Shown here: positions 1-64,000 of the stretch, one piece after another
How the letters are laid out: each line of letters starts with the position of its first letter
How positions within the stretch are numbered: the first letter of the stretch is position 1
From: Novosphingobium sp.
GTDB lineage: Bacteria > Pseudomonadota > Alphaproteobacteria > Sphingomonadales > Sphingomonadaceae
DNA: 64,000 nt
Reading direction: 5' to 3'
Assembly (NCBI RefSeq): GCF_030699305.1
Contig: NZ_JAUYNB010000012.1
Span: forward strand, 28,982-92,981
Translations under genes and position numbers: made by a program
Notes under the pieces: generated by a model
Database searches by the model: none
What the model saw: the letters and a program-made list of their open reading frames with translations, nothing else
What the model was told of the DNA's origin: nothing

Positions 1-25
1 CCGCCTGACCCGCGCCGGGAATCCC

Positions 26-328
26 TTACATCAGCTTCTTCAGCCCTTCCGCCGAATAGAGCCACAGATCGGCACCTTCGGTTTTCACCGTGCCCATCGC
101 CTGCTGGAACGCGGTCATGTGCGCGCTGGCGGAATGAGCGCCCAGCGCCGCTTCGCTGGCCCAGCGTTCGGAAATGTGGATCAGGTCCGGATCGTTGATG
201 TCGCGCGCAAAGGCATAGTGGATGCAGCCGTCTTCGGCATTGGTCGCGGCGACCATTGCGGCGGCTTGCTCCAGAATCTTGTCAAATTCGCCGGTCGCCA
301 GCTTCAGCCAGCCCTGAATGAGCAGCAT
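26..328 (-). CDS. Antibiotic-biosynthesis-monooxygenase (ABM) fold quinol monooxygenase-like protein
   Basis: About 100 residues, the usual size of a single ABM/YgiN-type dimeric alpha-beta barrel domain. The start is placed at the Met of MLLIQGWLK, since the residues upstream in the same frame are low-quality and the family begins with a short beta strand at this point. Typical family features are seen in order: a charged helix with E and D residues, the segment GCIHYAFARD, then ISERWASEAALGAH, which matches the 'W/Y-x-s-x-e-a-l-x-a-H' family signature. Family members act on quinones or polyketide-like aromatics in the cytoplasm, often in stress defence; the substrate here cannot be told. 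It stands just downstream of two nuclease-like genes on the same strand. Confidence 0.8.
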   Translation of the reverse strand: MLLIQGWLKLATGEFDKILEQAAAMVAATNAEDGCIHYAFARDINDPDLIHISERWASEAALGAHSASAHMTAFQQAMGTVKTEGADLWLYSAEGLKKLM

Positions 329-360
329 ATTTCTCTCCATCCGTGTTGTTGCAGCGCGAA

Positions 361-927
361 TCAGCACCAGCCGCCGCGCAGGCCGCCGAGGTAGCGGCGC
401 ACCGTGCCGCTGGCCAGCAGGTCCGCGCCGAGCGATTGCACCGTCCCGTCGCGCTGCACCCGCGTCAGCACGCGCAGTTCGCGGCCATACTTGTCGCGCG
501 GATCGCCCAGCGGCCCGGCCATATCGAACGGGCCTTGGCTAACCAGCGCCAGCAGCGCCTCGGTCGCGGCTTCGGCCTGCGCGGCTTCGGCGGAGCAGGC
601 GGGCGAGCGCAGTTCCGGCGCGTCGATCCCGATCAGGCGGATGCGCCGCTGGCCGATCCGCAGCGTATCGCCATCGACCACGCAGTTTTCCGCCCGGCCC
701 GCGCCGCAGCGGGTAAACGGCGCGGTCACCCGTTCCGGCGCGCCGGACAGCACGGCGGGCGGCTCCACCAGCGCGGCGTCGAGCAGCGGCCAGAGCAGGA
801 GCAGCCCGGCCAGCGCCAGCCACGGCTTCATCACGCGCCACACCCGCTGGCGCAGCGTCAGCCCCTGCCAGCGATGGGTTGGCAGGACGCGGCCATAGTT
901 ATGGGGCTTGCGACGGGACCACAGCAT
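361..927 (-). CDS. Thermonuclease-family (SNase-like) protein, membrane-anchored
   Basis: Staphylococcal-nuclease-like OB-fold protein. A hydrophobic stretch WLALAGLLLLWPLL near residue 35-50 suggests an N-terminal membrane anchor or uncleaved signal, so the domain would sit in the periplasm. The domain carries the family hallmarks CVVDGDTLRIG, RLIGIDAPELRS and DKYGREL, which include the aspartates and arginine of the calcium/catalytic site. I start it at Met 927 (MLWSRR), 11 bases after the stop of the upstream paralogue; a longer frame to 999 would overlap that gene. It ends in GGWC, as does the sister gene's GDWC segment, so the two share a conserved C-terminal Trp-Cys. Substrate unknown. 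Confidence 0.75.
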   Translation of the reverse strand: MLWSRRKPHNYGRVLPTHRWQGLTLRQRVWRVMKPWLALAGLLLLWPLLDAALVEPPAVLSGAPERVTAPFTRCGAGRAENCVVDGDTLRIGQRRIRLIGIDAPELRSPACSAEAAQAEAATEALLALVSQGPFDMAGPLGDPRDKYGRELRVLTRVQRDGTVQSLGADLLASGTVRRYLGGLRGGWC

Positions 928-938
928 CGCCCGCCGCG

Positions 939-1367
939 CTACCGGCTGGCGCGCGGCCCGGCAAGCATCGCGCACCAATCGCCGCGCTTGCCCTGCCATG
1001 GTTCGGCCAGCCCTTCTGCGACCAGCACGCCGCCCAGACTGCGCCCGCCGCGCGTGACGGTGCGCAGCAACCGGCCATAGCGGTCCTGCGCGCGGCCCTG
1101 CACGGTGAGGTCGAACGGTCCGGCGTTGAGCAGGATCAGCAGTCGGCGCTTGGCCGCTTCGCCGTGCGCGGCCTCCGCCGGGCAGGCGGCGCGGCTGGTT
1201 TCAGGCGCGTTGATATCGGCGATCCGCACTTTCTCGCCGTTCAGCCAGAAGGTGTCGCCATCGACGACGCAAGTGGTGCGGGGACCTTGGGCACAGAGCG
1301 CGAAGGCGGCGGCGGTAAGGGTGAGGAGGGCCATCCCCACCCCACACGGCATTTGGCTGCGCCGCAC
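939..1367 (-). CDS. Thermonuclease-family (SNase-like) secreted protein, tandem paralogue
   Basis: Second SNase-like protein, 142 residues, with an N-terminal signal-like segment (GMALLTLTAAAFALCAQG). The nuclease fold signatures CVVDGDTFWLNG, RIADINAPETS and DRYGRLL are present. It lies directly upstream of the anchored paralogue and probably forms a two-gene unit with it; the pair differ in length mainly at the N terminus and both contain a GxWC element. Such duplicated small SNase proteins are common in sphingomonads. The exact role (nucleic-acid scavenging or another hydrolysis) cannot be read from sequence. Confidence 0.75.
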   Translation of the reverse strand: MRRSQMPCGVGMALLTLTAAAFALCAQGPRTTCVVDGDTFWLNGEKVRIADINAPETSRAACPAEAAHGEAAKRRLLILLNAGPFDLTVQGRAQDRYGRLLRTVTRGGRSLGGVLVAEGLAEPWQGKRGDWCAMLAGPRASR

Positions 1368-1428
1368 TATCCGGGCAAATACGCGGGTTCCCTCCGAAGT
1401 GGAGGAACAACCCGCCGTTTTCTGCCGT

Positions 1429-2661
1429 TTACAGGCTCAAAAACAGGCCCGCCAGCGCTGCGCTCATCAGGTTGGACAGGCTGCCCGCGACCAGCGCCTT
1501 GATCCCCAGCTTGGCGATCACCGGGCGCTGGTTGGGGGCCAGCCCGCCGGTTACCGCCATCTGGATCGCGATCGAGCTGAAGTTGGCAAACCCGCACAGC
1601 GCGAACGTCACGATGCCCACGGTCTGTTCGGACAACTGCTTGGCCGCGCCCAGATCGATGAAGGCCACGAATTCGTTCAGCACCACTTTGGTGCCGAAAA
1701 AGCTGCCCGCAATCAGCGCTTCGTTCCAGTCAGGCGCGCCCAGCAGGCGGAAGATCGGGGCGAAGAAATAGCCAAGGATCATCTGGAACGACAGGTCCGG
1801 CTGGCCGAACCAGCCGCCGATCCCGCCGACGATGCCGTTGGCCAGCGCGACCAGCGCCACGAACGCCAGCACCATCGCGCCCACCGCAACGGCCAGTTTC
1901 ACGCCGGTCTGCGCACCTTGCGCGGCAGCCATGATGATGTTGGCGGGGCGTTCCTCGTCCAGGCTCTGCACCGGCACGTCATCGGGTTCGGGCAGCTTTT
2001 CACCCAGCGGATCGGGCATCATGATCTTCGCCATCAGGATCCCGCCGGGGGCCGACATGAACGCGGCGGCGACCAGAAAGTCGATCCGGATGCCCATGCT
2101 GGCATAAGCTGCCAGGATCGTGCCCGCGACCCCGGCCATGCCCACGGTCATCAGGCAGAACAGCTGCGACGGGGTGAGCGCGGCCAGATAGGGCCGGATC
2201 ACCAGCGGGCTTTCCGACTGGCCGACAAAGATGTTCGATGCCGCCGACAGGCTTTCCACCCGGCTGATCCCGGTCAGCTTTTCCAACCCGCCGCCGATCC
2301 AGCGGATCACCAGCTGCATGATGCCGACATAATACAGGATCGAAATCAGCGCGGCGAAGAAGATGATTACCGGCAGCGCAGCGATGGCAAAGCTGTTGCC
2401 GCCGATTTCCGGATCGGCGAGCGGGCCGAACAGGAACACCACCCCGGCGCGGGCATAGCCCAGCAGGCCTTCAACCCCGCGCGCGGCCCCTTGCAACGCG
2501 GCATTGCCCCACGGCACATACAGCACCAGCGCGGCAAGTCCGGCCTGCAGCGCAAACGCCGCGCCGACCACGCGCAGGCGGATCGCCTTGCGGTTGGACG
2601 ACAGCAGAAACGCGACCGCAAGAATCAGCGCCATGCCCAGCAGGCTGTAAAGATGTTGCAT
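1429..2661 (-). CDS. Concentrative nucleoside transporter (CNT/NupC family)
   Basis: 410-residue polytopic inner-membrane protein with the size and layout of NupC-type sodium- or proton-coupled nucleoside importers. Family signatures visible: SAASNIFVGQSESPLVIRP (the helical hairpin with the GQ-E-P motif that binds nucleoside), MTVGMAGVAGTILAAYA, and FGTKVVLNEFVAF near residue 315. The C-terminal part CGFANFSSIAIQMAVTGGLAPNQ is the last family block. It is divergent from yhhQ (queuosine-precursor uptake), which fits a nucleoside-salvage neighbourhood. A second CNT gene sits at 33597 in the accessory region. Confidence 0.93.
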   Translation of the reverse strand: MQHLYSLLGMALILAVAFLLSSNRKAIRLRVVGAAFALQAGLAALVLYVPWGNAALQGAARGVEGLLGYARAGVVFLFGPLADPEIGGNSFAIAALPVIIFFAALISILYYVGIMQLVIRWIGGGLEKLTGISRVESLSAASNIFVGQSESPLVIRPYLAALTPSQLFCLMTVGMAGVAGTILAAYASMGIRIDFLVAAAFMSAPGGILMAKIMMPDPLGEKLPEPDDVPVQSLDEERPANIIMAAAQGAQTGVKLAVAVGAMVLAFVALVALANGIVGGIGGWFGQPDLSFQMILGYFFAPIFRLLGAPDWNEALIAGSFFGTKVVLNEFVAFIDLGAAKQLSEQTVGIVTFALCGFANFSSIAIQMAVTGGLAPNQRPVIAKLGIKALVAGSLSNLMSAALAGLFLSL

Positions 2662-2770
2662 GTGCGGCCCTTGTCCCCCGTGACGCCAAAGCGCGTGACC
2701 TAAGCCGGGCGGGGCGCACCAGTCAAATCACGATCTTTCGCAATCGCGCAATCATCGTTACACGGCTGTC

Positions 2771-3397
2771 ATGCAAGGCAATTCAATCCCCCGCTCGCTG
2801 TTCGTTTTCGCTGTCCTGTATGGCGGCATGGTCCCGCTGGGCGGGGTGCTGGGGGCCAAGCAGGTGGGCATCGGCCCGCTGGCCGTGGAAGCGGGGATTT
2901 TCCCGTTTCTGACCCTGGTTGCGCTGTCCAGCGGGATTGCCGAACTGCATGGGCGGGATGTGGCCAACCGGCTGGTGCGGTTCGGGTTCATCCCGCTGCT
3001 GCTGGCCATCGTGCTGACGGTGCTGGTGCTGCAACTGCCGACCGACGACGGGATGTATGAACCGGCAAAGGAAGCCTTCCCGATCATTCTGGGGCAGGGC
3101 TGGCGGCTGATGGCGGCGGGGATCGTGGCGTACGGCGTCTCGGTGACGCTCAACATCTGGATTTTTGACCGGCTGCGCGGCGCGGTGGGCAAGTATGCAG
3201 GCCTGCGCGGGTTCATTGCGGCGGCGCTGTCGCAGATTGTCGATACGCTGATTTTCATCACCTTCTCGTTCTATGGCGTCCGGCCGATCATGGACCTGAT
3301 GATCGGACAGGCGCTGGCCAAAGTGGTGCTGTCGGCCATCATGGTGCCGGTGATTATCGCGCTGGTGGTGCGGATCGGGCGCAAGCTGGACGCCTGA
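2771..3397 (+). CDS. yhhQ: Queuosine precursor transporter (VUT/YhhQ family)
   Basis: 208-residue membrane protein of the DUF165/VUT family, whose E. coli member YhhQ imports preQ0/preQ1 for queuosine tRNA modification. Five to six hydrophobic segments are visible, along with the family elements [10 protein letters not shown] (N-terminal GAK), [17 protein letters not shown] and [16 protein letters not shown] (the conserved Q-D-T). It reads divergently from the nucleoside transporter at 2661 and lies 49 bases before argB, without clear operon coupling. Confidence 0.9.
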
Positions 3398-3446
3398 TGG
3401 GCGCTTTTTACTTCAAATCCGGATCAACCGGCGTAAAGGCGCGGGT

Positions 3447-4355
3447 ATGACTGGTTCCCACGATTCCGCCCAGATGTCCGCCATGCTGGCCAAGGCCGAA
3501 ACCCTGGTCGAGGCGCTGCCTTATCTCCAGCGCTATGCCGGGCGCACGTTCGTCGTCAAATACGGCGGCCATGCGATGGGCGATCCCGATCTGGCGCATG
3601 ACTTTGCCGAAGACGTCGTGCTGCTCAAGGCGGTCGGGATCAATCCGGTCGTGGTCCACGGCGGCGGGCCGCAGATTGGCAACATGCTCAAGAAGCTGGG
3701 CGTCGAATCGCGCTTCGTCGACGGCCTGCGCGTGACCGACAAGGCGACCGCCGAAGTCGCCGAAATGGTCCTGTCGGGCGGCATCAACAAGGAAATCGTC
3801 CGCTGGATCGCCGGGGCCGGGGGCAAGGCGATCGGCATTTCCGGCAAGGACGGCGGCCTCGTCACCGCGCGCAAGGTGACGCGCACCACTCGCGATCCGG
3901 GCAGCCAGATCGAACAGGTGGTGGACCTGGGGTTCGTGGGTGAACCCAGCAAGGTCGATACCAGCGTGCTCAAGACGATCTCCGACGCGGGGATGATCCC
4001 GGTGATCGCCCCGATCGCGGTGGGTGAGGACGGCGAAACCTATAACATCAACGCCGATACGATGGCCGGTGCCATCGCCGCAGCCCTTGGCGCGGCGCGG
4101 CTGTTCCTGTTGACCGACGTGACCGGCGTGCTCGACAAGCAGGGCAACCTGCTGACCGACTTGCGCCCCGCCGACATTGAGGTGCTGCAACAGGACGGCA
4201 CGATCAGCGGCGGCATGATCCCCAAACTCGAAACCTGCGTCCACGCGGTCGAAGCCGGGTGCGAAGCCGCCGTCGTGCTGGATGGCCGGGTGCCGCACGC
4301 AATGCTGCTGGAAATCTTCACCTCACGCGGGGCGGGCACGCTGATCCGCAAGTAG
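3447..4355 (+). CDS. argB: Acetylglutamate kinase
   Basis: Catalyses ATP-dependent phosphorylation of N-acetyl-L-glutamate, the second step of arginine biosynthesis, in the cytoplasm. 302 residues, normal for the family. Signatures: [10 protein letters not shown] (phosphate/ATP-binding Lys), [14 protein letters not shown] (glycine-rich substrate loop), [15 protein letters not shown] and [13 protein letters not shown], and the C-terminal [11 protein letters not shown]. The N-terminal extension ([18 protein letters not shown]) is the kind found in arginine-inhibited hexameric enzymes, so feedback inhibition by arginine is likely. A strong GC-rich hairpin follows 34 bases after the stop. Confidence 0.97.
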
Positions 4356-4388
4356 GGGGCTGGCTCAGCCCAGTGGCAGAAGAAATAG

Positions 4389-4409
4389 CCCCTCCCCGCC
4401 GGGGAGGGG
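4389..4409 (+). terminator. GC-rich hairpin downstream of argB
   Basis: Perfect 9-bp arms CCCCTCCCC and GGGGAGGGG with a GCC loop, followed by only a weak T-rich tract (TTACTT). It may act as a terminator for argB; the same palindrome type is also a common dispersed intergenic repeat in sphingomonad genomes, so it could be simply that. Confidence 0.5.
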
Positions 4410-4636
4410 TTACTTACCTCACGCGGGTAGAACCCCATCGCCCCCCATCGAACCCCCATCCCAACCCTTCCCCACCGGGTAAGGGCTATCAAGGGAAGTG
4501 GGCCTGGCCACACGCAAGCAAACTCCTCTTGCCAATTTAGTAAGTAACGCTTACTAAATCTCTCCGGGAGTACCGGTTGCCGCATGCCAAGCCCTTGGGC
4601 TATCAGCGCTGCGCCAACTGGAACGAGGATAGGCTT

Positions 4637-4933
4637 GTGCTGCTGTATACGTTGATCGACATCGTCGGTTACCTCATCTCGATCGTGGTCACGCTGGTGA
4701 TCGTGCAGTTCATCATGTCGCTGCTGCTGCAGTTCAACGTGATCAGCACGCAAAACGATTTCGTGGCGGCGATCTGGCGGTCGGTAAATGCCCTGCTCGA
4801 CCCGATCCTGACCCCTGTGCGCCGGATCATGCCCAACACCGGGGCCATCGACTTTTCGCCGATGGTGCTGATCATCGGGCTGACCATCCTTCAGAAGATC
4901 CTTTACGGATTCGCCATGACGAGTTTGCAATGA
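4637..4933 (+). CDS. YggT-family integral membrane protein
   Basis: 98-residue protein with two long hydrophobic regions, the standard layout of YggT proteins. The sequence contains the family element [23 protein letters not shown], which includes the conserved P-x(2)-R-x-P. I use the GTG at 4637 because a GAGG lies nine bases upstream and the residues before it do not look like protein. The stop overlaps the folD start by four bases (ATGA), so the two are co-translated. The family is linked in various bacteria to membrane/osmotic homeostasis and cell division; no specific activity is established. Confidence 0.88.
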
Positions 4934-5826
4934 CAGCATCGATTATCGACGGGAAAGCCTTCGCAGCCGGGCTGCGCGGCAAAGTGGCGGACTATGCCGC
5001 AGCGTTCGAACAGGCCGCTGGCCGCAAGGCCGGTCTGGCCGTGGTGCTGGTGGGGGAAGACCCGGCCAGCCAGGTTTATGTCGCGTCCAAGGGCAAGGCC
5101 ACAGTCGAATGCGGGATGAGCAGCTTTGAACACAAGCTGCCTGCCGATACCACGCAGGAGGCGCTGATTGCCATGGTTGACCGGCTGAACGCCGATCCGC
5201 TGGTCGATGGCATCCTGGTTCAGCTGCCGCTGCCGAAGCATCTCGACGAACAGGCCGTGGTCGAACGGATCAGCCCGGCCAAGGACGTCGATGGCCTGAC
5301 CCCCATCAGCACGGGCCGCCTTGCGCTGGGCCTGCCGGGGCTGGTGCCGTGCACCCCGCTTGGCAGCCTGATGCTGCTGAAGGACCGGCTGGGCAATCTT
5401 TCCGGCCTTGATGCGGTCGTGATCGGCCGCTCGATCCTGGTCGGCAAGCCGATGGCACAGCTGCTGCTGGCCGAAAGCTGCACCGTCACCATCGCGCACA
5501 GCCGCACGAAAAACCTTGAGGACGTCGTCCGCCGCGCCGACATCGTCGTGGCGGCAGTGGGCCGTCCGGAAATGGTCAAGGGCAGCTGGCTGAAGCCTGG
5601 CGCGACCGTGATCGATGTGGGCATCAACCGCCTGCCGCCCGCCGAAGGCAAGGCCAAGGGACGGCTGGTCGGCGATGTCGATTATGCGCAGGCGCTGGAA
5701 GTCGCGGGTGCCGTCACCCCGGTTCCCGGCGGCGTCGGGCCGATGACGATCGCGGTGCTGCTGCGCAATGCGCTGGTTGCGGCGCATCGCAACGCAGGGG
5801 TGGCGCTGGCTGACGGGGCGCTCTAG
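4930..5826 (+). CDS. folD: Bifunctional methylenetetrahydrofolate dehydrogenase / methenyltetrahydrofolate cyclohydrolase
   Basis: Interconverts 5,10-methylene-, methenyl- and 10-formyl-tetrahydrofolate with NADP, supplying one-carbon units for purines and formyl-Met-tRNA. 298 residues, standard length. Seen: [14 protein letters not shown] with the catalytic Lys, [14 protein letters not shown], the Rossmann segment [18 protein letters not shown], and [15 protein letters not shown]. Translationally coupled to the yggT gene upstream. Confidence 0.97.
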
Positions 5827-5836
5827 ACTGCGTCCC

Positions 5837-6505
5837 ATGAAGCGCACTCTCACTGTTCTCTCGCTCAGTCTTGTCCTTGCCGCGTGCAGTGGCCAGCGCG
5901 GTCCATCCGGCCCGCCGCTGCGCCCGGTGGCCAATCCCGGCGCGGTGATCGCGGCGGAAATCGGCTTCAGCAAGCTGGCGCAGGAAAAGGGCCAGTGGAC
6001 TGCGTTTCGCACCACTGCGGCGGCAGAGGCGGAAATGTTCGTGCCGCAGCGTGTGAAGGCGCTCGAATACCTCAGGGGCAAGCCTGACCCGGAGCATCTG
6101 GTGAAGTGGCAGCCGCATCTGGTGTGGTCCAGCTGCGACGGTTCGGTCGCGGTCACCCACGGCGCGTGGCAGCGCCCGGATTCAACCGGATACTTCACCA
6201 CCGTCTGGGCGCGCGGCCAGAACGGCGATCTGAAATGGGTGCTCGATCACGGTGACCGGCTGGGCGTGGCCTTGCCCGAACCGGACATGATCGCATCCAA
6301 AGTTGCCGAATGCAGCGGCAAGGCAGGCGTGCCGATCAGCGCGCCCGATGTCGGGGTGGATATGAAGCAGGGCGTCTCGCGCGATCAGACGCTGGTCTGG
6401 TCATCAGTCGTCATGCCTGATGGCGCGCGCACGATCACCGTGCGGCTGTGGAACGGCACCGCGCATGACGTGGTGCTTCAGGAAACGGTCACAGCGGGGA
6501 GCTAA
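5837..6505 (+). CDS. Predicted lipoprotein of unknown function
   Basis: Starts with MKRTLTVLSLSLVLAACSG, a lipoprotein signal with a lipobox LAAC, so the mature protein would be anchored by Cys16. After a proline/glycine linker the body is soluble: FSKLAQEKGQWTAFRTTA and YLRGKPDP, a layout seen in NTF2/SnoaL-like fold proteins of sphingomonads. It starts 11 bases after folD and is followed at once by marC, so it may be part of the same transcript. No catalytic residues are recognisable. Confidence 0.7.
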   Translation: MKRTLTVLSLSLVLAACSGQRGPSGPPLRPVANPGAVIAAEIGFSKLAQEKGQWTAFRTTAAAEAEMFVPQRVKALEYLRGKPDPEHLVKWQPHLVWSSCDGSVAVTHGAWQRPDSTGYFTTVWARGQNGDLKWVLDHGDRLGVALPEPDMIASKVAECSGKAGVPISAPDVGVDMKQGVSRDQTLVWSSVVMPDGARTITVRLWNGTAHDVVLQETVTAGS

Positions 6506-6509
6506 AGCA

Positions 6510-7130
6510 GTGTTGGAGCTGTTTTTGTCGGCCTTTATCACGCTGTTCGTGGTGATCGATCCGCCCGGCTGCGCGCCGATCTATGCCGGGCTGGTCAGCA
6601 AGGCGACCCAGAAACAGGCGACCGCCATGGCGGTCCGCGCCAGCTTTATCGCCGCGATCATTCTGCTGATCTTCGCGCTGTTTGGCGAAGCGCTGCTGGG
6701 CGCGCTGCACATTGAACTCAACAGCTTTCGCATCGCGGGCGGGATCATGCTGTTCCTGATCGCGCTCGACATGGTGTTCGAAAAGCGCACCCAGCGGCGG
6801 GAAGAGCGCGCCGAAAAGATCAAGGCAACCCCGGAGGTAGAGGACGTCTCCGTCTTCCCGATGGCCATGCCGATGATCGCCGGGCCGGGCTCGATCGCCA
6901 CGATCATGCTGCTGATGTCCCGCGCGCAAGGGACGGACCAGACGCTGGTGATCCTGGGCGCGCTGGCGGCGGTGTTGCTGCTGACCCTGTTCGCACTCGT
7001 CGCTGCGCGTCCGCTGATGGCGCTGCTGGGTGACCGGGTCGAAGCGGTGATTACCCGGCTGCTGGGCGTGCTGTTGGCCGCGCTGGCCGCACAATACGTG
7101 ATCGACGGGTTGAAGGCGGTGCTGGCCTGA
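6510..7130 (+). CDS. marC: MarC-family integral membrane protein
   Basis: 206 residues with about six membrane segments. The family opening LFLSAFITLFVVIDPPGCAPIYAGL is clear (positions 3-27), as is FPMAMPMIAGPGSIATIMLL with the conserved P-GPG element. The start is the GTG at 6510, five bases after the preceding stop; upstream sequence in frame is non-protein-like. MarC proteins were once linked to multiple antibiotic resistance, but that role was not upheld, and the transported compound is unsettled (some members proposed as amino-acid transporters). Confidence 0.88.
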   Translation: MLELFLSAFITLFVVIDPPGCAPIYAGLVSKATQKQATAMAVRASFIAAIILLIFALFGEALLGALHIELNSFRIAGGIMLFLIALDMVFEKRTQRREERAEKIKATPEVEDVSVFPMAMPMIAGPGSIATIMLLMSRAQGTDQTLVILGALAAVLLLTLFALVAARPLMALLGDRVEAVITRLLGVLLAALAAQYVIDGLKAVLA

Positions 7131-7163
7131 CGCGGCGGTCGTTCTGCGGCGCGGCCCGCGCGG

Positions 7164-7769
7164 CTACTGCAACGTAACCCGCCCGTCGTCGCTGTCACGG
7201 CGGCCAAAGAACTGCATCAGCTGCACCAGCAACTCGCACCGCTGGGCCAGGGTATCGGCTTCGAGCAGCGCCTGCTTGGCGGCCGCATCGAACGGGGCGA
7301 TCTGCGATACGCCGTCGATCAGCGATACATCGTCCAGCCGGGTCACCGCGTCCCAGTCGACGACATAGCCCTGCGCATCGGCAAAGCGGCGCGCCTCGCG
7401 CTCAAAACTGGCGCGTTCGATCGCGGCCAGGGCGGGGTGCAGTTCTTCGTCCAGCAGCTCCGCCTCGATCTGCCGGAACGGGGTGATCGCATCCAGTTCC
7501 CGCAGCACCCGGAACCGCGCTTCGCCTTCCAGCACCAGATTGAAGCGGCCATCGTCCAGCGCCTCGACCTCGGCAATCTTGCCCAGGCAGCCGATCTGGA
7601 ACAGCGGCGCGCCATCCTCTGCGCGCTGCGGCTGCATCATCCCGATCCGCCGGTCGCGCGCCAGTGCATCCTGCACCATCGCCCGGTAGCGCGGCTCAAA
7701 GATGTGCAGCGGCAACTGCATTCCGGGAAACAGGATCGCGCCGGTCAGCGGGAAGATCGAGATGCGCAC
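7164..7769 (-). CDS. LON peptidase substrate-binding domain protein
   Basis: 201 residues forming just the N-terminal substrate-recognition domain of Lon, without AAA or protease parts. The family opening ISIFPLTGAILFPGMQLPLHIFEPRYRAMV is obvious, followed by RIGMMQP and the segment GRFNLVLEGEARFRVL. In alphaproteobacteria this stand-alone gene is normally placed directly after the YbbN-type thioredoxin gene, as here (13 bases). Role unknown; perhaps a protein-quality-control adaptor. Confidence 0.9.
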   Translation of the reverse strand: MRISIFPLTGAILFPGMQLPLHIFEPRYRAMVQDALARDRRIGMMQPQRAEDGAPLFQIGCLGKIAEVEALDDGRFNLVLEGEARFRVLRELDAITPFRQIEAELLDEELHPALAAIERASFEREARRFADAQGYVVDWDAVTRLDDVSLIDGVSQIAPFDAAAKQALLEADTLAQRCELLVQLMQFFGRRDSDDGRVTLQ

Positions 7770-7782
7770 GCGCCGTTTGCCC

Positions 7783-8685
7783 CTATCCGAACAGGATGAT
7801 CGACAGGCGTCGGCGCATTGCCGCCACCCACGGGTCTTCCAGCCCGACCGCTTCGAAGATCTGGAGCAGCTTGGCCCGCGCTGCGCCCTCGTTCCATGCC
7901 CGGTCCGCCGCGATCATCGCCAGCAGCGTTTCCGCCGCGGCATCGCGGTTGCCGGCTGCGAACGCCGCCGCGGAATAAGCCAGCTGCGCCGCCATGTCGG
8001 CCGGATCAGCCTCCGCCGCCAGCCGCAGCGCGGCCAGTACGCTGTCTTCCGGTTTGTCCTTGGCGAGTTCCAATGCGGCCTTGGCCCGGACGATTTCCGC
8101 ATCGCCCGCCAGTTCCGGGGGCAGGGCATCCAGCAGCTGCTGCGCCGATTCGACCTCGCCCACGGCCAGCATGGCACGGATCAGGCCGGCGTGGGCCGGG
8201 GCGTTTTCGGGCGCCATCTCCAGGATCTGGGCAAAGATGCTCGCCGCGCGCTCGGCATCGCCGCCCGCCAGCACATCCTCCCCCATCGCCAGCAGCGGCG
8301 CGATGTCCGGCGCGGGCGCACCGCCGCCGGGCTGGATCGGCAGCTTGGCCAGCAACTGGTCGATCATGCCCTTGAGCTGCGATTCGCCGCGCGCATTGGT
8401 CAGGTCGGCCACCGGCTGGCCCTGAAACATCGCATAGACCGTGGGGATCGAGCGCACCTGAAACTGCGCGGCGATGAACTGTTCCTCATCGACATTGCAC
8501 TTGGCCAGCACCACGCCCTTGTCGGCGTAGTCGGCGGCGACCTTTTCCAGCACCGGCGTCAGCGCCTTGCACGGCCCGCACCATTCGGCCCAGAAATCGA
8601 GGATCACCAGATTGGTCATCGACGGTTCGACCACGTCCTTGCGGAACCGGTCCACGGCCTTCTGTTCGTCGATGCTCAGGCCCAT
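7783..8685 (-). CDS. ybbN: Thioredoxin-domain TPR co-chaperone YbbN (trxSC/CnoX type)
   Basis: 300 residues. N-terminal thioredoxin fold with the active site WAEWCGPCK (a canonical CGPC), then four TPR-like helical repeats (for example GDAERAASIFAQILEMAPENAPAHAGLIRAMLAVG). Homologues protect clients with GroEL/DnaK during oxidative stress; here the intact CGPC suggests that thiol-disulfide activity is retained. Start chosen at Met 8685 (MGLSIDEQ) because the in-frame extension to 8859 is not protein-like and the family starts here. Likely co-transcribed with the Lon-domain gene. Confidence 0.92.
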   Translation of the reverse strand: MGLSIDEQKAVDRFRKDVVEPSMTNLVILDFWAEWCGPCKALTPVLEKVAADYADKGVVLAKCNVDEEQFIAAQFQVRSIPTVYAMFQGQPVADLTNARGESQLKGMIDQLLAKLPIQPGGGAPAPDIAPLLAMGEDVLAGGDAERAASIFAQILEMAPENAPAHAGLIRAMLAVGEVESAQQLLDALPPELAGDAEIVRAKAALELAKDKPEDSVLAALRLAAEADPADMAAQLAYSAAAFAAGNRDAAAETLLAMIAADRAWNEGAARAKLLQIFEAVGLEDPWVAAMRRRLSIILFG

Positions 8686-8877
8686 GCTTGCCAAGGGAAC
8701 GCTCCATGTAACGGGAAACTTCGGCAGCCAATGTGGGCCTTCGCGGCGATTTGTGAAGGGATAAACCGCGCAATCCATGCAAAGGCATTTTTCCGCTTGG
8801 CAAGCCGCGACCCCACTGCTAACTGCGCGCCTCACCCCGGCCCAACCGCTGCAAAGCAACGGGCCGCAAACGTCAGA

Positions 8878-8952
8878 GCGGGCGTAGCTCAGGGGTAGAG
8901 CACAACCTTGCCAAGGTTGGGGTCGAGGGTTCGAATCCCTTCGCCCGCTCCA
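8878..8952 (+). tRNA. tRNA-Gly (anticodon GCC), CCA encoded
   Basis: Complete cloverleaf: acceptor GCGGGCG paired with CGCCCGC, D arm GCTC-AGGGGTA-GAGC, anticodon stem CAACC/GGTTG around TTGCCAA (GCC), T arm GAGGG-TTCGAAT-CCCTT, discriminator T and an encoded CCA. It marks the border between core genes on the left and accessory genes on the right, and tRNA 3' ends are standard integration sites. Confidence 0.98.
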
Positions 8953-9551
8953 GTTTTCTCTCGGAAAACCAACGATTTAGCACCTCGACAATGTAAGCAA
9001 ATTTTGCTTACATTGTCGAAAATGAGGTGAATGTAAGCAGAAAGTAAGCGGTTCTTCGCTGTGTCCGAGCTGCGTCGAATGGCAGACCATCGACAGGGAT
9101 CGAACGGTTGAGCGTATTCTGCGTCCGAGAAAATGTTGCGGGTATGCCCTTGGAGCCCATCTCGACTTGGGGGAACACAGGTTCTTGTTTCATGGCAGGG
9201 CGGCAGATGCAGCGGCAACCGGCTACAGCACAACCAGCAGCTCCTCCGGAGTAATCGTGTAGAACCGCTCCGGTGGTTGCCGGCGGTCGGGCAATTCAGC
9301 TTCCCCCGCATCGCGCCAAGGCCTGGATTGTTGGCAGGAGCCGCGCTCCCTTTCCTGTGAGCCTGTCTGCGAGGATATTTGTGGTGATCCGCTCAGGTTG
9401 CCGCAACAGGTCGGAATAGCTGGTCGCTCCCAGCGCCAGCGAACGGACGATCACCAGCGACCACTATATTGAACTGCTGTGAAACCAGGTAAGGGACGCC
9501 TATGCGCGAACGCTTGTTAGTTTCCTTATACGGTTCCCGAGAGAGGTCCCG
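8953..9551. other. Intergenic stretch after the tRNA, no supported gene
   Basis: About 600 bases with no convincing coding sequence on either strand. Two open frames exist but have no protein-like composition, and one is simply the antisense of the tRNA. The notable content is a perfect inverted repeat at 8986-9018 and further GTAAGC words at 9031-9050. I see no integrase gene or remnant. Confidence 0.6.
8986..9018. repeat. Perfect 16-bp inverted repeat next to tRNA-Gly
   Basis: Arms CGACAATGTAAGCAAA and its exact complement TTTGCTTACATTGTCG separated by one base, 34 bases after the tRNA CCA end. Further ATGTAAGCAGAAAGTAAGC words follow. AT-rich palindromes of this type next to a tRNA integration site can be recombinase arm sites or a bidirectional terminator; which one applies is not resolved. 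Confidence 0.75.
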
Positions 9552-9896
9552 ATGCGTCAACATTTTTGGCAGCCAGTGATGGCTCAACGGGACACACGAT
9601 CACAGCATCGATTCACTTTGTGGCTGGCTCCATCTGTTGGACTTGCTATTTCGATCATCACGGCCAACGCCTCGGGCAACGACAAGGCGCCCTTGCTGAT
9701 CCTCGCTCTGCTCGCCGCACTCGCCATCGCGTTCTGTGCGACGGCGTTTGCGCTCGCCTTTAGTGGTGCCGAAAGGGCCACGTGGCTGAAGCCGTTGGGT
9801 TGGGGCACATTCTTGCCATTGGCTTATACAGGCGCGGTGTTGGTCCTTTCGCGCTTTGAGGTGATCGATAGTCTCGCCTGGCTTGGAGTTCGCTGA
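9552..9896 (+). CDS. Small hypothetical membrane protein
   Basis: 114 residues with about three hydrophobic segments (WLAPSVGLAISIITA, LLILALLAALAIAFCATAFAL and FLPLAYTGAVLVLSRF). A purine-rich GAGAGGTC lies just upstream of the ATG, which supports translation. I do not recognise a family. It is isolated, with about 300 bases of featureless sequence on the right (9897-10192) and the tRNA region on the left. Could be a real accessory gene or a fortuitous frame. Confidence 0.45.
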   Translation: MRQHFWQPVMAQRDTRSQHRFTLWLAPSVGLAISIITANASGNDKAPLLILALLAALAIAFCATAFALAFSGAERATWLKPLGWGTFLPLAYTGAVLVLSRFEVIDSLAWLGVR

Positions 9897-10192
9897 GACA
9901 GCAGAAGCCCTTCAAATCGCTTGGGGAGCCAGCCAGAGCCAGTCGAGCAGGGCAAGTGCTTTAGTTCGTCCGGCCCGCAAGCGCATTGCCGGAACGAAAG
10001 AGCGGATCCAAGCGCCTGCCAATGAACGACCGGGCGGAACAAGCGGGGGGTGGAGGCGTTCCGCCCGGTCGATGGCAGACGCGCGGAACGCGTGATTGCC
10101 AGCAGAAGGCCCCGGAGGGCGGTGGGCGCCTTGTGCTGGATGCCTTTTAATTGGACCGACATCCAAGATGAATGACCGAAATCGGGAATGGA

Positions 10193-10789
10193 TTATTTCC
10201 CGGATCGTAATGCAGCGAGTTCTGCTTCGAGTCGGGCGATCCGGTCATCGCGCGCCGCCAGGACCTTTGTGACGTCTTCAGCGAAGACGAGTTGGGGGAT
10301 GTGCTGCGGGCAATTGGAGTCCCATGCCTCAACCTCGAACAGGATGACCTGCTCAAGCGCGGCGCGATAGTTACCGGGCATCAGCCTCGCGGCGAGCGCG
10401 ACATCGTTTTCGACGACCGTTGCCGCCCCCCAAATCTTGACCCTCTGCCGGCCAGCGTAGTCCATCAGGAAGATGAAGGCCTTCGGATTTTCAGAGAGAT
10501 TGCCGGTGGTGATGAACTGGCGATTGCCCTTGAAGTCGGCGAAAGCCAGCGTGGTCGGGCCGATGACGTGCAAAAACCCGGGTGGCCCGCCGCGGTGCTG
10601 GATGTACGGCTGGCCATTGCTGCTGGAGGTCGCGAGATAGAAGCTTCGAACCTGTGCAATGAAGGCACCCAGCCGGGGGTCGATCTCTCGGCCCATTTCC
10701 ATGGAAGCGTAAATCTGCCGGGATCCCTTGCGCTGCTGTGCTGCCCGGACTGCGCGGGTGAAGGCAATGTCGACGGGACGCTGGCTCAT
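10193..10789 (-). CDS. Pyridoxamine 5'-phosphate oxidase-family (split-barrel flavin) protein
   Basis: 198 residues. The core matches PPOX/FMN split-barrel proteins: FYLATSSSNGQPYIQHRGGPPGF, LAFADFKGNRQFITTGNLSENPKAFIFLMDY and RVKIWGAATVV. The C terminus is a charged helix (DDRIARLEAELAALRSGK), probably a coiled coil. Start at 10789 overlaps the DJ-1/PfpI gene stop by four bases (ATGA), so the pair are co-translated. The same kind of domain is fused to a ferredoxin reductase two genes upstream, suggesting a shared flavin redox role. Substrate not known. Confidence 0.85.
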   Translation of the reverse strand: MSQRPVDIAFTRAVRAAQQRKGSRQIYASMEMGREIDPRLGAFIAQVRSFYLATSSSNGQPYIQHRGGPPGFLHVIGPTTLAFADFKGNRQFITTGNLSENPKAFIFLMDYAGRQRVKIWGAATVVENDVALAARLMPGNYRAALEQVILFEVEAWDSNCPQHIPQLVFAEDVTKVLAARDDRIARLEAELAALRSGK

Positions 10790-11418
10790 TCGACCACCAC
10801 CTGGGGTCGCACCAGCCAGGCTGGATCGGGTTCGGGAACGCGCATCAACTGCCTGATGTGAGCGGCGTTGGCCGGGGACGTCAGGTTTGCGAGAAGGCGC
10901 AAGGCGACCTCGATAGCCGTGCCCGGCCCGGTCGAACTGATCACGCCGCCATCTTCGACGACCGGCTGATCGACAAACCGGACTCCGTGGCTCTCGAGCT
11001 CGGCCTTCCGCTTTCCGCCGAACTGGTGGTAGGTGGTTGCCCTGCGCCCGCGCATGATCCCTGCTGCGCCGAGCGAAAGCGAGGCGACGCACACCGATGC
11101 CACCGGCTTTCCGGCGCTGTCGAAGCTGCGCACCACGTCCAGGAAGGGCTCGGAAAGAGCATCGCCGTAGAAGCCCGCACCCTCAAATCCACCCGGAATG
11201 GCTAGCGCGTCGAAGGTCGACAGATCGAGATTGGAGATGATCGCCTGCGGGATGACGGAAAAACCGAAGGTCGCGCGCAGCGGTGAGCGCAGGCCGGCCG
11301 TGACCAGTTCGACCGGCTCCGAGCCATCGATTGCGGCCCAGCCGAAGACATCGGTGAAGCCCGCGGCCTCGAGTGGCTCGAAGCCGTCAGCCAGCAGGAG
11401 GAGGACTCTCTTGGTCAT
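10786..11418 (-). CDS. DJ-1/PfpI (ThiJ) family protein
   Basis: 210 residues with the class-I glutamine-amidotransferase-like flavodoxin fold of DJ-1/PfpI. Visible: the strand LLLLADGFEPLEAAGFTDVF with the conserved acidic residue after GF, PGGFEGAGFYGD, and the nucleophile elbow VASVCVASLSLGAAG with the reactive Cys. Members act as chaperones, deglycases, hydratases or stress proteins; the particular reaction is open. Sits between the PPOX-ferredoxin fusion (18 bases upstream) and the small PPOX gene in what looks like a four-gene operon begun by the GST gene. Confidence 0.87.
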   Translation of the reverse strand: MTKRVLLLLADGFEPLEAAGFTDVFGWAAIDGSEPVELVTAGLRSPLRATFGFSVIPQAIISNLDLSTFDALAIPGGFEGAGFYGDALSEPFLDVVRSFDSAGKPVASVCVASLSLGAAGIMRGRRATTYHQFGGKRKAELESHGVRFVDQPVVEDGGVISSTGPGTAIEVALRLLANLTSPANAAHIRQLMRVPEPDPAWLVRPQVVVE

Positions 11419-11436
11419 TGCGATCTTTCTTCAGGG

Positions 11437-13497
11437 TCAGAGATCGAGGATCAGGCGGTCTGCGCCGCCGGCGGTGCTCGGCATGGCGCAGCAAAGCAGC
11501 GCCTGGTTGGCATCGACCTTGGCCTGCGGGCGGGTGGCATAGCTCACCTCACCCGCGATGATGCGCGTTGCGCAGCTGCCGCAGGACCCCGAGCGGCACC
11601 CGAATTCCGGTGTCAGCCCGCGCGCTTCGGCGAGCTCAAGCAGGGTACCGCTGCCTGGCTCCCAGCGTGCCTCCTTGCCCGACCGGGTGAAGGCCACCGG
11701 AACCGGTCTGTCGGCAATGGCCGGCAAGTCGGGCGCGGTGTCGTCTCGCGTACGCTTGAGTGATGCCGGACCGAAGGCTTCGGCGTGGATGCGCTCGTCG
11801 GGTGTTCCCATGCCGCGCAGTTGGTCATAGATGCCCTGCATGAATGGCGGCGGGCCGCACATGTAAAAATCGTAGCTGTCGAAGGGCAGCGCTGAACTTA
11901 GCAGAGCCATGTCGATCCGCCCGGTCGCCTCGAAGTCTCGGCCCTCTTCTGCCCCGGTCGTATCGTCGAGCACCCGCACCACGCGGACCGCGCCGCGGGC
12001 CCGCTCGACCAGTTGCTCGATCTCCATGTCGAAGGCCCGCTCAGGCAGGGTCCGCGCGGCAACGAACAGCCAGGCGGGACGCTGGCGACGCTTGCGCTCG
12101 CCTTCGTAAACGAGATGCCGGAGCATAGCGAGGAGCGGCGTGATCCCGACGCCTGCCGCCATGAGCACCGCCGGGCGGGTCTCGGCAGGATCGATCGTGA
12201 ACTGGCCGGCCGGCGAGCGGGTCTCGATCAGGTCGCCGACCTTGAGCCGGTCGTGGAGGTGACTCGAGACGACGCCATCGCGCTTGACGCTGATCCGGTA
12301 GTGACCGTCCGATGGCGCGATCGACAAAGTGTAGGTTCGAACCAGCGGCGCTTCGGCATTCTCCGGCTGTACCCGGATCGGCAGATGCTGACCGGCTTCG
12401 TGCGCGATGATCCCCTTGCCGTCCGCCGGCTCGAGATGGAACGAGCGGATGACACTGCTCTCATCGACGATCCGTGCCACCTTGAAGGGGCGCCAGGACG
12501 AAGCGAGCGCCGCCGCATCGAGCCGCTCGCGGGCCTGGCCCCAGTCGCCGGTCATCAGGCTGTTGGGAGACCAGCCGTCGTTGCGAAATTTCCAGCGCAG
12601 CGGCAGCGCGGCAGGCCGAAGCACCACTTGGCGCGGACGAAAAGTCCAGAGTCGCTCCGCTCCCTGAAATGCCGCGGCCTCGGCGGACTCGAGCTCGACT
12701 TCGGCATCACCGCTGAGATGCAGCATGTCGCCGGTCTCGAAGTCGGGGAAGACCAGTCCGGCCTTTGGGTTGAGCAGGAAGTTGCCGAGGGTATTGAAGT
12801 GCAGGTTACCGGCAAAGTCCGGTATCGTCAGCGATCCATCGGGGTTGATCCGGACGAAGCCGGGTTTGCCGCCGCGGTGAGAGGCATCGACGTGGCGGCC
12901 GTCGGCATCATCGAGATAGGACGTAACAAAAAAGGTATCTGCGCGCTTGATCATTGCCCGTGCCTGCCAATGCAGGGCCTCGGACCGGGTAACGAGCGCG
13001 GAGCCGAAGAAGCCCGGATCCCTGACGAATTCGGAGTCGCGCAACTGAATGTACTGCGGGCAGTTCCCGAAGGAGTGCTCGACCGTCACATCGAAGCGGT
13101 TGCCGGGGCGCATCGTGACGCTTCCGTTCATCCGGTTGCGTCGCCGGCTATGCAGTTCGATGCCGAGCAGTCCCACGGCTGCTCCGTTGTCGAGCAGCGG
13201 GGTAACGGGATCTGCCGGATCGAGCGGCAGGGCGAACGAGAGCGTCTTCGGATCGGGGCTCTGCATAAAGCCCGGACGGCCTGTCAGCAGCGTGACCCAG
13301 GCATCGCCGGATGGATCGACCGACCCCAGAACCACGAAAGGCAACTGCGCGAAGAAGTCGCGGTGCTGGTCGGGCATGTGATCGCGAATAACGCGGCGCC
13401 CGAATTGTTCCATCCGCTCGGCAACGCCGAGCGATTGCTGGATTCGAACCTCGCCCGGATGGAACGGCGATCCGCCAGACATCGTGCGCTCGTTCAT
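11437..13497 (-). CDS. Fusion protein: PPOX split barrel + FAD/NAD reductase + 2Fe-2S ferredoxin domain
   Basis: 686 residues in three parts. Residues about 1-300 form a pyridoxamine-phosphate-oxidase-like split barrel (FFAQLPFVVLGSVDPSGDAWVTLL; RINPDGSLTIPDFAGNLHFNTLGNFLLNPKAG). Residues about 330-570 form a ferredoxin-NADP-reductase-type FAD/NAD module (RTYTLSIAPSD; VLMAAGVGITPLLAMLRHL; DFYMCGPPPFMQGIYDQL). Residues about 600-686 form a plant-type ferredoxin with C-x4-C-x2-C (FGCRSGSCGSC) and a distal Cys (ALLCCAMP). NAD(P)H electrons should pass FAD to 2Fe-2S to a flavin in the barrel. Related to anti-oxidative or xenobiotic flavin reductases. Second in the LysR-box operon after GST. An alternative start at MSGGSP (five codons in) is possible. 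Confidence 0.88.
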   Translation of the reverse strand: MNERTMSGGSPFHPGEVRIQQSLGVAERMEQFGRRVIRDHMPDQHRDFFAQLPFVVLGSVDPSGDAWVTLLTGRPGFMQSPDPKTLSFALPLDPADPVTPLLDNGAAVGLLGIELHSRRRNRMNGSVTMRPGNRFDVTVEHSFGNCPQYIQLRDSEFVRDPGFFGSALVTRSEALHWQARAMIKRADTFFVTSYLDDADGRHVDASHRGGKPGFVRINPDGSLTIPDFAGNLHFNTLGNFLLNPKAGLVFPDFETGDMLHLSGDAEVELESAEAAAFQGAERLWTFRPRQVVLRPAALPLRWKFRNDGWSPNSLMTGDWGQARERLDAAALASSWRPFKVARIVDESSVIRSFHLEPADGKGIIAHEAGQHLPIRVQPENAEAPLVRTYTLSIAPSDGHYRISVKRDGVVSSHLHDRLKVGDLIETRSPAGQFTIDPAETRPAVLMAAGVGITPLLAMLRHLVYEGERKRRQRPAWLFVAARTLPERAFDMEIEQLVERARGAVRVVRVLDDTTGAEEGRDFEATGRIDMALLSSALPFDSYDFYMCGPPPFMQGIYDQLRGMGTPDERIHAEAFGPASLKRTRDDTAPDLPAIADRPVPVAFTRSGKEARWEPGSGTLLELAEARGLTPEFGCRSGSCGSCATRIIAGEVSYATRPQAKVDANQALLCCAMPSTAGGADRLILDL

Positions 13498-13555
13498 GGC
13501 CTGGTCCCGTCAGTGGTGGCGCGGGGCGCCAGATCGACGCCCCGCGCATTTGGGT

Positions 13556-14167
13556 TCAGGCAGCGAGGCCGACTGGAGTCTTGCCGAATTCGACAAAGCC
13601 CGGCAGCGCTTCGACCCGTCGGAGCCAGGCGTTGACGTTGCCGTAATCGGCGAGATCGACGTTCCCTTCGTTCGCCCGCGCGATATAGCTGTAGAGCGCG
13701 ACGTCAGCGACGGTCGGGTGATCACCGACGATCCATTCGCCGCCGTCGAGTTCGGCTTCGATCAGCTTGAGTACGGTGTGCGCACGGGCGATCACCTCTT
13801 CCGGGTTGAAGCCGGCGTTGAAGATCGTGATCAGGCGGGCGGCGGCCGGTCCGAAGGCAATCAGGCCGGCGGCCACCGAGAGCCAGCGCTGAACGCGAGC
13901 CGCGCCCAGCGCGTCTTCGGGCAACCAGTCGGTGCGTCCGAACTTCTTGGCGGCATAGACCATGATCGCGTTGGAATCGGCGACGATCGTGCCTTCGTCG
14001 TCGAGCAGCGGCACCTGGCCGAAGCGATCGAGCTTGAGGTATTCAGGAGACTTGTGCTCGCCCTTGGCGAGATTGACCTCGACGAGTTCAACTTCAGCGC
14101 CGATCAGCGAGAGGAAGAGCTGGGCGCGGTGCGCGTGCCCGGAAATCGGGTGGTAGTAGAGTTTCAT
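13556..14167 (-). CDS. Glutathione S-transferase
   Basis: 203 residues with N-terminal thioredoxin-like domain ([44 protein letters not shown], the conserved cis-Pro VPLLDD and the D-S pair that binds the glutathione glutamyl group) and an all-helical C-terminal domain ([18 protein letters not shown], with the N-capping-box Asp). Start at 14167 rather than the longer in-frame Met at 14218. First gene of the minus-strand operon; a LysR-type box lies 72-118 bases upstream and the LysR gene is divergent. Confidence 0.92.
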
Positions 14168-14238
14168 TGGTCTGCTCCTGCGTGGATGGGGCCCGGCACT
14201 CGTCCGGCCCATAGGCAATGGAGCAGGCCGCGAGGTGA

Positions 14239-14285
14239 AAGAAGCTGCATCGCCTTGAAGTCATTATTCCGCAGGATGGAATAAT
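14239..14285 (-). promoter_or_regulatory. Candidate LysR-type operator/promoter element, copy A
   Basis: Lies between the divergent GST gene and the LysR gene. Contains the dyad ATTATTCC-N7-GGAATAAT (14263-14285), a T-N11-A type LysR box. The 47-base element aligns without gaps to 19843-19889 upstream of the isochorismatase-like gene at 37 of 47 positions, with shared words TGCATC, TTGAAGTCA and ATTCCGC. Orientation relative to the controlled gene is the same in both places. Confidence 0.7.
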
Positions 14286-14351
14286 TTGCAGGTTCCTTTG
14301 GTCTTCGAAGCGGCTATTCCTGCGACAGTTTGACAAAGATCGGAGGGCAGG

Positions 14352-15248
14352 ATGGATCGCTTTCATGCCATGCGCGTTTTCGTCCGCATTGCCGACACGG
14401 GCGGCTTTGCGGAGGCTGCCCGGCAACTGCACCTCAGTCCGCCCGCGGTAACACGGGCAGTCGCGGCGCTCGAAGACCTTATCGGAGCGAGGTTGCTGAC
14501 GCGGACGACCCGCTCGGTGAAGCTGACCGAAGCTGGCCAGCGCTATGTCGAGGACTGCCGGCGCATCCTGGCAGACATCGAAGAGTCCGAAGCATCGGCC
14601 GCCGGGTCATTTGCGAAGCCCACCGGACTTCTCACGGTAACCGCTTCAGTGCTGTTCGGGCAGATCTATGTGATGCCGCTCATCACCGAGTTCCTCGACA
14701 CTTACCCCGATGTCTCGGGCCGACTGTTGTTTCTTGACCGGGTTACCAACCTGGTCGACGAAGGCATAGACGTGGCAATCCGGATCGGTCAGCTGCCCGA
14801 CTCCAGTTACAGCGCCATCAAGGTCGGTTCGGTGCGCCGCGTGATCTGCGGCGCGCCCGATTATTTCGAACGTCACGCCATACCGAAGCATCCCTCGGAC
14901 CTGGCACGGCACAGGATTATCGCCGCGACCAGCGCCTGGACTTCGCTGGACTGGCGATTTGGTGCTGGTGGCAAGATCACGACGCATGTCAAACCGGCGC
15001 TGTTCTGCAACTCCAACGAAGCGGCGATCAGCGCGGCCCGATCCGGCTGGGGCCTGACGCGCGTCTTGTCTTATCAGATCGGGCCGGACCTGCTCAATGG
15101 CCGGCTGCAGACGACCCTGGAAGACTTCGAGGAAGAGGCCTTGCCCATTCACATCGTGCATCCAGAGGGGCGTAATGCGTCGGCCAAAGTCAGGGCCTTT
15201 GTCGATTTTGCCGTCAGCAGGCTACGGGCCAACCGTTTCATCAACTGA
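14352..15248 (+). CDS. LysR-family transcriptional regulator
   Basis: 298 residues, normal for LysR. N-terminal winged helix (MDRFHAMRVFVRIADTGGFAEAARQLHLSPPAVTRAVAALEDLIGARLLTRTTRSVKLTEAG, given here by its first and last parts: helix-turn-helix at about residues 18-37), then the periplasmic-binding-like effector domain (GLLTVTASVLFGQIYVMPLI). Divergent from the GST/flavin operon, so it very likely regulates that operon and itself from the dyad at 14263-14285; the second copy of the element at 19843 suggests the isochorismatase operon is a second target. Effector unknown. Confidence 0.92.
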   Translation: MDRFHAMRVFVRIADTGGFAEAARQLHLSPPAVTRAVAALEDLIGARLLTRTTRSVKLTEAGQRYVEDCRRILADIEESEASAAGSFAKPTGLLTVTASVLFGQIYVMPLITEFLDTYPDVSGRLLFLDRVTNLVDEGIDVAIRIGQLPDSSYSAIKVGSVRRVICGAPDYFERHAIPKHPSDLARHRIIAATSAWTSLDWRFGAGGKITTHVKPALFCNSNEAAISAARSGWGLTRVLSYQIGPDLLNGRLQTTLEDFEEEALPIHIVHPEGRNASAKVRAFVDFAVSRLRANRFIN

Positions 15249-15455
15249 CGCGACGTTTCATTCTCGGCAACAATCCATTTCCCGGTTGGCCGATTATCGC
15301 ATGATCCGTGGTGATCTATCTCTTGGCTGCCAGCGATGCTGGCGTGGCAGGAGCAAAGATCATGAGTCCCAATCAAATCGCTGGAAACCACGTCCAAACC
15401 CGGCCTCGGCCGAACCTGGCAGGCTGACTTGGCGGAACCTGACGAGCGGCGAACG

Positions 15456-15785
15456 GTGAAAACCGATCGATTCTCGCGCCGTGTTCTGGCGCAGCTGCGG
15501 CTTGCCGTTCTGGCCGATTGCGGCTGTGAAAGAACACTTGCTGCGCTTGACCTCGGCGCCCGCCAGGCAGGCCTGACTGGTGCGGAAATAGACGCAGCGT
15601 TGGCTGGGCGGAGTTTCGAAGCCCGGACTGCCGCCGCGCTCGTTTTTGCCTGCGCGATCAAGAGCGGCGACCAGGCGCAGATCGCGCTTGCACGAGAACA
15701 CGCCGCTCGCGTCGGCACTTCGGATGCCGATCTCGCCACTGTCGAGGCTGAGGTCACGGCGATCCTGGCAAGCAGGGCCGCGTGA
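15456..15785 (+). CDS. Small helical protein, possibly AhpD/carboxymuconolactone-decarboxylase-like
   Basis: About 109 residues from the GTG at 15456 (a TTG at 15429 is the alternative). Helical, with LAVLADCGCERTLAALDLGARQAGLTGAEIDAALAGRSFEARTAAALVFACAIKSGD written here for its C-x-C in the first part; the pattern 'A-R-T-A-A-A-L-x-F-A' plus 'A-R-x-x-G-x-S/T-D-x-x' resembles AhpD-like proteins but the CxxC active site is absent. Stop overlaps the next start by one base (TGATG). Function not recognisable. Confidence 0.55.
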   Translation: MKTDRFSRRVLAQLRLAVLADCGCERTLAALDLGARQAGLTGAEIDAALAGRSFEARTAAALVFACAIKSGDQAQIALAREHAARVGTSDADLATVEAEVTAILASRAA

Positions 15786-15955
15786 TGTCTGCGCCTGACA
15801 AGTCCAGATCGGGCCGGTGGCGATTGTTTCGCAGGATCACCGCGGCAAGGGCGTTCCGACCCTTCGGGGGTGGGTCGGACGACTGGTTCGCAGCACTCCT
15901 CCATTCGGATCGCCTCACGGCTGTTGATCCCGAGACGCTGGCCCGGATCCTGTAA
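15785..15955 (+). CDS. Small ORF, 56 residues, coupled to the gene upstream
   Basis: Begins on the last base of the preceding stop (TGATG), runs for 56 codons and ends at TAA. N-terminal half is basic (SRSGRWRLFRRITAARAF), C-terminal half acidic-hydrophobic (DDWFAALLHSDRLTAVDPETLARIL). The overlap and composition support a real coupled gene, but I know no family. Its stop codon lies inside a sigma promoter motif for the next unit. Confidence 0.45.
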   Translation: MSAPDKSRSGRWRLFRRITAARAFRPFGGGSDDWFAALLHSDRLTAVDPETLARIL

Positions 15956-15977
15956 CCGCATCCTGGTCCCGAACGAA
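15952..15977 (+). promoter_or_regulatory. SigF-type ECF promoter motif GTAACC-N16-CGAA (copy 1)
   Basis: GTAACC at 15952-15957 and CGAA at 15974-15977, separated by exactly 16 bases, the spacing known for SigF-NrsF promoters of Caulobacter. About 155 bases upstream of the ChrR-like cupin gene at 16138, with a strong hairpin between. A second GTAACC at 16002 has a degenerate -10 (CGTC). Confidence 0.6.
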
Positions 15978-16051
15978 GAGGTGCAGACAAAGATCTCCAC
16001 TGTAACCCCGTTTGCGCAGGCCCCGTCACTACGACCCGGCGAGCCTGCGCC

Positions 16052-16087
16052 GGCCGGCCAGATTGACCCTCATCGGTCTGGCCGGCC
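16052..16087. repeat. Strong inverted repeat in the leader of the cupin gene
   Basis: Perfect 11-bp arms GGCCGGCCAGA and TCTGGCCGGCC with a 14-base loop, located between the promoter motif at 15952 and the GTG start at 16138. No T-run follows, so an intrinsic terminator is unlikely; it could be an mRNA-stability element, attenuator or operator. Confidence 0.65.
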
Positions 16088-16137
16088 ACCCAGCCAGCAA
16101 CTGGCGCTTATGCAGCCATGATCGAGAAGGACTTTCG

Positions 16138-16836
16138 GTGAGAATCAACGCGGATTTTTCGCGGCGCGCGTCGAGCCATGACGAAGACGCGTCGTGGTCT
16201 GCTTCGCCCAGCAAGGGTGTGGAGCGGCGCATGCTGGACCGGATCGGCGACGAAGTGGCACGGGCCACCACGATTGTGCGCTTTGCGCCGGGGAGCACCT
16301 TTGCCGATCATGTGCATGGCGGCGGCGAGGAGTATTTCGTGCTCGAAGGCGATTTTGTCGACGAGGAAGGCTCACACAAGGCGGGCACCTATGTGCGCAA
16401 CCCGCCGTGGTCACGCCACAGCCCCTCGGCACCCGATGGAGCGCTGATCTTTGTCAAGCTCAACCAGTTCGCCACCGATGACAGGTCAGCTGTGGTGGTG
16501 GACACGAGCCAGTTTCGATCCTCACTCGGAGACGACGCACCGGCTGTGGCAAGTCTTGCCCTTCATTGTCATGGGAAGGAAAGTGTCCGGATCGAGGTCT
16601 GGCAAGCCGATGTCGCTATCGACCATTGGGGACACGGTGGACTCGAAATCCTCGTACTCGATGGCGAGTTCATCGAAGCCGGAGACAGTTACACGCGGCA
16701 TTCCTGGTTGCGTCTCCCGCCGTCCGAACCGTTTGTCTCGCGTGCTGGGAAAAGCGGTGTGCGCATGCTGGTCAAATCCGGACATCTTTCCGAATTGATC
16801 GGGAAGGACGACCAGCGACGTAAGCAACAGATTTGA
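16138..16836 (+). CDS. ChrR-like double-cupin domain protein
   Basis: About 232 residues from GTG 16138, which has AAGGA seven bases upstream. Two cupin modules: residues about 40-110 with GSTFADHVHGGGEEYFVLEGDFVDEEG (metal ligands H-x-H...E...) and residues about 125-215 with DHWGHGGLEILVLDGEFIEAGDSY. This is the C-terminal domain type of ChrR anti-sigma factors, but the N-terminal sigma-binding zinc domain is missing, so it is not itself expected to bind a sigma. Possibly senses or degrades an oxidised compound. The SigF-like motif upstream would place it in the stress regulon. Confidence 0.75.
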   Translation: MRINADFSRRASSHDEDASWSASPSKGVERRMLDRIGDEVARATTIVRFAPGSTFADHVHGGGEEYFVLEGDFVDEEGSHKAGTYVRNPPWSRHSPSAPDGALIFVKLNQFATDDRSAVVVDTSQFRSSLGDDAPAVASLALHCHGKESVRIEVWQADVAIDHWGHGGLEILVLDGEFIEAGDSYTRHSWLRLPPSEPFVSRAGKSGVRMLVKSGHLSELIGKDDQRRKQQI

Positions 16837-16984
16837 GTTTCCGGCGATCTGCGGCAGCACACAAACATGACATCTTCCGTGCGGTTGTGAAGCCAGACGA
16901 CAAGGAACGCAGCGATCTGCCGTCAACCCCATCGCCATGGGACCAGAGGCAAGACAACCTGCTAGTTATTGCCGATCCCCTGGC

Positions 16985-17137
16985 TCACCAGGTGAGTGCA
17001 AGGGCAATGCGCAGGCCATTGATGATTGCTGCAAGATAGATCAGGGCGATTGCCCAGCCCTCGGGAGACAGCCGGCCGATCGCAGCAACAAGTCGGCCGA
17101 GCAGGCCGAACGGGTTTCGCCGCCTCGGAAAACTCAT
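16985..17137 (-). CDS. Small membrane protein, 50 residues
   Basis: Basic N terminus (MSFPRRRNPFGLLGRLVAAIGR) and one membrane segment (EGWAIALIYLAAIINGLRIALAL). The start overlaps the stop of the winged-helix gene by four bases (ATGA), which is good evidence for real translation. No family recognised. Probably the last gene of the minus-strand operon from 19766. Confidence 0.55.
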   Translation of the reverse strand: MSFPRRRNPFGLLGRLVAAIGRLSPEGWAIALIYLAAIINGLRIALALTW

Positions 17138-17685
17138 GACTCGCCGGCCTCGGGGCCCGTGCCGAGGTGTCGCCAGCCTTCGAATTCCGCGCCCGCGAGG
17201 AGGTCCTCGAAATAGGCGCACATTTGCCGCAGGGCGGAATCGCTGAGCCTGATCCAGCTGACCCGGTTGTCGGTCTCGGCCTTGATGCGCTCGACCAGCC
17301 CTTGCTCCTCGAGCAAACGCAACCAGCGCAGCGCCGTAGTGGGCGGAACGCCTGCTGCATAGCAGGCGCTCGTGACCGAGATCAGCCGGCCATGCAAGCG
17401 CGCCGCAAACAGATCGAGGAGCAGGTCCCAACCGGGTTCGCCGAACAGTTCGGTCGGCAGGAAGCGGTCACGGCGGCGACGTGCGCGGTAGGTCTCCACG
17501 ACCTTTTCGTGGATTATCGCTGCGTCAAGTTCGCGCCAGGCCTGCCGTGTCGGCCGCACGCGCAAGCTGTCACCGCCCGCCGAACTCGACATGACACTGG
17601 CTTCGAGTTCGACCGAGATGCGCAACACTTGCATAGCCGCAGCGCGCAGACGGGAAATCTGCCCAAGCACCTTTCCGATCATCAT
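17134..17685 (-). CDS. Winged-helix (MarR-like) DNA-binding protein
   Basis: 183 residues. The region LLLDLFAARLHGRLISVTSACYAAGVPPTTALRWLRLLEEQGLVERI (about residues 88-134) is a helix-turn-helix with wing, followed by DNRVSWIRLSDSALRQM, the typical MarR-type beta hairpin and helix. The N-terminal 50 residues are of unclear order; an internal start at MSSSAG is possible. Coupled to a small membrane protein downstream, and probably in one operon with crotonase, NTF2-like and isochorismatase-like genes. Confidence 0.75.
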   Translation of the reverse strand: MMIGKVLGQISRLRAAAMQVLRISVELEASVMSSSAGGDSLRVRPTRQAWRELDAAIIHEKVVETYRARRRRDRFLPTELFGEPGWDLLLDLFAARLHGRLISVTSACYAAGVPPTTALRWLRLLEEQGLVERIKAETDNRVSWIRLSDSALRQMCAYFEDLLAGAEFEGWRHLGTGPEAGES

Positions 17686-17725
17686 TTTACCCCCACATTT
17701 CGCCCGAAAAAATGCTCGGCTTGAG

Positions 17726-18436
17726 CTAGTTGACTGCGGCTCGCCGGTAGTGATCGAGCGTGATCTCCTCGTCGATCGCCCGGCGGATCGCGGCCGCAGC
17801 CACGCTGCGAACGCGCGACTTGGTCATGCGAAAGGCAATGGGATCGAGCGCGGCAAGTTCATGGGCCTTGGCGCGAACCGCGCCATCGAGCGCGTCAGCG
17901 TCGACCAGGCTCGCGACGAATCCGGCATCCCGGGCTTCGCCCGGATCAAGCATCTGCGCTGTGACGATCCGGTTGAAGTAGGGCGGCGTCAGCATGGCGC
18001 GCGACAGCTCGACGGCGAAGCGGGGTATCGCCAGCCCGATCGCAACCTCGTTGAGGCCAATCAAGTAGGGTCCCTCCGTTCCGATACAGAAATCGGACGC
18101 GAGCATGAGGAAGGCACCCATCGGATAGGCGTGTCCCGTGCACCCCACCACAACCGGCAAGGGAAAGGCAAAGAGGCGGAGCGCCAGTTCGGCACCCAGC
18201 CTGACCATGTCGTGAATTTCCAACGGATCGCGGCGCGCAAAAACCTGGAGGTCAAAGCCCGCCGAAAAGACGCCGGGGCGCCCAATGAGAGTAACCGCTC
18301 GTGCTTCTCCCTCCGCGCGCTCGAAAGCGCGGTGGAGCAATGCGAGTAGGTCCGCGCTCATCGCGTTGCGCTTGCCATCGTCGATTACGATCCGAGCGAT
18401 CCCCTCGGCGATATCGTATGTGACCAGTTCGTCCAT
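17726..18436 (-). CDS. Enoyl-CoA hydratase/isomerase (crotonase) family protein
   Basis: 236 residues of crotonase fold. The two oxyanion-hole segments are seen as GRPGVFSAGFDLQVF and GHAYPMGAFLMLASDFCIG. The position usually holding the first catalytic Glu is not obviously acidic, so hydratase activity is uncertain; isomerase, thioesterase or decarboxylase chemistry is possible. Lies 33 bases downstream of the NTF2-like gene in the same direction. Confidence 0.85.
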   Translation of the reverse strand: MDELVTYDIAEGIARIVIDDGKRNAMSADLLALLHRAFERAEGEARAVTLIGRPGVFSAGFDLQVFARRDPLEIHDMVRLGAELALRLFAFPLPVVVGCTGHAYPMGAFLMLASDFCIGTEGPYLIGLNEVAIGLAIPRFAVELSRAMLTPPYFNRIVTAQMLDPGEARDAGFVASLVDADALDGAVRAKAHELAALDPIAFRMTKSRVRSVAAAAIRRAIDEEITLDHYRRAAVN

Positions 18437-18468
18437 CCCGCTTACTTTCGCGCTGGCTCGCGGCCTGG

Positions 18469-18933
18469 TTACAAGCCGAGCTCACTCAGGCCGGGATGGT
18501 CCAGCGGCCTCGGTCCGAGCGGCCAGTGAAACTTGCGTTCGGATTCAGCGATCGGGAGATCATTGATGCAGGCAAAGCGTCGCTGCATCAGGCCTTCGGT
18601 ATCAAACTCCCAGTTCTCGTTCCCGTAGGAGCGGAACCAGTTACCGGAATCATCGTGCCATTCGTATGCGAACCGGACCGCAATGCGATTACCAGCAAAC
18701 GCCCAGATTTCCTTGATCAGGCGATAATCGAGTTCGCGGATCCATTTGCGGGTCAGAAAGGCCTCGATCTCTGGGCGTCCGTTCACGAATTCGGAGCGGT
18801 TGCGCCACTGGCTTTCAGGTGAGTAGGCCAGCGCGATGCGCCCAGGCTGCCGAGTGTTCCAGGCATCCTCGGCCGCCCGGACCTTGGCGCGTGCGGTTTC
18901 GGCGGTGAATGCGAACTCGGGGGTATCGGTCAT
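18469..18933 (-). CDS. NTF2/SnoaL-like protein (DUF1348 family)
   Basis: 154 residues, matching DUF1348: [72 protein letters not shown], and the C-terminal [15 protein letters not shown] cone-shaped cytoplasmic fold often used for isomerase or hydrolase chemistry on small ligands; function of the family is not settled. In a presumed operon with the isochorismatase-like and crotonase genes. Confidence 0.88.
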
Positions 18934-18989
18934 GCGCTAGTCTCCCGGCAAAGGGGTGCCGGTCATCGACCAGCACCCCGGGGTTGTGC

Positions 18990-19766
18990 TTACTTGTGGT
19001 GGTTGGCGCGGATGGCGGTCACGACGGTTCCGGTGTCGGCGACATGGTTTGCGATCATCCGGAAATTGGCCATGGCGGCAGCGTAGCCGTCCATCCCGGG
19101 CAGCTGGGCGGCGGCCGTCGCATCCGAAACAACCATGACCTCGAAGCCCTGCTCGATCAGTTCGCGCATGTGCGCCTCGGTGCACAGATTGGCCGACATG
19201 CCGGCGATGATGACCTTGGAAATGCCACGCTTGCGCAGTTGGAGCACGAGATCGTTGGTCTCCGGACCGAAGACCTTGTGCGGGCTGGTGACGATGGTCT
19301 GACCATCATTGATGTAACGCTTGTACTGGGCGAGCCAGTCTGCGCCCGAACCTTCGAAGCCTTCGGTCATCAGCGGTCCCTTGCGGTCGAACATGCCGAT
19401 CTGGTGCATCAGGGCTTCAAGCGCGCCTTCGAAGCGCCAGCCATGATCGGTCGGGTAATAGTAGTGCGGCGAGACGAACACCGGCATGCCTGCCGTCTTG
19501 GCTGCCGCGAACAGCTGGTCGATGTGAGCGATCGTGCCGTTGGCTTCGACATTCTTGCCGACCACGCCCCAGGCGACGCCCTTGGGGCTGAGGAAGTCGT
19601 TCTGCGGGTCAGTGACGAGCAGCGCGGTCTGGCCCTGGACAATCTCGAAGCCGGGGTCCGGCAGCCCATCGGCCTGGGCAGTGGCGATGGGCGCAAGGCT
19701 GGCCAATACAGCAGCGGCACCAACAAACAGGGCCCGACGAACACGGGCGGCGGCAGAAAACTTCAT
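18990..19766 (-). CDS. Isochorismatase-like cysteine hydrolase with signal peptide
   Basis: About 258 residues from MKFSAAARV. An N-terminal signal peptide ends near ATAQA, so unlike most relatives it should be exported. Core triad elements: LVTDPQNDF (Asp), TSPHKVFG (Lys), and GMSANLCTEAHMREL (nucleophile Cys), followed by SDATAA. Family members hydrolyse ureas, amides or isochorismate-type esters. First gene of a minus-strand operon; the LysR-type element copy B lies 77-123 bases upstream. Confidence 0.88.
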   Translation of the reverse strand: MKFSAAARVRRALFVGAAAVLASLAPIATAQADGLPDPGFEIVQGQTALLVTDPQNDFLSPKGVAWGVVGKNVEANGTIAHIDQLFAAAKTAGMPVFVSPHYYYPTDHGWRFEGALEALMHQIGMFDRKGPLMTEGFEGSGADWLAQYKRYINDGQTIVTSPHKVFGPETNDLVLQLRKRGISKVIIAGMSANLCTEAHMRELIEQGFEVMVVSDATAAAQLPGMDGYAAAMANFRMIANHVADTGTVVTAIRANHHK

Positions 19767-19842
19767 GGAAAATCCTTTCAATGCTTTCGGTCGGGGGCGA
19801 CAAATTCCCGGGAGTTCCGGTGTGCGTCAGATCGCTGAGCGG

Positions 19843-19889
19843 AAGAAGTTGCATCAGCTTGAAGTCAGAATTCCGCTGATCGTAATAAT
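19843..19889 (-). promoter_or_regulatory. Candidate LysR-type operator/promoter element, copy B
   Basis: Gap-free 47-base match to 14239-14285 (37 of 47), in the same orientation relative to its gene. Here the dyad is less regular, but TGCATC, TTGAAGTCA, ATTCCGC and AATAAT are all kept. It predicts that the LysR at 14352 also acts on the isochorismatase-like operon. Confidence 0.65.
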
Positions 19890-19953
19890 GGTCAGAATTG
19901 CCCCCAGGTCAGGCGGTGATCGAGCCGAGTGAGCAAAAAAATGCGGGCTCGCT

Positions 19954-19979
19954 GTAACCTCTGCTGCAGATCGACCGAA
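19954..19979 (+). promoter_or_regulatory. SigF-type ECF promoter motif GTAACC-N16-CGAA (copy 2), bufferin operon
   Basis: GTAACC 19954-19959, 16-base spacer, CGAA 19976-19979, about 50 bases before bufA1. This is the motif known from Caulobacter for SigF, whose regulon includes the bufferin operons, so autoregulation of this operon by its own sigma gene is expected. Confidence 0.85.
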
Positions 19980-20030
19980 CTGGGGGGTGTGAGGGGAACG
20001 ACCCCCACGTCAGATTCGAAAGGCTTGCTC

Positions 20031-20330
20031 ATGAAGAATACGACTGGAATCGCCGCCGCCGCTGCGACGCTCGCCGCTGCCGCCCTCCTGGCTGCATCGC
20101 CTGCTGCGGCTGCGGGCGAAGGTGCTGGCGCCAAGGAAAAGTGCTACGGCGTCGCACTGAAGGCCAAGAATGACTGCGCCGCCGGCCCCGGCACCTCCTG
20201 CGCAGGAACCTCGACCGTCGACTACCAGGGCAACGCCTGGAAGTTGGTGCCCGCCGGAACCTGCTTGCAACAGGGCGGGACGCTCGAAGCGCACGCCGGC
20301 AGCGCCAAGCCGGTGCCGCGGCGCGGCTGA
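20031..20330 (+). CDS. bufA1: Bufferin-1 precursor (DUF2282, copper-binding RiPP)
   Basis: 99 residues. Signal peptide with an Ala-rich core ([23 protein letters not shown]), then the BufA1 core with four conserved cysteines in [19 protein letters not shown] and PAGTC, with the shared segment [10 protein letters not shown] between. In Caulobacter the BufB-BufC enzyme converts core cysteines into thiooxazole-type heterocycles that bind copper in the periplasm. Start is ATG 20031; the in-frame extension upstream contains the promoter. First gene of a seven-gene set ending with nrsF. Confidence 0.92.
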
Positions 20331-20378
20331 AACTCTCCACCCGCCTCCCAGAAGGGCTGAAGCCCTCGGGTCGCATGG

Positions 20379-21305
20379 ATGCTGGCTGACATGAACCTCC
20401 CGTCAGATCTGCCCCCCTTGCCGGGAATCGGATTGAAGCCGCAGCACTACTCTGCGGTGCTTCAGCCCGTGTCAGCCAGCATTTTGCCGCCAGCGCCGGT
20501 TCCGGCCTGGTTTGAAGTTCATCCGCAGAATTACTCTGGCGCGGGCGGTCCGCCACATCGCTGGCTGACTGCCATCGCGGAGCGCTTCCCCTTGAGCTTC
20601 CACTCGGTCGGTCTGTCGCTCGGCAGCGCAGGCGGAGTTGACGTGGCCGAGCTCGAGCAGCTTGCGGCGCTGTGCAAGCGCTACGAGCCGGCTTCGGTGT
20701 CGGATCATCTCAGCTGGAGCGGAAGCGCCAACAATCGCTATCCCGATCTCCTGCCGGTGCCCTATACCGAGGAAGCCCTCGGGCATTTCGCCCGGCAGAT
20801 CGACCGCGTGCAGGACCGGCTCAAGCGCCGCATTCTGATCGAAAACCCCTCGCGCTATCTCGCCTTCGCCCGCGACGACATGAGCGAGGCGCAGTTCCTT
20901 CACTTGCTCTGCCACCAAACCGGTTGCGGCATTCTCCTCGACATCAACAACATCGAGGTTTCCGCCACCAATCTCGGCCTCGACGCGCAAGCGATGATCG
21001 ATTCGATCGATCCGAGCCTCGTGGGCGAAGTTCATCTGGCGGGCCATGCCCGGGAGGAGCACCCGGATGGCGTCCTTCTGATCGATGACCACGGTTCGGC
21101 CATCTCCGAAGTGACCTGGGCGCTCTTCGCCCGCTTCGCCGCCCGCGCTGGCCGAAAGCCGGTCCTGATCGAATGGGATACCGATGTCCCCGATTACGCC
21201 GTACTGCTGGGAGAAGCGGCCAAGGCCGAGGCGATCATGCAGGGACAGACGCGTTTCGCGTCGCTGGACGCACTTCCGCTGGATCAGGTTCATGCTTGCG
21301 CTTGA
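20379..21305 (+). CDS. bufB: MNIO-family (DUF692) multinuclear iron oxygenase, bufferin maturase
   Basis: 308 residues (an alternative start is the Met at 20391). TIM-barrel metal-ligand segments are present in order: FHSVGLSLG, VSDHLSW, IENPSRYLAF, GILLDINNIEV, GEVHLAGHARE, LLIDDHG and IEWDTDVPDY. The family uses two or three iron ions to oxidise Cys residues of the precursor peptide. The stop overlaps the bufC start by 14 bases. Confidence 0.93.
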   Translation: MLADMNLPSDLPPLPGIGLKPQHYSAVLQPVSASILPPAPVPAWFEVHPQNYSGAGGPPHRWLTAIAERFPLSFHSVGLSLGSAGGVDVAELEQLAALCKRYEPASVSDHLSWSGSANNRYPDLLPVPYTEEALGHFARQIDRVQDRLKRRILIENPSRYLAFARDDMSEAQFLHLLCHQTGCGILLDINNIEVSATNLGLDAQAMIDSIDPSLVGEVHLAGHAREEHPDGVLLIDDHGSAISEVTWALFARFAARAGRKPVLIEWDTDVPDYAVLLGEAAKAEAIMQGQTRFASLDALPLDQVHACA

Positions 21306-22053
21306 TCAGGTCCAGGCGGCCATGATGCAGGCGCTCGATCATGGCCCCGAGTTTCTGCCGGATCGGCTTTTTGCAGGAGCCCATGCGCGCGTGCTGGCGG
21401 GCATGAAAGTTCATGCCAATACGATCAGTCACGCCCGGCTTGTCGCGCTGGAGGACACGTTTCCGCGCGTGCTCGCCCTGCTGGGCCAAGCGCGCTTCAA
21501 TGAACACTCCCGGTTGTATATCCATCAACCGGGAGTGACGGCAAAGACCCTGGCAGGCATCGGGGAGGCTTTCCCGGGCTGGTTGGCCACGTCTGACGAA
21601 GCAGGCGCAGCAGTTGATCTGGCGCGGTTCGAGTGGCTCTGGCTGGAAGCCTATCATGCCCGAGATGCCGTTCCGTTGCGCCTTGCCGATCTTGCCGGGC
21701 TAGGTGAACAGGCGCTTCTCGACCTGGCCATCGCGGCGCATCCTTCCGCATCGATCGGGACATTCGATCGCAGCGTGCATGAGGCAATCGGCGTGGAAGT
21801 GGCCGGTCTTGTCGAAGCGCCGGCAATTCTGGTCGTCAGGCCCGAGGCCGATGTTCTCGTTTCGCCGGCAAGCGCGGCCATGCGGGCGATCTTCGCAACG
21901 CTCAAAGATATTCAGGTCATCGGTAACCTTCTGGGCCACTTCGACGAACCTGACTGTAAGGATCGACTGTCGTCCGACGACTTTATGGCGGCGCTGATCG
22001 CGCTGCTCGAAGCGGGCGCCCTGATCCGGGCGGAAAGACGACAGGTGGAATGA
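21292..22053 (+). CDS. bufC: Bufferin maturase partner (DUF2063/HvfC type)
   Basis: About 253 residues from ATG 21292. The N-terminal DUF2063 domain is visible ([39 protein letters not shown], of which the key part is [18 protein letters not shown]), with the winged C-terminal recognition-type region after. It presents the precursor to BufB. Overlaps bufB upstream, and the doxX gene downstream by ATGA, so stoichiometric translation is likely. Confidence 0.9.
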
Positions 22054-22511
22054 TGGACCGGATACTCAGATTCTACGACCGGATGGTTGCTTTGGTCAGC
22101 AATTGCAGACTGCAAAACTTGACCTTGCTCTTTACACGCATCGCGCTCGCCGGTGTGTTCTGGCGGTCGGGCCGCACCAAGGTCGATGAAGGGAGCTGGT
22201 TTTCGATCAGCGACAACACCTACTTCCTCTTCCAGGAGGAATACAAAGGCATGCCCCTGCCGAGCGATCTCGCTGCGGTCTTGGCGACGGTCTCGGAGCA
22301 CCTGTTCCCGATCCTGCTGGTGCTCGGCCTGTTTACACGCCTTTCCGCGGGAGCCCTGCTGGGCATGACGCTGGTGATCCAGATCTTCGTCTATCCTGAG
22401 GCCTGGTGGCAGGTGCATTCACTGTGGGCGGCATTGGCGCTGGTGCTGATTGTGCGCGGCGGTGGCAGCATCAGCCTTGACGCGCCGCTGGGACGTCGCC
22501 GGACAGCATGA
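22050..22511 (+). CDS. DoxX-family membrane protein of the bufferin operon
   Basis: 153 residues, four membrane segments, with the family element [21 protein letters not shown] and [31 protein letters not shown]. DoxX proteins regularly accompany MNIO RiPP operons; a quinone-linked redox or export role has been suggested but not shown. Coupled on both sides by four-base overlaps (bufC and the sigma gene). A second DoxX-like gene closes the Cys-peptide operon at 28978. Confidence 0.9.
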
Positions 22512-23032
22512 GGGCCGACGAGCCAACGCTCGCCCGTCTGATGGGACAAGCGCAGGCTGGCGACAAGCAGGCCTACGCGGTCCTACTGGGCGAATGCCAG
22601 CGCTGGCTGCGGTTCTATTTCGGACGACGGATTGCGCCTTCGCAGCTGGATGATCTGGTTCAGGAAACCTTGCTGGCATTGCATCACAAGTTAGCCACCT
22701 GGGATGCAACGCGCGCGTTCCTGCCCTGGCTGGCGGCGATCGCTCGTTACCGCTGGGTCGATCACTTGCGCCGGATCTACCGTGCCGACGAAACGGAGCT
22801 TGCCGACGAACTGGCGGGCGCGGACGAAGAACCCGCCATTGCTGCCCGGATCAGCCTCGAGCGATTGTTCGCCCAGCTGCCGCAGCCGCAAGTCAGGGCG
22901 ATCGAACTGGTCAAGATCGAAGGCCTTTCGGTGTCCGAGGCGTCCAGAGCCTGCGGACAGAGCGAGAGCCTGATAAAGGTCAACATTCACCGCGGGCTGA
23001 AAAAGCTCACCGCGATGATCGAGAAGGCGTGA
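22508..23032 (+). CDS. sigF: ECF sigma factor, SigF type (paired with NrsF)
   Basis: 174 residues: sigma region 2 ([20 protein letters not shown] and [19 protein letters not shown]) and region 4 ([44 protein letters not shown]). The start overlaps the doxX stop by ATGA; the anti-sigma gene overlaps its end. In Caulobacter the same SigF-NrsF pair responds to metals and oxidants and drives bufferin genes. Four promoter motifs in this window fit its known target. Confidence 0.92.
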
Positions 23033-23694
23033 AACCGATGTCCCGTGATACCCCAAACTCCACCGGCGCCCTGATTGCCCAGCTGGTCGATGGCCTCGAG
23101 CCGGTGCGGCCGCTGCGCTTATCAAGCGGGATGGGATTCGCGCTGGCCGGACTTGGCGTGACCCTCGCCACCGTGGCCCTCATGTTCGGCGTCCGCCCGG
23201 ACGTGCTCGCCGGGCGGTTCGATCCCGTGTTCCTGCTGGCGACGGGTCTGTTCCTAGTGCTTGGGCTAGCATCCGCCGTCACGGTCATCGTCATGAGCCA
23301 GCCGCGCGTGGGCAGCGATCATGGCGGATGGTTGTGGGCCGCTGCCATGACGGGACTATTGCCCGTCGCCGCCGCCATCATCGGCTTGGGGAAAGGTACG
23401 AGCGCCATTTCGGCGACCGCCGTGGAGCATGGCCTCGATTGCCTGGTGATCGGCAGCGGACTTGCGTTCATGACGTTTGCTGTACTTGTCTGGTGGCTTC
23501 GAAGAGGAGCGCCGACCTCGACCGAACGCGCTGGTCTCCTTACCGGCGTGGCTGCGGGCAGCTTCGGTATCTTCGCCTTTTCGTTCCACTGCATCTACAG
23601 CGACATCGTCCATATCGGCCTGTGGCACAGTGCCGTCGTAGTGGTGTGTGCTGCCATCGGCAGGGTTGCGGTGCCGCCGATGATCCGTTGGTAG
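23029..23694 (+). CDS. nrsF: NrsF (DUF1109) transmembrane anti-sigma factor
   Basis: 221 residues, six membrane segments, with two conserved cysteines in HGLDCLVIG and FSFHCIYSD, the pair implicated in signal sensing in the Caulobacter homologue. GTG start overlaps the sigma stop (GTGA). It should hold the sigma at the membrane until metal or oxidant modifies the cysteines. Confidence 0.92.
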   Translation: MKPMSRDTPNSTGALIAQLVDGLEPVRPLRLSSGMGFALAGLGVTLATVALMFGVRPDVLAGRFDPVFLLATGLFLVLGLASAVTVIVMSQPRVGSDHGGWLWAAAMTGLLPVAAAIIGLGKGTSAISATAVEHGLDCLVIGSGLAFMTFAVLVWWLRRGAPTSTERAGLLTGVAAGSFGIFAFSFHCIYSDIVHIGLWHSAVVVVCAAIGRVAVPPMIRW

Positions 23695-23926
23695 ACCGGT
23701 CAGCCGAAATAGCTCAGGTGGCGGCCAGCGCCTCCAGGAAATCGCGGATGCGACGCGCGTTCACGCCAAAATCGCTAATACCGACCCGGCTGACCGAACG
23801 CATGTCGATGCGCGACTGACGGCTATCAGCGCTGGGCGCAATCCTTGTATCCGGCGCGGCCATGGGGGCGAAGTCAGCAGGAATGTGGGCGAAGGTCAAT
23901 CACTGCAAATTCCGTTAGAAACCGTT

Positions 23927-23951
23927 GTAAGGTTTGCGGTGCTCGCGCGAC
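23927..23951 (+). promoter_or_regulatory. ECF promoter motif GTAAGG-N15-CGAC (copy 1)
   Basis: GTAAGG at 23927-23932 and CGAC at 23948-23951, spacer 15, inside the longer word CGTTGTAAGG. Start codon of the next gene is 34 bases after the -10. The same motif occurs at 26126 and 30475, which suggests the second ECF sigma (25333) reads it and controls its own operon. Confidence 0.75.
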
Positions 23952-23984
23952 CATTGCGGGCAAACTTCGATTGATCGGCATGGC

Positions 23985-25106
23985 ATGAAGCGACGTATCA
24001 TTCTGGCAGGCGGCGGCCATGCCCATCTGGCAGTCCTTGGGGACTGGGCCAAACGACCGTTGCGAAATACAGAGCGATGGCTCGTCACGTCGTCGCGGCA
24101 TACGGCCTATTCCGGTATGCTGCCGGGCTGGCTGGCCGGCAACTACCGGGCCAACGATCTGCTGATCGACCTCAAGCCGCTGGCCGAACGCGCCGGTGCC
24201 AGGCTGCATCTGGCCGATGTCATCGGGCTCAATACAGCCCGCAAGATGCTCACCCTGTCGTCGGGTGAGGAACTGGAGTTCGATCTTCTTTCACTGGCGA
24301 CGGGTGGCGAGACGGACATCTCGAGCCTGGCGACGCTGGGCGACAGGCTTCTGCCGGTAAGACCGGTTGGCCTGTTCATGGAAAGGTGGTCCGCGTTTCT
24401 TGAGCGGGCTGCGCTGGCCTCAACGGTCAACGTGGCGGTCGTTGGCGGCGGCGCGGCAGGCGTGGAACTGGCCATGGGGGTGGAAAGCGCGATCCGCGGC
24501 TTGTTCAGGAATGCCCGTGTGGCGCTTGTAACCCCGGGTGAAGGATTCCTCGTGGGCCACGCGCCACAAGTTCTCACACGAGCGCTTGAGGAACTGGCGA
24601 AGCGAAGGATCGACGTGCACTTCGCGCAAGCCGCGGGGACGGAAGAGGGTTTTCTGCTGTCCAACGGCCTCCACCTTTCCGTGGACTGCGCAATCGCGGC
24701 GACCGGCAGCCGGGCGCCGCGCTGGCTGGCGCGATCGGGCCTCACCTGCAGCGCAGCGGGTTTTATCGCCGTCAGTGGAGACATGCGCAGCATATCCCAT
24801 CCCTCCATTTTCGCGGCCGGAGACATCGTCGATCGGGTCGACCGGAACCTCGAGCGATCCGGGGTTCATGCCGTGAAAGCTGGGCCGGTGCTGGCCGCCA
24901 ACCTGCGCGCCGCGATCGACGGTACCGCCCCTGCGCGGTACCAGCCCCGAAACCGCACGCTCTACCTCCTCGCTTTGGGCGACAAGCGTGCAATTGTCTC
25001 GTGGGGCCGGTTTGTTGCCATCGGCAATTGGGCCTGGCGCATCAAGGATTGGATCGACCGCAGCTTTGTCGCTCGTTACACCCAGCCTGCCCAGGCGGGA
25101 CGATGA
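23985..25106 (+). CDS. FAD-dependent pyridine-nucleotide oxidoreductase (NDH-2/SelD-N-domain type)
   Basis: 373 residues from ATG 23985. FAD-binding opening IILAGGGHAHLAVLGDW is the signature of the subgroup found fused in front of selenide-water dikinase, here unfused. Second dinucleotide fold: VNVAVVGGGAAGVELAMG. FAD C-terminal motif: HPSIFAAGDIV. No redox disulfide is seen. Probably passes NAD(P)H electrons to a membrane quinone or small acceptor. First gene of the operon that also holds nrtS and an ECF/anti-sigma pair. Confidence 0.85.
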   Translation: MKRRIILAGGGHAHLAVLGDWAKRPLRNTERWLVTSSRHTAYSGMLPGWLAGNYRANDLLIDLKPLAERAGARLHLADVIGLNTARKMLTLSSGEELEFDLLSLATGGETDISSLATLGDRLLPVRPVGLFMERWSAFLERAALASTVNVAVVGGGAAGVELAMGVESAIRGLFRNARVALVTPGEGFLVGHAPQVLTRALEELAKRRIDVHFAQAAGTEEGFLLSNGLHLSVDCAIAATGSRAPRWLARSGLTCSAAGFIAVSGDMRSISHPSIFAAGDIVDRVDRNLERSGVHAVKAGPVLAANLRAAIDGTAPARYQPRNRTLYLLALGDKRAIVSWGRFVAIGNWAWRIKDWIDRSFVARYTQPAQAGR

Positions 25107-25113
25107 GGGGACC

Positions 25114-25332
25114 ATGGCAGGATTACTGAGCCACATTCTGTCCCGGCCGGTCATGACGGGGGCAATCAAGGTGTCCCTGTTTGTCGGAACCTGCCTCAAC
25201 GCGATCAACCAGGGCTCGGCCCTCTGGCACGCTAGCGGGATCGAATGGGGCAAGGTGCTGCTCAACTACGCAGTCCCCTACCTTGTCTCGAGCTACAGCG
25301 CCGCCAAGGCTCGTCAGACTCTGGAGGGCTGA
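25114..25332 (+). CDS. nrtS: NrtS-type small nitrate/nitrite transporter
   Basis: 72 residues with two membrane segments. The family pattern is clear: GAIKVSLFVGTCLNAINQGSAL and KVLLNYAVPYLVSSYSAAKA (compare the NrtS 'I-N-Q-G' and 'P-Y-x-V-S-x-Y' motifs). ATG 25114 has GAGGGG upstream. Ends one base before the sigma gene ATG, so it is part of the same operon; why a nitrate/nitrite importer sits here is unexplained. Confidence 0.85.
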   Translation: MAGLLSHILSRPVMTGAIKVSLFVGTCLNAINQGSALWHASGIEWGKVLLNYAVPYLVSSYSAAKARQTLEG

Positions 25333-25935
25333 ATGGAACAAATAGCCAGCCAAGTCCCCGATTTTGCCGCTGCCGATCCGGCGTTCCTCGCCCGTGTTCG
25401 AGATGATATGCTCCGGTTTGCCCGGCTTCAGCTTGGCAGCGACGACGAGGCTGAGGACGCGGTGCAGGAAGCACTGGCCGGCGCTTTCAAGAACGCGTCC
25501 AACTTTCGGGGCGAGGCAGCGCTCAAGACCTGGATCATCGCCATTTTGAAGAACAAGGTTGCCGACATTCTGCGGCAACGTCAGCGCCGCCCGATCAACG
25601 CCAGCCAGCTGCAGGGGCCTGATCAGGAAGGAGCCCTGCCCGAACTGTTCGACCGCAAGGGCATGTGGCGCGATGCTTCCCGGCCAGCGCGCTGGGAAGA
25701 TCCGGAAGCCGCTTTGCACTCGAGCCAGTTCCTGGCCGTTTTCGATGCCTGTCTCAACCGGCTGCCACCCCAGCAAGGCCGGGTTTTCATGATGCGTGAG
25801 GTCGTCGAACTTGAGACGCAGGAAATCTGCAGCGAACTCGGACTGTCGATCTCGAATGTCCACGTCATCCTGCATCGCGCCCGCCTCGCGCTGCGCACCT
25901 GCCTGCAACTTCACTGGTTCCAAGAGGGGGCCTGA
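25333..25935 (+). CDS. ECF RNA polymerase sigma factor (second, with zinc-finger anti-sigma)
   Basis: 200 residues. Region 2: RFARLQLGSDDEAEDAVQEALAGAFKNASNFRG and ALKTWIIAILKNKVADILR. Region 4: RLPPQQGRVFMMREVVELETQEICSELGLSISNVHVILHRARLALRTC, followed by the C-terminal LHWFQEGA. This profile matches the ECF group paired with very short zf-HC2 proteins. Probably activates its own operon and the genes at 26187 and 30555 through GTAAGG-N15-CGAC. Confidence 0.9.
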   Translation: MEQIASQVPDFAAADPAFLARVRDDMLRFARLQLGSDDEAEDAVQEALAGAFKNASNFRGEAALKTWIIAILKNKVADILRQRQRRPINASQLQGPDQEGALPELFDRKGMWRDASRPARWEDPEAALHSSQFLAVFDACLNRLPPQQGRVFMMREVVELETQEICSELGLSISNVHVILHRARLALRTCLQLHWFQEGA

Positions 25936-25937
25936 TC

Positions 25938-26129
25938 ATGATGAACTGCCATGATGCCACCTTTCTGATGTCGCAGAGCCGTGAGCGGCCCCTGACATTC
26001 TCGGAGCGGATGAAACTGCGCCTCCATGTCGGCATGTGCCGCGGGTGCGCGAATTTCGAACGACAGCTGCCGCAGCTCGGCCAGGCTGCAAAGGTCTATG
26101 CCGCCAAGGCCGAGCACAAGGATGTGTAA
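25938..26129 (+). CDS. Short zinc-finger (zf-HC2) anti-sigma factor
   Basis: 63 residues. Zinc ligands in NCHDATF and LRLHVGMCRGCANFERQ (H-x3-C-x2-C), with no transmembrane or effector domain, so it is a soluble anti-sigma of the ZAS type. Follows the sigma gene by two bases. Release of zinc on thiol oxidation or metal displacement is the usual trigger. The next promoter motif overlaps its stop codon region. Confidence 0.88.
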   Translation: MMNCHDATFLMSQSRERPLTFSERMKLRLHVGMCRGCANFERQLPQLGQAAKVYAAKAEHKDV

Positions 26130-26150
26130 GGAAGCCAGCGGTCAACCGAC
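26126..26150 (+). promoter_or_regulatory. ECF promoter motif GTAAGG-N15-CGAC (copy 2)
   Basis: GTAAGG at 26126-26131 (overlapping the anti-sigma stop codon) and CGAC at 26147-26150, spacer 15. The start codon of the TVP38/reductase fusion lies 36 bases after the -10. Confidence 0.75.
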
Positions 26151-26186
26151 CAAGCGGCAACAGCAATTTCGATCAGGAGCTATTTG

Positions 26187-28337
26187 TTGAAACGTATTGC
26201 CGTTGCCAGTCTGCTTGTGATCGGCCTTGCCGCATGGTTCCTGCTCGATCTCGGGCAGTATCTGACGCTCGATGCACTTAAGGCGCAGCAGGCAGCGGTC
26301 GAGGGTTTCTATCAGGCCAACCCGCTGCTGGTTCTGGCGGCCTTTTTCGCCATCTACGTGATCCTGACCGCGCTTTCCGTTCCTGGCGCGGCGATCTTGA
26401 CGCTTGGCGCAGGGGCGGTCTTTGGCGTGACAACCGGCACGCTCGTTGTCTCTTTTGCCTCGTCCATCGGCGCGACGCTTGCCTTTCTTGCCTCGCGCTA
26501 TCTGTTCCGTGATGCCGTCCAGTCCCGCTTTGGAGCCCGTTTGCGCTCGGTGAACGAAGGTGTGGCGCGCGATGGTGCGTTCTACCTGTTCTCGCTGCGC
26601 CTTGTCCCTGTCTTCCCGTTCTTCGCGGTCAACCTGCTGATGGGGCTGACCCCGATCCGGACGTGGACCTATTACTGGGTAAGCCAGCTGGGCATGTTCC
26701 TGGGCACGATAGTCTACGTCAATGCCGGGACACAGCTGGCGCGGATCGACGCACTGTCCGACATTGCCTCTCCCGGGCTGCTGGCTTCGTTCGCTGCGCT
26801 TGGTGCGCTGCCATGGGTGGGGAAGTGGATCATGGCTGCCATCAGGCGGCGACGCGTCTATGCGCGGTGGCAGCGCCCCGCGCGGTTCGACCGCAACCTG
26901 GTTGTGATTGGTGGCGGTGCCGCAGGACTGGTTTCGTCGTACATTGCCGCAACGGTCAAGGCGAAGGTGACGCTGGTCGAAGCCTCCAAGATGGGCGGCG
27001 ATTGCCTCAACTATGGCTGCGTCCCGTCCAAGGCGCTGATCAAGTCGGCAAAGGTTGCTCATCAGATGCGCCATGCCGAAGCCTACGGGCTCGATCCCGC
27101 CGAGCCGGGATTCAGCTTCAAGGCTGTCATGCAGCGCATTCACGACGTGATCGCTGCCATCGAACCCCATGACAGCGTCGAGCGCTATGCCGGCCTCGGG
27201 GTCGATGTCGTGAAGGGCTATGCGACGATCATCGATCCCTGGACGGTCGAGATCGCGCGCGATGACGGAACGACGCAGCGGCTGACGACACGTTCGATTA
27301 TCATCGCGGCGGGCGCGGCCCCGTTGGTGCCCCCGCTTCCGGGAATCGAGGATAGCGGATACCTGACGAGCGACACGCTATGGGAAGAGTTCGCCAAGCT
27401 CGACGCCATTCCGCGCCGGATCGTGGTCCTTGGCGGCGGACCGATCGGGTCGGAGCTGAGCCAGGCCTTCGCCCGGCTTGGAGCGGAAGTAAGCCAGGTC
27501 GAGATGGGTCCTCGTTTGCTGCCGCGCGAGGACGCCGATGTCGCCGAGATTGCGCGTAACGCCCAGGAAGCCGCTGGGGTAAGGGTGCTGACCGAGCACA
27601 AGGCCTTGCGCTTCGAGCGGCATGGAGACCAGCGCGTACTCGTCGTCAGTCATCAGGACATCGAACAGGTCCTGCCTTATGACGCCGTCATCATGGCCGT
27701 CGGGCGCAAGGCGCGGCTTTCCGGCTATGGCCTGGAGGATATCGGGATCGAAACCGAGCGTACAGTCGTCACCGATGATTACCTCGCGACGCTGTACCCC
27801 AACATCTACGCCGCCGGAGACGTCGCCGGGCCTTACCAGTTCACTCACACCGCATCGCACCAGGCCTGGTTCGCCAGCGTCAACGCACTGTTCGGCCAGT
27901 TCTGGCGGTTCAAGGCCGACTACCGGGTCATTCCCTGGACCACCTTCATCGATCCCGAAGTGGCGCGCGTCGGGCTCAACGAGCAGGAAGCGCGCGAGCA
28001 GGGTGTGGCCCACGAAGTCACGGTCTTTCCGATGCACGAGCTCGATCGCGCGATCGCGGAAAGCGCCACCCAGGGCTTCGTCAAAGTTCTCACGCCTCCC
28101 GGCAAGGACCGTATTCTTGGCGTCACCATCGTCGGCGATCACGCCGGTGAGCTGCTGGCCGAATATGTGCTGGCGATGAAGCACGGACTTGGGCTGAACA
28201 AGATCATGGCAACGATCCACACCTATCCGACCATGGCCGAAGCCAACAAATATGCGGCGGGCGAGTGGAAGAAGAAGCATGCGCCCGAAGGCCTGATCCG
28301 CTTCGTGGAACGCTATCATGCGTGGCGTCGGGGCTGA
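26187..28337 (+). CDS. Fusion: TVP38/TMEM64 (VTT) membrane domain + MerA-like disulfide oxidoreductase
   Basis: About 716 residues from TTG 26187 (AGGAG seven bases upstream; TTG 26184 is the alternative). Residues 1-230 form a VTT/DedA-like domain (GAAILTLGAGAVFGVTTGTLVVSFASSIGATLAFLASRY, key part FASSIGATLAFLASRY, and LRLVPVFPFFAVNLLMGLTPI). Residues about 235-716 form a class-I disulfide reductase: VVIGGGAAGLVSS, redox pair in GGDCLNYGCVPSK (about Cys273/Cys278), VVLGGGPIGSELSQAFARLG, YAAGDVAG, and the dimer interface TIHTYPTMAEANK. The C-terminal Cys pair of true mercuric reductases is absent, so Hg(II) is not the evident substrate. A membrane-linked thiol or dye reductase for stress defence is likely. 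Confidence 0.9.
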   Translation: MKRIAVASLLVIGLAAWFLLDLGQYLTLDALKAQQAAVEGFYQANPLLVLAAFFAIYVILTALSVPGAAILTLGAGAVFGVTTGTLVVSFASSIGATLAFLASRYLFRDAVQSRFGARLRSVNEGVARDGAFYLFSLRLVPVFPFFAVNLLMGLTPIRTWTYYWVSQLGMFLGTIVYVNAGTQLARIDALSDIASPGLLASFAALGALPWVGKWIMAAIRRRRVYARWQRPARFDRNLVVIGGGAAGLVSSYIAATVKAKVTLVEASKMGGDCLNYGCVPSKALIKSAKVAHQMRHAEAYGLDPAEPGFSFKAVMQRIHDVIAAIEPHDSVERYAGLGVDVVKGYATIIDPWTVEIARDDGTTQRLTTRSIIIAAGAAPLVPPLPGIEDSGYLTSDTLWEEFAKLDAIPRRIVVLGGGPIGSELSQAFARLGAEVSQVEMGPRLLPREDADVAEIARNAQEAAGVRVLTEHKALRFERHGDQRVLVVSHQDIEQVLPYDAVIMAVGRKARLSGYGLEDIGIETERTVVTDDYLATLYPNIYAAGDVAGPYQFTHTASHQAWFASVNALFGQFWRFKADYRVIPWTTFIDPEVARVGLNEQEAREQGVAHEVTVFPMHELDRAIAESATQGFVKVLTPPGKDRILGVTIVGDHAGELLAEYVLAMKHGLGLNKIMATIHTYPTMAEANKYAAGEWKKKHAPEGLIRFVERYHAWRRG

Positions 28338-28358
28338 CCGGGTTTTTTGTCAGGGGCT

Positions 28359-28384
28359 GTAACCAAAGCTGCTTCAGGCACGAA
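28359..28384 (+). promoter_or_regulatory. SigF-type ECF promoter motif GTAACC-N16-CGAA (copy 3), Cys-peptide operon
   Basis: GTAACC 28359-28364, 16-base spacer, CGAA 28381-28384. The first ATG of the Cys-rich gene is only about ten bases after the -10, so its message would be nearly or fully leaderless, or translation begins further in (Met 28424). Confidence 0.8.
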
Positions 28385-28393
28385 CAAGAGTCT

Positions 28394-28741
28394 ATGGGCC
28401 GTCTCAAGCTACTCGTGTTGGCCATGCTTTTTGCAGTGGTAGGCCCGCTGCCGGGTCTGGCGGCCGTCCAGACAAGCGATCATCGTCCGGCTGCCACATG
28501 CACGCAATGTTGCGACGACCAATCCAGTGGTTGCGCGGCAGAGTTTACGGCCTGCAAACGTATATGCGCCGCAGCAGTCATCCCCGTGTCTCTCGCGCTT
28601 GAAAGTCATCGCGCTGTTGGAGTTCGCGGTTCCCGGGCGTCGCAATCACTCGAATCCATCTCCGAAAAGCCGGTTCCGCCCCCGCCCAGGGTGCGGTCCG
28701 CGCGACTACAACCGAAAACACATTCTGGAGAATTGATATGA
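28394..28741 (+). CDS. Secreted Cys-rich protein of unknown function
   Basis: 115 residues. Signal peptide MGRLKLLVLAMLFAVVGPLPGLAA, then a Cys cluster TCTQCCDDQSSGCAAEF-TACKRICAAA: six cysteines spaced C-x2-CC-x6-C-x6-C-x3-C. The C-terminal half is Ser/Pro/Arg-rich and has no cysteine. I do not recognise a family; Cys spacing and SigF-type promoter suggest periplasmic metal binding. Stop overlaps the next tiny gene by ATGA. Confidence 0.65.
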   Translation: MGRLKLLVLAMLFAVVGPLPGLAAVQTSDHRPAATCTQCCDDQSSGCAAEFTACKRICAAAVIPVSLALESHRAVGVRGSRASQSLESISEKPVPPPPRVRSARLQPKTHSGELI

Positions 28742-28869
28742 AACTCATCACCAAGATCATCGCTGCCTCGGCCCTTTTGACGCCTGGCATGGCCTTTGCG
28801 GCCAGTCCGTCGACCTTTGCCGAGGCCTGCTGTGCGTTGGCCGCTTGCTGCGGACTGCCGTGCTGCTGA
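28738..28869 (+). CDS. 43-residue secreted peptide with three CC pairs
   Basis: Signal peptide MKLITKIIAASALLTPGMAFA, then a mature part of about 22 residues ending EACCALAACCGLPCC: six cysteines, all as adjacent pairs. Start overlaps the stop of the Cys-rich gene by four bases (ATGA), with GGAG eight bases upstream. Below usual size limits, so normally missed. Composition points to metal binding or a modified peptide comparable to bufferins, which it does not resemble in sequence. It could be a substrate of BufB/BufC in trans; that is speculation. Confidence 0.65.
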   Translation: MKLITKIIAASALLTPGMAFAASPSTFAEACCALAACCGLPCC

Positions 28870-28882
28870 TGGCATGAGAGGG

Positions 28883-28912
28883 GGGCTGGCGGATGGAAGC
28901 GTCCGTCAGCCC
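28883..28912 (+). repeat. Hairpin between the CC peptide gene and the DoxX-like gene
   Basis: Arms GGGCTGGCGGA and TCCGTCAGCCC (one G-U pair) with an 8-base loop, directly after the peptide stop. No T-run follows. It may protect the upstream mRNA or partially terminate, giving more peptide than DoxX-like protein. Confidence 0.55.
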
Positions 28913-28977
28913 TCAGCAATTTCCAATTCCCGCGCTGGTCGGCTGCGCACACATGCCGCGACAGAAGGAGTGAATCC

Positions 28978-29409
28978 ATGAAGGCAAAAAGTCTTTTGTT
29001 CCTGCGGCTCGGTACAGGGCTGCTGCTCATTATCTGGGGCCTGGTTCGCGTTGTCGAACCGGGCATGGGCGCCCACGTCAGCGAGAAATACTATTCCGGG
29101 ATCGGGGCCGCGCACACTGTCCAGTTGGCATGGGGCGCGGCGCTGCTCGCAATCGGGGTGCTGACCGTGCTCGGTCTGTGGCGGCGTTGGGTCTACCTGG
29201 CGCAAGCAGTGGTGCTGGTCAGTGGTGCTCTCTCGATCTGGAAATATCTGCTCGATCCATTCGGCATGTGGCTGCTGACTCGCGAGACGAGCCAGATTCT
29301 CTTCTTCCCTTCGTTGACAGTGGCGGCTGCGTCGCTGGTGCTGTTCGCGTTTCGCGACGAGGATACGATTTCGCTCGATAGCTGGCGAGCTGGACGGCGC
29401 GGGCTTTGA
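28978..29409 (+). CDS. DoxX-like four-helix membrane protein
   Basis: 143 residues with four membrane segments (LLFLRLGTGLLLIIWGLVRV, VQLAWGAALLAIGVLTVLGL, VYLAQAVVLVSGALSIWKYLL, LTVAAASLVLFAF). Starts like DoxX/DoxD proteins (R-x-G-T-G-x-L-L-x-x-W-G), and GAGGGAG-like AAGGAG precedes ATG 28978. Follows the Cys peptides as the doxX gene follows bufC, hinting at a shared need for a DoxX-type partner. Confidence 0.75.
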   Translation: MKAKSLLFLRLGTGLLLIIWGLVRVVEPGMGAHVSEKYYSGIGAAHTVQLAWGAALLAIGVLTVLGLWRRWVYLAQAVVLVSGALSIWKYLLDPFGMWLLTRETSQILFFPSLTVAAASLVLFAFRDEDTISLDSWRAGRRGL

Positions 29410-29462
29410 CGCCGCTTTGACAGTGGCTGAAATCTTGCCAGCACGATCAACTTGAGATCCGC

Positions 29463-30236
29463 TTAGGCTGCGCTGATCGATAAGGGCAGGCGATCGTCCC
29501 AGCTCAGGGCGCGATGATCGAACCCGCCAGCGACAGTCGGCTTGACGATGTCGAAGTAAGGCGAGACATCGAAATCCCGCGGCGTGAACAGGCTATGGTG
29601 GCGGATGTGCAGGATGTCGCGGACGCAGCCCTGGCAGTCCGGGTCCTCGACAAGTTCCCGGGTAATTTGCGGAAGGATCGGGTATCGGATCGACTGGAAC
29701 GCCTGGGCTACCAGCGTTGAGCAGATCGCCTTCGTGGGCTCCCCGCTGCCGAGCGCTATCATCCGCCGTCGCCAGCTTGAGGGCACGGGCGGCGTGGGGC
29801 ACAGGTAACGGGCAAGATCGACAACGTTGGCGAGGTCGTATTCGTCGCCGACGTGTCCCAGTGCAAAATCGACAACCACGCTAATGTCCTTCTCCGTAAG
29901 ACCGATCGGCCGGCAGATGCGGGTGTGGAGGCCCGCGAACTCAGCAAGCGAAACGACCCTTACACCATCCACGGCATCGGCTTCGACGAACTGCGGGGAA
30001 GCGTCCGAACTACCATCGGCAGCGGAGATACACAGCGCCGCATGCGACCAGGTAGACTGGGTGAGATACTTGATTGCCGTGCTGATGCGCTGCCTGCCAT
30101 CGACCAGCAGGACGTCGCCGGGCTGAATGATCCGGCGCAGCACTTCGGGGTCGGTAGGGGCGTTGGCATAGGGTGCGCGCGAAGGCCCGGTCAGGAATCC
30201 GGCCAGTTGCCGACCGACCCACAGCAAGAGCCCCAT
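29463..30236 (-). CDS. NlpC/P60-type (YiiX-like permuted) papain-fold hydrolase
   Basis: 257 residues. Permuted NlpC/P60 order: QPGDVLLVDG then SHAALCISA (catalytic His first), HVGDEYDLANVVDLARYL, and the later TKAICSTLVAQAFQ (nucleophile Cys). A short N-terminal hydrophobic segment (MGLLLWVGRQLAGFL) may anchor it. Family activity is on lipids or peptidoglycan-like amides; substrate unknown. Preceded by a 35-codon ORF and a SigF-type promoter on the minus strand. Confidence 0.75.
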   Translation of the reverse strand: MGLLLWVGRQLAGFLTGPSRAPYANAPTDPEVLRRIIQPGDVLLVDGRQRISTAIKYLTQSTWSHAALCISAADGSSDASPQFVEADAVDGVRVVSLAEFAGLHTRICRPIGLTEKDISVVVDFALGHVGDEYDLANVVDLARYLCPTPPVPSSWRRRMIALGSGEPTKAICSTLVAQAFQSIRYPILPQITRELVEDPDCQGCVRDILHIRHHSLFTPRDFDVSPYFDIVKPTVAGGFDHRALSWDDRLPLSISAA

Positions 30237-30239
30237 CGC

Positions 30240-30347
30240 TCAGCCCGGCATAGCCAGGATGATCTCAATCGGCTCGGCCATGGGCGCTGTTTCCCGAATA
30301 GAGGTGATCTGGCGACCTTTGCGGTTCACGATGCTGGAAATCTTCAT
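30240..30347 (-). CDS. Small ORF, 35 residues, resembling the start of a CBS domain
   Basis: ATG 30347 with GGAG upstream; stop three bases before the P60 gene ATG. The peptide MKISSIVNRKGRQITSIRE and its continuation look like the opening of a stand-alone CBS-domain protein (K-V-x-x-I-L-x-x-K-G-x-x-I-x-T-V). Either a truncated CBS gene or a leader peptide for the hydrolase gene. Confidence 0.4.
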   Translation of the reverse strand: MKISSIVNRKGRQITSIRETAPMAEPIEIILAMPG

Positions 30348-30381
30348 ACTGCTGGCTCCGATCCTGGCCCCTGCCTGAATA

Positions 30382-30407
30382 TTCGGATCGAGATGCGGGC
30401 TGGTTAC
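30382..30407 (-). promoter_or_regulatory. SigF-type ECF promoter motif GTAACC-N16-CGAA (copy 4)
   Basis: On the minus strand: GTAACC complement at 30407-30402 and CGAA complement at 30385-30382, spacer exactly 16. Located 35 bases before the small ORF start (30347) and the P60 hydrolase. Lies back-to-back with the GTAAGG motif for the TonB receptor. Confidence 0.75.
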
Positions 30408-30474
30408 AGGCGTCTGCAAATTGCCCTCGTAGCTGGTCTCCAGGGTGATCTTGCGGCGTGATCAAAATGACGTT

Positions 30475-30499
30475 GTAAGGATTTGGCCGGGTGACCGAC
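30475..30499 (+). promoter_or_regulatory. ECF promoter motif GTAAGG-N15-CGAC (copy 3), TonB operon
   Basis: GTAAGG 30475-30480, CGAC 30496-30499, within CGTTGTAAGG as in copy 1. The TonB receptor start is 56 bases downstream. Confidence 0.75.
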
Positions 30500-30554
30500 A
30501 AACGGGGCATCAAACCCTACCGAGGCTCGCCTCGAGAAGCATTGGAGATCCTGC

Positions 30555-33500
30555 TTGTTATCGTCCCGCCTCCTTGTCTCGGCATGCGTGCTGGCTGTTG
30601 CAACCGTCGCTGATCCTGCCCTTGCCCAGCAAGCCGGGGTGCAGATCGCCCTGGTGGATGCCTCCACCAACCAGCCAGCGGCGGATGTCGAAGTGCGGAT
30701 CGAGAATGCCGATATCGGCTACTCCCGGACCGCGCGTTCGGACGAGCAGGGATTCGTTCGGATCGAAGGTCTGACGACCGCTGGAACCTACCGGGTCACG
30801 ACCGCCGCCGGGGGCAGCTACGAAAGCGATCAACAGGCCAGTGTTGAGCTGCGCTCCAACTTCACCAGCAGCGTAACACTGCGCCTTGTGCCAGTGGGCG
30901 GCGGAACCATTGTCGTCACCGGCGCACGCGGAATCACACGCCTCAATACCGTCAATGCCGAGGTCTCGGCTTCGCTTGGCAAGGCCGAACTTGTGGCTTT
31001 ACCCATTGAAGGGCGCGATGTGATCGGTGCACTGGTTCGCCTGCCCAATGTCGTGGCCTCGACCGGGTTCTTCCCCGAAGCACCGTCGGTGTCGATCAAC
31101 GGCTCGAACGGACTCGATACCAACTACCTCTTTGATGGGCTCGACAATAACGAGAACTTCCTGGGCGGCCTCAAGTTTCCGGTTCCGCTGGGCTTTACCC
31201 GGGACGTGACGGTGCTCGCGAACTCCTATTCGGTGGCCTATGGCCGGACGGCGAACGGCGTGGTCAACTATACCTCACCTTCGGGCAGCAACGACTATCA
31301 CGGCGAGGTCTATGCGCTGGTGCGTCCAGGTCGCCCACTCGATGCAATCACTCCTTTCCCACGGCGCGACCTGTCAGGCAATCCGGTTGGCGAGAGCTTC
31401 GAGCGATACCAGGCCGGTGCGAGCATTGGCGGTCCGATCGCTCGCGACAGGACCTTCTTCTATGCCAATTTCGAATATACCCGCGATCGCAATCAGCAGG
31501 TGGTCGATGCGCCTGCATTGGGCGTGGTGGATACGGTCACCGGCAACAATGAATTCTACCTCGGTTCGGTCCGGCTCGACCACCGCCTGACCGAGGACTG
31601 GACGCTGGGCCTGAGGGCCAGTTTCGGGCGGGTGACCATTGACCGACCTGGCGGCGGCCTTGGCGGCGGCAACGTAACCTTTCCTTCGGCGGGTTCGGAC
31701 CAGGACCGCTTCTCGACGCTGGTCGCGGCAACGGCGAGCTATTCCGGGGAGAGCTGGAGCTATGACGGCGCGGTCCAGTTCAGCCGCTTTCGCTGGGATT
31801 ACGGCAAGCCCAAGGGGCCGGCCGGGCCGCAAGTCGTGATTCGAGGGTCCAGTGGGCTGACCGTCGGTGTCGTCGGCCACCCCGGCTTCGTGTTCAATGA
31901 CCTCGAAGAGACCTGGCAAACGACGCACCGGCTGCAACGCAAGCTGGGCAATCACAAACTGAGCTTCGGCGCCGATGTCATCCATTCCGATTTTGCGCTG
32001 CTGGGCGGCGGCAATCCGGACGGAAACTTCACGGTAGACCTGACTGCCCCGCAACTTGCCAGCCTGTCCTCGAAGGGCCTGGCTCTGTCGGCGCAGGACG
32101 TCCTTGCTCTCAACCCGGCGGTGGCCAACTATTCAGTCGAACTGCGCCCGCAGAATTTCGGCACCGGGCAGACGCAGCTGGCATTCTACGTCGAGGACGA
32201 ATGGCAACTCAGTCCGAAACTGACGGCGACGCTGGGTCTGCGATGGGATTACGACAGCCTGACAGGAAAAGGAGGCAAGGGCGGCGATTACGATAATTTC
32301 GCGCCGCGCTTCGCACTCAACTACCGGCCCGATGCCCGCTCTACCTTACGGTTCGGAGCCGGGCTTTTCTATGGCAAGCTTTCCTATGCCGTCATTTCCG
32401 ACGCACTCCAGCGCAACACGACTTCGCCGGGCTTTCTGGGCCAGCTCGGCCAGCTCCAGTCGCTCGGCATCATTCCGGCGGGAACCGATCTCAGCCGGAT
32501 AACTTTCGACGGCAACCTGACCGTCTCGCCGAACTGCGCCACCGTCTCGACCTGCCCGACGCCGCAGCAGGTCCAGGGTCAGCGTGCTACGGCAACCCTG
32601 GGCGAGGCGCGCATCCTGAGCCCCGATGGATACCAGAGCCCGTGGAGCCTGCAGCTCAGTGGTGGATACCAGTTCCAGGCAACCGACACGATCACGCTCT
32701 CCGCCGACGTGATCTACAGCCGCTCTCACAATCTGGTGCGGCTGCGCGATCTCAATGCGCCGACGCCTTTCACCCCCAACCTTGCCAACCTGACGCCGAC
32801 GAATATCACTCTGCTGCAAAGCCAGCCCGACAATGCTTCGCGGTTTGCGCTCGCGCAGTCGCTCGGCCTCGTGCGCAGCCAGGCGGATGCCGATGCGACC
32901 CGCCCGGTCGCGTTGGTGGCCGGAGGCGCGCGTCAGATCACCGTGTCCGAGACTGCGGGAGAGGCCGAATACAAGGCGCTGATCCTGCAGGTGAACAAGG
33001 CGCGAGGCTCCGATGCTTACGCCTTCCGCCTGAGCTACACGCTGTCCAGCCTGAAGAACGATACTGACGACATCAACTTCCGCGCGGCCAACGCCAACCT
33101 CTTCAGCACCGAATGGGGTCCATCGGCCAACGACCGGCGTCATGTTATCTCGGCGGTCGGTTATCTCTACCCGCTGGAGGGTTTGACGCTCAGCGTGGCC
33201 GGACTGTTCCAGTCGGGCCAACCCGTCAACCTCGTGCCCGACGCGCGGATCTTCGGCACGCCGGATCTCAATGGCGACGGAGCCTCTTTCGGCGAGAACT
33301 TCGTCGGCAATTCCGACCGTTATCCGGGTGCCACGCGCAATTCGGGCCGCCTCCCCTGGTCAGCCACCGTCGATCTTGGGCTGCGCTATGCCATCCCCGG
33401 CTTTGGCGGACGGTTCGAGCTGAGCGCCGACGTGTTCAACCTGTTCAACACGAACAACGAATCTGGTTTTGCCAACGCCGCGACGACCTCGAACCAGGTC

Positions 33501-33584
33501 CAGTTCGGCGGCGGCGCGCCCTTCGTGCAGCGCAACGCCGGGCCGCCTCGTCAATTCCAGTTCGGTGCGGCATACAAGTTCTGA
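30555..33584 (+). CDS. TonB-dependent outer-membrane receptor with carboxypeptidase-regulatory-like domain
   Basis: 1009 residues from TTG 30555. Signal peptide ends at ADPALAQQ. Residues about 27-110 form a CarboxypepD_reg-like beta domain (VQIALVDASTNQPAADVEVRIENADIG, key DASTNQPAADVEV), about 125-235 the plug (GRDVIGALVRLPNVVASTG, FDGLDNNENFLGG), then the 22-strand barrel, ending with the outer-membrane C-terminal Phe (FQFGAAYKF). This is the Oar-like group. First of four genes with close spacing (CNT transporter, CDP-alcohol phosphotransferase, AhpD-like). Substrate unknown, perhaps a nucleoside or nucleotide given the next gene. Confidence 0.92.
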   Translation: MLSSRLLVSACVLAVATVADPALAQQAGVQIALVDASTNQPAADVEVRIENADIGYSRTARSDEQGFVRIEGLTTAGTYRVTTAAGGSYESDQQASVELRSNFTSSVTLRLVPVGGGTIVVTGARGITRLNTVNAEVSASLGKAELVALPIEGRDVIGALVRLPNVVASTGFFPEAPSVSINGSNGLDTNYLFDGLDNNENFLGGLKFPVPLGFTRDVTVLANSYSVAYGRTANGVVNYTSPSGSNDYHGEVYALVRPGRPLDAITPFPRRDLSGNPVGESFERYQAGASIGGPIARDRTFFYANFEYTRDRNQQVVDAPALGVVDTVTGNNEFYLGSVRLDHRLTEDWTLGLRASFGRVTIDRPGGGLGGGNVTFPSAGSDQDRFSTLVAATASYSGESWSYDGAVQFSRFRWDYGKPKGPAGPQVVIRGSSGLTVGVVGHPGFVFNDLEETWQTTHRLQRKLGNHKLSFGADVIHSDFALLGGGNPDGNFTVDLTAPQLASLSSKGLALSAQDVLALNPAVANYSVELRPQNFGTGQTQLAFYVEDEWQLSPKLTATLGLRWDYDSLTGKGGKGGDYDNFAPRFALNYRPDARSTLRFGAGLFYGKLSYAVISDALQRNTTSPGFLGQLGQLQSLGIIPAGTDLSRITFDGNLTVSPNCATVSTCPTPQQVQGQRATATLGEARILSPDGYQSPWSLQLSGGYQFQATDTITLSADVIYSRSHNLVRLRDLNAPTPFTPNLANLTPTNITLLQSQPDNASRFALAQSLGLVRSQADADATRPVALVAGGARQITVSETAGEAEYKALILQVNKARGSDAYAFRLSYTLSSLKNDTDDINFRAANANLFSTEWGPSANDRRHVISAVGYLYPLEGLTLSVAGLFQSGQPVNLVPDARIFGTPDLNGDGASFGENFVGNSDRYPGATRNSGRLPWSATVDLGLRYAIPGFGGRFELSADVFNLFNTNNESGFANAATTSNQVQFGGGAPFVQRNAGPPRQFQFGAAYKF

Positions 33585-33596
33585 CAAGGGGGCAGG

Positions 33597-34862
33597 ATGG
33601 AAATGTTGCAGCAAATGCAGGGGGTAGTCGGGATCGCGCTGATCCTGCTGCTGGCCTGGGCCTTCTCCGAAAACCGGAAAGTGCTGCCGGGTTGGCGCTG
33701 GGTCGGCGGGGCGATTGCCTTGCAGGTGCTGCTCGCCCTGATCGTCGTGCGTGTGCCGGCGGTGTGGGGCGCGGTCGATGTAATCAACAGGGGCGTCGCG
33801 GCAATCGAGACGGCAACGCTTGCCGGGTCTAGCTATATGTTCGGCTACCTGGGCGGCGCGCCAATCCCGTTTGTGCTCAAGCCGGGCAGCGATCAGCCAA
33901 TGGTGATCGCGTTCCAGATCCTCCCGCTGATCATCGTCTTCTCGGCGCTCACGGCGCTGTTCTGGCACTGGGGCATACTGCGGGTCGTCGTAAACGGGCT
34001 TTCCTGGGCCTTGCGCAAGACCATGGGCGTAACCGGTGTGGTCGGTCTCAACGCTGGCGCGAACATTTTCCTCGGGGTGGTCGAGGCACCGCTGATTGTT
34101 CGATCCTATTTTGCGCGTATGTCGCGCGCCGATCTGTTCGCGGTCATGGTTCTGTCGATGGCCAATATCTCGGGTGCACTTCTGGTGCTCTATGCGACCA
34201 CGCTGGCAAAGCAATTGCCCGATGCGGTAGGCCACATGATCGTTGCTTCGTTCCTGTCGCTGCCCGCCGCAATCCTTGTCGCCCGGATCATGGTTCCCGG
34301 CGAAGGCAGTACGGAACCCGTCGAACCCGAGCCAGAGGTCGAGTACGAAAGCACCATGGACGCGATCATCAAGGGCACGATGGACGGTGTCCAGCTGGTC
34401 CTGGCGGTTATCGGGATCATCATCGTGGTCTTCGCCCTGGTCAATCTGACCGATCAGATCCTGGCCAACTTGCCGCTGGTTGCGGGTGAGGCCATCACGG
34501 TGAAGCGGGCGTTCGGCTGGCTGTTCTCACCGTTCATGTGGGCGCTGGGCGTGCCATGGAACGAGGCCGGCACGGCCGGCTCGCTGATGGGGACCAAGGC
34601 GATCCTCAACGAATATGTCGCCTATCTGCAGTTCGCCGCTCTGCCCGACGCGGCCCTGTCGCTGCGCAGCAAACTGATCGTGACCTATGCCCTGTGCAAC
34701 GTCGCCAACCTCGCCAGTGTCGGGCTGCTCGTTTCGACCATCTCGACGCTCGCGCCGGGCCGCCGCAAGGACGCGATCGGGCTGGGCATGAAGAGCTGGA
34801 TCGCCGGCAACCTCGCCTCGGCCATGGGCGGCGCGGTGATCGGCCTGGTCACCCCGGTCTAG
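33597..34862 (+). CDS. Concentrative nucleoside transporter (CNT/NupC family), second copy
   Basis: 421 residues. Family blocks: GLNAGANIFLGVVEAPLIVRSY, MVLSMANISGALLVLYA, MGTKAILNEYVAYLQF and NVANLASVGLLVSTISTLAP. Has only moderate resemblance to the core copy at 1429. Follows the TonB receptor by 12 bases, so outer- and inner-membrane uptake of a nucleoside-type compound could be coupled. Confidence 0.93.
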   Translation: MEMLQQMQGVVGIALILLLAWAFSENRKVLPGWRWVGGAIALQVLLALIVVRVPAVWGAVDVINRGVAAIETATLAGSSYMFGYLGGAPIPFVLKPGSDQPMVIAFQILPLIIVFSALTALFWHWGILRVVVNGLSWALRKTMGVTGVVGLNAGANIFLGVVEAPLIVRSYFARMSRADLFAVMVLSMANISGALLVLYATTLAKQLPDAVGHMIVASFLSLPAAILVARIMVPGEGSTEPVEPEPEVEYESTMDAIIKGTMDGVQLVLAVIGIIIVVFALVNLTDQILANLPLVAGEAITVKRAFGWLFSPFMWALGVPWNEAGTAGSLMGTKAILNEYVAYLQFAALPDAALSLRSKLIVTYALCNVANLASVGLLVSTISTLAPGRRKDAIGLGMKSWIAGNLASAMGGAVIGLVTPV

Positions 34863-34866
34863 CGCG

Positions 34867-35496
34867 ATGTTCGACGCACGCCTTCGCCCGCTGATCGACC
34901 CGCCGCTCAATGCCGCTGGCCGTTGGCTGGCAAGGATCGGCGTGGGGGCAAATGCCGTCACCCTTGCCGGGATCGCGCTGGGGCTCGCGGCCGGGGCGAC
35001 GATCGCGCAGTCCTGCTTTGAGATCGGTCTTGCCCTGATCGTCGCCAACCGTCTGCTCGACGGGCTGGACGGCGCGGTCGCACGCGCGACGAGCCTCACC
35101 GATTTCGGCGGGTTTCTCGATATCGTCGGCGATTTCGTGTTCTATATCGCCGTCCCGGTCGGGTTCGGCCTGGCCTCGCCGCAGAACCTGCTTCCGGCGC
35201 TGCTGCTGGTCGCCAGCTTTGCGCTGACCGGCGCCAGTTTTCTCGCCTTTGCCGCGATTGCCGGGAAACGCGGTCTGGAAACTGCGGCGCACGGCCGCAA
35301 GAGCTTATTCTACAACACCGGCCTTGCTGAAGGCGCCGAGACGATCGCCGCCTTCATCGCAATGGTACTGATGCCGCAGCACTTCGGGACCATCGCCCTG
35401 ATCTTCGCTGCTCTATGCGTTCTCACCGTGATCCAGCGCAGCCTTGTCGCCTTTCACGCCTTTGCTGCGGCTTGCCCGGAAGAAGGAGACGAATAA
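34867..35496 (+). CDS. CDP-alcohol phosphatidyltransferase family protein
   Basis: 209 residues. The catalytic signature D-G-x2-A-R-x8-G-x3-D-x3-D is complete as DGAVARATSLTDFGGFLDIVGD. Membrane helices follow (FVFYIAVPVGFGLA, LLPALLLVASFALTGASFLAF). Transfers a phospho-group from a CDP-alcohol to an acceptor alcohol at the membrane. Starts four bases after the transporter stop. The precise phospholipid product cannot be told. Confidence 0.9.
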   Translation: MFDARLRPLIDPPLNAAGRWLARIGVGANAVTLAGIALGLAAGATIAQSCFEIGLALIVANRLLDGLDGAVARATSLTDFGGFLDIVGDFVFYIAVPVGFGLASPQNLLPALLLVASFALTGASFLAFAAIAGKRGLETAAHGRKSLFYNTGLAEGAETIAAFIAMVLMPQHFGTIALIFAALCVLTVIQRSLVAFHAFAAACPEEGDE

Positions 35497-35497
35497 C

Positions 35498-36097
35498 GTG
35501 CCCGTGTTCCCGTCGATTTCAGGAGAGCCAGCCCTCGACAAGGTTTTCCGCCGGTTTCCTCACGCCGTCATGCCGCTGCTCGAATACCATGACCGGGTAC
35601 TGCGCGACTGGTCGCCGCTGACCGTGGCCGAGCGTGAGCTGATCGCAGCCTATGTTTCAGGACTTAATGCCTGCACCTATTGTCACGGCGCACACGTTGT
35701 GGCGGCGCGCGCGTTCGGAATCGATTCAACGCTGTTCGACGGGTTGATGGCCGATCTGGACAGCAGCGCAGTCGATGATCGTCTGAAGCCGATCCTGGCC
35801 TATGTCGGCAAACTCACTCGTACCCCGGCGATGATGTCGGAGGCCGATGCCGATCTGGTCTATGCCGCCGGGTGGGATGAGCAGGCCTTGTTCGATGCCG
35901 TCAGCGTCTGTGCCCTGTTCAACCTCATGAACCGGATTGTCGAAGGGTCAGGGATCAAGTCGAACCCGCTGGAGGCTGACGAAGCCGAAATGCAGGCGCG
36001 TCTGGCGCGGATGGGCGGGATGACCGAGGACCCGCACCGGGGCGAACCCAGTTATTCGCGCCTGGCGGAGAAGTGGGGAATCGCGCCGAAAGCGTGA
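35498..36097 (+). CDS. AhpD-like carboxymuconolactone-decarboxylase-family peroxidase-related protein
   Basis: 199 residues from GTG 35498 (AGAAGGAG upstream). The AhpD redox motif is complete: CTYCHGAHVVAARAFG (C-x2-C-x3-H), with the upstream ELIAAYVSGLNA. Members act as alkylhydroperoxidases. Last gene of the TonB operon; another AhpD-like gene follows on the opposite strand. The 293 bases after its stop (36098-36390) hold nothing I can identify. Confidence 0.9.
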   Translation: MPVFPSISGEPALDKVFRRFPHAVMPLLEYHDRVLRDWSPLTVAERELIAAYVSGLNACTYCHGAHVVAARAFGIDSTLFDGLMADLDSSAVDDRLKPILAYVGKLTRTPAMMSEADADLVYAAGWDEQALFDAVSVCALFNLMNRIVEGSGIKSNPLEADEAEMQARLARMGGMTEDPHRGEPSYSRLAEKWGIAPKA

Positions 36098-36390
36098 CCG
36101 CCGCTTGAGCCCAAGGCTCCCGATCCTGACGCCGAGGTCGACTAGATAGGTCGCCAGTCCGTCCTAACCGGCGCTTGCCGGCTCCTGGGTTATTTGCCGC
36201 TCGCTTCGTCTAAGCAGCCCTTCACCGTCGCGGTCGAGTTCGCGAAGTCGAGCCGCCCGCATAGACAGCCGCCCACTGACGAGACCGGCATTGCCGGGAA
36301 AGGGTGGGGGCCGCGTCGGTTCGGCTGTGCGACCCGAAGGGCGACGCGGCCCCGGTCGGCGCAGACGAGTCCCGCCGACCTGTCCTTAGA

Positions 36391-36987
36391 TCAGACCCGC
36401 TCGACTGGAGCCGCGCGCGGAGGTGTCCAGGCCCGATCGGCAAAGCCGGGGTCCAGTTCGGTGTGGAAGATGTGATTGGCGTAGTTCGAGATGACCTTGA
36501 CACTGATCGCCAGGATGATGGCCAGGATGTGCTGTTCCGAGTAGCCGGCGGCAAGAAAGGCCCCGGCCTGGGCGGGGGTCGGATTTCCCCGGCTTTCGGT
36601 CATAGCGTGCGCAAAGGTTCGGAGTGCCTCGAGCCTCGCGTCGGCGATCGGCCGGCCATCGCGGATCGCGTCGGTGATCTCGGTCGGGACTTTCGACATC
36701 ATGTCCGCAACGAAGCTGTGGGCCGCGACACAGTAGTGACAGCCGTTGAAGCGGCTGATCGCGAGAAACACGACTTCCTGCTCGACCGGCGTGAAGCCAG
36801 CCTCGGCACGGAACTTCTGGTAGCCGTGGCTGTAGGCATCGAGCAGTGCCGGGAGATTGACCATAGCCGCATACATGTTGGGTACCATGCCCATGGCTTC
36901 GCGCACGGCCTGGAGCGGCGCGCTCACGGCGGGGTCGGGGTCGGTCGCGGTACGGAGTGGCAGGCTGGTCTTGTAGACAGCGTTCAT
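36391..36987 (-). CDS. Carboxymuconolactone-decarboxylase/AhpD-like protein under TetR control
   Basis: 198 residues from MNAVYKTSL. Motif FNGCHYCVAAHSF gives C-x2-C-x3-H of AhpD-type peroxidases, with QEVVFLAISR before it. A TetR-type operator lies 46-61 bases upstream and the tetR gene is next on the same strand. Likely induced by an organic oxidant or electrophile. Confidence 0.9.
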   Translation of the reverse strand: MNAVYKTSLPLRTATDPDPAVSAPLQAVREAMGMVPNMYAAMVNLPALLDAYSHGYQKFRAEAGFTPVEQEVVFLAISRFNGCHYCVAAHSFVADMMSKVPTEITDAIRDGRPIADARLEALRTFAHAMTESRGNPTPAQAGAFLAAGYSEQHILAIILAISVKVISNYANHIFHTELDPGFADRAWTPPRAAPVERV

Positions 36988-37032
36988 GGCTCTTCCTTCG
37001 GTTGGCTGCGGAAGGCAGCGGGGGAACTTGTC

Positions 37033-37048
37033 TGGAACAATCGTTCCA
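37033..37048. promoter_or_regulatory. TetR operator, copy 1
   Basis: Palindrome TGGAACAATCGTTCCA between tetR and the AhpD-like gene. Nearly identical to the palindrome ahead of tetR itself at 37674. Confidence 0.75.
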
Positions 37049-37072
37049 CACTGGTCCAAAAAAATGCGAGGT

Positions 37073-37654
37073 TCAGTCCAGCGACTTGAGAACTCCGTCG
37101 CGGACGGCGTCGAGATAGTCCTGGTCGGGGCGACTGCGGATCATGACGAGCAGGCCAAGCAACGAGGCGAGCGTCTGGTGCGCGAGCACATTGGCGTCGC
37201 GCGAGGCGTCGAACCGCCCGGCCTGCTGGCCTTTGCGGATCATCGCGAGAAAGAAGCCCTCGATCTCGTCCTGGGCGATGTTGACCAGCTCAGCAATCTC
37301 TCGGTCGTGAGCCGCGAGCTCGAGCGCGGTGTTGACGATGAAGCAGCCCCAGTTTCCACCTGGCGCACGGGTCTGGTCGATGAACTTGTCGAACACCGCC
37401 CCGATCGCCTCGGCGGGGGGAAGGGTGCGGGCGAGTTCGTCCAGCAGACGTTGCCGCACTTTGCCATCATAGCGCTTGAGCGCGGTGAGAAACAATTCGC
37501 GCTTGTCGCCGTAGGTTGCGTAGAGGCTAGCCCGGTTCACCCCGGTGGCATCGACCAGGTCCTGCATCGAGGTCGCCTCATAGCCATGCGACCAGAACAC
37601 CTCCATCGCCCTGACCAGCGTCTGATCGACATCGAATCGTTTTTCCCATGGCAT
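37073..37654 (-). CDS. TetR/AcrR-family repressor
   Basis: 193 residues. DNA-binding helix-turn-helix at residues about 10-55 (AMEVFWSHGYEATSMQDLVDATGVNRASLYATYGDKRELF, key VFWSHGYEATSMQDLV). C-terminal ligand domain like the YdhM/ AcrR_C groups (GCFIVNTALELAAHD). Palindromes both upstream of its own start and upstream of the AhpD-like gene predict autorepression and repression of that gene. Confidence 0.92.
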   Translation of the reverse strand: MPWEKRFDVDQTLVRAMEVFWSHGYEATSMQDLVDATGVNRASLYATYGDKRELFLTALKRYDGKVRQRLLDELARTLPPAEAIGAVFDKFIDQTRAPGGNWGCFIVNTALELAAHDREIAELVNIAQDEIEGFFLAMIRKGQQAGRFDASRDANVLAHQTLASLLGLLVMIRSRPDQDYLDAVRDGVLKSLD

Positions 37655-37673
37655 TGCGCAGCTCTAGCCTGTA

Positions 37674-37689
37674 TGGAACGATCGTTCAA
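37674..37689. promoter_or_regulatory. TetR operator, copy 2 (autoregulatory)
   Basis: Palindrome TGGAACGATCGTTCAA 20 bases upstream of the tetR ATG; differs from copy 1 at two positions. Confidence 0.7.
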
Positions 37690-37870
37690 CACAATCTGGA
37701 CCGGCCGCCATGAGAAAAGCAAGGCCGCCAGGCCTGACGGCCCGTCGCGGCATGACTTCACGGACGAATATCCCAAGAACTGGGGAGGCGGTTCCCCCGG
37801 TTTCGGAAATTGTCGGCGCGCCCCGGCTGTCGCTAGCTCCCGCCCTTGGCAAGGGGATCGGGCTCAAGCG

Positions 37871-38122
37871 ATGGATTGCGATCCACACTACGCAGACCTT
37901 GATCTCACCGACTTCGCGCAGGAGTTTCTGCGCCGGAGCCCGGCCTATCGCGAGAGCTATGCGCGGCTCGGAAATGCCGCTCGTCTTGAACCTGAATCCG
38001 ACCAGTGCAGGGAGATGGCCCGCACCTGGGGCCTGGTCTTTCCCGATCCGACCGGATGCATCGGCCAGATCCTCGCCTGCGCTCTGGTGCGCCGAAGCAG
38101 CCCCCATGGTGCTGGTCCTTGA
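37871..38122 (+). CDS. DUF6499-like short protein of the conjugative-element type
   Basis: 83 residues, opening DCDPHYADLDLTDFAQEFLRRSPAYRESYARL, which matches the N-terminal DUF6499 helical domain (key DLTDFAQEFLRRSPAYRE), followed by WGLVFPDPTGC. Usually joined to, or followed by, a DUF2285 protein. It overlaps the DUF2285 frame by 17 bases in another frame, so the pair is either two coupled genes or one gene with an ancient frameshift. Confidence 0.6.
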   Translation: MDCDPHYADLDLTDFAQEFLRRSPAYRESYARLGNAARLEPESDQCREMARTWGLVFPDPTGCIGQILACALVRRSSPHGAGP

Positions 38123-38630
38123 CCAGGCTCCGGACGGATTTGCCGGGGTCGATCCCGCTGAGGTGCTTGGCCGGCACGAGATCCTTGCCGACCTGACCGA
38201 TCCCGCGGGTCGCCATCTGGTCGTCACCGGCGAATCCGGTCGTCACCGCCTCCTGGTGAAGGCGCCGCATTGCCAGACCGGTCATGCCTTCGTCATCGTC
38301 CCGGACCAATGGCGCGATGCCCGGGCGCGCGCCGTCTCTGCCTATTTCGGCACCCTCGTGCCGAGTAGCCGTTCGGATCGCTGGCCGACCCGCTTCCAGC
38401 GGTACCGGCTGGGCCAGATGCTGGCCACCCTCGACCTGCTCGAATGCGTCGGCGGTAGACCGGTCACCCTTCGCGAACTGGCCGCTACCGTCATCTACCC
38501 CCGCGTCGATCTTGGCCGGGCGATCGAATGGAAGACTTCTTCGCGGCGCCGTCAGACGCAGCGCCTGCTGGGCGAGGCGCGGGCCATGACAGGCGGCGGC
38601 TACCGCCGACTGCTGCTGGGAGCGCTCTGA
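38106..38630 (+). CDS. DUF2285 domain protein
   Basis: 174 residues from ATG 38106. Contains the DUF2285 blocks: FVIVPDQWRDARARAVSAYFG, RFQRYRLGQMLATLDLLECVGG and WKTSSRRRQTQRLLGEARAM. Such DNA-associated proteins are typical of integrative conjugative elements and plasmids of proteobacteria; no function is assigned. Paired with the DUF6499-like frame upstream. Confidence 0.75.
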   Translation: MVLVLDQAPDGFAGVDPAEVLGRHEILADLTDPAGRHLVVTGESGRHRLLVKAPHCQTGHAFVIVPDQWRDARARAVSAYFGTLVPSSRSDRWPTRFQRYRLGQMLATLDLLECVGGRPVTLRELAATVIYPRVDLGRAIEWKTSSRRRQTQRLLGEARAMTGGGYRRLLLGAL

Positions 38631-38942
38631 CATGCCGACCCGCGCACCTTGGCAGGCCAGCATCCCTGCGATCCACTGTTCGCCGATGACAGACCGGTTC
38701 GCTCGTTCCCGCCTTGACCTTCGCCGCGCCTTGCCTGGCCCCCAAGCAGAGGGACCCTGCCGATGCGCCCGCCCGCCTTGAGGGGCTGCGCGTACTACGC
38801 GCCGCATCCTATGCGAGGCGGCAGCAGCCGGGTAGATGTTTGCTCTGCCCGCGGACAGATTGAAGCTGTCCGTGCCGGGCACCACGAGGCGATTACAGGA
38901 TGGCGAGTTGGGTAGCGCTCCCTGTGATCGGGTGGTCGATCA
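38631..38942. other. Intergenic stretch before luxR
   Basis: 312 bases. Holds a 49-codon frame at 38632-38781 (Pro/Arg-rich, one base after the DUF2285 stop) that I cannot support as a gene. No clear lux-box palindrome was found by eye. Confidence 0.4.
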
Positions 38943-39695
38943 ATGGGCTTGAAGCTAGCGGAAGAATTTGCGTCGAATCTGGTCAAGGTTGAAACCGAAG
39001 CGGCTTTGGGCGAAGCGCTCGGCCAGGTATCGCGGCGCCTTGAGTTCGATCATTTTGCCCTTACCCTTCAGGCGCGAACCAGCACCGACGGTCCGCCCGA
39101 CCTGCTGCTACACGACTATCCCGACGAATGGGCCCGGGTCTATATCAACTTCGAGCTGGCCGGTCGCGATCCGGTCCAGCGGGCCTGCGACAAGTCGCTG
39201 ACCGGGTTCGAATGGGATCATATCGAACGGCTGATTCCCCTGACGCGGGGCGACCGGCAGATGCTGGCTGTCGGCCGCGAGTGCGGGATCGGCGACGGTT
39301 ATACCATTCCGCGTCATTTGCCGGGTGAAGCCCGCGGGACCTGCTCATTCGCCGTACGGCCCGGCGCCAACCTGCCACGGCCACTGCTCATGGCGACCGA
39401 GATCATCGGCGCCCTCGGGCTTGCCTGCGCCCACCGGGTCAGCGGGTTGGTCAGGAAACCCTCGAGGCCGGCGCTGAGCGATCGGCAGCGCGAATGCCTG
39501 CTGTGGGCCGCACGCGGCAAGACCGCCGCGGAAACCGCGATCATTCTTGGGATCAGCATCGAGACCGTGATCCAGCACCTCAAGCTGGCGCGCGAGCGCT
39601 ACGATGTGCACTGCCGCCAGTCGCTGATCCTGAACGCGCTGTTCGATGGCCTGATCGGATTCAGCGACATCTTCCGAAGGCGCAGGCCGGACTGA
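38943..39695 (+). CDS. luxR: LuxR-type acyl-homoserine-lactone-responsive regulator
   Basis: 250 residues. N-terminal autoinducer-binding domain with the conserved aromatic/acidic residues in YPDEWARVYINFELAGRDPV, FEWDHIE and DGYTIPRHLPGEARGTCSF; C-terminal LuxR helix-turn-helix LSDRQRECLLWAARGKTAAETAIILGISIETVIQHL (key GKTAAETAIILGIS). Tandem with luxI 98 bases downstream. Should bind an AHL and control luxI and further targets. Confidence 0.92.
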   Translation: MGLKLAEEFASNLVKVETEAALGEALGQVSRRLEFDHFALTLQARTSTDGPPDLLLHDYPDEWARVYINFELAGRDPVQRACDKSLTGFEWDHIERLIPLTRGDRQMLAVGRECGIGDGYTIPRHLPGEARGTCSFAVRPGANLPRPLLMATEIIGALGLACAHRVSGLVRKPSRPALSDRQRECLLWAARGKTAAETAIILGISIETVIQHLKLARERYDVHCRQSLILNALFDGLIGFSDIFRRRRPD

Positions 39696-39793
39696 ATTTC
39701 CGCCGAGCGAAGCCCTCCCCAGTTCTTGGTATATCGCCGGGCGCGGACCGCTGCTGACATGATTGCCGGTTTCAACCGCATGGAACAGCGATC

Positions 39794-40411
39794 ATGGACA
39801 GCCTCCTTCTGCCCACACTACCCACGCTGGCCGATCCGGCGCTGCGGACGATGTTCGAGGCGCGCAAACGGGTCTTCGTCGATCTCCTGAAGTGGGATGT
39901 CCCGGTAATCGCCGGTCGCTACGAGGTCGACCAGTTCGATACTCCGGAGGCGGATTACCTGGTTCTGGTGGATGAACTTGGTCGGCATCGCGCTTCGGCG
40001 AGGCTGCTGCGCACCGACCGCCCCCATATTCTCGCCGACCTGTTCTCGCATCTGTGCGACGGTCCGATTCCGTCGGGCTCCACCACCCGCGAAATCACCC
40101 GGTTCTGTCTCGAGCCGACGCTTTCACGGGCAGAGCGTCGCAACGCCCGCAACGAACTGGTCACTGCCCTCGCCGAATACGCGCTGGGCTGCGGGATTAC
40201 CGATTATACCGGGGTCGCAAGCGAGGCCTGGTTCAGCCAGATCGCCGCTTTCGGGTGGCATTGCCGGGCGCTCGGGCCGCTCGGGGGCAGCTGCGGCGCC
40301 GACCTGGTTGCGCTGCATATCGTGATCGATGAGCGCACGCCCTCCGCGCTCGCTGCGGCAGGCATCTATCGGGCGCCGACATGCCGCCTCGCGGCGGGAG
40401 GACCGAAATGA
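39794..40411 (+). CDS. luxI: Acyl-homoserine-lactone synthase (LuxI family)
   Basis: 205 residues. Conserved opening FEARKRVFVDLLKWDVP (R, F, W), QFDTPEADYLVLVDE (D and D-E), RASARLLRT, and REITRFCLEP (E-x-x-R). Makes AHL from SAM and acyl-ACP/CoA. The stop overlaps the phyH-like ATG (ATGA). Confidence 0.93.
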   Translation: MDSLLLPTLPTLADPALRTMFEARKRVFVDLLKWDVPVIAGRYEVDQFDTPEADYLVLVDELGRHRASARLLRTDRPHILADLFSHLCDGPIPSGSTTREITRFCLEPTLSRAERRNARNELVTALAEYALGCGITDYTGVASEAWFSQIAAFGWHCRALGPLGGSCGADLVALHIVIDERTPSALAAAGIYRAPTCRLAAGGPK

Positions 40412-41277
40412 CATCGGCGCCTGGAATTACCGGGTGGGCCGAGCAACTGCTGCGCGACGGCTATTGCATCATCCCCGATCTGCTCCCCGCATCCGTGCTG
40501 GCGGCGCTTGAAGCCGATCTCGACCGCGACTTTGCCCGATCTTCCTTCGGCGAAGGGCACTTCTATGGCCATCGCACCAAGCGCTTCGGCAGCCTGCTGC
40601 GGCGCTCGTCCCATGCCGCTACCCTCGTGCTCGAACCGACGGTTCTCGGCCTGGCGCGTGCGGTACTCGACAGTGCCTGCGAGCGGATCCAGCTCAATGT
40701 CGCCCAGGCGATCGAGGTCCACCCGGGCGAGTTCGAGCAATTCCCGCATTGCGATCACGACATGTGGGCTGGCGCAAAGGGACAGCACGAATACTTGCTC
40801 AATGTGATGTGGCCCCTCTCGCGCTTCACCGCGCGGAACGGTGCGACCCGCATCTATCCCGGCACGCACCGGCGCACTATCCTTTCGCTCGACGAACTCG
40901 ATGAGCCGGTTGCCGCCGAATGCGAGCCCGGTTCGGCGATCTGCTTCCTTGGCTCGACGGTGCATGGAGCGGGCGCCAACCGCTCGGATATGCCGCGCCG
41001 CGGCGTGGTGATCGGCTACAGCCTCGGCTGGCTCAAGCCCTACGAGAACCTCTGGCTCGCCTATCCTCCCGAAGTGGCGAAGACCTTTCCGCCGGAACTC
41101 GCGGAACTGGCCGGCTACTGCCAGCATCGGCCCAACCTCGGGAACTACGAGGGTCAGTGCCCCTCGATCCTGCTGCGCGACCACGTCCCGGACTTTCCGC
41201 AGGCGACCGACGCCCTCCGCCCCGACCAGATGGAGGCAGTCCGGGACTTCGCCTTGCGCCAACGCTCCCGGGAATGA
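40408..41277 (+). CDS. Phytanoyl-CoA dioxygenase (PhyH)-family Fe(II)/2-oxoglutarate oxygenase
   Basis: 289 residues from ATG 40408. Iron ligands visible: FPHCDHDMW (H-x-D) and AGANRS region with GSTVHGAGAN (distal His), then RRGVVIGYSLGWLKP (Arg for 2-oxoglutarate). Sits in a luxI-phyH-gntR overlap chain. phyH-like genes next to luxI are known from Sphingomonadaceae; whether they modify the AHL acyl chain is unproven. Confidence 0.88.
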   Translation: MTSAPGITGWAEQLLRDGYCIIPDLLPASVLAALEADLDRDFARSSFGEGHFYGHRTKRFGSLLRRSSHAATLVLEPTVLGLARAVLDSACERIQLNVAQAIEVHPGEFEQFPHCDHDMWAGAKGQHEYLLNVMWPLSRFTARNGATRIYPGTHRRTILSLDELDEPVAAECEPGSAICFLGSTVHGAGANRSDMPRRGVVIGYSLGWLKPYENLWLAYPPEVAKTFPPELAELAGYCQHRPNLGNYEGQCPSILLRDHVPDFPQATDALRPDQMEAVRDFALRQRSRE

Positions 41278-41873
41278 GCCCCGCTCACGTCCTCGAGCCG
41301 ACCTATCGCCGTCTCAAGCGGAGCCTGACGACCGGGCTCTGGCCGCCTGGCACGCGGCTCGAAGCGGCGCGTCTCGCCGACGAGTTCGGCGTCAGCATGA
41401 CGCCGGTCAGGGACTGCCTCAACCGTCTGGTCGGTGAGCGCCTGGTCGATTTCCGGCCCGGCGAAGGCTACCGGGTCGCGTGGCTGTCCGAAGGCCTGCT
41501 GCGCGACCTGATCGCGTTCAACGCAGCGCTGCTCGAGTTGGCCTTGCGGGATAGGGCGGCAGGCTCGCCACCCGGAAAGCTGCGTCTGGGCAAGAGCGAT
41601 CATGCCGACGGACTTGCCACCTTGTTCGAGACCATTGCCCAATGCTCGGGGAGTCCGGCCCTGGTGGAGAGCGTGCGCGCGCTGAATGACCGGTTGCATG
41701 CTGCTCGCTCGCTCGAACCCAAGTTGCTTGGCGATGCGCCAGCTACCCTGCGCTGTCTTGTTCGGCAGTTGAACCTAAACGACCCGGCGCTGCACGACGG
41801 CCTGGCAGCCTATCACCAGGAATGTCGGAGCCGCGCCGAGGCCTTCGTCCGGTTGCTTGAACAAGGTCATTAA
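41274..41873 (+). CDS. GntR-family transcriptional regulator
   Basis: 200 residues from ATG 41274 (ATGA overlap with phyH). N-terminal winged helix: YRRLKRSLTTGLWPPGTRLEAARLADEFGVSMTPVRDCLNRLVGERLVDFRPGEGYRV (key DEFGVSMTPVRDCLNRL). C-terminal helical ligand domain. Likely controls the quorum-sensing operon or the lasso cluster just downstream. Confidence 0.88.
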   Translation: MSPAHVLEPTYRRLKRSLTTGLWPPGTRLEAARLADEFGVSMTPVRDCLNRLVGERLVDFRPGEGYRVAWLSEGLLRDLIAFNAALLELALRDRAAGSPPGKLRLGKSDHADGLATLFETIAQCSGSPALVESVRALNDRLHAARSLEPKLLGDAPATLRCLVRQLNLNDPALHDGLAAYHQECRSRAEAFVRLLEQGH

Positions 41874-42209
41874 CGAGGCGGCGCGCCTCGGACGGCGATA
41901 GGTTCCACGCACCGCATCCGATGCATGCCGCTCAATCTGCTCGAAATCGGTTGCTTCCCAGCTTTGATGACCCTCGTTGGGCTTGCGTCAAATCGTTCTC
42001 GTTGTAACAATAATGTTGCGCGGTCCTGAAACTGGCGAAGGCTGCGTGGAACAGTTCCGCCAGGCATCATTCACGCCGGTCGTCTGGTCGACCGGCGGCC
42101 GGACCGGTCCAGGCCATCGCATGGTGGCCGAACGACGGCACAGCTTTGGTGATCGGAAATCCTCGCCCCGGCGCGGGGAGAGGTCCGGTTGCGCCACTGC
42201 GGTGCCGGC
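41874..42209. other. Intergenic stretch between gntR and the lasso-cluster sigma gene
   Basis: 336 bases. Contains an AT-rich GTTGTAACAATAATG near 42000 that could be part of a promoter, but no clear ORF or motif match. Confidence 0.4.
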
Positions 42210-42746
42210 ATGGCTGGAGAACCCAAGTACCCGAGGCGGAGGGCGCGCTGCCGCGTGCCGTGCGTCCTCGAAACCGTATATCTGCGTGAACGGGACGATC
42301 TGCTGCGCAGGCTCAGGCGGAAAGTCGGACCCGACCATGCCCACGATGTGGCCCAGGAGGTTTTTCTGCGCGCCGCGGCCAGCGGACAGGTTCCACATCT
42401 TCACAACCCCGGCGGATACCTCAATCGCATTGCCAGGAATGTCCTGATCGATCGCGCCCGCCGCATGCGGTGCCGGATCGCCCCGCTGCCCCTGGTCGAA
42501 GCGCTCGATGCGCCGTTTGCTGCCGAGCAGGAACAGGCACTTGAGGCAGCCGATCTTCGCGCGATTCTCGAAGCGGCGCTCGAGGTCTTGCCCGACAAGA
42601 CCCGGCGGGTCTTCGTCATGCACCGGTTCGAGGACATGGCCTATCGGGACATCCACCAAGAACTCGGCATTTCGCTGGCAACGGTCGAGTATCACATGAT
42701 GAAGGCGCTCGCCCATATCCGCGGCGCGGTCGAATCCGCGCGGTGA
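42210..42746 (+). CDS. FecI-like ECF sigma factor of the lasso cluster
   Basis: About 178 residues (start uncertain; Met 42210 or GTG 42255). Regions 2 and 4: RLRRKVGPDHAHDVAQEVFLRAA, GYLNRIARNVLIDRARRMRCR, LPDKTRRVFVMHRFEDMAYRDIHQELGISLATVEYHMMKAL. FecI-type sigmas control TonB receptors; here the receptor gene follows at once. No FecR anti-sigma gene is present, which is unusual for this arrangement. Confidence 0.85.
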   Translation: MAGEPKYPRRRARCRVPCVLETVYLRERDDLLRRLRRKVGPDHAHDVAQEVFLRAAASGQVPHLHNPGGYLNRIARNVLIDRARRMRCRIAPLPLVEALDAPFAAEQEQALEAADLRAILEAALEVLPDKTRRVFVMHRFEDMAYRDIHQELGISLATVEYHMMKALAHIRGAVESAR

Positions 42747-42765
42747 TGGTGCGGCCAGCCAGCCG

Positions 42766-42779
42766 TGAAAATAATTTCA
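42766..42779. promoter_or_regulatory. Dyad TGAAA-N4-TTTCA upstream of the TonB receptor
   Basis: AT-rich TGAAAATAATTTCA about 90 bases before the receptor ATG in an otherwise GC-rich gap. Could be the FecI-type promoter -35 region or an operator; assigned by position only. Confidence 0.3.
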
Positions 42780-42869
42780 TCTGCAACTAAGGTAGCGACA
42801 ATTCTCTGCGTCAAGCCTTGCATCGGTCGAGCCGGAAAGGCCGGGCACCGATCGATCAGGGAGTCAACG

Positions 42870-45227
42870 ATGCCAAGAAAGAACAATTCCATGCCGGTCC
42901 TGCTGGCCGGCTGCGCCTTCCTTCTCCTGCCGAGCCGGGTGCTTGCGCAGGAAGTCGACACCGGCCCGAACCCGGCCTCGCCCGCGTCCGGCGAAGCGAC
43001 GCAAGACGAGGCTGGGGAACAGGTCATCCTGGTGACCGGTTCACGGATCAAAGGCGCGAAAGCGTCGAGCGATGTCACGGTGGTGGGGCGCGATGCGATT
43101 GTCGCCGCCGGGCAGGTCGATCTCGGCGAAGCGACCAGGGCCCTGCCGCAGAATTTTGGCGGCGGGCAGAACCCTGGCGTTGGTACCGGCGCGGGCCTGG
43201 TCAACAGCAATGTCAATTCGGCCTCGAACGTCAACCTGCGCGGGCTCGGGCCCGATGCCACGCTGACGCTGCTCAACGGGCACCGGCTGCCTTACGATTC
43301 CGCGTTCGGCGGGGTCGACATCTCGGCGATACCACTCGCCGCGCTCGACCGGATCGAGGTGGTCCCCGACGGAGCCTCGGCGATCTACGGCTCGGATGCG
43401 GTGGCCGGGGTGGTCAATGTCATCCTGCGGCGCGATTTCACCGGGCTGGAAGCGTCCGCCCAACTCGGCGCCAGCACCGATGGCGGCAATTTCCGGCAGC
43501 AGGCCGACCTGGTTACGGGCACCCGCTGGTCGGGCGGAGGCATGATGCTGGCCTACGACTACGCGCACAATTCGGCGATTTCCGCTGGCCAGCGCAGCTA
43601 CACCTCTGCGCTCGCGCCCGAAAATTCGCTCTATCCCTCGCAGCGCCGCCACGCCGCGGTGCTCTCGGCTCATCACGATTTCGGCGGGGGAATCATTTTC
43701 GATATCGATCTGCTCTACGCCAAGCGCTGGTCCGAGACGGCGGGCGGCACCGCCGCCACTCGCTTTGTGTTCAGCCCGAGGGTCGAGACCGTCACGCTGG
43801 CGCCTTCGCTGACCATCCCGCTCGGCGGAGACTGGAGCGCCAAGGCGTCAGGCGCGCTAGGTCGCGACCGCACCCACTTCGATACCACGATCACGCCGGT
43901 CGGCGGGACTGCCTCGCGCACTCTCGGGTGTTACTGCAACCGCGCCGAGAGCGCCGAGATCGGCTTCGAGGGTCCCTTGTTCGCCCTTGCCGGGGGCGAT
44001 GCCCGTCTCGCCTTCGGGGGCGGCTATCGCAACAATGCCATGGCCTTCGATCGCACGGTCGATGGATCATCCACCGGCGCATTCGATGTCTCGCGCGACA
44101 GCACCTTTGCCTATGGCGAGCTGTTCCTGCCGTTCGTTGCACCGGGCAACGACCTTCGCGGAATAGACCGGCTGAGCCTGTCCGCGGCGCTGCGCTACGA
44201 GAACTATCCCGGCATGGCCAAGCTGGCGACCCCGCGGATCGGGCTGATCTACGCCCCATTTGCGGACCTCAGCCTGCGCGGAACCTGGTCGCGCTCGTTC
44301 AAGGCGCCGTCGCTTTTCCAGCAGTATTCGGGGTACGAGACATACCTGTTGCCCGCGATCGCATTCGGGGCCGGTCCGGCCGGAACATCGGTGTTCTACA
44401 CGAGCGGGGGCAACCCCGATCTCAAGCCAGAGCGCGCGCGCAGCTGGACGCTTGGCTTCGATTTCAAGCCCGCAGCCGTGCCCGACCTCGCATTCAGTGC
44501 CACCTGGTTCGACGTGCGTTACCGCGACCGGGTCCTGCGCCCGGTTGCCGGTTCGATCGGCGCCGCGTTCCGTGATCCGGGCTTTGCCAGTCTGATCGAT
44601 GCCAATCCCGATGCGCAGACCTTGTCCGATCTCATCGCCGGCTCGCTGTTCGGGCTCGAGAACTTTTCAGGCGGCGCTTATGATCCGACCAAGGTTGTTG
44701 CCCTGCTCGACAACCGCAACCTCAATATCGCGGTCCAGTCGGTCCAGGGACTTGACCTTCGCCTGAGCTGGGCGAAGGACCTTGGCGGGGACCGGCGCTT
44801 GAACTTCGGTCTCGCCGGCAGCTGGCTCGAGACCCGCCAGCAGCTTCTCCCGACGCTGCCCGACGTGCAACTCGCCGGAATCGTGTTCAATCCGCCCAAG
44901 CTCCGGGTGCGGGCGAGTGCGGGCTACACCTCACCGCGCTTCCAGTTCGGCACGACGCTCAACGTCACCGGCGCGCTGGAAGACAATCGGTTCGTCACGC
45001 CCGAGCGAATCGGTCCGCGCGCGACGGTGGATCTGTCCGCGCAGTATGTGCTGCTTGGCGACGGCCAGAGTCGGCCGCGGCTATCGTTGGCGTTCGCTGT
45101 GACCAACCTGTTTGACGACCGCCCCCAGAAAATCCGGGTCACCGGCCCGACCGACACGCCGTACGATTCGACCAACTATTCGCCGATCGGTCGGTTCATT
45201 TCGTTCGGTATCAGGGGGCGCTGGTAA
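42870..45227 (+). CDS. TonB-dependent receptor, probable lasso-peptide importer
   Basis: 785 residues from ATG 42870. Signal peptide MPRKNNSMPVLLAGCAFLLL to LAQ. Plug with VTGSRIKGAKASSDVTVVGRDAI and LRGLGPDATLTLLNGHRLP; barrel to the C-terminal ISFGIRGRW. The in-frame extension before it is not protein-like. The stop overlaps the isopeptidase start by one base (TAATG). By analogy to astexin clusters it should take the lasso peptide back into the cell. Confidence 0.9.
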   Translation: MPRKNNSMPVLLAGCAFLLLPSRVLAQEVDTGPNPASPASGEATQDEAGEQVILVTGSRIKGAKASSDVTVVGRDAIVAAGQVDLGEATRALPQNFGGGQNPGVGTGAGLVNSNVNSASNVNLRGLGPDATLTLLNGHRLPYDSAFGGVDISAIPLAALDRIEVVPDGASAIYGSDAVAGVVNVILRRDFTGLEASAQLGASTDGGNFRQQADLVTGTRWSGGGMMLAYDYAHNSAISAGQRSYTSALAPENSLYPSQRRHAAVLSAHHDFGGGIIFDIDLLYAKRWSETAGGTAATRFVFSPRVETVTLAPSLTIPLGGDWSAKASGALGRDRTHFDTTITPVGGTASRTLGCYCNRAESAEIGFEGPLFALAGGDARLAFGGGYRNNAMAFDRTVDGSSTGAFDVSRDSTFAYGELFLPFVAPGNDLRGIDRLSLSAALRYENYPGMAKLATPRIGLIYAPFADLSLRGTWSRSFKAPSLFQQYSGYETYLLPAIAFGAGPAGTSVFYTSGGNPDLKPERARSWTLGFDFKPAAVPDLAFSATWFDVRYRDRVLRPVAGSIGAAFRDPGFASLIDANPDAQTLSDLIAGSLFGLENFSGGAYDPTKVVALLDNRNLNIAVQSVQGLDLRLSWAKDLGGDRRLNFGLAGSWLETRQQLLPTLPDVQLAGIVFNPPKLRVRASAGYTSPRFQFGTTLNVTGALEDNRFVTPERIGPRATVDLSAQYVLLGDGQSRPRLSLAFAVTNLFDDRPQKIRVTGPTDTPYDSTNYSPIGRFISFGIRGRW

Positions 45228-47359
45228 TGAGCGCGGCCCTTGCACTTGCGCTCGCGTCGGCGACCTTGCCGGTCGCGCCCGAAACTCCCGCCAGGATCGA
45301 TCCGTGCCGAAAATTCGACTTGGGCAGCCCGGCGGGAGCACCGCGTCCCGTCACGGCGCGCGATCTTGCGGAACTCGCCGACATCGGCCGCTCGGATCCG
45401 AACGATGCGCCGAGCCCGTTCGGGATTTCGCCCGATGGCCGGCAGATCGCCTTCGTCATCCGGCGCGGTAATCCCGAGGCAAACGGATATTGCGAGCGGC
45501 TGGTGCTGGCCCCGTTCGTGAACGGCGGGCCAGTGCGCGAGCTCGATCGGGGCGGCGAATATTTGCGCGACACCTTTGACTTGCGCAATTTCACCGCGGT
45601 CGGTGCGGGCTGGGTCAAGGTGATCACGCCGAAGTGGTCACCCGATGGCAAGGCGATCGCCTATCTCAAGCGCACATCCGGCTCGACCCAGGTCTGGCTG
45701 GTCGATGCTGCGGGCCAGGCCCCGGCCCAACAGATGACTGCCATGCCTGACGATGTCGAGGACTTCGCCTGGACCAGCGATGGCGCGGCCCTGATCGTCG
45801 CGACGCGCCCTGGCCTGCGCGAAGAGGCCGGGGCGATCGGCCGGGAGGCGATGGAGGGCTATCGCTTCGACGACCGGTTCTTCCCTTCGCTGGCGGACCA
45901 TCCGTTGGCGACGGGACATCATCCGCTCGAATATGTCCGTTGGAACCTTGGCGATCGCAGCGCACGGCCGGCCAATCCGGAGGAAATAGCGATCCTCGTC
46001 CCGACCCGCCCGCCCGGCACCCCGACCAACGCACGCCTGTTCGCCGCTGGCCCAGGAGGCGCCGCCGCCTGGGCGGAGCCGAAGAATGCGGGATTGATGA
46101 GCGCGTCGCAACTGGTTGTGGCCGATGCCCGCGGTCGCAGGTTTACCTGCAGTGAGCCCCACTGCGAGGGCGTCCGGCGGCTGTGGTGGTCATCGGACGG
46201 GCGGATGTTGGTGGCGTTGCTCGTCAATAGCTGGGCCAAGAGCCAAAGCCGCATCCTCACCTGGCGGCTTGGCGAGCCCGCACCGCGCGAAGTGCTGGTA
46301 ACCGACGAGATGCTGATCGGCTGCGCCAGACCTGGTCGTGAAATTGTCTGCGCGCGCGAAGGGTCGACACGTCCGCGGCGACTGGTCGCGATCGATCCAC
46401 TTTCTGGTCGCGAACGCCAGATCTACGATCCCAACCCCGACTTTGCCACGCTGAAAGTCGGCCCCGCCAAGCGCTTCCGTTTCCGCAACGCATTCGGGGT
46501 CGAGAGCTATGCCGATCTGGTCCTGCCGCCCGACCACCAAGCGGGCCAGCGCCATCCGCTGGTGGTGGTGCAGTATCTCAGCTATGGCTTCCTGCGCGGG
46601 GGAACCGGGGACGAATTCCCTGTCCAGGCACTGGCCGGGCGCGGCTTTGCGGTCTTGAGCTTCAACCGGCCCGACTTCGTTCCCGCTGCCCTTCGGGCAG
46701 GGAATGAAACCGCGAGCATGGCGGCAAACCGCAAGGACTGGATCGACCGCCGCAATGTGCAGTCCTCGCTCGAACTCGCGGTGCAAAGCGCAATCAACAC
46801 CGGCACGGTCGATCCCGAGCGAATGGGCATCAGTGGCTTCAGCGACGGGGCGTCAACGGTCCAGTGGGCGTTGATCAACAGCTCGCTGTTCAAGGTCGCT
46901 GCGCTCGGGTCCTGCTGCGAGGGCTTCGACGCCTATCCGCTCGCTGCCGGGCCGAGCTTCGAGAAGATGGGCCGGGACATCGGCTATCGCTTCTTTCAGA
47001 GTGACGCCGCGGCATTCTGGAAACCGATGTCGCTCGTGCTGAATGCCGATCACATCAAAACCCCGATCCTGATCCAGACCGGTGACAGCGAGTACGAATC
47101 CGGGCTCGATGTCTTCGCCGCACTCCGGCAGCACGGCTCGCCGATTGAGCTCTATGTTCTCAACGACGAGGGGCACATCAAGTGGCAGCCCGCACACCGC
47201 CTGGCGATGTACGAGCGTTCGGTCGAATGGTTCGAGTTCTGGCTGATGGGGCGCATGGATTGCAATCCGGCCAAAGCGGCCCAAAACAAGCGCTGGACTG
47301 CCATGAGCGGTGCGCCGACCGATCCAACCTGCGAGCCGGCGGGTTCACCTGAGCCATGA
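45227..47359 (+). CDS. Lasso-peptide isopeptidase (AtxE2-like, S9/prolyl oligopeptidase fold)
   Basis: 710 residues. Beta-propeller region then an alpha/beta-hydrolase domain with catalytic Ser539 in GISGFSDGAST, Asp620 in IQTGDSEYES and His650 in NDEGHIKWQ. N-terminal signal-like stretch (ALALALASATLPVAPETPA). AtxE2-type enzymes cut the isopeptide bond of lasso rings, consistent with the lasso genes beside it. Its 3' end overlaps that of the cyclase gene by 15 bases (convergent). Confidence 0.9.
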   Translation: MSAALALALASATLPVAPETPARIDPCRKFDLGSPAGAPRPVTARDLAELADIGRSDPNDAPSPFGISPDGRQIAFVIRRGNPEANGYCERLVLAPFVNGGPVRELDRGGEYLRDTFDLRNFTAVGAGWVKVITPKWSPDGKAIAYLKRTSGSTQVWLVDAAGQAPAQQMTAMPDDVEDFAWTSDGAALIVATRPGLREEAGAIGREAMEGYRFDDRFFPSLADHPLATGHHPLEYVRWNLGDRSARPANPEEIAILVPTRPPGTPTNARLFAAGPGGAAAWAEPKNAGLMSASQLVVADARGRRFTCSEPHCEGVRRLWWSSDGRMLVALLVNSWAKSQSRILTWRLGEPAPREVLVTDEMLIGCARPGREIVCAREGSTRPRRLVAIDPLSGRERQIYDPNPDFATLKVGPAKRFRFRNAFGVESYADLVLPPDHQAGQRHPLVVVQYLSYGFLRGGTGDEFPVQALAGRGFAVLSFNRPDFVPAALRAGNETASMAANRKDWIDRRNVQSSLELAVQSAINTGTVDPERMGISGFSDGASTVQWALINSSLFKVAALGSCCEGFDAYPLAAGPSFEKMGRDIGYRFFQSDAAAFWKPMSLVLNADHIKTPILIQTGDSEYESGLDVFAALRQHGSPIELYVLNDEGHIKWQPAHRLAMYERSVEWFEFWLMGRMDCNPAKAAQNKRWTAMSGAPTDPTCEPAGSPEP

Positions 47360-49075
47360 GCGAACCCAGTTTTCGGCTTCGACGAGATCGAGAAGGCGAT
47401 AAACAATGGCGTCCTTCGAGAGGGTGTCGGTGGCCATGGCCGCTGCAACTGCATGACGGTCCAGCACGCCCTCGGCGGCGAGACTGCCACCGAGAAGCAG
47501 GTCTCGAACCTTCCCGCGATTGCGCGCGAAGATCTGCCGTATCATGCTGTCGGGTCCCGCCTTCGATGTTCGCCGCAGGATCGAAGGCGGAAGGTCGGAG
47601 GCGAACGCAGCGCGCGCGATGGCCCGATTGATCCCGCCTTGGCACCAGAGCCAGGTCGGGAGCGTCAGGCAGAGTTCGAGCAGCGGCTGGCTCATCAGCG
47701 GTGAGAACCGAGGCCCCCCGGTGCCGCCAAGGCCGTGGATGTGGTTCTGGGCTTGCAGAATGAGCGCGAGATGGTCGATCTTGCCCCGGTGCGCCCCAAC
47801 TTGTGCGCATAGCCATGGGGTCAGGGGTTCGACAGTCCCGGCAGACTGAAGGTCGGCCGCGAGCAGACGAAGATCCGCGGCCCAGGGCTTTCGAGAAGCA
47901 CCTCGCTTGTAGCGTCGCCAGGTCGCTCTGCCCATTGCCGCAAGGTCGCAGCCGGTCACGGCGCACATGTCGTGCATGGTCGAAAATGCCGGCCAGGGTC
48001 CCCGGATCGATAGGCAATCGACGACCGGAGCAGCCGAGTGCAGATAGCAGAACAGGTTGTCTCCGCCGTTGCCGTCGAACACGGTGGTTGCTCCGAGTTC
48101 CGAGCGGGCCTGATCGAGGGCGACGTCTAGAGCTTGCAGAAAAGTCCGGCGGTTTGGCCGCGGAAGGCCCGAGGATGCCGGCCGAGTGATATCGACCAGT
48201 CCGGCATCGTAAGCGGCTGTCACGACCTCGACCCCAAGATGCTGACCGAGCGCAGTCACGAAAGTGCTTTCGTCACCACTTGGATCAGCGGTCGCGAGCG
48301 TCACGCAACCGAATGGCTGCTTTGCGTGCGCCAATGCGGCGCAGATGAAGGACGAATCCACTCCGCCGGAAGCCGCTACCGCAACCGGACCGTTCAGCCT
48401 GGCCCAGGCCCCGATCGTTTCGACGGCGCACGACCGGAGCGCCGCGACGCTTTCGGCAAAGTCTGGAAGCCGCCCGCGAGGCATGAAGGTGTCTGGACGC
48501 CAGATGGAAAGGGGTGACCCGGCATCCCGGGCTGTTCGCACGAGGTATCCCGGCGCCAGCTGATGCACACCGGTCAGGCAGGTTTGGGCCTGACGAAGTT
48601 CGGGGTAACGCATGTGGTCTGCCAATGCGGCCCAGGCGATGGCCGGCCATTTCAGTCCTGCATCGACCAGCAGTCCCACTTCGGTCGCGAGCAGGGCATG
48701 TGTTCGGGTGGTCGCCCGGTAGACCGGCAGCAGACCCGAAGGCTCGGACAATGCCCAGATCCCGCCGCGGTCCGGGTCCAATCCGGCGGCAAAATAGCCA
48801 CCCCAGTATTCGCGCACTAGCCGTCCGGCGATTTCGATCGGCGAACAGTCCGATTCAAACGCGTCGCCGAGCTTGCTTAATGGCTGGGTCCCGCCTCGCC
48901 GGAACAGCGGTCCGATAACGAGCCCGTCAGCGCCGAGACGGATCGCGTGCGTGGTCGCGCCGAGCCAGACCGCAGGTCGGTCGCGGCACACCTCGTTCGT
49001 CCGCGCGACCACGTCGATCCCGCCAGTTCCGTTCCAATCGGTTGGCACTGCCAGCACGAACGAGCAGGGTGTCAT
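47345..49075 (-). CDS. Lasso peptide cyclase (C protein, asparagine-synthetase-like)
   Basis: 576 residues. The ATP-binding P-loop of asparagine synthetases appears as VAVAASGGVDSSFICAAL, with QHLGVEVVTAAYDAGLVD. The N-terminal glutaminase-like half has no Cys2 nucleophile, as expected for lasso C proteins. Activates the ring-acceptor Asp/Glu side chain by adenylation and joins it to Gly1. Start overlaps the B stop by ATGA. Confidence 0.9.
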   Translation of the reverse strand: MTPCSFVLAVPTDWNGTGGIDVVARTNEVCRDRPAVWLGATTHAIRLGADGLVIGPLFRRGGTQPLSKLGDAFESDCSPIEIAGRLVREYWGGYFAAGLDPDRGGIWALSEPSGLLPVYRATTRTHALLATEVGLLVDAGLKWPAIAWAALADHMRYPELRQAQTCLTGVHQLAPGYLVRTARDAGSPLSIWRPDTFMPRGRLPDFAESVAALRSCAVETIGAWARLNGPVAVAASGGVDSSFICAALAHAKQPFGCVTLATADPSGDESTFVTALGQHLGVEVVTAAYDAGLVDITRPASSGLPRPNRRTFLQALDVALDQARSELGATTVFDGNGGDNLFCYLHSAAPVVDCLSIRGPWPAFSTMHDMCAVTGCDLAAMGRATWRRYKRGASRKPWAADLRLLAADLQSAGTVEPLTPWLCAQVGAHRGKIDHLALILQAQNHIHGLGGTGGPRFSPLMSQPLLELCLTLPTWLWCQGGINRAIARAAFASDLPPSILRRTSKAGPDSMIRQIFARNRGKVRDLLLGGSLAAEGVLDRHAVAAAMATDTLSKDAIVYRLLDLVEAENWVRSWLR

Positions 49076-49689
49076 ACGATGAGGATCGGCTGATATCGAA
49101 GCACCTCTTCGACTTCATCGTTGAGAACTTCGTCGCGGAGCTGGGTCCAGCAATGCGCCGCGAAGGGCGCGAGCTTGACCCCCAGGACGACATGGGCGCG
49201 GCACCGGTGGCTGGCGAGACACAGCGCCAGAGCGATCGATCGGGGCAAACAGCGATCTGCTGCCGATCGTAACAATCGGGCCTGCTGGAAAGCGCGGATA
49301 TCGCCCGCCACCTTTGTCGAGTCCGATTGGTCCCGATCGCAGCGGGACGTTATCGTGCTGCGTAGATCGTGCAGGATGGCGCTCAGGGGATTGCGGGCAA
49401 GGCGACGTTCGACACGGCGCTGCACCCACAAGGCACGTGCCACATTCCCGACGTGGAATGGACCGTCTTGGACCGCTGCGCTCTGCCTAACGGGTGGTAT
49501 CCACGAAGGTGGCAGGGGCAGGCTGGCGGGTTGGCAGGGACTGCTCAGTGCGGGGAGACATACGCTGGTGACGAAGTCACGATTTTGCACGTCGGGCAAA
49601 CGGAAGTATCGATCGCTGCCTAGGTCAAGAAAGATTGCTGTACCGTCTATCACGCACCAAGCGAGAGTTTCGAGGGCAGTTGGCAGCAT
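49072..49689 (-). CDS. Lasso peptide leader peptidase/RRE (fused B1-B2)
   Basis: 205 residues (a longer in-frame start at 49764 would lie inside the precursor gene and is less likely). N-terminal PqqD-like RRE: LAWCVIDGTAIFLDLGSDRYFRLPD. C-terminal transglutaminase-like protease with Cys in ADRCLPRSIALALCL and His in AAHCWTQLRDE. It removes the leader before cyclisation. Follows the precursor after a GC hairpin. Confidence 0.88.
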   Translation of the reverse strand: MLPTALETLAWCVIDGTAIFLDLGSDRYFRLPDVQNRDFVTSVCLPALSSPCQPASLPLPPSWIPPVRQSAAVQDGPFHVGNVARALWVQRRVERRLARNPLSAILHDLRSTITSRCDRDQSDSTKVAGDIRAFQQARLLRSAADRCLPRSIALALCLASHRCRAHVVLGVKLAPFAAHCWTQLRDEVLNDEVEEVLRYQPILIV

Positions 49690-49707
49690 GGACGATGCGG
49701 GCGACTT

Positions 49708-49731
49708 GGCGGCGCGCACAAGCGCGCCGCC
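49708..49731 (-). terminator. Intercistronic hairpin between lasso precursor and B genes
   Basis: Perfect 10-bp stem GGCGGCGCGC/GCGCGCCGCC with an ACAA loop, located between precursor stop (49739) and the B start (49689). Proteobacterial lasso operons commonly carry such a hairpin, thought to make the precursor RNA more abundant than the enzyme mRNA. Confidence 0.75.
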
Positions 49732-49738
49732 TTGGTCA

Positions 49739-49876
49739 TCAGTCTTCGGCGATGCCAGAGACATAGTTCAGCTTGCCGCTGCTGGCATCGCTGTCGAAGA
49801 TCGCCTGGCCCTTGGTCTCGACCGAGGCCTGGCCCAGATCGATCACGGGCTCGTCGTGGCGTTCACGTTCCGTCAT
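49739..49876 (-). CDS. Lasso peptide precursor (A)
   Basis: 45 residues, found by translation of the gap. Leader: MTERERHDEPVIDLGQAS then VETK, with Pro-x-(I/V)-x-L-G-x-A spacing of proteobacterial leaders and Thr at -2 before the core. Core of 23 residues starts GQAIFDSD, so Gly1 can be linked to Asp8 (8-residue ring; Asp6 is too near and positions 7 and 9 are Ser and Ala). The tail ends GIAED. RBS AAGGA lies upstream. Enzymes B and C follow on the same strand. Confidence 0.88.
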   Translation of the reverse strand: MTERERHDEPVIDLGQASVETKGQAIFDSDASSGKLNYVSGIAED

Positions 49877-50374
49877 GGTCCTGTTCCTTCACTTGAGTTG
49901 CGACTCGATCAGCCGCACGTGAAGGATGATGACCCGGAGCGATCCGGGCCATTTTATAATGAATCTATAAGTATTGGTGGGAGGAGACCTAAGCAAATGA
50001 CCGGGCGTTGAAGGCACATGTTGGGATGTGCTCCGGCGCCTTTAGCAAAATGCCTGGACATGCATGCCAGCACCCGGTCAGACGTCCTTTCACGAACGCT
50101 TGGCTTGTGTAATGACTTGACCGGGATTGTGCAAAGCATTGAGCCTGCATATTGGGCAGGCCGGTCTCGTAGAGGGCCGGCCCGTGGCCCGAACGCACCG
50201 CCGCGCCGCCGCACGACGACGACCAGCCAAGGTTGCAGTTCGCCTCGTCATCACATTTCTACAAGTTCCAAGCTGATTTCAACTGACTTAAAATCAGCTT
50301 ATGGATTTATAAATGAGACGATGCTATAAGCTTGCAGACTGATTTTCATCCACCAAAATTAAAGGTGTGGGCTT
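49877..50374. other. Intergenic stretch between lasso precursor and mobile-mystery-A gene
   Basis: 498 bases without a supported gene. On the precursor side: a hairpin with CCCGGA/TCCGGG arms (49933-49948) in the precursor leader and an AT-rich stretch (49950-49975) that probably holds its promoter. On the other side is a 10-bp inverted repeat (50270-50300). Confidence 0.5.
50270..50300. repeat. Inverted repeat upstream of the Xre/Fic pair
   Basis: Perfect arms AAGCTGATTT and AAATCAGCTT with an 11-base spacer, 75 bases before the mobile-mystery-A start; a partial half site (ACTGATTTTC) recurs at 50338. Good candidate operator for the Xre protein. Confidence 0.65.
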
Positions 50375-50833
50375 ATGAAATCCGAAGTGCGCCAAAGGGC
50401 ACGGGAGCGCCTCGACGCCAGACTGGCCGCGATCAAGCCGCTGGAGCGGTACACGGTTCCGCCCAAGGGTTGGATCCGGGCGATCCGTGATGCGATCGGC
50501 ATGTCCGGGCCGCAACTCGCCAGTCGGCTCGGCATGACGGCCCAAGGGCTCGTCAGCGTCGAGCGCTCCGAAGCGCAGGGGCGCATCCAGCTCAATACAC
50601 TGCGCCGCGCCGCCGAGGCGATGGACTGCGTGCTGGTCTATGCCCTCGTTCCCAAGACCAGCCTCGAGCAAATGGTCGAACACCGCGCACGCGAACTGGC
50701 CCTCCAGGCACTGAACCGGGTCTCGCATTCGATGGCACTCGAGGACCAGCAGGTCGACCGCGATCTCGAACGGCGGGTGCAGACCTATATCGACACGGCG
50801 CTGCGCGACCGGGATCTGTGGGAGTCGGCATGA
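50375..50833 (+). CDS. Mobile mystery protein A (Xre-type helix-turn-helix)
   Basis: 152 residues. HTH at about residues 35-60: WIRAIRDAIGMSGPQLASRLGMTAQGLVSVERSEAQGRI (key MSGPQLASRLGMTAQGLVS). Family hallmarks: ERYTVPPKGWIRAIRDAIGMS, and DCVLVYALVPK. Paired by ATGA overlap with a Fic protein, the set described as mobile mystery A/B in many accessory regions. Acts probably as antitoxin/repressor. Confidence 0.9.
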   Translation: MKSEVRQRARERLDARLAAIKPLERYTVPPKGWIRAIRDAIGMSGPQLASRLGMTAQGLVSVERSEAQGRIQLNTLRRAAEAMDCVLVYALVPKTSLEQMVEHRARELALQALNRVSHSMALEDQQVDRDLERRVQTYIDTALRDRDLWESA

Positions 50834-51417
50834 CCGACCTCTTCGCGCAGCCCGACGACGCGACCCCGCTCTCCCTTGAGGAGCGGGAGGGGTTGCTCCA
50901 GACCTGGATCACGACCCGCGCCGATCTCAACGAAGCCGAACAGGCCAATATCGACGCGGCCGCCGCCTGGCTCAAGCGGCGGCGCAAGGTCGATATCCTG
51001 ACCGAAGGGTTCGTCTTCGAACTGCACCGCCGCATGCTCGGGGAGGTCTGGGCCTGGGCCGGCTCGACCCGGCGTACCGACAAGAACATCGGGGTCGACC
51101 CCGTCCAGATCCATATCCGGCTCGGCGCGCTGCTGCGCGACGCCCGCTACTGGACCGAGCATGGCGTGTTTCCCGCCGACGAGATCGCGCTGCGGCTGCA
51201 CCACGGCCTGGTCGCGATCCACCCCTTTCCCAACGGCAATGGCCGCCACGCGCGGCTGATGGCCGACCTGCTGGTCACCGAGCTTGGCGGCGAGCCTTTC
51301 ACCTGGGGCGGCGGGACGCTGTGCGATGTCGGGGCGCTGCGCGCCGAATACATCGCGGCGCTGCGCGCCGCCGATGGTCACGACGTTGCGCCCTTGTTGG
51401 CCTTCGCGAGGAGCTGA
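50830..51417 (+). CDS. Mobile mystery protein B (Fic/Doc domain)
   Basis: 195 residues from ATG 50830 (overlap with A). Core Fic motif HPFPNGNGRHAR is complete, with the AMPylation Phe-His-Asn-Gly-Arg positions. Also EVWAWAGSTRRTDKNIGVDP. Fic enzymes transfer AMP or other phosphate groups to target proteins; with A it forms a probable toxin-antitoxin or regulation module. Confidence 0.92.
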   Translation: MTDLFAQPDDATPLSLEEREGLLQTWITTRADLNEAEQANIDAAAAWLKRRRKVDILTEGFVFELHRRMLGEVWAWAGSTRRTDKNIGVDPVQIHIRLGALLRDARYWTEHGVFPADEIALRLHHGLVAIHPFPNGNGRHARLMADLLVTELGGEPFTWGGGTLCDVGALRAEYIAALRAADGHDVAPLLAFARS

Positions 51418-51502
51418 TGGTGACAGATCAACCCAAAACCACATCGCCCGCTGTCCGGACCACGAGGTCTGGGCATTTCCTGTTCCGCTCTGCTAGGCTT
51501 GC

Positions 51503-52429
51503 ATGATGCGCACCGATCTTGACCATCTTCCAGCCGCCAAGCAGCGCGAACTCGAACGCGTGGTGCAGATCGTGTTCGAAGAGTTCGAGGATGCCTTTGC
51601 GCTGGCCCGGCACGAGTGGAAGAAGGCCGGGCGGATCCTCAAGATCGTGCTCTACGGTTCCTATGCGCGCGGCGGCTGGATCGATGAGCCGCACACCGCC
51701 AAGGGTTACAAGTCGGACTATGACCTGCTGATCGTGGTCAGCGACAAGCGCCTGACCGACCGGGTCAAGTACTGGGCCAAGGTCGACGAGCGGCTGATGC
51801 GCGAATACGGCATCGCCGGCTCACTCAAGACCCCCGTCAACTTCATCGTCCACACCCTGCAGGAAGTGAACGACGGGCTCGCGCACGGTCGTTACTTCTT
51901 CATGGATGTCGCAAAGGACGGGATCGCGCTCTACCAGAGCGACGATACCCCGTTCCACCAGCCCAAGCCCAAAACGCCTGCGCAGGCCCTCGCAATGGCC
52001 AAAGAGTACTACGATGAGTGGTTCCCGGCTTCGATGCGGAAGTTTGAGTTCGCCCGCTTCGGTATCGAAAAAGGGCACCTCAAAGAAACTGCGTTTGAAC
52101 TGCACCAGACCACCGAGAGTCTGTATCACTGCGCACTACTGGTATGCACGTTCTACACCCCGCACGTGCACAACCTCGGTTTCCTGCGCACCCAGGCCGA
52201 ACGCCTCGACGCCAAACTGACCTGGGTCTGGCCAATGGACACCCACAAGCACCGTGCCATGTTCGAGAAGCTCAAGGATGCCTACGTCAAGGCGCGCTAC
52301 TCGAAGCACTACCGGATCAGCGCGGAAGAACTCGCCTGGCTCGGCGAACGGGTCGAGGAACTTGGCCAGGTCGTGCACGAGATCTGTTCGGACCGGATCG
52401 CGGAACTTGAGGCAAGACTGGCGGACTAA
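51503..52429 (+). CDS. Nucleotidyltransferase-HEPN single-chain protein
   Basis: 308 residues. Residues about 50-115 hold the pol-beta-type motif LYGSYARGG ... YKSDYDLLIVVSDKR (G-S-x-A-R-G-x-D-x-D). The C-terminal half is a helical HEPN-like domain (KGHLKETAFELHQTTESLYHCALLVCTFYTPHVHNLGFLRTQAE, key ETAFELHQTTESLYHCALL). Such MNT-HEPN proteins form a toxin-antitoxin-like system in one chain. Sits between the Fic pair and another HEPN-like gene. Confidence 0.85.
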   Translation: MMRTDLDHLPAAKQRELERVVQIVFEEFEDAFALARHEWKKAGRILKIVLYGSYARGGWIDEPHTAKGYKSDYDLLIVVSDKRLTDRVKYWAKVDERLMREYGIAGSLKTPVNFIVHTLQEVNDGLAHGRYFFMDVAKDGIALYQSDDTPFHQPKPKTPAQALAMAKEYYDEWFPASMRKFEFARFGIEKGHLKETAFELHQTTESLYHCALLVCTFYTPHVHNLGFLRTQAERLDAKLTWVWPMDTHKHRAMFEKLKDAYVKARYSKHYRISAEELAWLGERVEELGQVVHEICSDRIAELEARLAD

Positions 52430-52487
52430 AGCCCAGTTAGAATCAATTCATTCTGGCCCGGCACCTCGGTTCTGTTAGTCATCGTGA

Positions 52488-53675
52488 ATGGCCAAGAGGA
52501 AGATATCTGCAGACCGTCCGCGAGAGCTCGAAGTGCGCAATATGGGTGAACCTGTTGTGCTCTCGGAGATCAATTTGGCTGGTGTTAGCAGCCATTCGGC
52601 GCGCGGAGGCGAGCAAGTCGATATTATCACTCGATTATTGCTGACTTCGGATCAGGCATTCTTTCATCGCATTGTGGTGAATCTGGCAGCTGCGATGGAA
52701 CGCAGCGCACGGGCGGATGGAAGCCATGTACGTCTCGATCGGGCAGGGATGATCCTGCTTGTCATCAAACCGGATAACAGCGGTGAACTCTGGGTCGACG
52801 CAGCCGCGACGAGCATGTCTACAGCCTTGAAGCGGCCCGGCCCACTCTCCGCCGGTACGGTCCTGTTCGAGAACGATATCGCCGACGTAACCGGGATCTG
52901 GTTCCCGCACGTCAAGGTCGGCTTAAAAGACCGGGTCGTCTGCCTTTTTAGAGAAGGATGGAGATTTGGGCTGTTCTTTGATTTCAATCCCGACGGAGAG
53001 TTGGCGATTGAGGATGCCAAGCGGGACCTTGCCGCCCTCTACCGGCGGCTCCGGTACGCCGACCTTTATGCGGCGTTCGAGAACAGGCAGGCTTTCCCCG
53101 CGCTGATCCAAGCCGGGTGGTTTCCCTTCTTGGAGCTGATGAAGGACGAGTTTTTGAGCTTTGTACAGGCTCAGGAAGCTGGCTTCGAATTGGATGACTG
53201 CGAACGTGAGCTCCTAACCAAGTTCGACGAAGCGCGTATCGATCGGATGTTTGATCGATGGATGGAGCGACCGCTACTGCGAACCAAGCAGTTGATCCTT
53301 GAACCCGCGAAAAAAGCCTTCAAGGCCAAAGAGCCGGTTTCGGTCATCAAGATCGTGCTCAGCGAAATCGAAGGCGTGATGTCTGATGCGCATTTTGAGG
53401 CCACCGGCGGGCGGACTCACAGGATCGACAAGCTGTGCGCTTTCATGATTGCCCAAGCCGAGCAACGTGCAGGCGGTAAAGATACACTCTTCTTTCCGGT
53501 CCAGTTCGGCGAGTATCTTCGGGACTATATCTACTCCGGGTTTCGACCTGGAGATTCGGGCCGCGCTGGATCGCGACACGCAGTTGGGCACGGGGCAGTG
53601 TCCGGCGAGGAGTATACGATGACCAGGGCCTTGCAGGCGCTGCTGACACTGGATCAACTCGCCTTCTATATGTAG
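52488..53675 (+). CDS. Unrecognised protein with C-terminal HEPN-type R-x4-H motif
   Basis: 395 residues. No N-terminal family recognised. The last 40 residues, SRHAVGHGAV then EYTMTRALQALLTLDQLAFYM, carry R363-x4-H368 in the layout of HEPN RNases (R-phi-x3-H in a helical bundle). AT content is higher in the first 200 bases than in neighbours, hinting at transfer. Position after the MNT-HEPN gene supports a defence or toxin role; inference only. Confidence 0.6.
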   Translation: MAKRKISADRPRELEVRNMGEPVVLSEINLAGVSSHSARGGEQVDIITRLLLTSDQAFFHRIVVNLAAAMERSARADGSHVRLDRAGMILLVIKPDNSGELWVDAAATSMSTALKRPGPLSAGTVLFENDIADVTGIWFPHVKVGLKDRVVCLFREGWRFGLFFDFNPDGELAIEDAKRDLAALYRRLRYADLYAAFENRQAFPALIQAGWFPFLELMKDEFLSFVQAQEAGFELDDCERELLTKFDEARIDRMFDRWMERPLLRTKQLILEPAKKAFKAKEPVSVIKIVLSEIEGVMSDAHFEATGGRTHRIDKLCAFMIAQAEQRAGGKDTLFFPVQFGEYLRDYIYSGFRPGDSGRAGSRHAVGHGAVSGEEYTMTRALQALLTLDQLAFYM

Positions 53676-53727
53676 ACGACGGATCGGTTGAGTTGGTCTG
53701 GCAGGTCGATCCTCGAACCAAGTCGGC

Positions 53728-53955
53728 TCAGGTCCGTGGTTCGGCTCGGCGCGACTTGGCAAAGCTTCGATCGGTCGCAATGAACCGTTCGATCATTGCC
53801 GGAATGAGCCGTTCGGGGCCAGGCGCGCCTTTGGCATCACCACCGTTCAGTGCAGTTGCATAGGCGACAAGTTGACGGTGCAGTCGCGCTGACAACTCGA
53901 CAGTCAATCGGACCGGTTTCTCGTCGGCAAGGTCGGACAGTTTCAGCCGCGTCAT
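53728..53955 (-). CDS. DUF2274 domain protein of the conjugation cluster
   Basis: 75 residues: LSDLADEKPVRLTVELSARLHRQLVAYATALN, a ribbon-helix-helix-like sequence typical of DUF2274, then ERLIPAMIERFIATDRSF. Overlaps trbI by ATGA, as in other trb clusters. Possibly a DNA-binding regulator of the transfer genes. Confidence 0.88.
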   Translation of the reverse strand: MTRLKLSDLADEKPVRLTVELSARLHRQLVAYATALNGGDAKGAPGPERLIPAMIERFIATDRSFAKSRRAEPRT

Positions 53956-55142
53956 CGCTCGCCTCCCAGCACGAGGTCGCGGGTTACCAGCACCCGCACC
54001 GGAAATCCGGGTCGAATGGTGAGCGTCGGTCGGACATTGAGTTCGCGGCCGACGATCTGCTCACCCGCGCGATTGACGCTATCCTGTGTCCCGCGCCGGA
54101 TTGCGCGGGTCAAATCGCCATCGCCGCCCGAACCTACCTCTGAACCTACGCCAAGCAGCGTCGAGACCAGCGCGGCCTTGAGCACACCCCCCCAGTGATA
54201 ATCGGTTCTGTCCTGCAAGCCGGCAAAGCCGCGCGGGTCCGCGGCGGGCTGGCGTTCGAGCACGATCGAGCGGCCATCGGGCAGGATCAAACGGTTCCAC
54301 GCAAGCAGCACCCGTCTTTGTCCGAACGCGACGTCGGCATCATAGTCGCCGATCAGCCGCGAGCCTTGCGGGATCAGCAGGATGCGCCCGGTCGGGCTGT
54401 CATAGACATTCTGGGTCACCTGCGCGGTGACCAGCCCCGGCAGGTCCGAACGGATGCCAGTGATGAGCGCGGCCGGGATCACTGATCCCGCCTGCAGCAC
54501 ATGGGACGAAGCCAGCTCGGACAGCCGCTCGCTCGACACGGTGCGCCGGTCGCTGGCGCGTTCGAGGAAGGCCTGCCGGCGGTCGGCCTCGGTCTGCGGA
54601 CCTGATGGTGGCGCAGCCGCTGTCGAGGCTTCGGCCACGGCAGGCATCCCGGCAAGGCCAGTGCCACCGCCCTGTGCACCGCCGCCGAAGAACAACTGGC
54701 TCCCTCGAGCAGACTCGCGTTCTTGCTCGGCGCGCTGGCGGGCTGCTTCGGCAGCATTGGCGGCGGGGTTGGGCGGCAACGGCTGCGGCGCGCCCACCGG
54801 CGGCAGTGCGGCGACATCGCCGCGCCGCTGGGCGTCGAGTATCGGCTTGCCGAGATCACCGGGCAACGGCGGGCCGAGCTTGGGCACCAGGCCATAGTCC
54901 TTGGGGGCACCGGCGAGATTGTCGGCCACGGCGACGCCCTCGGTGTTGTAGAGTTCCTCGGCGCCTTTACGGCCCTGGGGCTGGAGCGCGTAGATCAGCG
55001 CGCCGCCGACGAGCGCAGATCCGCAAGCTGAGGCTATCCCGATCGCTTTCCTCGAAAGCCGCATGACGCGCGGGGGATCGCCCCGCAACTTGACCACAGT
55101 GTCCGGATCGGCGAGCGGCTCGGTTGGTTCGGTGCCGGTCAT
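53952..55142 (-). CDS. trbI: TrbI/VirB10-family conjugal transfer protein
   Basis: 396 residues. One N-terminal membrane segment (IGIASACGSALVGGALIYAL), a proline-rich middle, and the VirB10 C-terminal domain: QNVYDSPTGRILLIPQGSRLIGDYDADVAFGQRRVLLAWNRLI (key IPQGSRLIGDYDADVAFGQ) and GRELNVRPTLTIRPGFPVRVLV. Bridges inner and outer membrane in the type IV channel core complex. Confidence 0.93.
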   Translation of the reverse strand: MTGTEPTEPLADPDTVVKLRGDPPRVMRLSRKAIGIASACGSALVGGALIYALQPQGRKGAEELYNTEGVAVADNLAGAPKDYGLVPKLGPPLPGDLGKPILDAQRRGDVAALPPVGAPQPLPPNPAANAAEAARQRAEQERESARGSQLFFGGGAQGGGTGLAGMPAVAEASTAAAPPSGPQTEADRRQAFLERASDRRTVSSERLSELASSHVLQAGSVIPAALITGIRSDLPGLVTAQVTQNVYDSPTGRILLIPQGSRLIGDYDADVAFGQRRVLLAWNRLILPDGRSIVLERQPAADPRGFAGLQDRTDYHWGGVLKAALVSTLLGVGSEVGSGGDGDLTRAIRRGTQDSVNRAGEQIVGRELNVRPTLTIRPGFPVRVLVTRDLVLGGER

Positions 55143-56161
55143 GCCCGCCCCCGACGCTGCGAGACGATCCGCACCTTGTCCTGGCCCTTACGCCCGCCGA
55201 GCCGCAACTCGGCGGCAGCGAACAGCCGGTCGACGATCATGTAGCGGCCGGCGATCCGGTAATTGACCAGTTCGGCCTCGCCCTTGGCACCGATCACAAA
55301 CAGCGGCGGCAGTTCGCCCTGCGCGACGCTTTCGGGGAACTCGATGAACACCCGTACTCCGTCATCGAATGCGCGCAGCGGCCGCCATTCGGGCCGGTCG
55401 CCTTCGATCGCGTAACGGAAATTGAGCGTCGAGAGGTCGAGCCCCGCCGCGATCGGCGCGGTACGCTCAGCTTCCGTCCGTGCTTGACGCAGTGCGATCA
55501 GCTGGTCCTGCGGGTAAGTCCAGGAGACCGAGGCCATGTAGACCGACGGATTGGCGCGCAGCTCGAGGTGATAGGTGCGCCGGTCAGTATTGATCACGAG
55601 ATTGGTCGCGATGTCCTGGCGGATAGGCTTGACCAGAATATGCACCCGCGCCGCTGCACCGATCCCGCTCACCGTATCGCCGATCATCCAGCGCACCGTA
55701 TCACCAGCAGCGACAGGACCCGAGCCGACCAGTTGCTCGCCTTCCTGCAGCGCGATGTCGGTCACCTGACCCGGCTTGGCGTAGATCTGGTAGAGCGCGC
55801 CTTCGGTATAGGGGAAGACCTGGATCGCGTTGATGAACCCGGTCCGCTCGGGCTGGATCCGAGCGGCCTCCATTGCCGCTCCCACCCGGTCCTGCAGAGT
55901 GGGGCGACTCCGCGGCGGATGGGAGCGGCCCGCGGCGTGGGGAGGGAGACGCCGCGGAAGGACTTGCAGCTGACCGGGAAGCGGCAACGGGACGGGGATG
56001 GCGACCACATCGGTTCGCGAAACGGTCGCCAGCGCCACCTCGTTGGGGGACGCAGGCGAAGTGGGCTGGTCCTTGGCCCACGTAGTCGAAGTCATGGCAA
56101 TGCTGCCGACGAGCATCGCGAGAGTGGCTGCGCGCCGGGCGCGCGATGGGGTGCTGATCAT
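55139..56161 (-). CDS. trbG: TrbG/VirB9-family conjugal transfer protein
   Basis: 340 residues. Signal peptide (AATLAMLVGSIAMTSTTWA), a proline-rich stretch, then the VirB9 core: VNAIQVFPYTEGALYQIYAKPGQVTDIALQEGEQLVG (key FPYTEGALYQIYAKPGQV) and the outer-membrane C-terminal NYRIAGRYMIVDRLFAAAELRLGGRKGQ. Forms the outer core ring with TrbI. Confidence 0.92.
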   Translation of the reverse strand: MISTPSRARRAATLAMLVGSIAMTSTTWAKDQPTSPASPNEVALATVSRTDVVAIPVPLPLPGQLQVLPRRLPPHAAGRSHPPRSRPTLQDRVGAAMEAARIQPERTGFINAIQVFPYTEGALYQIYAKPGQVTDIALQEGEQLVGSGPVAAGDTVRWMIGDTVSGIGAAARVHILVKPIRQDIATNLVINTDRRTYHLELRANPSVYMASVSWTYPQDQLIALRQARTEAERTAPIAAGLDLSTLNFRYAIEGDRPEWRPLRAFDDGVRVFIEFPESVAQGELPPLFVIGAKGEAELVNYRIAGRYMIVDRLFAAAELRLGGRKGQDKVRIVSQRRGRA

Positions 56162-56841
56162 GATCCGAGTTCCTTCGACCAGTTGATGGCGTTGACGAAG
56201 ATGCCGAGCGGGTTCTTGCGCAGGGCATCGGGGGTGCGGGGCGTCTGGAGCACGATGGTGAGGATCGCGGTCCAGCGGGTGGTTTCGGCCAGGCTGCCGT
56301 CGCGGTAGCGCCGCTCGACCCAGGCGACGCGGAAGCTGGTCGGCGAGGCGCGGATCACGCTGGTGACATCGACTCCAACCTGTTCGCGCCCGATCAGCGC
56401 AAAGGGGTCATTGGTCCGAGCGTAATCGTTGAGCGCGAGCGCGCCCTTGTCGGTGGCGAAGTCATAGGCGCGCAGCCAGTTCTGCCGCACCACGATCGGG
56501 TCGTCGGGCACGGCGCGGACCTGCTCGATGAACCGGGCGAGGTGGAACGCGATCTGCGGGTCGCTAGGCGTGTAGCCCGCATCGGCAGGCGCTACGGCCT
56601 GAGCCTCACCAAGCTTGTCGACTTGAACCACCCAGGGAACGATCGAGCCGCGCGCACCCTGCCAGATGATCCCGGCAGTAAGGCAGGTCGACAGACCCAG
56701 CGCGCCGAAAAAGGCGAGCCGCCAGCTCCGCGCCTGGACACGGGCCGAGCCGATGCGGTCGTCCCAGACCTGTGCAGCGCGCTGGTAGGGGGTTTCGGGT
56801 TCGGGAGTCTTGCCGTAGCGGATCGATGGGCGTCGGAACAT
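56158..56841 (-). CDS. trbF: TrbF/VirB8-family conjugal transfer protein
   Basis: 227 residues. N-terminal TM (WRLAFFGALGLSTCLTAGIIWQG) then an NTF2-like periplasmic domain: QAVAPADAGYTPSDPQIAFHLARFIEQVRAVPDDPIVVRQNW (key PSDPQIAFHLARFIEQV) and WVERRYRDGSLAETTRWTAILT. Inner-membrane assembly factor of the channel. Overlaps trbG by ATGA. Confidence 0.92.
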   Translation of the reverse strand: MFRRPSIRYGKTPEPETPYQRAAQVWDDRIGSARVQARSWRLAFFGALGLSTCLTAGIIWQGARGSIVPWVVQVDKLGEAQAVAPADAGYTPSDPQIAFHLARFIEQVRAVPDDPIVVRQNWLRAYDFATDKGALALNDYARTNDPFALIGREQVGVDVTSVIRASPTSFRVAWVERRYRDGSLAETTRWTAILTIVLQTPRTPDALRKNPLGIFVNAINWSKELGS

Positions 56842-56844
56842 GGG

Positions 56845-58158
56845 TCAGTCCTTTTCGGTAACGTCGATGGAGGCGCCGCCGCCGTGGCTGTCGCCAGACT
56901 TCAGCGTATGCGCGGCGATGGTCGCGCCGTGGGCGATGGTCTGGCGGTCCTTAATCGCCTTGGCCCAGGCGGGTTGGCCCTGATCGGCAGCGGCCGGAGG
57001 CGGTGGGGTGTTCGGTCCCGGCGTGATCGTGCCGCCGGTATTGGTGATCGCGGCGCGGCTACCCTCGCGGAACGATTGCTTCATGCTGTCGCCCGCCTTG
57101 CGCAGCGGCGAAGTGGCGGCTCCTGCAGCCGCTTCGCCGACCGCGGCCATGCCCGAACCAACAGCAGATGCATCTGACTTGCCGGCCGATCCTAGCGCGT
57201 AAGCCATTGTCGCACCGCCCGCAGCGCGCGAGGTGCCGTGGGCGACATTGGAAGCCGCAGTGGCGACCGCGCCGCCAGCCATCCGCGCACCGGCGACAGC
57301 GCCAGCGGCTGCGCCGCCTGCGAGGAGTGCGGTGCCAGCGGCTGCACCTGCGCCAAGCTGCGGTCCGCCCGAGACGATGCCGTTGGCGATGCCGGGGCCG
57401 AAGATGCCGAGCCCGAGTAATGACAGGCTCGCCAGCATGATCGACAGCGCGTCTTCGATCGTCGGCTCGGCGCCGATTGCAGATGTAAACTCGGTGAAGA
57501 TCGTCGAGCCGACGCCGACGATCACGGCAAGCACCAGCACCTTGATGCCCGAGGAGACGACGTTGCCGAGCACGCGCTCGGCCATGAAGGCGGTCTTGCC
57601 GAACAGCCCGAACGGGATCAGCACAAAACCGCAGAGCGTGGTCAGCTTGAACTCAATGAGGGTGATGAACAGCTGGATCGAGAGGATGAAGAAGGCGATG
57701 ATCACGATCGCCCAGGCGACCAGAAGGATCACGATCTGCAGGAAATTCTCGAAGAAGCTGACGAACCCCATGAGGTCGGAGATCGCCGTGATCAGCGGCT
57801 GCGCGGCATCCATGCCGACTTGCGCCACCCGGCCCGGCTGCAAGAGTTCGGCTGCTGTGAAGCCGGTGCCGCTGGCCTTGAGGCCGAGCCCCGCGAAGCT
57901 TTCGAAGATGATCCGGGCGAGATTATTCCAGTTGCCGATGATGTAGGCGAAGGCGCCGACGAACAGCGTCTTCTTGACGAGCCGGGCCATGATGTCGTCG
58001 CCTTCGCCCCATGACCAAAACAGCGCGGCCAGTGTCACGTCGATCACGATCAGCGTGGTCGCGATGAACGCGACCTCACCCGAAAGCAGCCCGAAGCCGG
58101 AATCGATGTAACGCGAGAAGATGTCGAGGAAGCGGTCGACGACGCCGGTGCCACCCAT
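56845..58158 (-). CDS. trbL: TrbL/VirB6-family conjugal transfer protein
   Basis: 437 residues with about six membrane segments in the first 300 (for example FISLLGLGIFGPGIANGI region and ELKLTTLCGFVLIPFGLFGKTAFMAERVLGNVV, key TLCGFVLIPFGLFGKTAFMAE). C-terminal tail is low-complexity Ala/Gly, typical of TrbL. Polytopic inner-membrane component. Confidence 0.92.
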   Translation of the reverse strand: MGGTGVVDRFLDIFSRYIDSGFGLLSGEVAFIATTLIVIDVTLAALFWSWGEGDDIMARLVKKTLFVGAFAYIIGNWNNLARIIFESFAGLGLKASGTGFTAAELLQPGRVAQVGMDAAQPLITAISDLMGFVSFFENFLQIVILLVAWAIVIIAFFILSIQLFITLIEFKLTTLCGFVLIPFGLFGKTAFMAERVLGNVVSSGIKVLVLAVIVGVGSTIFTEFTSAIGAEPTIEDALSIMLASLSLLGLGIFGPGIANGIVSGGPQLGAGAAAGTALLAGGAAAGAVAGARMAGGAVATAASNVAHGTSRAAGGATMAYALGSAGKSDASAVGSGMAAVGEAAAGAATSPLRKAGDSMKQSFREGSRAAITNTGGTITPGPNTPPPPAAADQGQPAWAKAIKDRQTIAHGATIAAHTLKSGDSHGGGASIDVTEKD

Positions 58159-58159
58159 G

Positions 58160-58495
58160 TCAGTTCGCCTTTGTCGTTGGGGGTTGGTCGCTTGCGATTG
58201 CGTCTACAGCGGGCGGTGCGGCGGGATCGATTGGCGAGGTATCCGCCTCGACCCCGAGGAACCGCCGCCGCTTTTCGGCCCAGGCCGCACGGCAGTCAGG
58301 GTTGGACAGCGCCAGTTCGCCCATCGCGGCGCAGGCCTTGAGCTGGCCAGGCAGCGGATCGCCGTCGGGTTCGAACACGGTGATGACCTCAGTCGGAGAC
58401 ACCCTGGGCTCTTCGCGCAGTTCGAGCACGGTCATGGTCAGCGCCACGGCCACGAAGGCTCCGGCTCCGATCCGCGCGAAGAGCTTGGTGTCCAT
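58160..58495 (-). CDS. trbK: TrbK-like small entry-exclusion-position protein
   Basis: 111 residues from MDTKLF. One N-terminal membrane segment (GAGAFVAVALTMTVLEL), then CAAMGELALSNPDCRAAWAEKRRRFLG, the pair of Cys and the D-C-R-A-A-W motif common in TrbK-alt proteins. By position between trbJ and trbL. May give entry exclusion. Confidence 0.85.
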   Translation of the reverse strand: MDTKLFARIGAGAFVAVALTMTVLELREEPRVSPTEVITVFEPDGDPLPGQLKACAAMGELALSNPDCRAAWAEKRRRFLGVEADTSPIDPAAPPAVDAIASDQPPTTKAN

Positions 58496-58499
58496 CGCC

Positions 58500-59258
58500 T
58501 CAGTTCCGGTACATCTGTGCGGAGGTCGGCACATATCCGCGACCGGGAGCGAGGAAGCGGCGCAACTGTTCGCGGGCTTGGACCTTGGCCGCCGCCGAGT
58601 TCGCGGCATCGAGCGATTGCGCCCGGCCCATCGCGGCGACCGCCGCGATGAGGTCGGACATCTGCTGCGACTGAAGCGCGAGCAGCTGATTGCCGGCCTG
58701 AGCCGCCTGCAGCGCGCCGGTTGCCGACTGGCTCGCGGTGACAAGCTGGTCGATCGCGGTACGCGATCCTTCGATGTTGCTGACAACGCCGGCCTGGACC
58801 TTGAGCGCGTCTTCGAACGCGCCGACGCTGGTCTGCCAGCGCTGGCGCGCACCCTCGACCAACGCCCGCTGCGTGCTCGTGAGGTCGATCGACTTGTACT
58901 GCGCGGCGAACTGCGCCTCGATCTGCTGGACGTCCATCGCCATGCCCTGCGCCTGACGGATCAGCGCCTGGGTTTGCTGGATCTGCTGCTGAAGCGGCTG
59001 CAGCACGCTCATTGGCAGGCTCTGGAGGTTGCGCGCCTCGTTGATCAGCGAAGTCGCCTGGTTCTGCAGCTGGCGGATCTGATTGTTGATCTGCTCAAGC
59101 GTGCGCGCGGCGGTCAGGATGTTCTGCGAATAGTTCGACGGATCGTAGACGATCCCGCCGAACTGGGCATAGGCCGGAGCCGGGACCAGCACGGTCGCGG
59201 TGAGCGACAGGATGGCCGTGCCAGCGGCAAGTGCATGGCGCAAACGGGGGATTTTCAT
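58500..59258 (-). CDS. trbJ: TrbJ/VirB5-family conjugal transfer protein
   Basis: 252 residues from MKIPRL. Signal peptide to VPAPAYAQ, then a long coiled-coil helical protein (SQNILTAARTLEQINNQIRQLQNQATSLINEARNLQSL, key LEQINNQIRQLQNQ). Pilus-tip or minor pilin role. Next to trbE and trbK. Confidence 0.9.
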   Translation of the reverse strand: MKIPRLRHALAAGTAILSLTATVLVPAPAYAQFGGIVYDPSNYSQNILTAARTLEQINNQIRQLQNQATSLINEARNLQSLPMSVLQPLQQQIQQTQALIRQAQGMAMDVQQIEAQFAAQYKSIDLTSTQRALVEGARQRWQTSVGAFEDALKVQAGVVSNIEGSRTAIDQLVTASQSATGALQAAQAGNQLLALQSQQMSDLIAAVAAMGRAQSLDAANSAAAKVQAREQLRRFLAPGRGYVPTSAQMYRN

Positions 59259-59263
59259 GGGCA

Positions 59264-61726
59264 CTACTCCTTGGTTTGGCCCGAGGGGGTTCGGGCGGGG
59301 GGGATGGGGGATGGTGCGGGAAGCATCTCGGCTGCCCAGGCGAGACCGCGGTGGCGCAGCCAGGCTGCGGCAAAGCCAGCGCTGCCGTGGGTTTCGGTGA
59401 TCTCGTCGATCGCCAGCTGGTCCGCCTTCGAAGATGTGGCGGTGAAGGCAAGCGCGACTTCGCCCAGACCCAGCTCGAACAAGCGGTTGCCGCGTGCCGA
59501 CTGGCAGTAATAGTCGCGCTTGGGGGTTGCCCGCGCGACGATCTCGATCTGTCGGTCGTTCAAACCGAAGCGGCGATAGATAGAGAGGATCTGTGGCTCG
59601 ACCGCGCGTTCGTTGGGCAGGAAGATGCGGGTCGGGCAGCTCTCGATGATGGCGGGTGCGATCGCGCTGGTCTCGATGTCGGCAAGGCTCTGGGTCGCGA
59701 AAACCACGCTCGCGTTCTTTTTGCGCAGCGTCTTGAGCCATTCGCGCAGCTGCGCGGCGAAGGCCGGACTATCGAGCACCAGCCAGCCCTCGTCGATGAT
59801 GATCATCGTTGGTGAGCCGTCGAGCCGTCCCTCAATGCGGTGGAACAGGTAGGAAAGCACCGCGGGCGCCGCTGCCGAGCCCGTCAGCCCCTCGGTCTCG
59901 AAGGCCTGGAAGCTTGCTTCTCCCAAATGCTCGACTTCGGCATCAAGCAGGCGTCCGAACGGTCCGCCGATGCAATAGGGCGCGAGTGCCTGTTTGAGCG
60001 CCTGGTTTTGGAGCAGGACGGCGAGACCGGTCAGTGTCCGCTCGGCAACCGGGGCGGTCGCCAGCGAAGTCAACGCCGACCAGAGATGCTCCTTGATCAC
60101 CGGATCTACGGTGACGCCCTCGGCAGCAAGGATCGCCTGGAGCCATTCGGCGGCCCAGTTTCGTTCTGCGGCTTCGTCGATGCGCGCCAAGGGCTGAAGC
60201 AATACGGTGCCCACACCATCGTCGGCCAAGCTGGTGCCGAGATCCTGCCAGTCGCCGCCGCAGGCAAGCGCCGCGGCACGGATCGAGCCGCCAAAGTCGA
60301 AGGCAAAGACTTGAGCTTGGGTATAGCGCCGGAACTGCAGCGCCATCAGCGCGAGCAGCACCGACTTGCCCGCGCCCGTAGGACCGACGATCAGCGTGTG
60401 GCCAACATCGCCGACATGAAGCGAAAACCGGAATGGGGTCGAACCTTCCGTCCGCGCATAGAAGAGCGGAGGTGCGCGGAAATGCTCGTCCCATTCCGGC
60501 CCGGCCCACACGGCTGAGAGGGGGATCATGTGGGCAAGATTGAGCGTCGAGATCGGTGGTTGCCGGACGTTGGCGTAGACATGGCCGGGGAGCGAGCCGA
60601 GCCAGGCTTCGACCCCGTTCATCCCTTCGACGATCACGGTAAAGTCGCGGCCCTGGATGACTTTCTCGACCAGTCGCAGCTTCTCGTCGGCGAGCGCGGG
60701 GTCTTCGTCCCAGACGGTGACGGTCGCAGTGACATAGGCCTGTCCGACGAAGTCCGACCCAAGCTCCTGCAGTGCGGCATCGGCATCGGCGGCCTTGTTC
60801 GACGCATCGCTGTCGAGCAGCGTCGAGGCCTCGTTGGTCATCACCTCCTTGAGGATCGCGGCCACCGATTTGCGCTTGGCGAACCACTGCCGCCGGATCT
60901 TCGCGGTGAGCTTGGTCGCGTCGGTCTTGTCGAGCATCACCGCGCGGGTCGACCAGCGATAGGCGAAGGCGAGCCGGTTGAGCTCGTCGAGCAGACCCGG
61001 AAAGGTCGAATTCGGAAAACCCACCACGGTCAATGTGCGCAGATGCGCGCGGCCTAGGCGGGGTTCGAGCCCACCGGTGAGAGGTTCGTCGGCCAGCAGC
61101 GCGTCGAGGTGCATCGGAGCTTCGGGCACCCGCACCCGGTGGCGCCGGGTCGAGACGCAGCTGTGCAGGTATGTCAGCGTCTCGCCGTCATCGAGCCAGG
61201 CGATCTCGGGCACGAAGCCTTCGATCAGCCGCAGCAGCCGGTCGGTGCGGTCGATGAAGAGATCGAGCAGCTCTTTGGGATTGATTCCCTTCTCGGCCTT
61301 GCCCTCGTAGAGCCAGCTTTCGGCGCGGGCGGCGTCCTCGGCGGGCGGCATCCACAGCAGGGTCAGGAAATAGCCGCTCTCGAAATGGGCACCTTCCTCG
61401 GCGAACTGCGCCGCGCGTTCCTGTTCGACCAGCGCTGAGGCCGGATCGGGGAAGTCGCTGTTGGGATAGTCCTGCGCCGGGCGGCGCACCGCCTCGACAA
61501 AGATTGCCCAGCCCGATCCCAGACGGCGCAGCGCGCTGTTGAGCCGGGCTGTCGTCGCGATCAGCTCGGCAGGCGTGGCGCTGTCGAGATCGGGGCCACG
61601 AAAGCGGGCCGAGCGCTGGAAGCTGCCGTCCTTGTTCAAAACCACGCCGAGCGCGACCAGCGCCGCCCAGGGCAGGAAATCGGCGAGTCGGTCGGCCTTG
61701 TTTCGATATTCGCGAAGCGAGAGCAT
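59264..61726 (-). CDS. trbE: TrbE/VirB4-family conjugal ATPase
   Basis: 820 residues from MLSLREYR. Walker A: LIVGPTGAGKSVLLALMALQF; Walker B region: TMIIIDEGWLVLDSPAFAAQL; also FATQSLADIETSAIAPAIIESCPTRIFLPN (key FATQSLADIETSAIAPAII). Powers pilus assembly and substrate translocation at the inner membrane. Confidence 0.95.
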   Translation of the reverse strand: MLSLREYRNKADRLADFLPWAALVALGVVLNKDGSFQRSARFRGPDLDSATPAELIATTARLNSALRRLGSGWAIFVEAVRRPAQDYPNSDFPDPASALVEQERAAQFAEEGAHFESGYFLTLLWMPPAEDAARAESWLYEGKAEKGINPKELLDLFIDRTDRLLRLIEGFVPEIAWLDDGETLTYLHSCVSTRRHRVRVPEAPMHLDALLADEPLTGGLEPRLGRAHLRTLTVVGFPNSTFPGLLDELNRLAFAYRWSTRAVMLDKTDATKLTAKIRRQWFAKRKSVAAILKEVMTNEASTLLDSDASNKAADADAALQELGSDFVGQAYVTATVTVWDEDPALADEKLRLVEKVIQGRDFTVIVEGMNGVEAWLGSLPGHVYANVRQPPISTLNLAHMIPLSAVWAGPEWDEHFRAPPLFYARTEGSTPFRFSLHVGDVGHTLIVGPTGAGKSVLLALMALQFRRYTQAQVFAFDFGGSIRAAALACGGDWQDLGTSLADDGVGTVLLQPLARIDEAAERNWAAEWLQAILAAEGVTVDPVIKEHLWSALTSLATAPVAERTLTGLAVLLQNQALKQALAPYCIGGPFGRLLDAEVEHLGEASFQAFETEGLTGSAAAPAVLSYLFHRIEGRLDGSPTMIIIDEGWLVLDSPAFAAQLREWLKTLRKKNASVVFATQSLADIETSAIAPAIIESCPTRIFLPNERAVEPQILSIYRRFGLNDRQIEIVARATPKRDYYCQSARGNRLFELGLGEVALAFTATSSKADQLAIDEITETHGSAGFAAAWLRHRGLAWAAEMLPAPSPIPPARTPSGQTKE

Positions 61727-61731
61727 CGGCT

Positions 61732-62007
61732 TCAAACCCTGAGATAGGTGGGAAAGCGCAGATGCCGCCGTGCGACATCGACGAACTGCGGATCGCGCCT
61801 TGCCGCCCAAACCGACACCGCATGGCCGAGCGCGAAGATCACCACTCCGGCGATCCACAGCCGCAGGCCGAGCCCGATCGCAGCGGCGAGCGTTGCGTTG
61901 GCAATCGCAAGGCCGCGTGGCGCGCCGCCGAGCAAAATATGCTCGGTGAGCGCGCGGTGAACGGGCACGACAAAGCCCGGCACGGCCTCAGGCGGCACGG
62001 TCTCCAT
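61732..62007 (-). CDS. trbD: TrbD/VirB3-family conjugal transfer protein
   Basis: 91 residues: VHRALTEHILLGGAPRGLAIANATLAAAIGLGLRLWIAGVVIFALGHAVSVWAARRDP (key HRALTEHILLGGAPRG), a two-segment membrane protein. Starts on the base of the trbC stop. Part of the inner-membrane platform. Confidence 0.92.
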   Translation of the reverse strand: METVPPEAVPGFVVPVHRALTEHILLGGAPRGLAIANATLAAAIGLGLRLWIAGVVIFALGHAVSVWAARRDPQFVDVARRHLRFPTYLRV

Positions 62008-62339
62008 CAGACCAGCGCTCCACCGCCGAAGCTGAAGAACGACAGGAAGAAGGACGAGGCGGCGAAGGCAATCGACAGACCGAACACGATCTGGATCATC
62101 CGCCGCGCGCCACCCGAAGTGTCGCCGAATGCGAGCGCCAGCCCGGTCGCGATGATGATCATGACCGCGACGATCTTGGCGACCGGGCCCTGAATGGATT
62201 CCAGGATCGACTGAAGCGGCGCTTCCCACGGCATCGACGAGCCGGCGGCATGGGCGGGTGTCGTCACGACAAGTGCGGCAAAGCCGCCCAGCAGCGCGGT
62301 GGTAGCACGGGAACGGGCACGGATCAGGGTCTGGATCAC
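62007..62339 (-). CDS. trbC: TrbC/VirB2-family pilin
   Basis: 110 residues. Signal peptide to TTPAHA, then two membrane segments (GPVAKIVAVMIIIATGLALAFGDTSGGARRMIQIVFGLSIAF, key VAKIVAVMIIIATGLALAFGD), the standard pilin layout. Major subunit of the mating pilus. Overlaps trbB by ATGA. Confidence 0.92.
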   Translation of the reverse strand: MIQTLIRARSRATTALLGGFAALVVTTPAHAAGSSMPWEAPLQSILESIQGPVAKIVAVMIIIATGLALAFGDTSGGARRMIQIVFGLSIAFAASSFFLSFFSFGGGALV

Positions 62340-63331
62340 GAATAATCTCCTTGGTTCTCAGGGGTGAAAGGAAGGATCTGGTAGTCGCCGCGCGCGTCGA
62401 GCCCGGTGACATGGGCGAGTTCAGAAAGCCGCCGTCCGGTGCCGTCGCGGACCAGCACGGCAATGACGTTGATGGTTTCGGCGATCAGGGCGCGCGGCAC
62501 GGTGACCACGCTTTCCTGGATCAACTGCTCCATGCGCCGCAGCGTACCCAGCGCCGATCCAGCATGGATTGTGCCGACACCGCCGGGATGGCCGGTGCCC
62601 CAGGCCTTGAGCAGGTCGAGCGCTTCCGCGCCGCGCACTTCGCCGATCGGAATGCGGTCGGGGCGCAGCCGCAGCGCAGAACGGACCAGATCGGAGAGCG
62701 TTGCCACCCCGTCCTTGGTGCGCAGCGAGACAAGGTTGGGCGCGGCGCATTGGAGCTCGCGCGTGTCTTCGATCAGGACGACACGATCGTCGGTCTTCGC
62801 GACCTCGGCGAGCAGTGCATTGGTGAGTGTGGTCTTGCCGGTCGATGTGCCGCCCGCGACCAAAATGTTCTTGCGGGAGGTAACGGCCGAAATAAGCGCC
62901 TCAGCTTGCCAGTCGGACATGATCCCTGCCGCGACATAGTTGCCGAGCGTGAACACCGCGACGGCGGGCTTGCGGATCGCAAAGCTCGGCGCGGCCACAA
63001 CCGGCGGCAGCAGTCCCTCGAACCGTTCCCCCGTATCGGGAAGCTCGGCCGAGACGCGAGGGCTTCGAGCGTGAACCTCTGCCCCGACATGGTGCGCAAC
63101 CAGGCGTATGATCCGCTCGCCATCGGCGGCGGACATCCCGCTCCCCGTATCGGCGATCCCGGCTCCTAGCCGGTCGACCCACAGCCGCCCGTCGGGATTG
63201 AGCATGACCTCAATGACCGAGGTGTCCTCAAGCCAGGTCGCGATCTCCGGCCCGAGCGCTGTCCGCAGCATGCGCGCGCCGCGCGACGATGCTGGGTTCT
63301 GGGCCTGAGCCTGGATCGGGATGACGCTCAT
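62336..63331 (-). CDS. trbB: TrbB/VirB11-family secretion ATPase
   Basis: About 331 residues from MSVIPIQ (a longer in-frame start exists at 63364). Walker [20 protein letters not shown]; then [17 protein letters not shown] (Walker B/Asp box) and [26 protein letters not shown] (His box). Hexameric traffic ATPase. First gene of the trb block; a promoter would lie in the 63332-63560 gap. Confidence 0.94.
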
Positions 63332-63624
63332 GAAATGCCTCGTGTCTGCGAGGCATCCGACCATTGGGTGCGCTCACGAAGCGGATCAAAAGGGCATCAC
63401 ATCAACTAGAAGCAACAGGTAGTTTCTGACTAGGTAGAATGGCGCAATGTAAGAAACGTTGGGCGATAGCCTAGCTTCCTTGATCGTCAGTTCAGAATGA
63501 CAAATCTTCGAACACAAATCTGCAATTGCGCCCATCAAATCGAATTTTTCGCGCCGTTGAGATGCGTAGAGCTTTGCGTCATTGGGGCCTTCATATTCGC
63601 CCCTCCTTCAACTATCGTGAGCGG

Positions 63625-63882
63625 ATGGGTGAGCTCAAGTACTTCAACATCGAGATCAAACGCCACGTGCCAGCTGGCTATCTGCGCTGGCCAGAAGGCT
63701 CCGAGGCGGACAATGAAAGTGGTCTTGGCTGTAACCGAAGCTATTGCGATCTCCGAGGTCTGGATTGGTCCGACGTAGCGGAAACTATTGAGGAGGAGGC
63801 GCTGCTAGTGGCGCGGCTCATATCCGCGAACGAAATGCTCGAAGAGTATGAGATCGTGGTGTTGAGTAGCGCTGAGAATTGA
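63625..63882 (+). pseudogene. Short hypothetical gene, apparently cut by an insertion element
   Basis: 85 residues from ATG 63625 (an upstream Met at 63562 is possible): MGELKYFNIEIKRHVPAGY, then EETIEEEALLVARLISANEMLEEYEIVVLSS. The final codons GAG-AAT-TGA are inside an IS-like terminal repeat beginning at 63873, so the natural C terminus is probably lost. Family not recognised. Confidence 0.45.
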
Positions 63883-64000
63883 CCCAGGATTATCACTGAG
63901 AGTTGACCCGGGTGGGTGTGGGTTATGTGCTGCCCACGAGAGGCCCGGTCAAGAGTTGGGTTTATCCTTTTCTGGATTGGGGTGTGGCGGAGCTGGCCCT
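63873..64000. mobile_element. Probable end of an IS21-family insertion sequence (continues off the window)
   Basis: Two direct repeats TGAGAATTGACCC (63873-63885) and TGAGAGTTGACCC (63897-63909), 24 bases apart, as seen in IS21-family multiple end repeats starting with TG. On the minus strand, a frame ending in ...ATPQSRKG at 63962-64000 may be the C terminus of the helper ATPase gene. Only 39 bases of it are inside the window, so this call rests on the ends. Confidence 0.4.

Follow-up and report, generated by a model that had tools for sequence, protein, structure and literature searches.

Few metal buffers act in the periplasm, and annotation misses very small genes. The question raised by a frame of 43 codons lodged between a cysteine-rich gene and a DoxX-like gene in this Novosphingobium DNA is whether it is a gene at all and, if so, what its product does and with which partners. 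All coordinates are positions in the window, by which we mean the whole 64,000-nt stretch analysed. Read on the forward strand from 28738 to 28869, the frame translates as MKLITKIIAASALLTPGMAFAASPSTFAEACCALAACCGLPCC, followed by a stop codon. Residues 1-21 resemble a Sec signal peptide ending in AFA, as judged by eye, leaving a predicted mature part of 22 residues, ASPSTFAEACCALAACCGLPCC; six cysteines fall within the final 13 residues of the peptide, every one of them paired. Cleaved after residue 21, the mature part would have a calculated monoisotopic neutral mass of 2090.806 Da when reduced and 2084.759 Da with three disulfides. A six-frame translation of the window yields 708 ORFs of 30 aa or longer, and no other has three CC pairs among its 20 C-terminal residues. 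The initial annotation had described a secreted-type peptide with three CC pairs that was unlike known bufferins and metallothioneins. The frame and the pairing of its cysteines were confirmed, export is predicted, and searches of Pfam and NCBIfam matched it to no family, bufferin and metallothionein families included; Pfam likewise finds no DUF2282 domain in it. A PDB sequence search returned a single chance-level match (E 1.3), and an AlphaFold2 run on 60 sequences gave a model (mean pLDDT 64.6, pTM 0.27) that was too poor for a fold search.

Since the frame has only 43 codons and carries no Pfam or NCBIfam annotation, it might be an open frame that arose by chance between genes and encodes nothing. 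Searched on its own against 5.8 billion proteins, the peptide had four relatives (70-88% identity); with a profile built from 19 family members, the number at E<=1 rose to 146. Of these, 120 are listed and, with the query, make up the 121 rows examined. Homologues sharing the frame and the Cys pairs, the check that the initial annotation had set itself, were recovered: 78 of the 121 rows (query plus matches listed) have three C-terminal CC pairs, and 54 of those 78 show the exact arrangement CCx4CCx3CC with 0-1 trailing residue. A short form of the 38-aa type, ending in CG[LM]PCC and bearing one CC pair, accounts for 41 of the 121 rows and other forms for two. Among the matches listed, no row carries a Pfam domain, and nearly all named rows are annotated merely as 'hypothetical protein'. 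Against the two closest relatives, codon changes in the peptide are mostly synonymous (synonymous:nonsynonymous, 14:4 for window-L015 and 18:4 for window-L050; 6:1 and 9:1, respectively, in the mature part only), and at distant loci they stand at 13:16 (L017), 14:11 (L049) and 12:15 (L053), all as raw counts, not dN/dS. With frame, cysteines and stop position kept across many relatives, the chance-frame reading was rejected as next to impossible, and these comparisons support the view that the peptide is a genuine unit under purifying selection. Among the open-licence papers listed by literature searches, no title or abstract start described the peptide, which may be described elsewhere.

The family is patchily distributed. 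In 397 genomes of the window's own taxonomic family, 12 matches resolved into six confirmed three-pair members, the window's included, each in a different genome (6/397), and one confirmed short form. In 396 genomes of the order, 33 matches yielded the family peptide in ten, eight of them three-pair, and class- and phylum-wide scans added one more confirmed member outside the order (genome G1256), the remaining matches of those scans containing no CC peptide. Carriers at the genome level include an Erythrobacter MAG and Sphingobium sp. CECT 9361, and carriers at the protein level, among the matches listed, include Caulobacter, Blastomonas and Qipengyuania. A tblastn search of 72,556 plasmid records with the window peptide gave no matches; one relative, P0048, is named as plasmid-borne by its source. 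The short form (38 aa, APEAVHALAKACGLPCC, one CC pair) is found at L009 and L020 (G010) and in part of P0063-P0121; L020, the sole short-form locus inspected, lies behind a PhoB-like gene, without a leader gene of the kind described below and without a sigma-F motif. Longer relatives of 59-69 aa, in which CC pairs are followed by CxxC repeats (L076 and L093, P0122-P0130), form a separate small group with an upstream leader ending in EPPPPRS, and occur in another taxonomic family of the class. A variant peptide, CCDCGSCDMPDCDMPCC, is encoded at L087 (1441-1700, +) behind a leader ending in PPDPPPPRAR. The 21 loci compared below leave out this PPPPR-leader variant, the short form at L025 and weak genome-scan matches unconfirmed as family members.

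The initial annotation had proposed the DoxX-like gene as partner of the peptide. A DoxX tblastn match adjoins the peptide in L017 and L049 and in none of the other eight of ten loci searched, and DoxX was rejected as an obligatory partner; so was a MerA/lipoamide-dehydrogenase-like flavoprotein, present in four of ten other loci searched. It is instead the upstream gene that recurs. In the window, this gene (28394..28741, +) encodes 115 aa with a hydrophobic N-terminus, six cysteines, a CxxxC motif and a PPPPR motif near the C-terminus, and matches no Pfam or NCBIfam family. The codons of its CxxxC (CKRIC, 28553..28567, +), a putative metal site, and of its PPPPR (28676..28690, +), a putative ribosome-slowing motif, are separated such that the second motif comes 36 residues after the first. 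We defined a leader-like ORF as one of 70-175 aa with a hydrophobic stretch, at least three cysteines and PP in the last 35 residues, ending between -120 and +15 of the peptide start. By this rule a leader-like ORF lies directly 5' of the peptide in 17 of 21 loci, as against 94 of 5981 random ATGs, and when loci are grouped by common neighbours a leader is found in eight of the nine groups (L020 was not clustered). The constant partner is thus not DoxX; the upstream leader is the recurring partner of the peptide across unrelated neighbourhoods. What the initial annotation had called simply a 'Cys-rich gene' has, to judge from its motifs, the anatomy of a CutF-like regulatory leader, a point that it missed.

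The body of the leader changes quickly while its geometry is retained. Identity to the window leader is 49% in L015 and 29% in L017, the figures for the adjoining flavoprotein being 86% and 79%, and leader codons differ by 20 synonymous to 59 nonsynonymous changes between the window and L015 (14:14 between L015 and L050). CxxxC and PPP(P)R are each present in 13 of 17 leader-like ORFs, four ORFs being without CxxxC. Measured between the last CxxxC and the last PPP, the spacing is 36-37 residues in ten of the 17 leaders, that is in ten of the 13 having CxxxC; the others have spacings of 39, 41 or 20 residues or are without CxxxC. Three of the ten that keep the spacing are close kin (window, L015 and L050), and L048, L054, L056 and L079 are not. 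Two leaders look weak or decayed: that of L016, with PP only, and that of L051, with 72 aa and no CxxxC. These patterns suggest that the leader body is near-neutral while the CxxxC-PPP spacing holds, as a nascent-chain sensor would need.

Two known systems offer precedents for such an arrangement. CutF of Rhodobacter capsulatus has a signal sequence, a C69xxxC73 motif and an end reading PEPEGPPPRL, and altering either motif lowers CutO activity by ~90% (PMC8456105). It has been proposed that copper on the CxxxC of nascent CutF delays export, so that the ribosome opens a stem-loop before cutO; most CutF-like genes that carry Cys motifs stand before copper genes, some CutF-like genes overlap the one that follows, and their modes of action seem to differ (PMC9973294). 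CutF, from the cutFOG operon, and the window leader share a similar size, a signal-peptide-like start, CxxxC (at C69xxxC73 in CutF), a PPPR end, poor sequence conservation and, encoded downstream, an exported protein (predicted in the window's case). The filter used to collect CutF-like genes was <150 aa, an N-terminal signal peptide and PP within the last 15 residues (PMC9973294). The window leader has the size (115 aa), the N-terminal hydrophobic stretch (by a simple composition rule) and the central CxxxC (CKRIC), but falls just outside the PP filter because 16 residues follow PPPPR, and we therefore call it CutF-like as a working term, not a formal CutF member; elsewhere only 1-7 residues follow the Pro motif (L050, L048, L052, L053, L054, L056, L079, L043 and L076). 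The second precedent is CruR, a DUF2946 upstream ORF of Bordetella pertussis in which CXXC and RAPP lie 45 residues apart and which acts in the opposite way to CutF, shutting off a TonB transporter; its authors note that ~30 residues of nascent chain are hidden in the ribosome tunnel (PMC9426467). Both CruR and the window leader keep a set distance between a Cys motif in the nascent chain and a C-terminal Pro motif, although the motifs and distances differ (CxxxC/PPPPR, 36 apart, in the window leader). Given ~30 residues in the tunnel, a fixed CxxxC-PPP distance of 36-37 residues would be sensible. The window leader lacks the CXXC and RAPP pair, and Pfam finds no DUF2946 (PF11162) in it at E<=0.1.

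How the two genes are connected differs from CutF. The initial annotation had described coupling to the upstream gene through ATGA; leader and peptide genes do overlap by ATGA in the window, and so they do in L015 and L017, but this is not general, as only these three of the 17 leader-bearing loci have it. A Shine-Dalgarno-like TGGAGA of the peptide gene lies within the final codons of the leader (28726..28731, +). CutF controls a multicopper oxidase through a stem-loop that hides the Shine-Dalgarno sequence, whereas in the window the downstream product is a 43-aa peptide and a CutF-type sequestering stem-loop found no support on comparison with shuffled sequences (Shine-Dalgarno pairing 0.63 versus 0.70 shuffled; 52/60 shuffles as high). 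Such pairing stands out in two of 21 loci only, L053 (0/60 shuffles as high) and L052 (3/60). Beyond the peptide, a strong terminator-like hairpin is found immediately 3' of the stop codon (28878..28918, +; -31.7 kcal/mol, 80-nt z -3.8), and hairpins after the peptide are strong in most loci (80-nt z of -2 or lower in 19/21). An intrinsic terminator was nonetheless rejected for the window, as the hairpin has no T run and a consensus scan calls none; read-through into DoxX is therefore possible.

Transcription appears to belong to a locally clustered regulon. A SigF-type promoter had been claimed for the unit, and GTAACC-N16-CGAA, identical to the sigma-F motif published for Caulobacter (PMC3511200), is indeed present at 28359..28384 (+), ahead of leader and peptide and 379 nt 5' of the peptide start. 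Matches to GTAACC-N15..17-CGAA number six in the window, where shuffled sequences would give 0.15. The whole genome, with 16 matches versus 23 for the reversed control, shows no excess, which makes the enrichment a local one; seven of the 16 have the exact N16 spacing, and six of these seven fall within the window. Across loci, the motif was found upstream in 11 of 21 (ten exact, with a mismatch, GTAACG, in L051) versus 152 of 5981 controls, and was not found in the other ten; in the leaderless L081 and L083 it lies at -85 and -83, immediately before the peptide. The window also encodes a Caulobacter-type sigF (22508-23032, +; Pfam ECF sigma regions) and nrsF (23029-23694, +; NrsF PF06532, E 6.8e-41), and this pair (22508..23694) is likely to provide the transcription control of the peptide unit, which, with its exact motif at 28359-28384 and sigF-nrsF in the same genome, has the marks of a sigma-F regulon member. 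In Caulobacter, sigma-F responds to Cr and Cd and is freed through the thiols of NrsF (PMC3511200). A bufferin operon (within 19954..22511, +; Pfam) follows its own sigma-F motif (19954-19979, +) and comprises DUF2282 (20031-20330), MNIO (PF05114, 20379-21305), DUF2063 (21229-22053) and DoxX (22050-22511) genes; it is likely co-regulated with the peptide unit. Four further N16 matches, near a ChrR-like cupin ORF (16012-16836; motif 15952-15977, +), just before an enoyl-CoA hydratase ORF (18447-18472, -), within the DUF2063 gene 5' of DoxX and sigF (21923-21948, +) and 5' of a C92 amidase gene (30382-30407, -), suggest a local sigma-F regulon.

The sigma gene nearer to the peptide, at 25333, is a second ECF factor, not sigF. 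It belongs to a second ECF operon (23982-28337), kept in L015, L017 and L050 and partly in L049, which encodes a SelD-N-terminus-like flavoprotein, an NrtS-like 73-aa membrane protein, the ECF sigma, a zf-HC2 anti-sigma and a 717-aa VTT plus mercuric-reductase-like fusion.

Bufferins (DUF2282 with MNIO, DUF2063 and DoxX, in the Caulobacter sigma-F regulon) resemble the peptide in being small, Cys-containing and predicted to be exported, and in having a sigma-F motif; the peptide differs in having no DUF2282, no adjacent modifying enzyme, another Cys layout and a leader of its own. It could still be a RiPP precursor, in which the bufferin MNIO or another enzyme makes thiooxazole-type groups from the cysteines and the modified product binds metal. 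The bufferin operon with its MNIO gene is 7 kb away under the same motif, and MNIO genes occur in 11 of 14 family-bearing genomes versus five of 12 other genomes of the family, a suggestive co-occurrence. However, three of the 14, all complete, have no MNIO gene (G269, G137 and G1256), no MNIO gene adjoins the peptide in the Pfam-scanned neighbourhoods, and in the window the precursor domain is absent and the MNIO gene sits in the separate operon (20379-21305), so that we regard this as a minor possibility. Of the proposal that this is a metal-binding or modified periplasmic peptide, metal binding and export are plausible, and modification by the bufferin enzyme cannot be a requirement family-wide.

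Bacterial metallothioneins such as SmtA/PmtA and MymT are very Cys-rich small peptides. The peptide is like them in being small, very Cys-rich and likely to bind soft metal, and unlike them in its signal peptide (by eye), in having six cysteines only as CC pairs within 13 residues and in having no Pfam match. Neighbouring genes bear on which metal this may be. In L056 the leader-peptide pair is flanked on one side by copABCD-type genes (CopD, CopC, CopB and multicopper oxidase) and on the other by an OEP-HlyD-ACR (CusCBA-type) efflux operon, and in L091 a multicopper oxidase is ~3 kb away; ORF lists read for L018, L048 and L093 contained no obvious metal genes. Copper is accordingly the likeliest metal in our analysis, because of the CutF-like leader and these two copper neighbourhoods, and uncertain because Cr and Cd are the metals for which a response of Caulobacter sigma-F has been shown (PMC3511200); Cd or another soft metal is possible. 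The same architecture aimed at another soft metal (Cd, Hg, As or Zn) would fit that response as well as the cation-efflux genes near L054 and L092 and a MerT-like protein, below the Pfam cut-off, at L090, but sits poorly with the copper genes adjoining L056 and L091 and with the tendency of CutF-like leaders with Cys motifs to precede copper genes (PMC9973294). We consider it improbable as an account in its own right.

A different role for the same cysteines would be thiol-redox buffering, or service as an oxidant target. Vicinal CC pairs are able to form strained disulfides, which could be made and broken in the periplasm under chromate or oxidant stress. The release of Caulobacter sigma-F by Cr and Cd through NrsF thiols (PMC3511200) and the flavoprotein in syntenic loci are in keeping with such a role; the CutF-like leader and copper-gene neighbours point instead to metal, and the flavoprotein is found in only four of ten other loci searched. 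On this evidence a redox function is unlikely.

We favour, with moderate confidence, a small exported thiolate peptide for soft metal, probably Cu(I), with sigma-F driving its transcription and a CutF-like sensor controlling its translation. We infer the following course from sigma-F transcription through nascent-chain metal sensing, export and Cu(I) binding to buffering beside bufferins. Metal stress would release sigma-F from silencing by NrsF, and sigma-F would transcribe leader and peptide from the GTAACC-N16-CGAA observed ahead of them. The leader would be made and exported, its CxxxC leaving the ribosome ~36 residues ahead of PPPPR, in line with the observed spacing. By analogy with CutF and CruR, metal on CxxxC would alter the dwell of the ribosome at PPPPR and with it the use of the next start codon, in either direction. 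The peptide, cut after AFA as predicted, would be 22 residues long and chelate metal through six thiolates, acting alongside the bufferins as a minimal exported metallothionein-like buffer of periplasmic metal. For the broader reading we see an even chance: that these peptides are a new family of exported mini-metallothioneins (~22 residues, six thiols in three vicinal pairs) under two-layer metal control, in which sigma-F would supply the message and a CutF-like nascent chain would meter its translation by the free metal outside the cytoplasm.

Although it has no Pfam or NCBIfam entry, the family is conserved and linked to two layers of metal response that are already known. If Cu(I) is bound, CutF-like sensors would have a thiolate buffer among their outputs in addition to oxidases and transporters, and the sigma-F regulon would contain a second kind of peptide beside bufferins. 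A spacing kept at 36-37 residues while the rest of the leader drifts offers a handle on nascent-chain metal sensing; if the proposal is true, a natural metal-sensing arrest peptide would set the amount of a metal-buffering peptide a third its size.

Two further small ORFs were noted beside leader-peptide pairs. Just 5' of the pair in L054 (10578-10766, -) is a small exported-looking, Cys-rich ORF of 62 aa containing CCKDCCKDK. In L056 (10335-10664, +) a small signal-peptide-like ORF with a Pro-containing end lies directly before the OEP efflux gene, and is perhaps a second leader.
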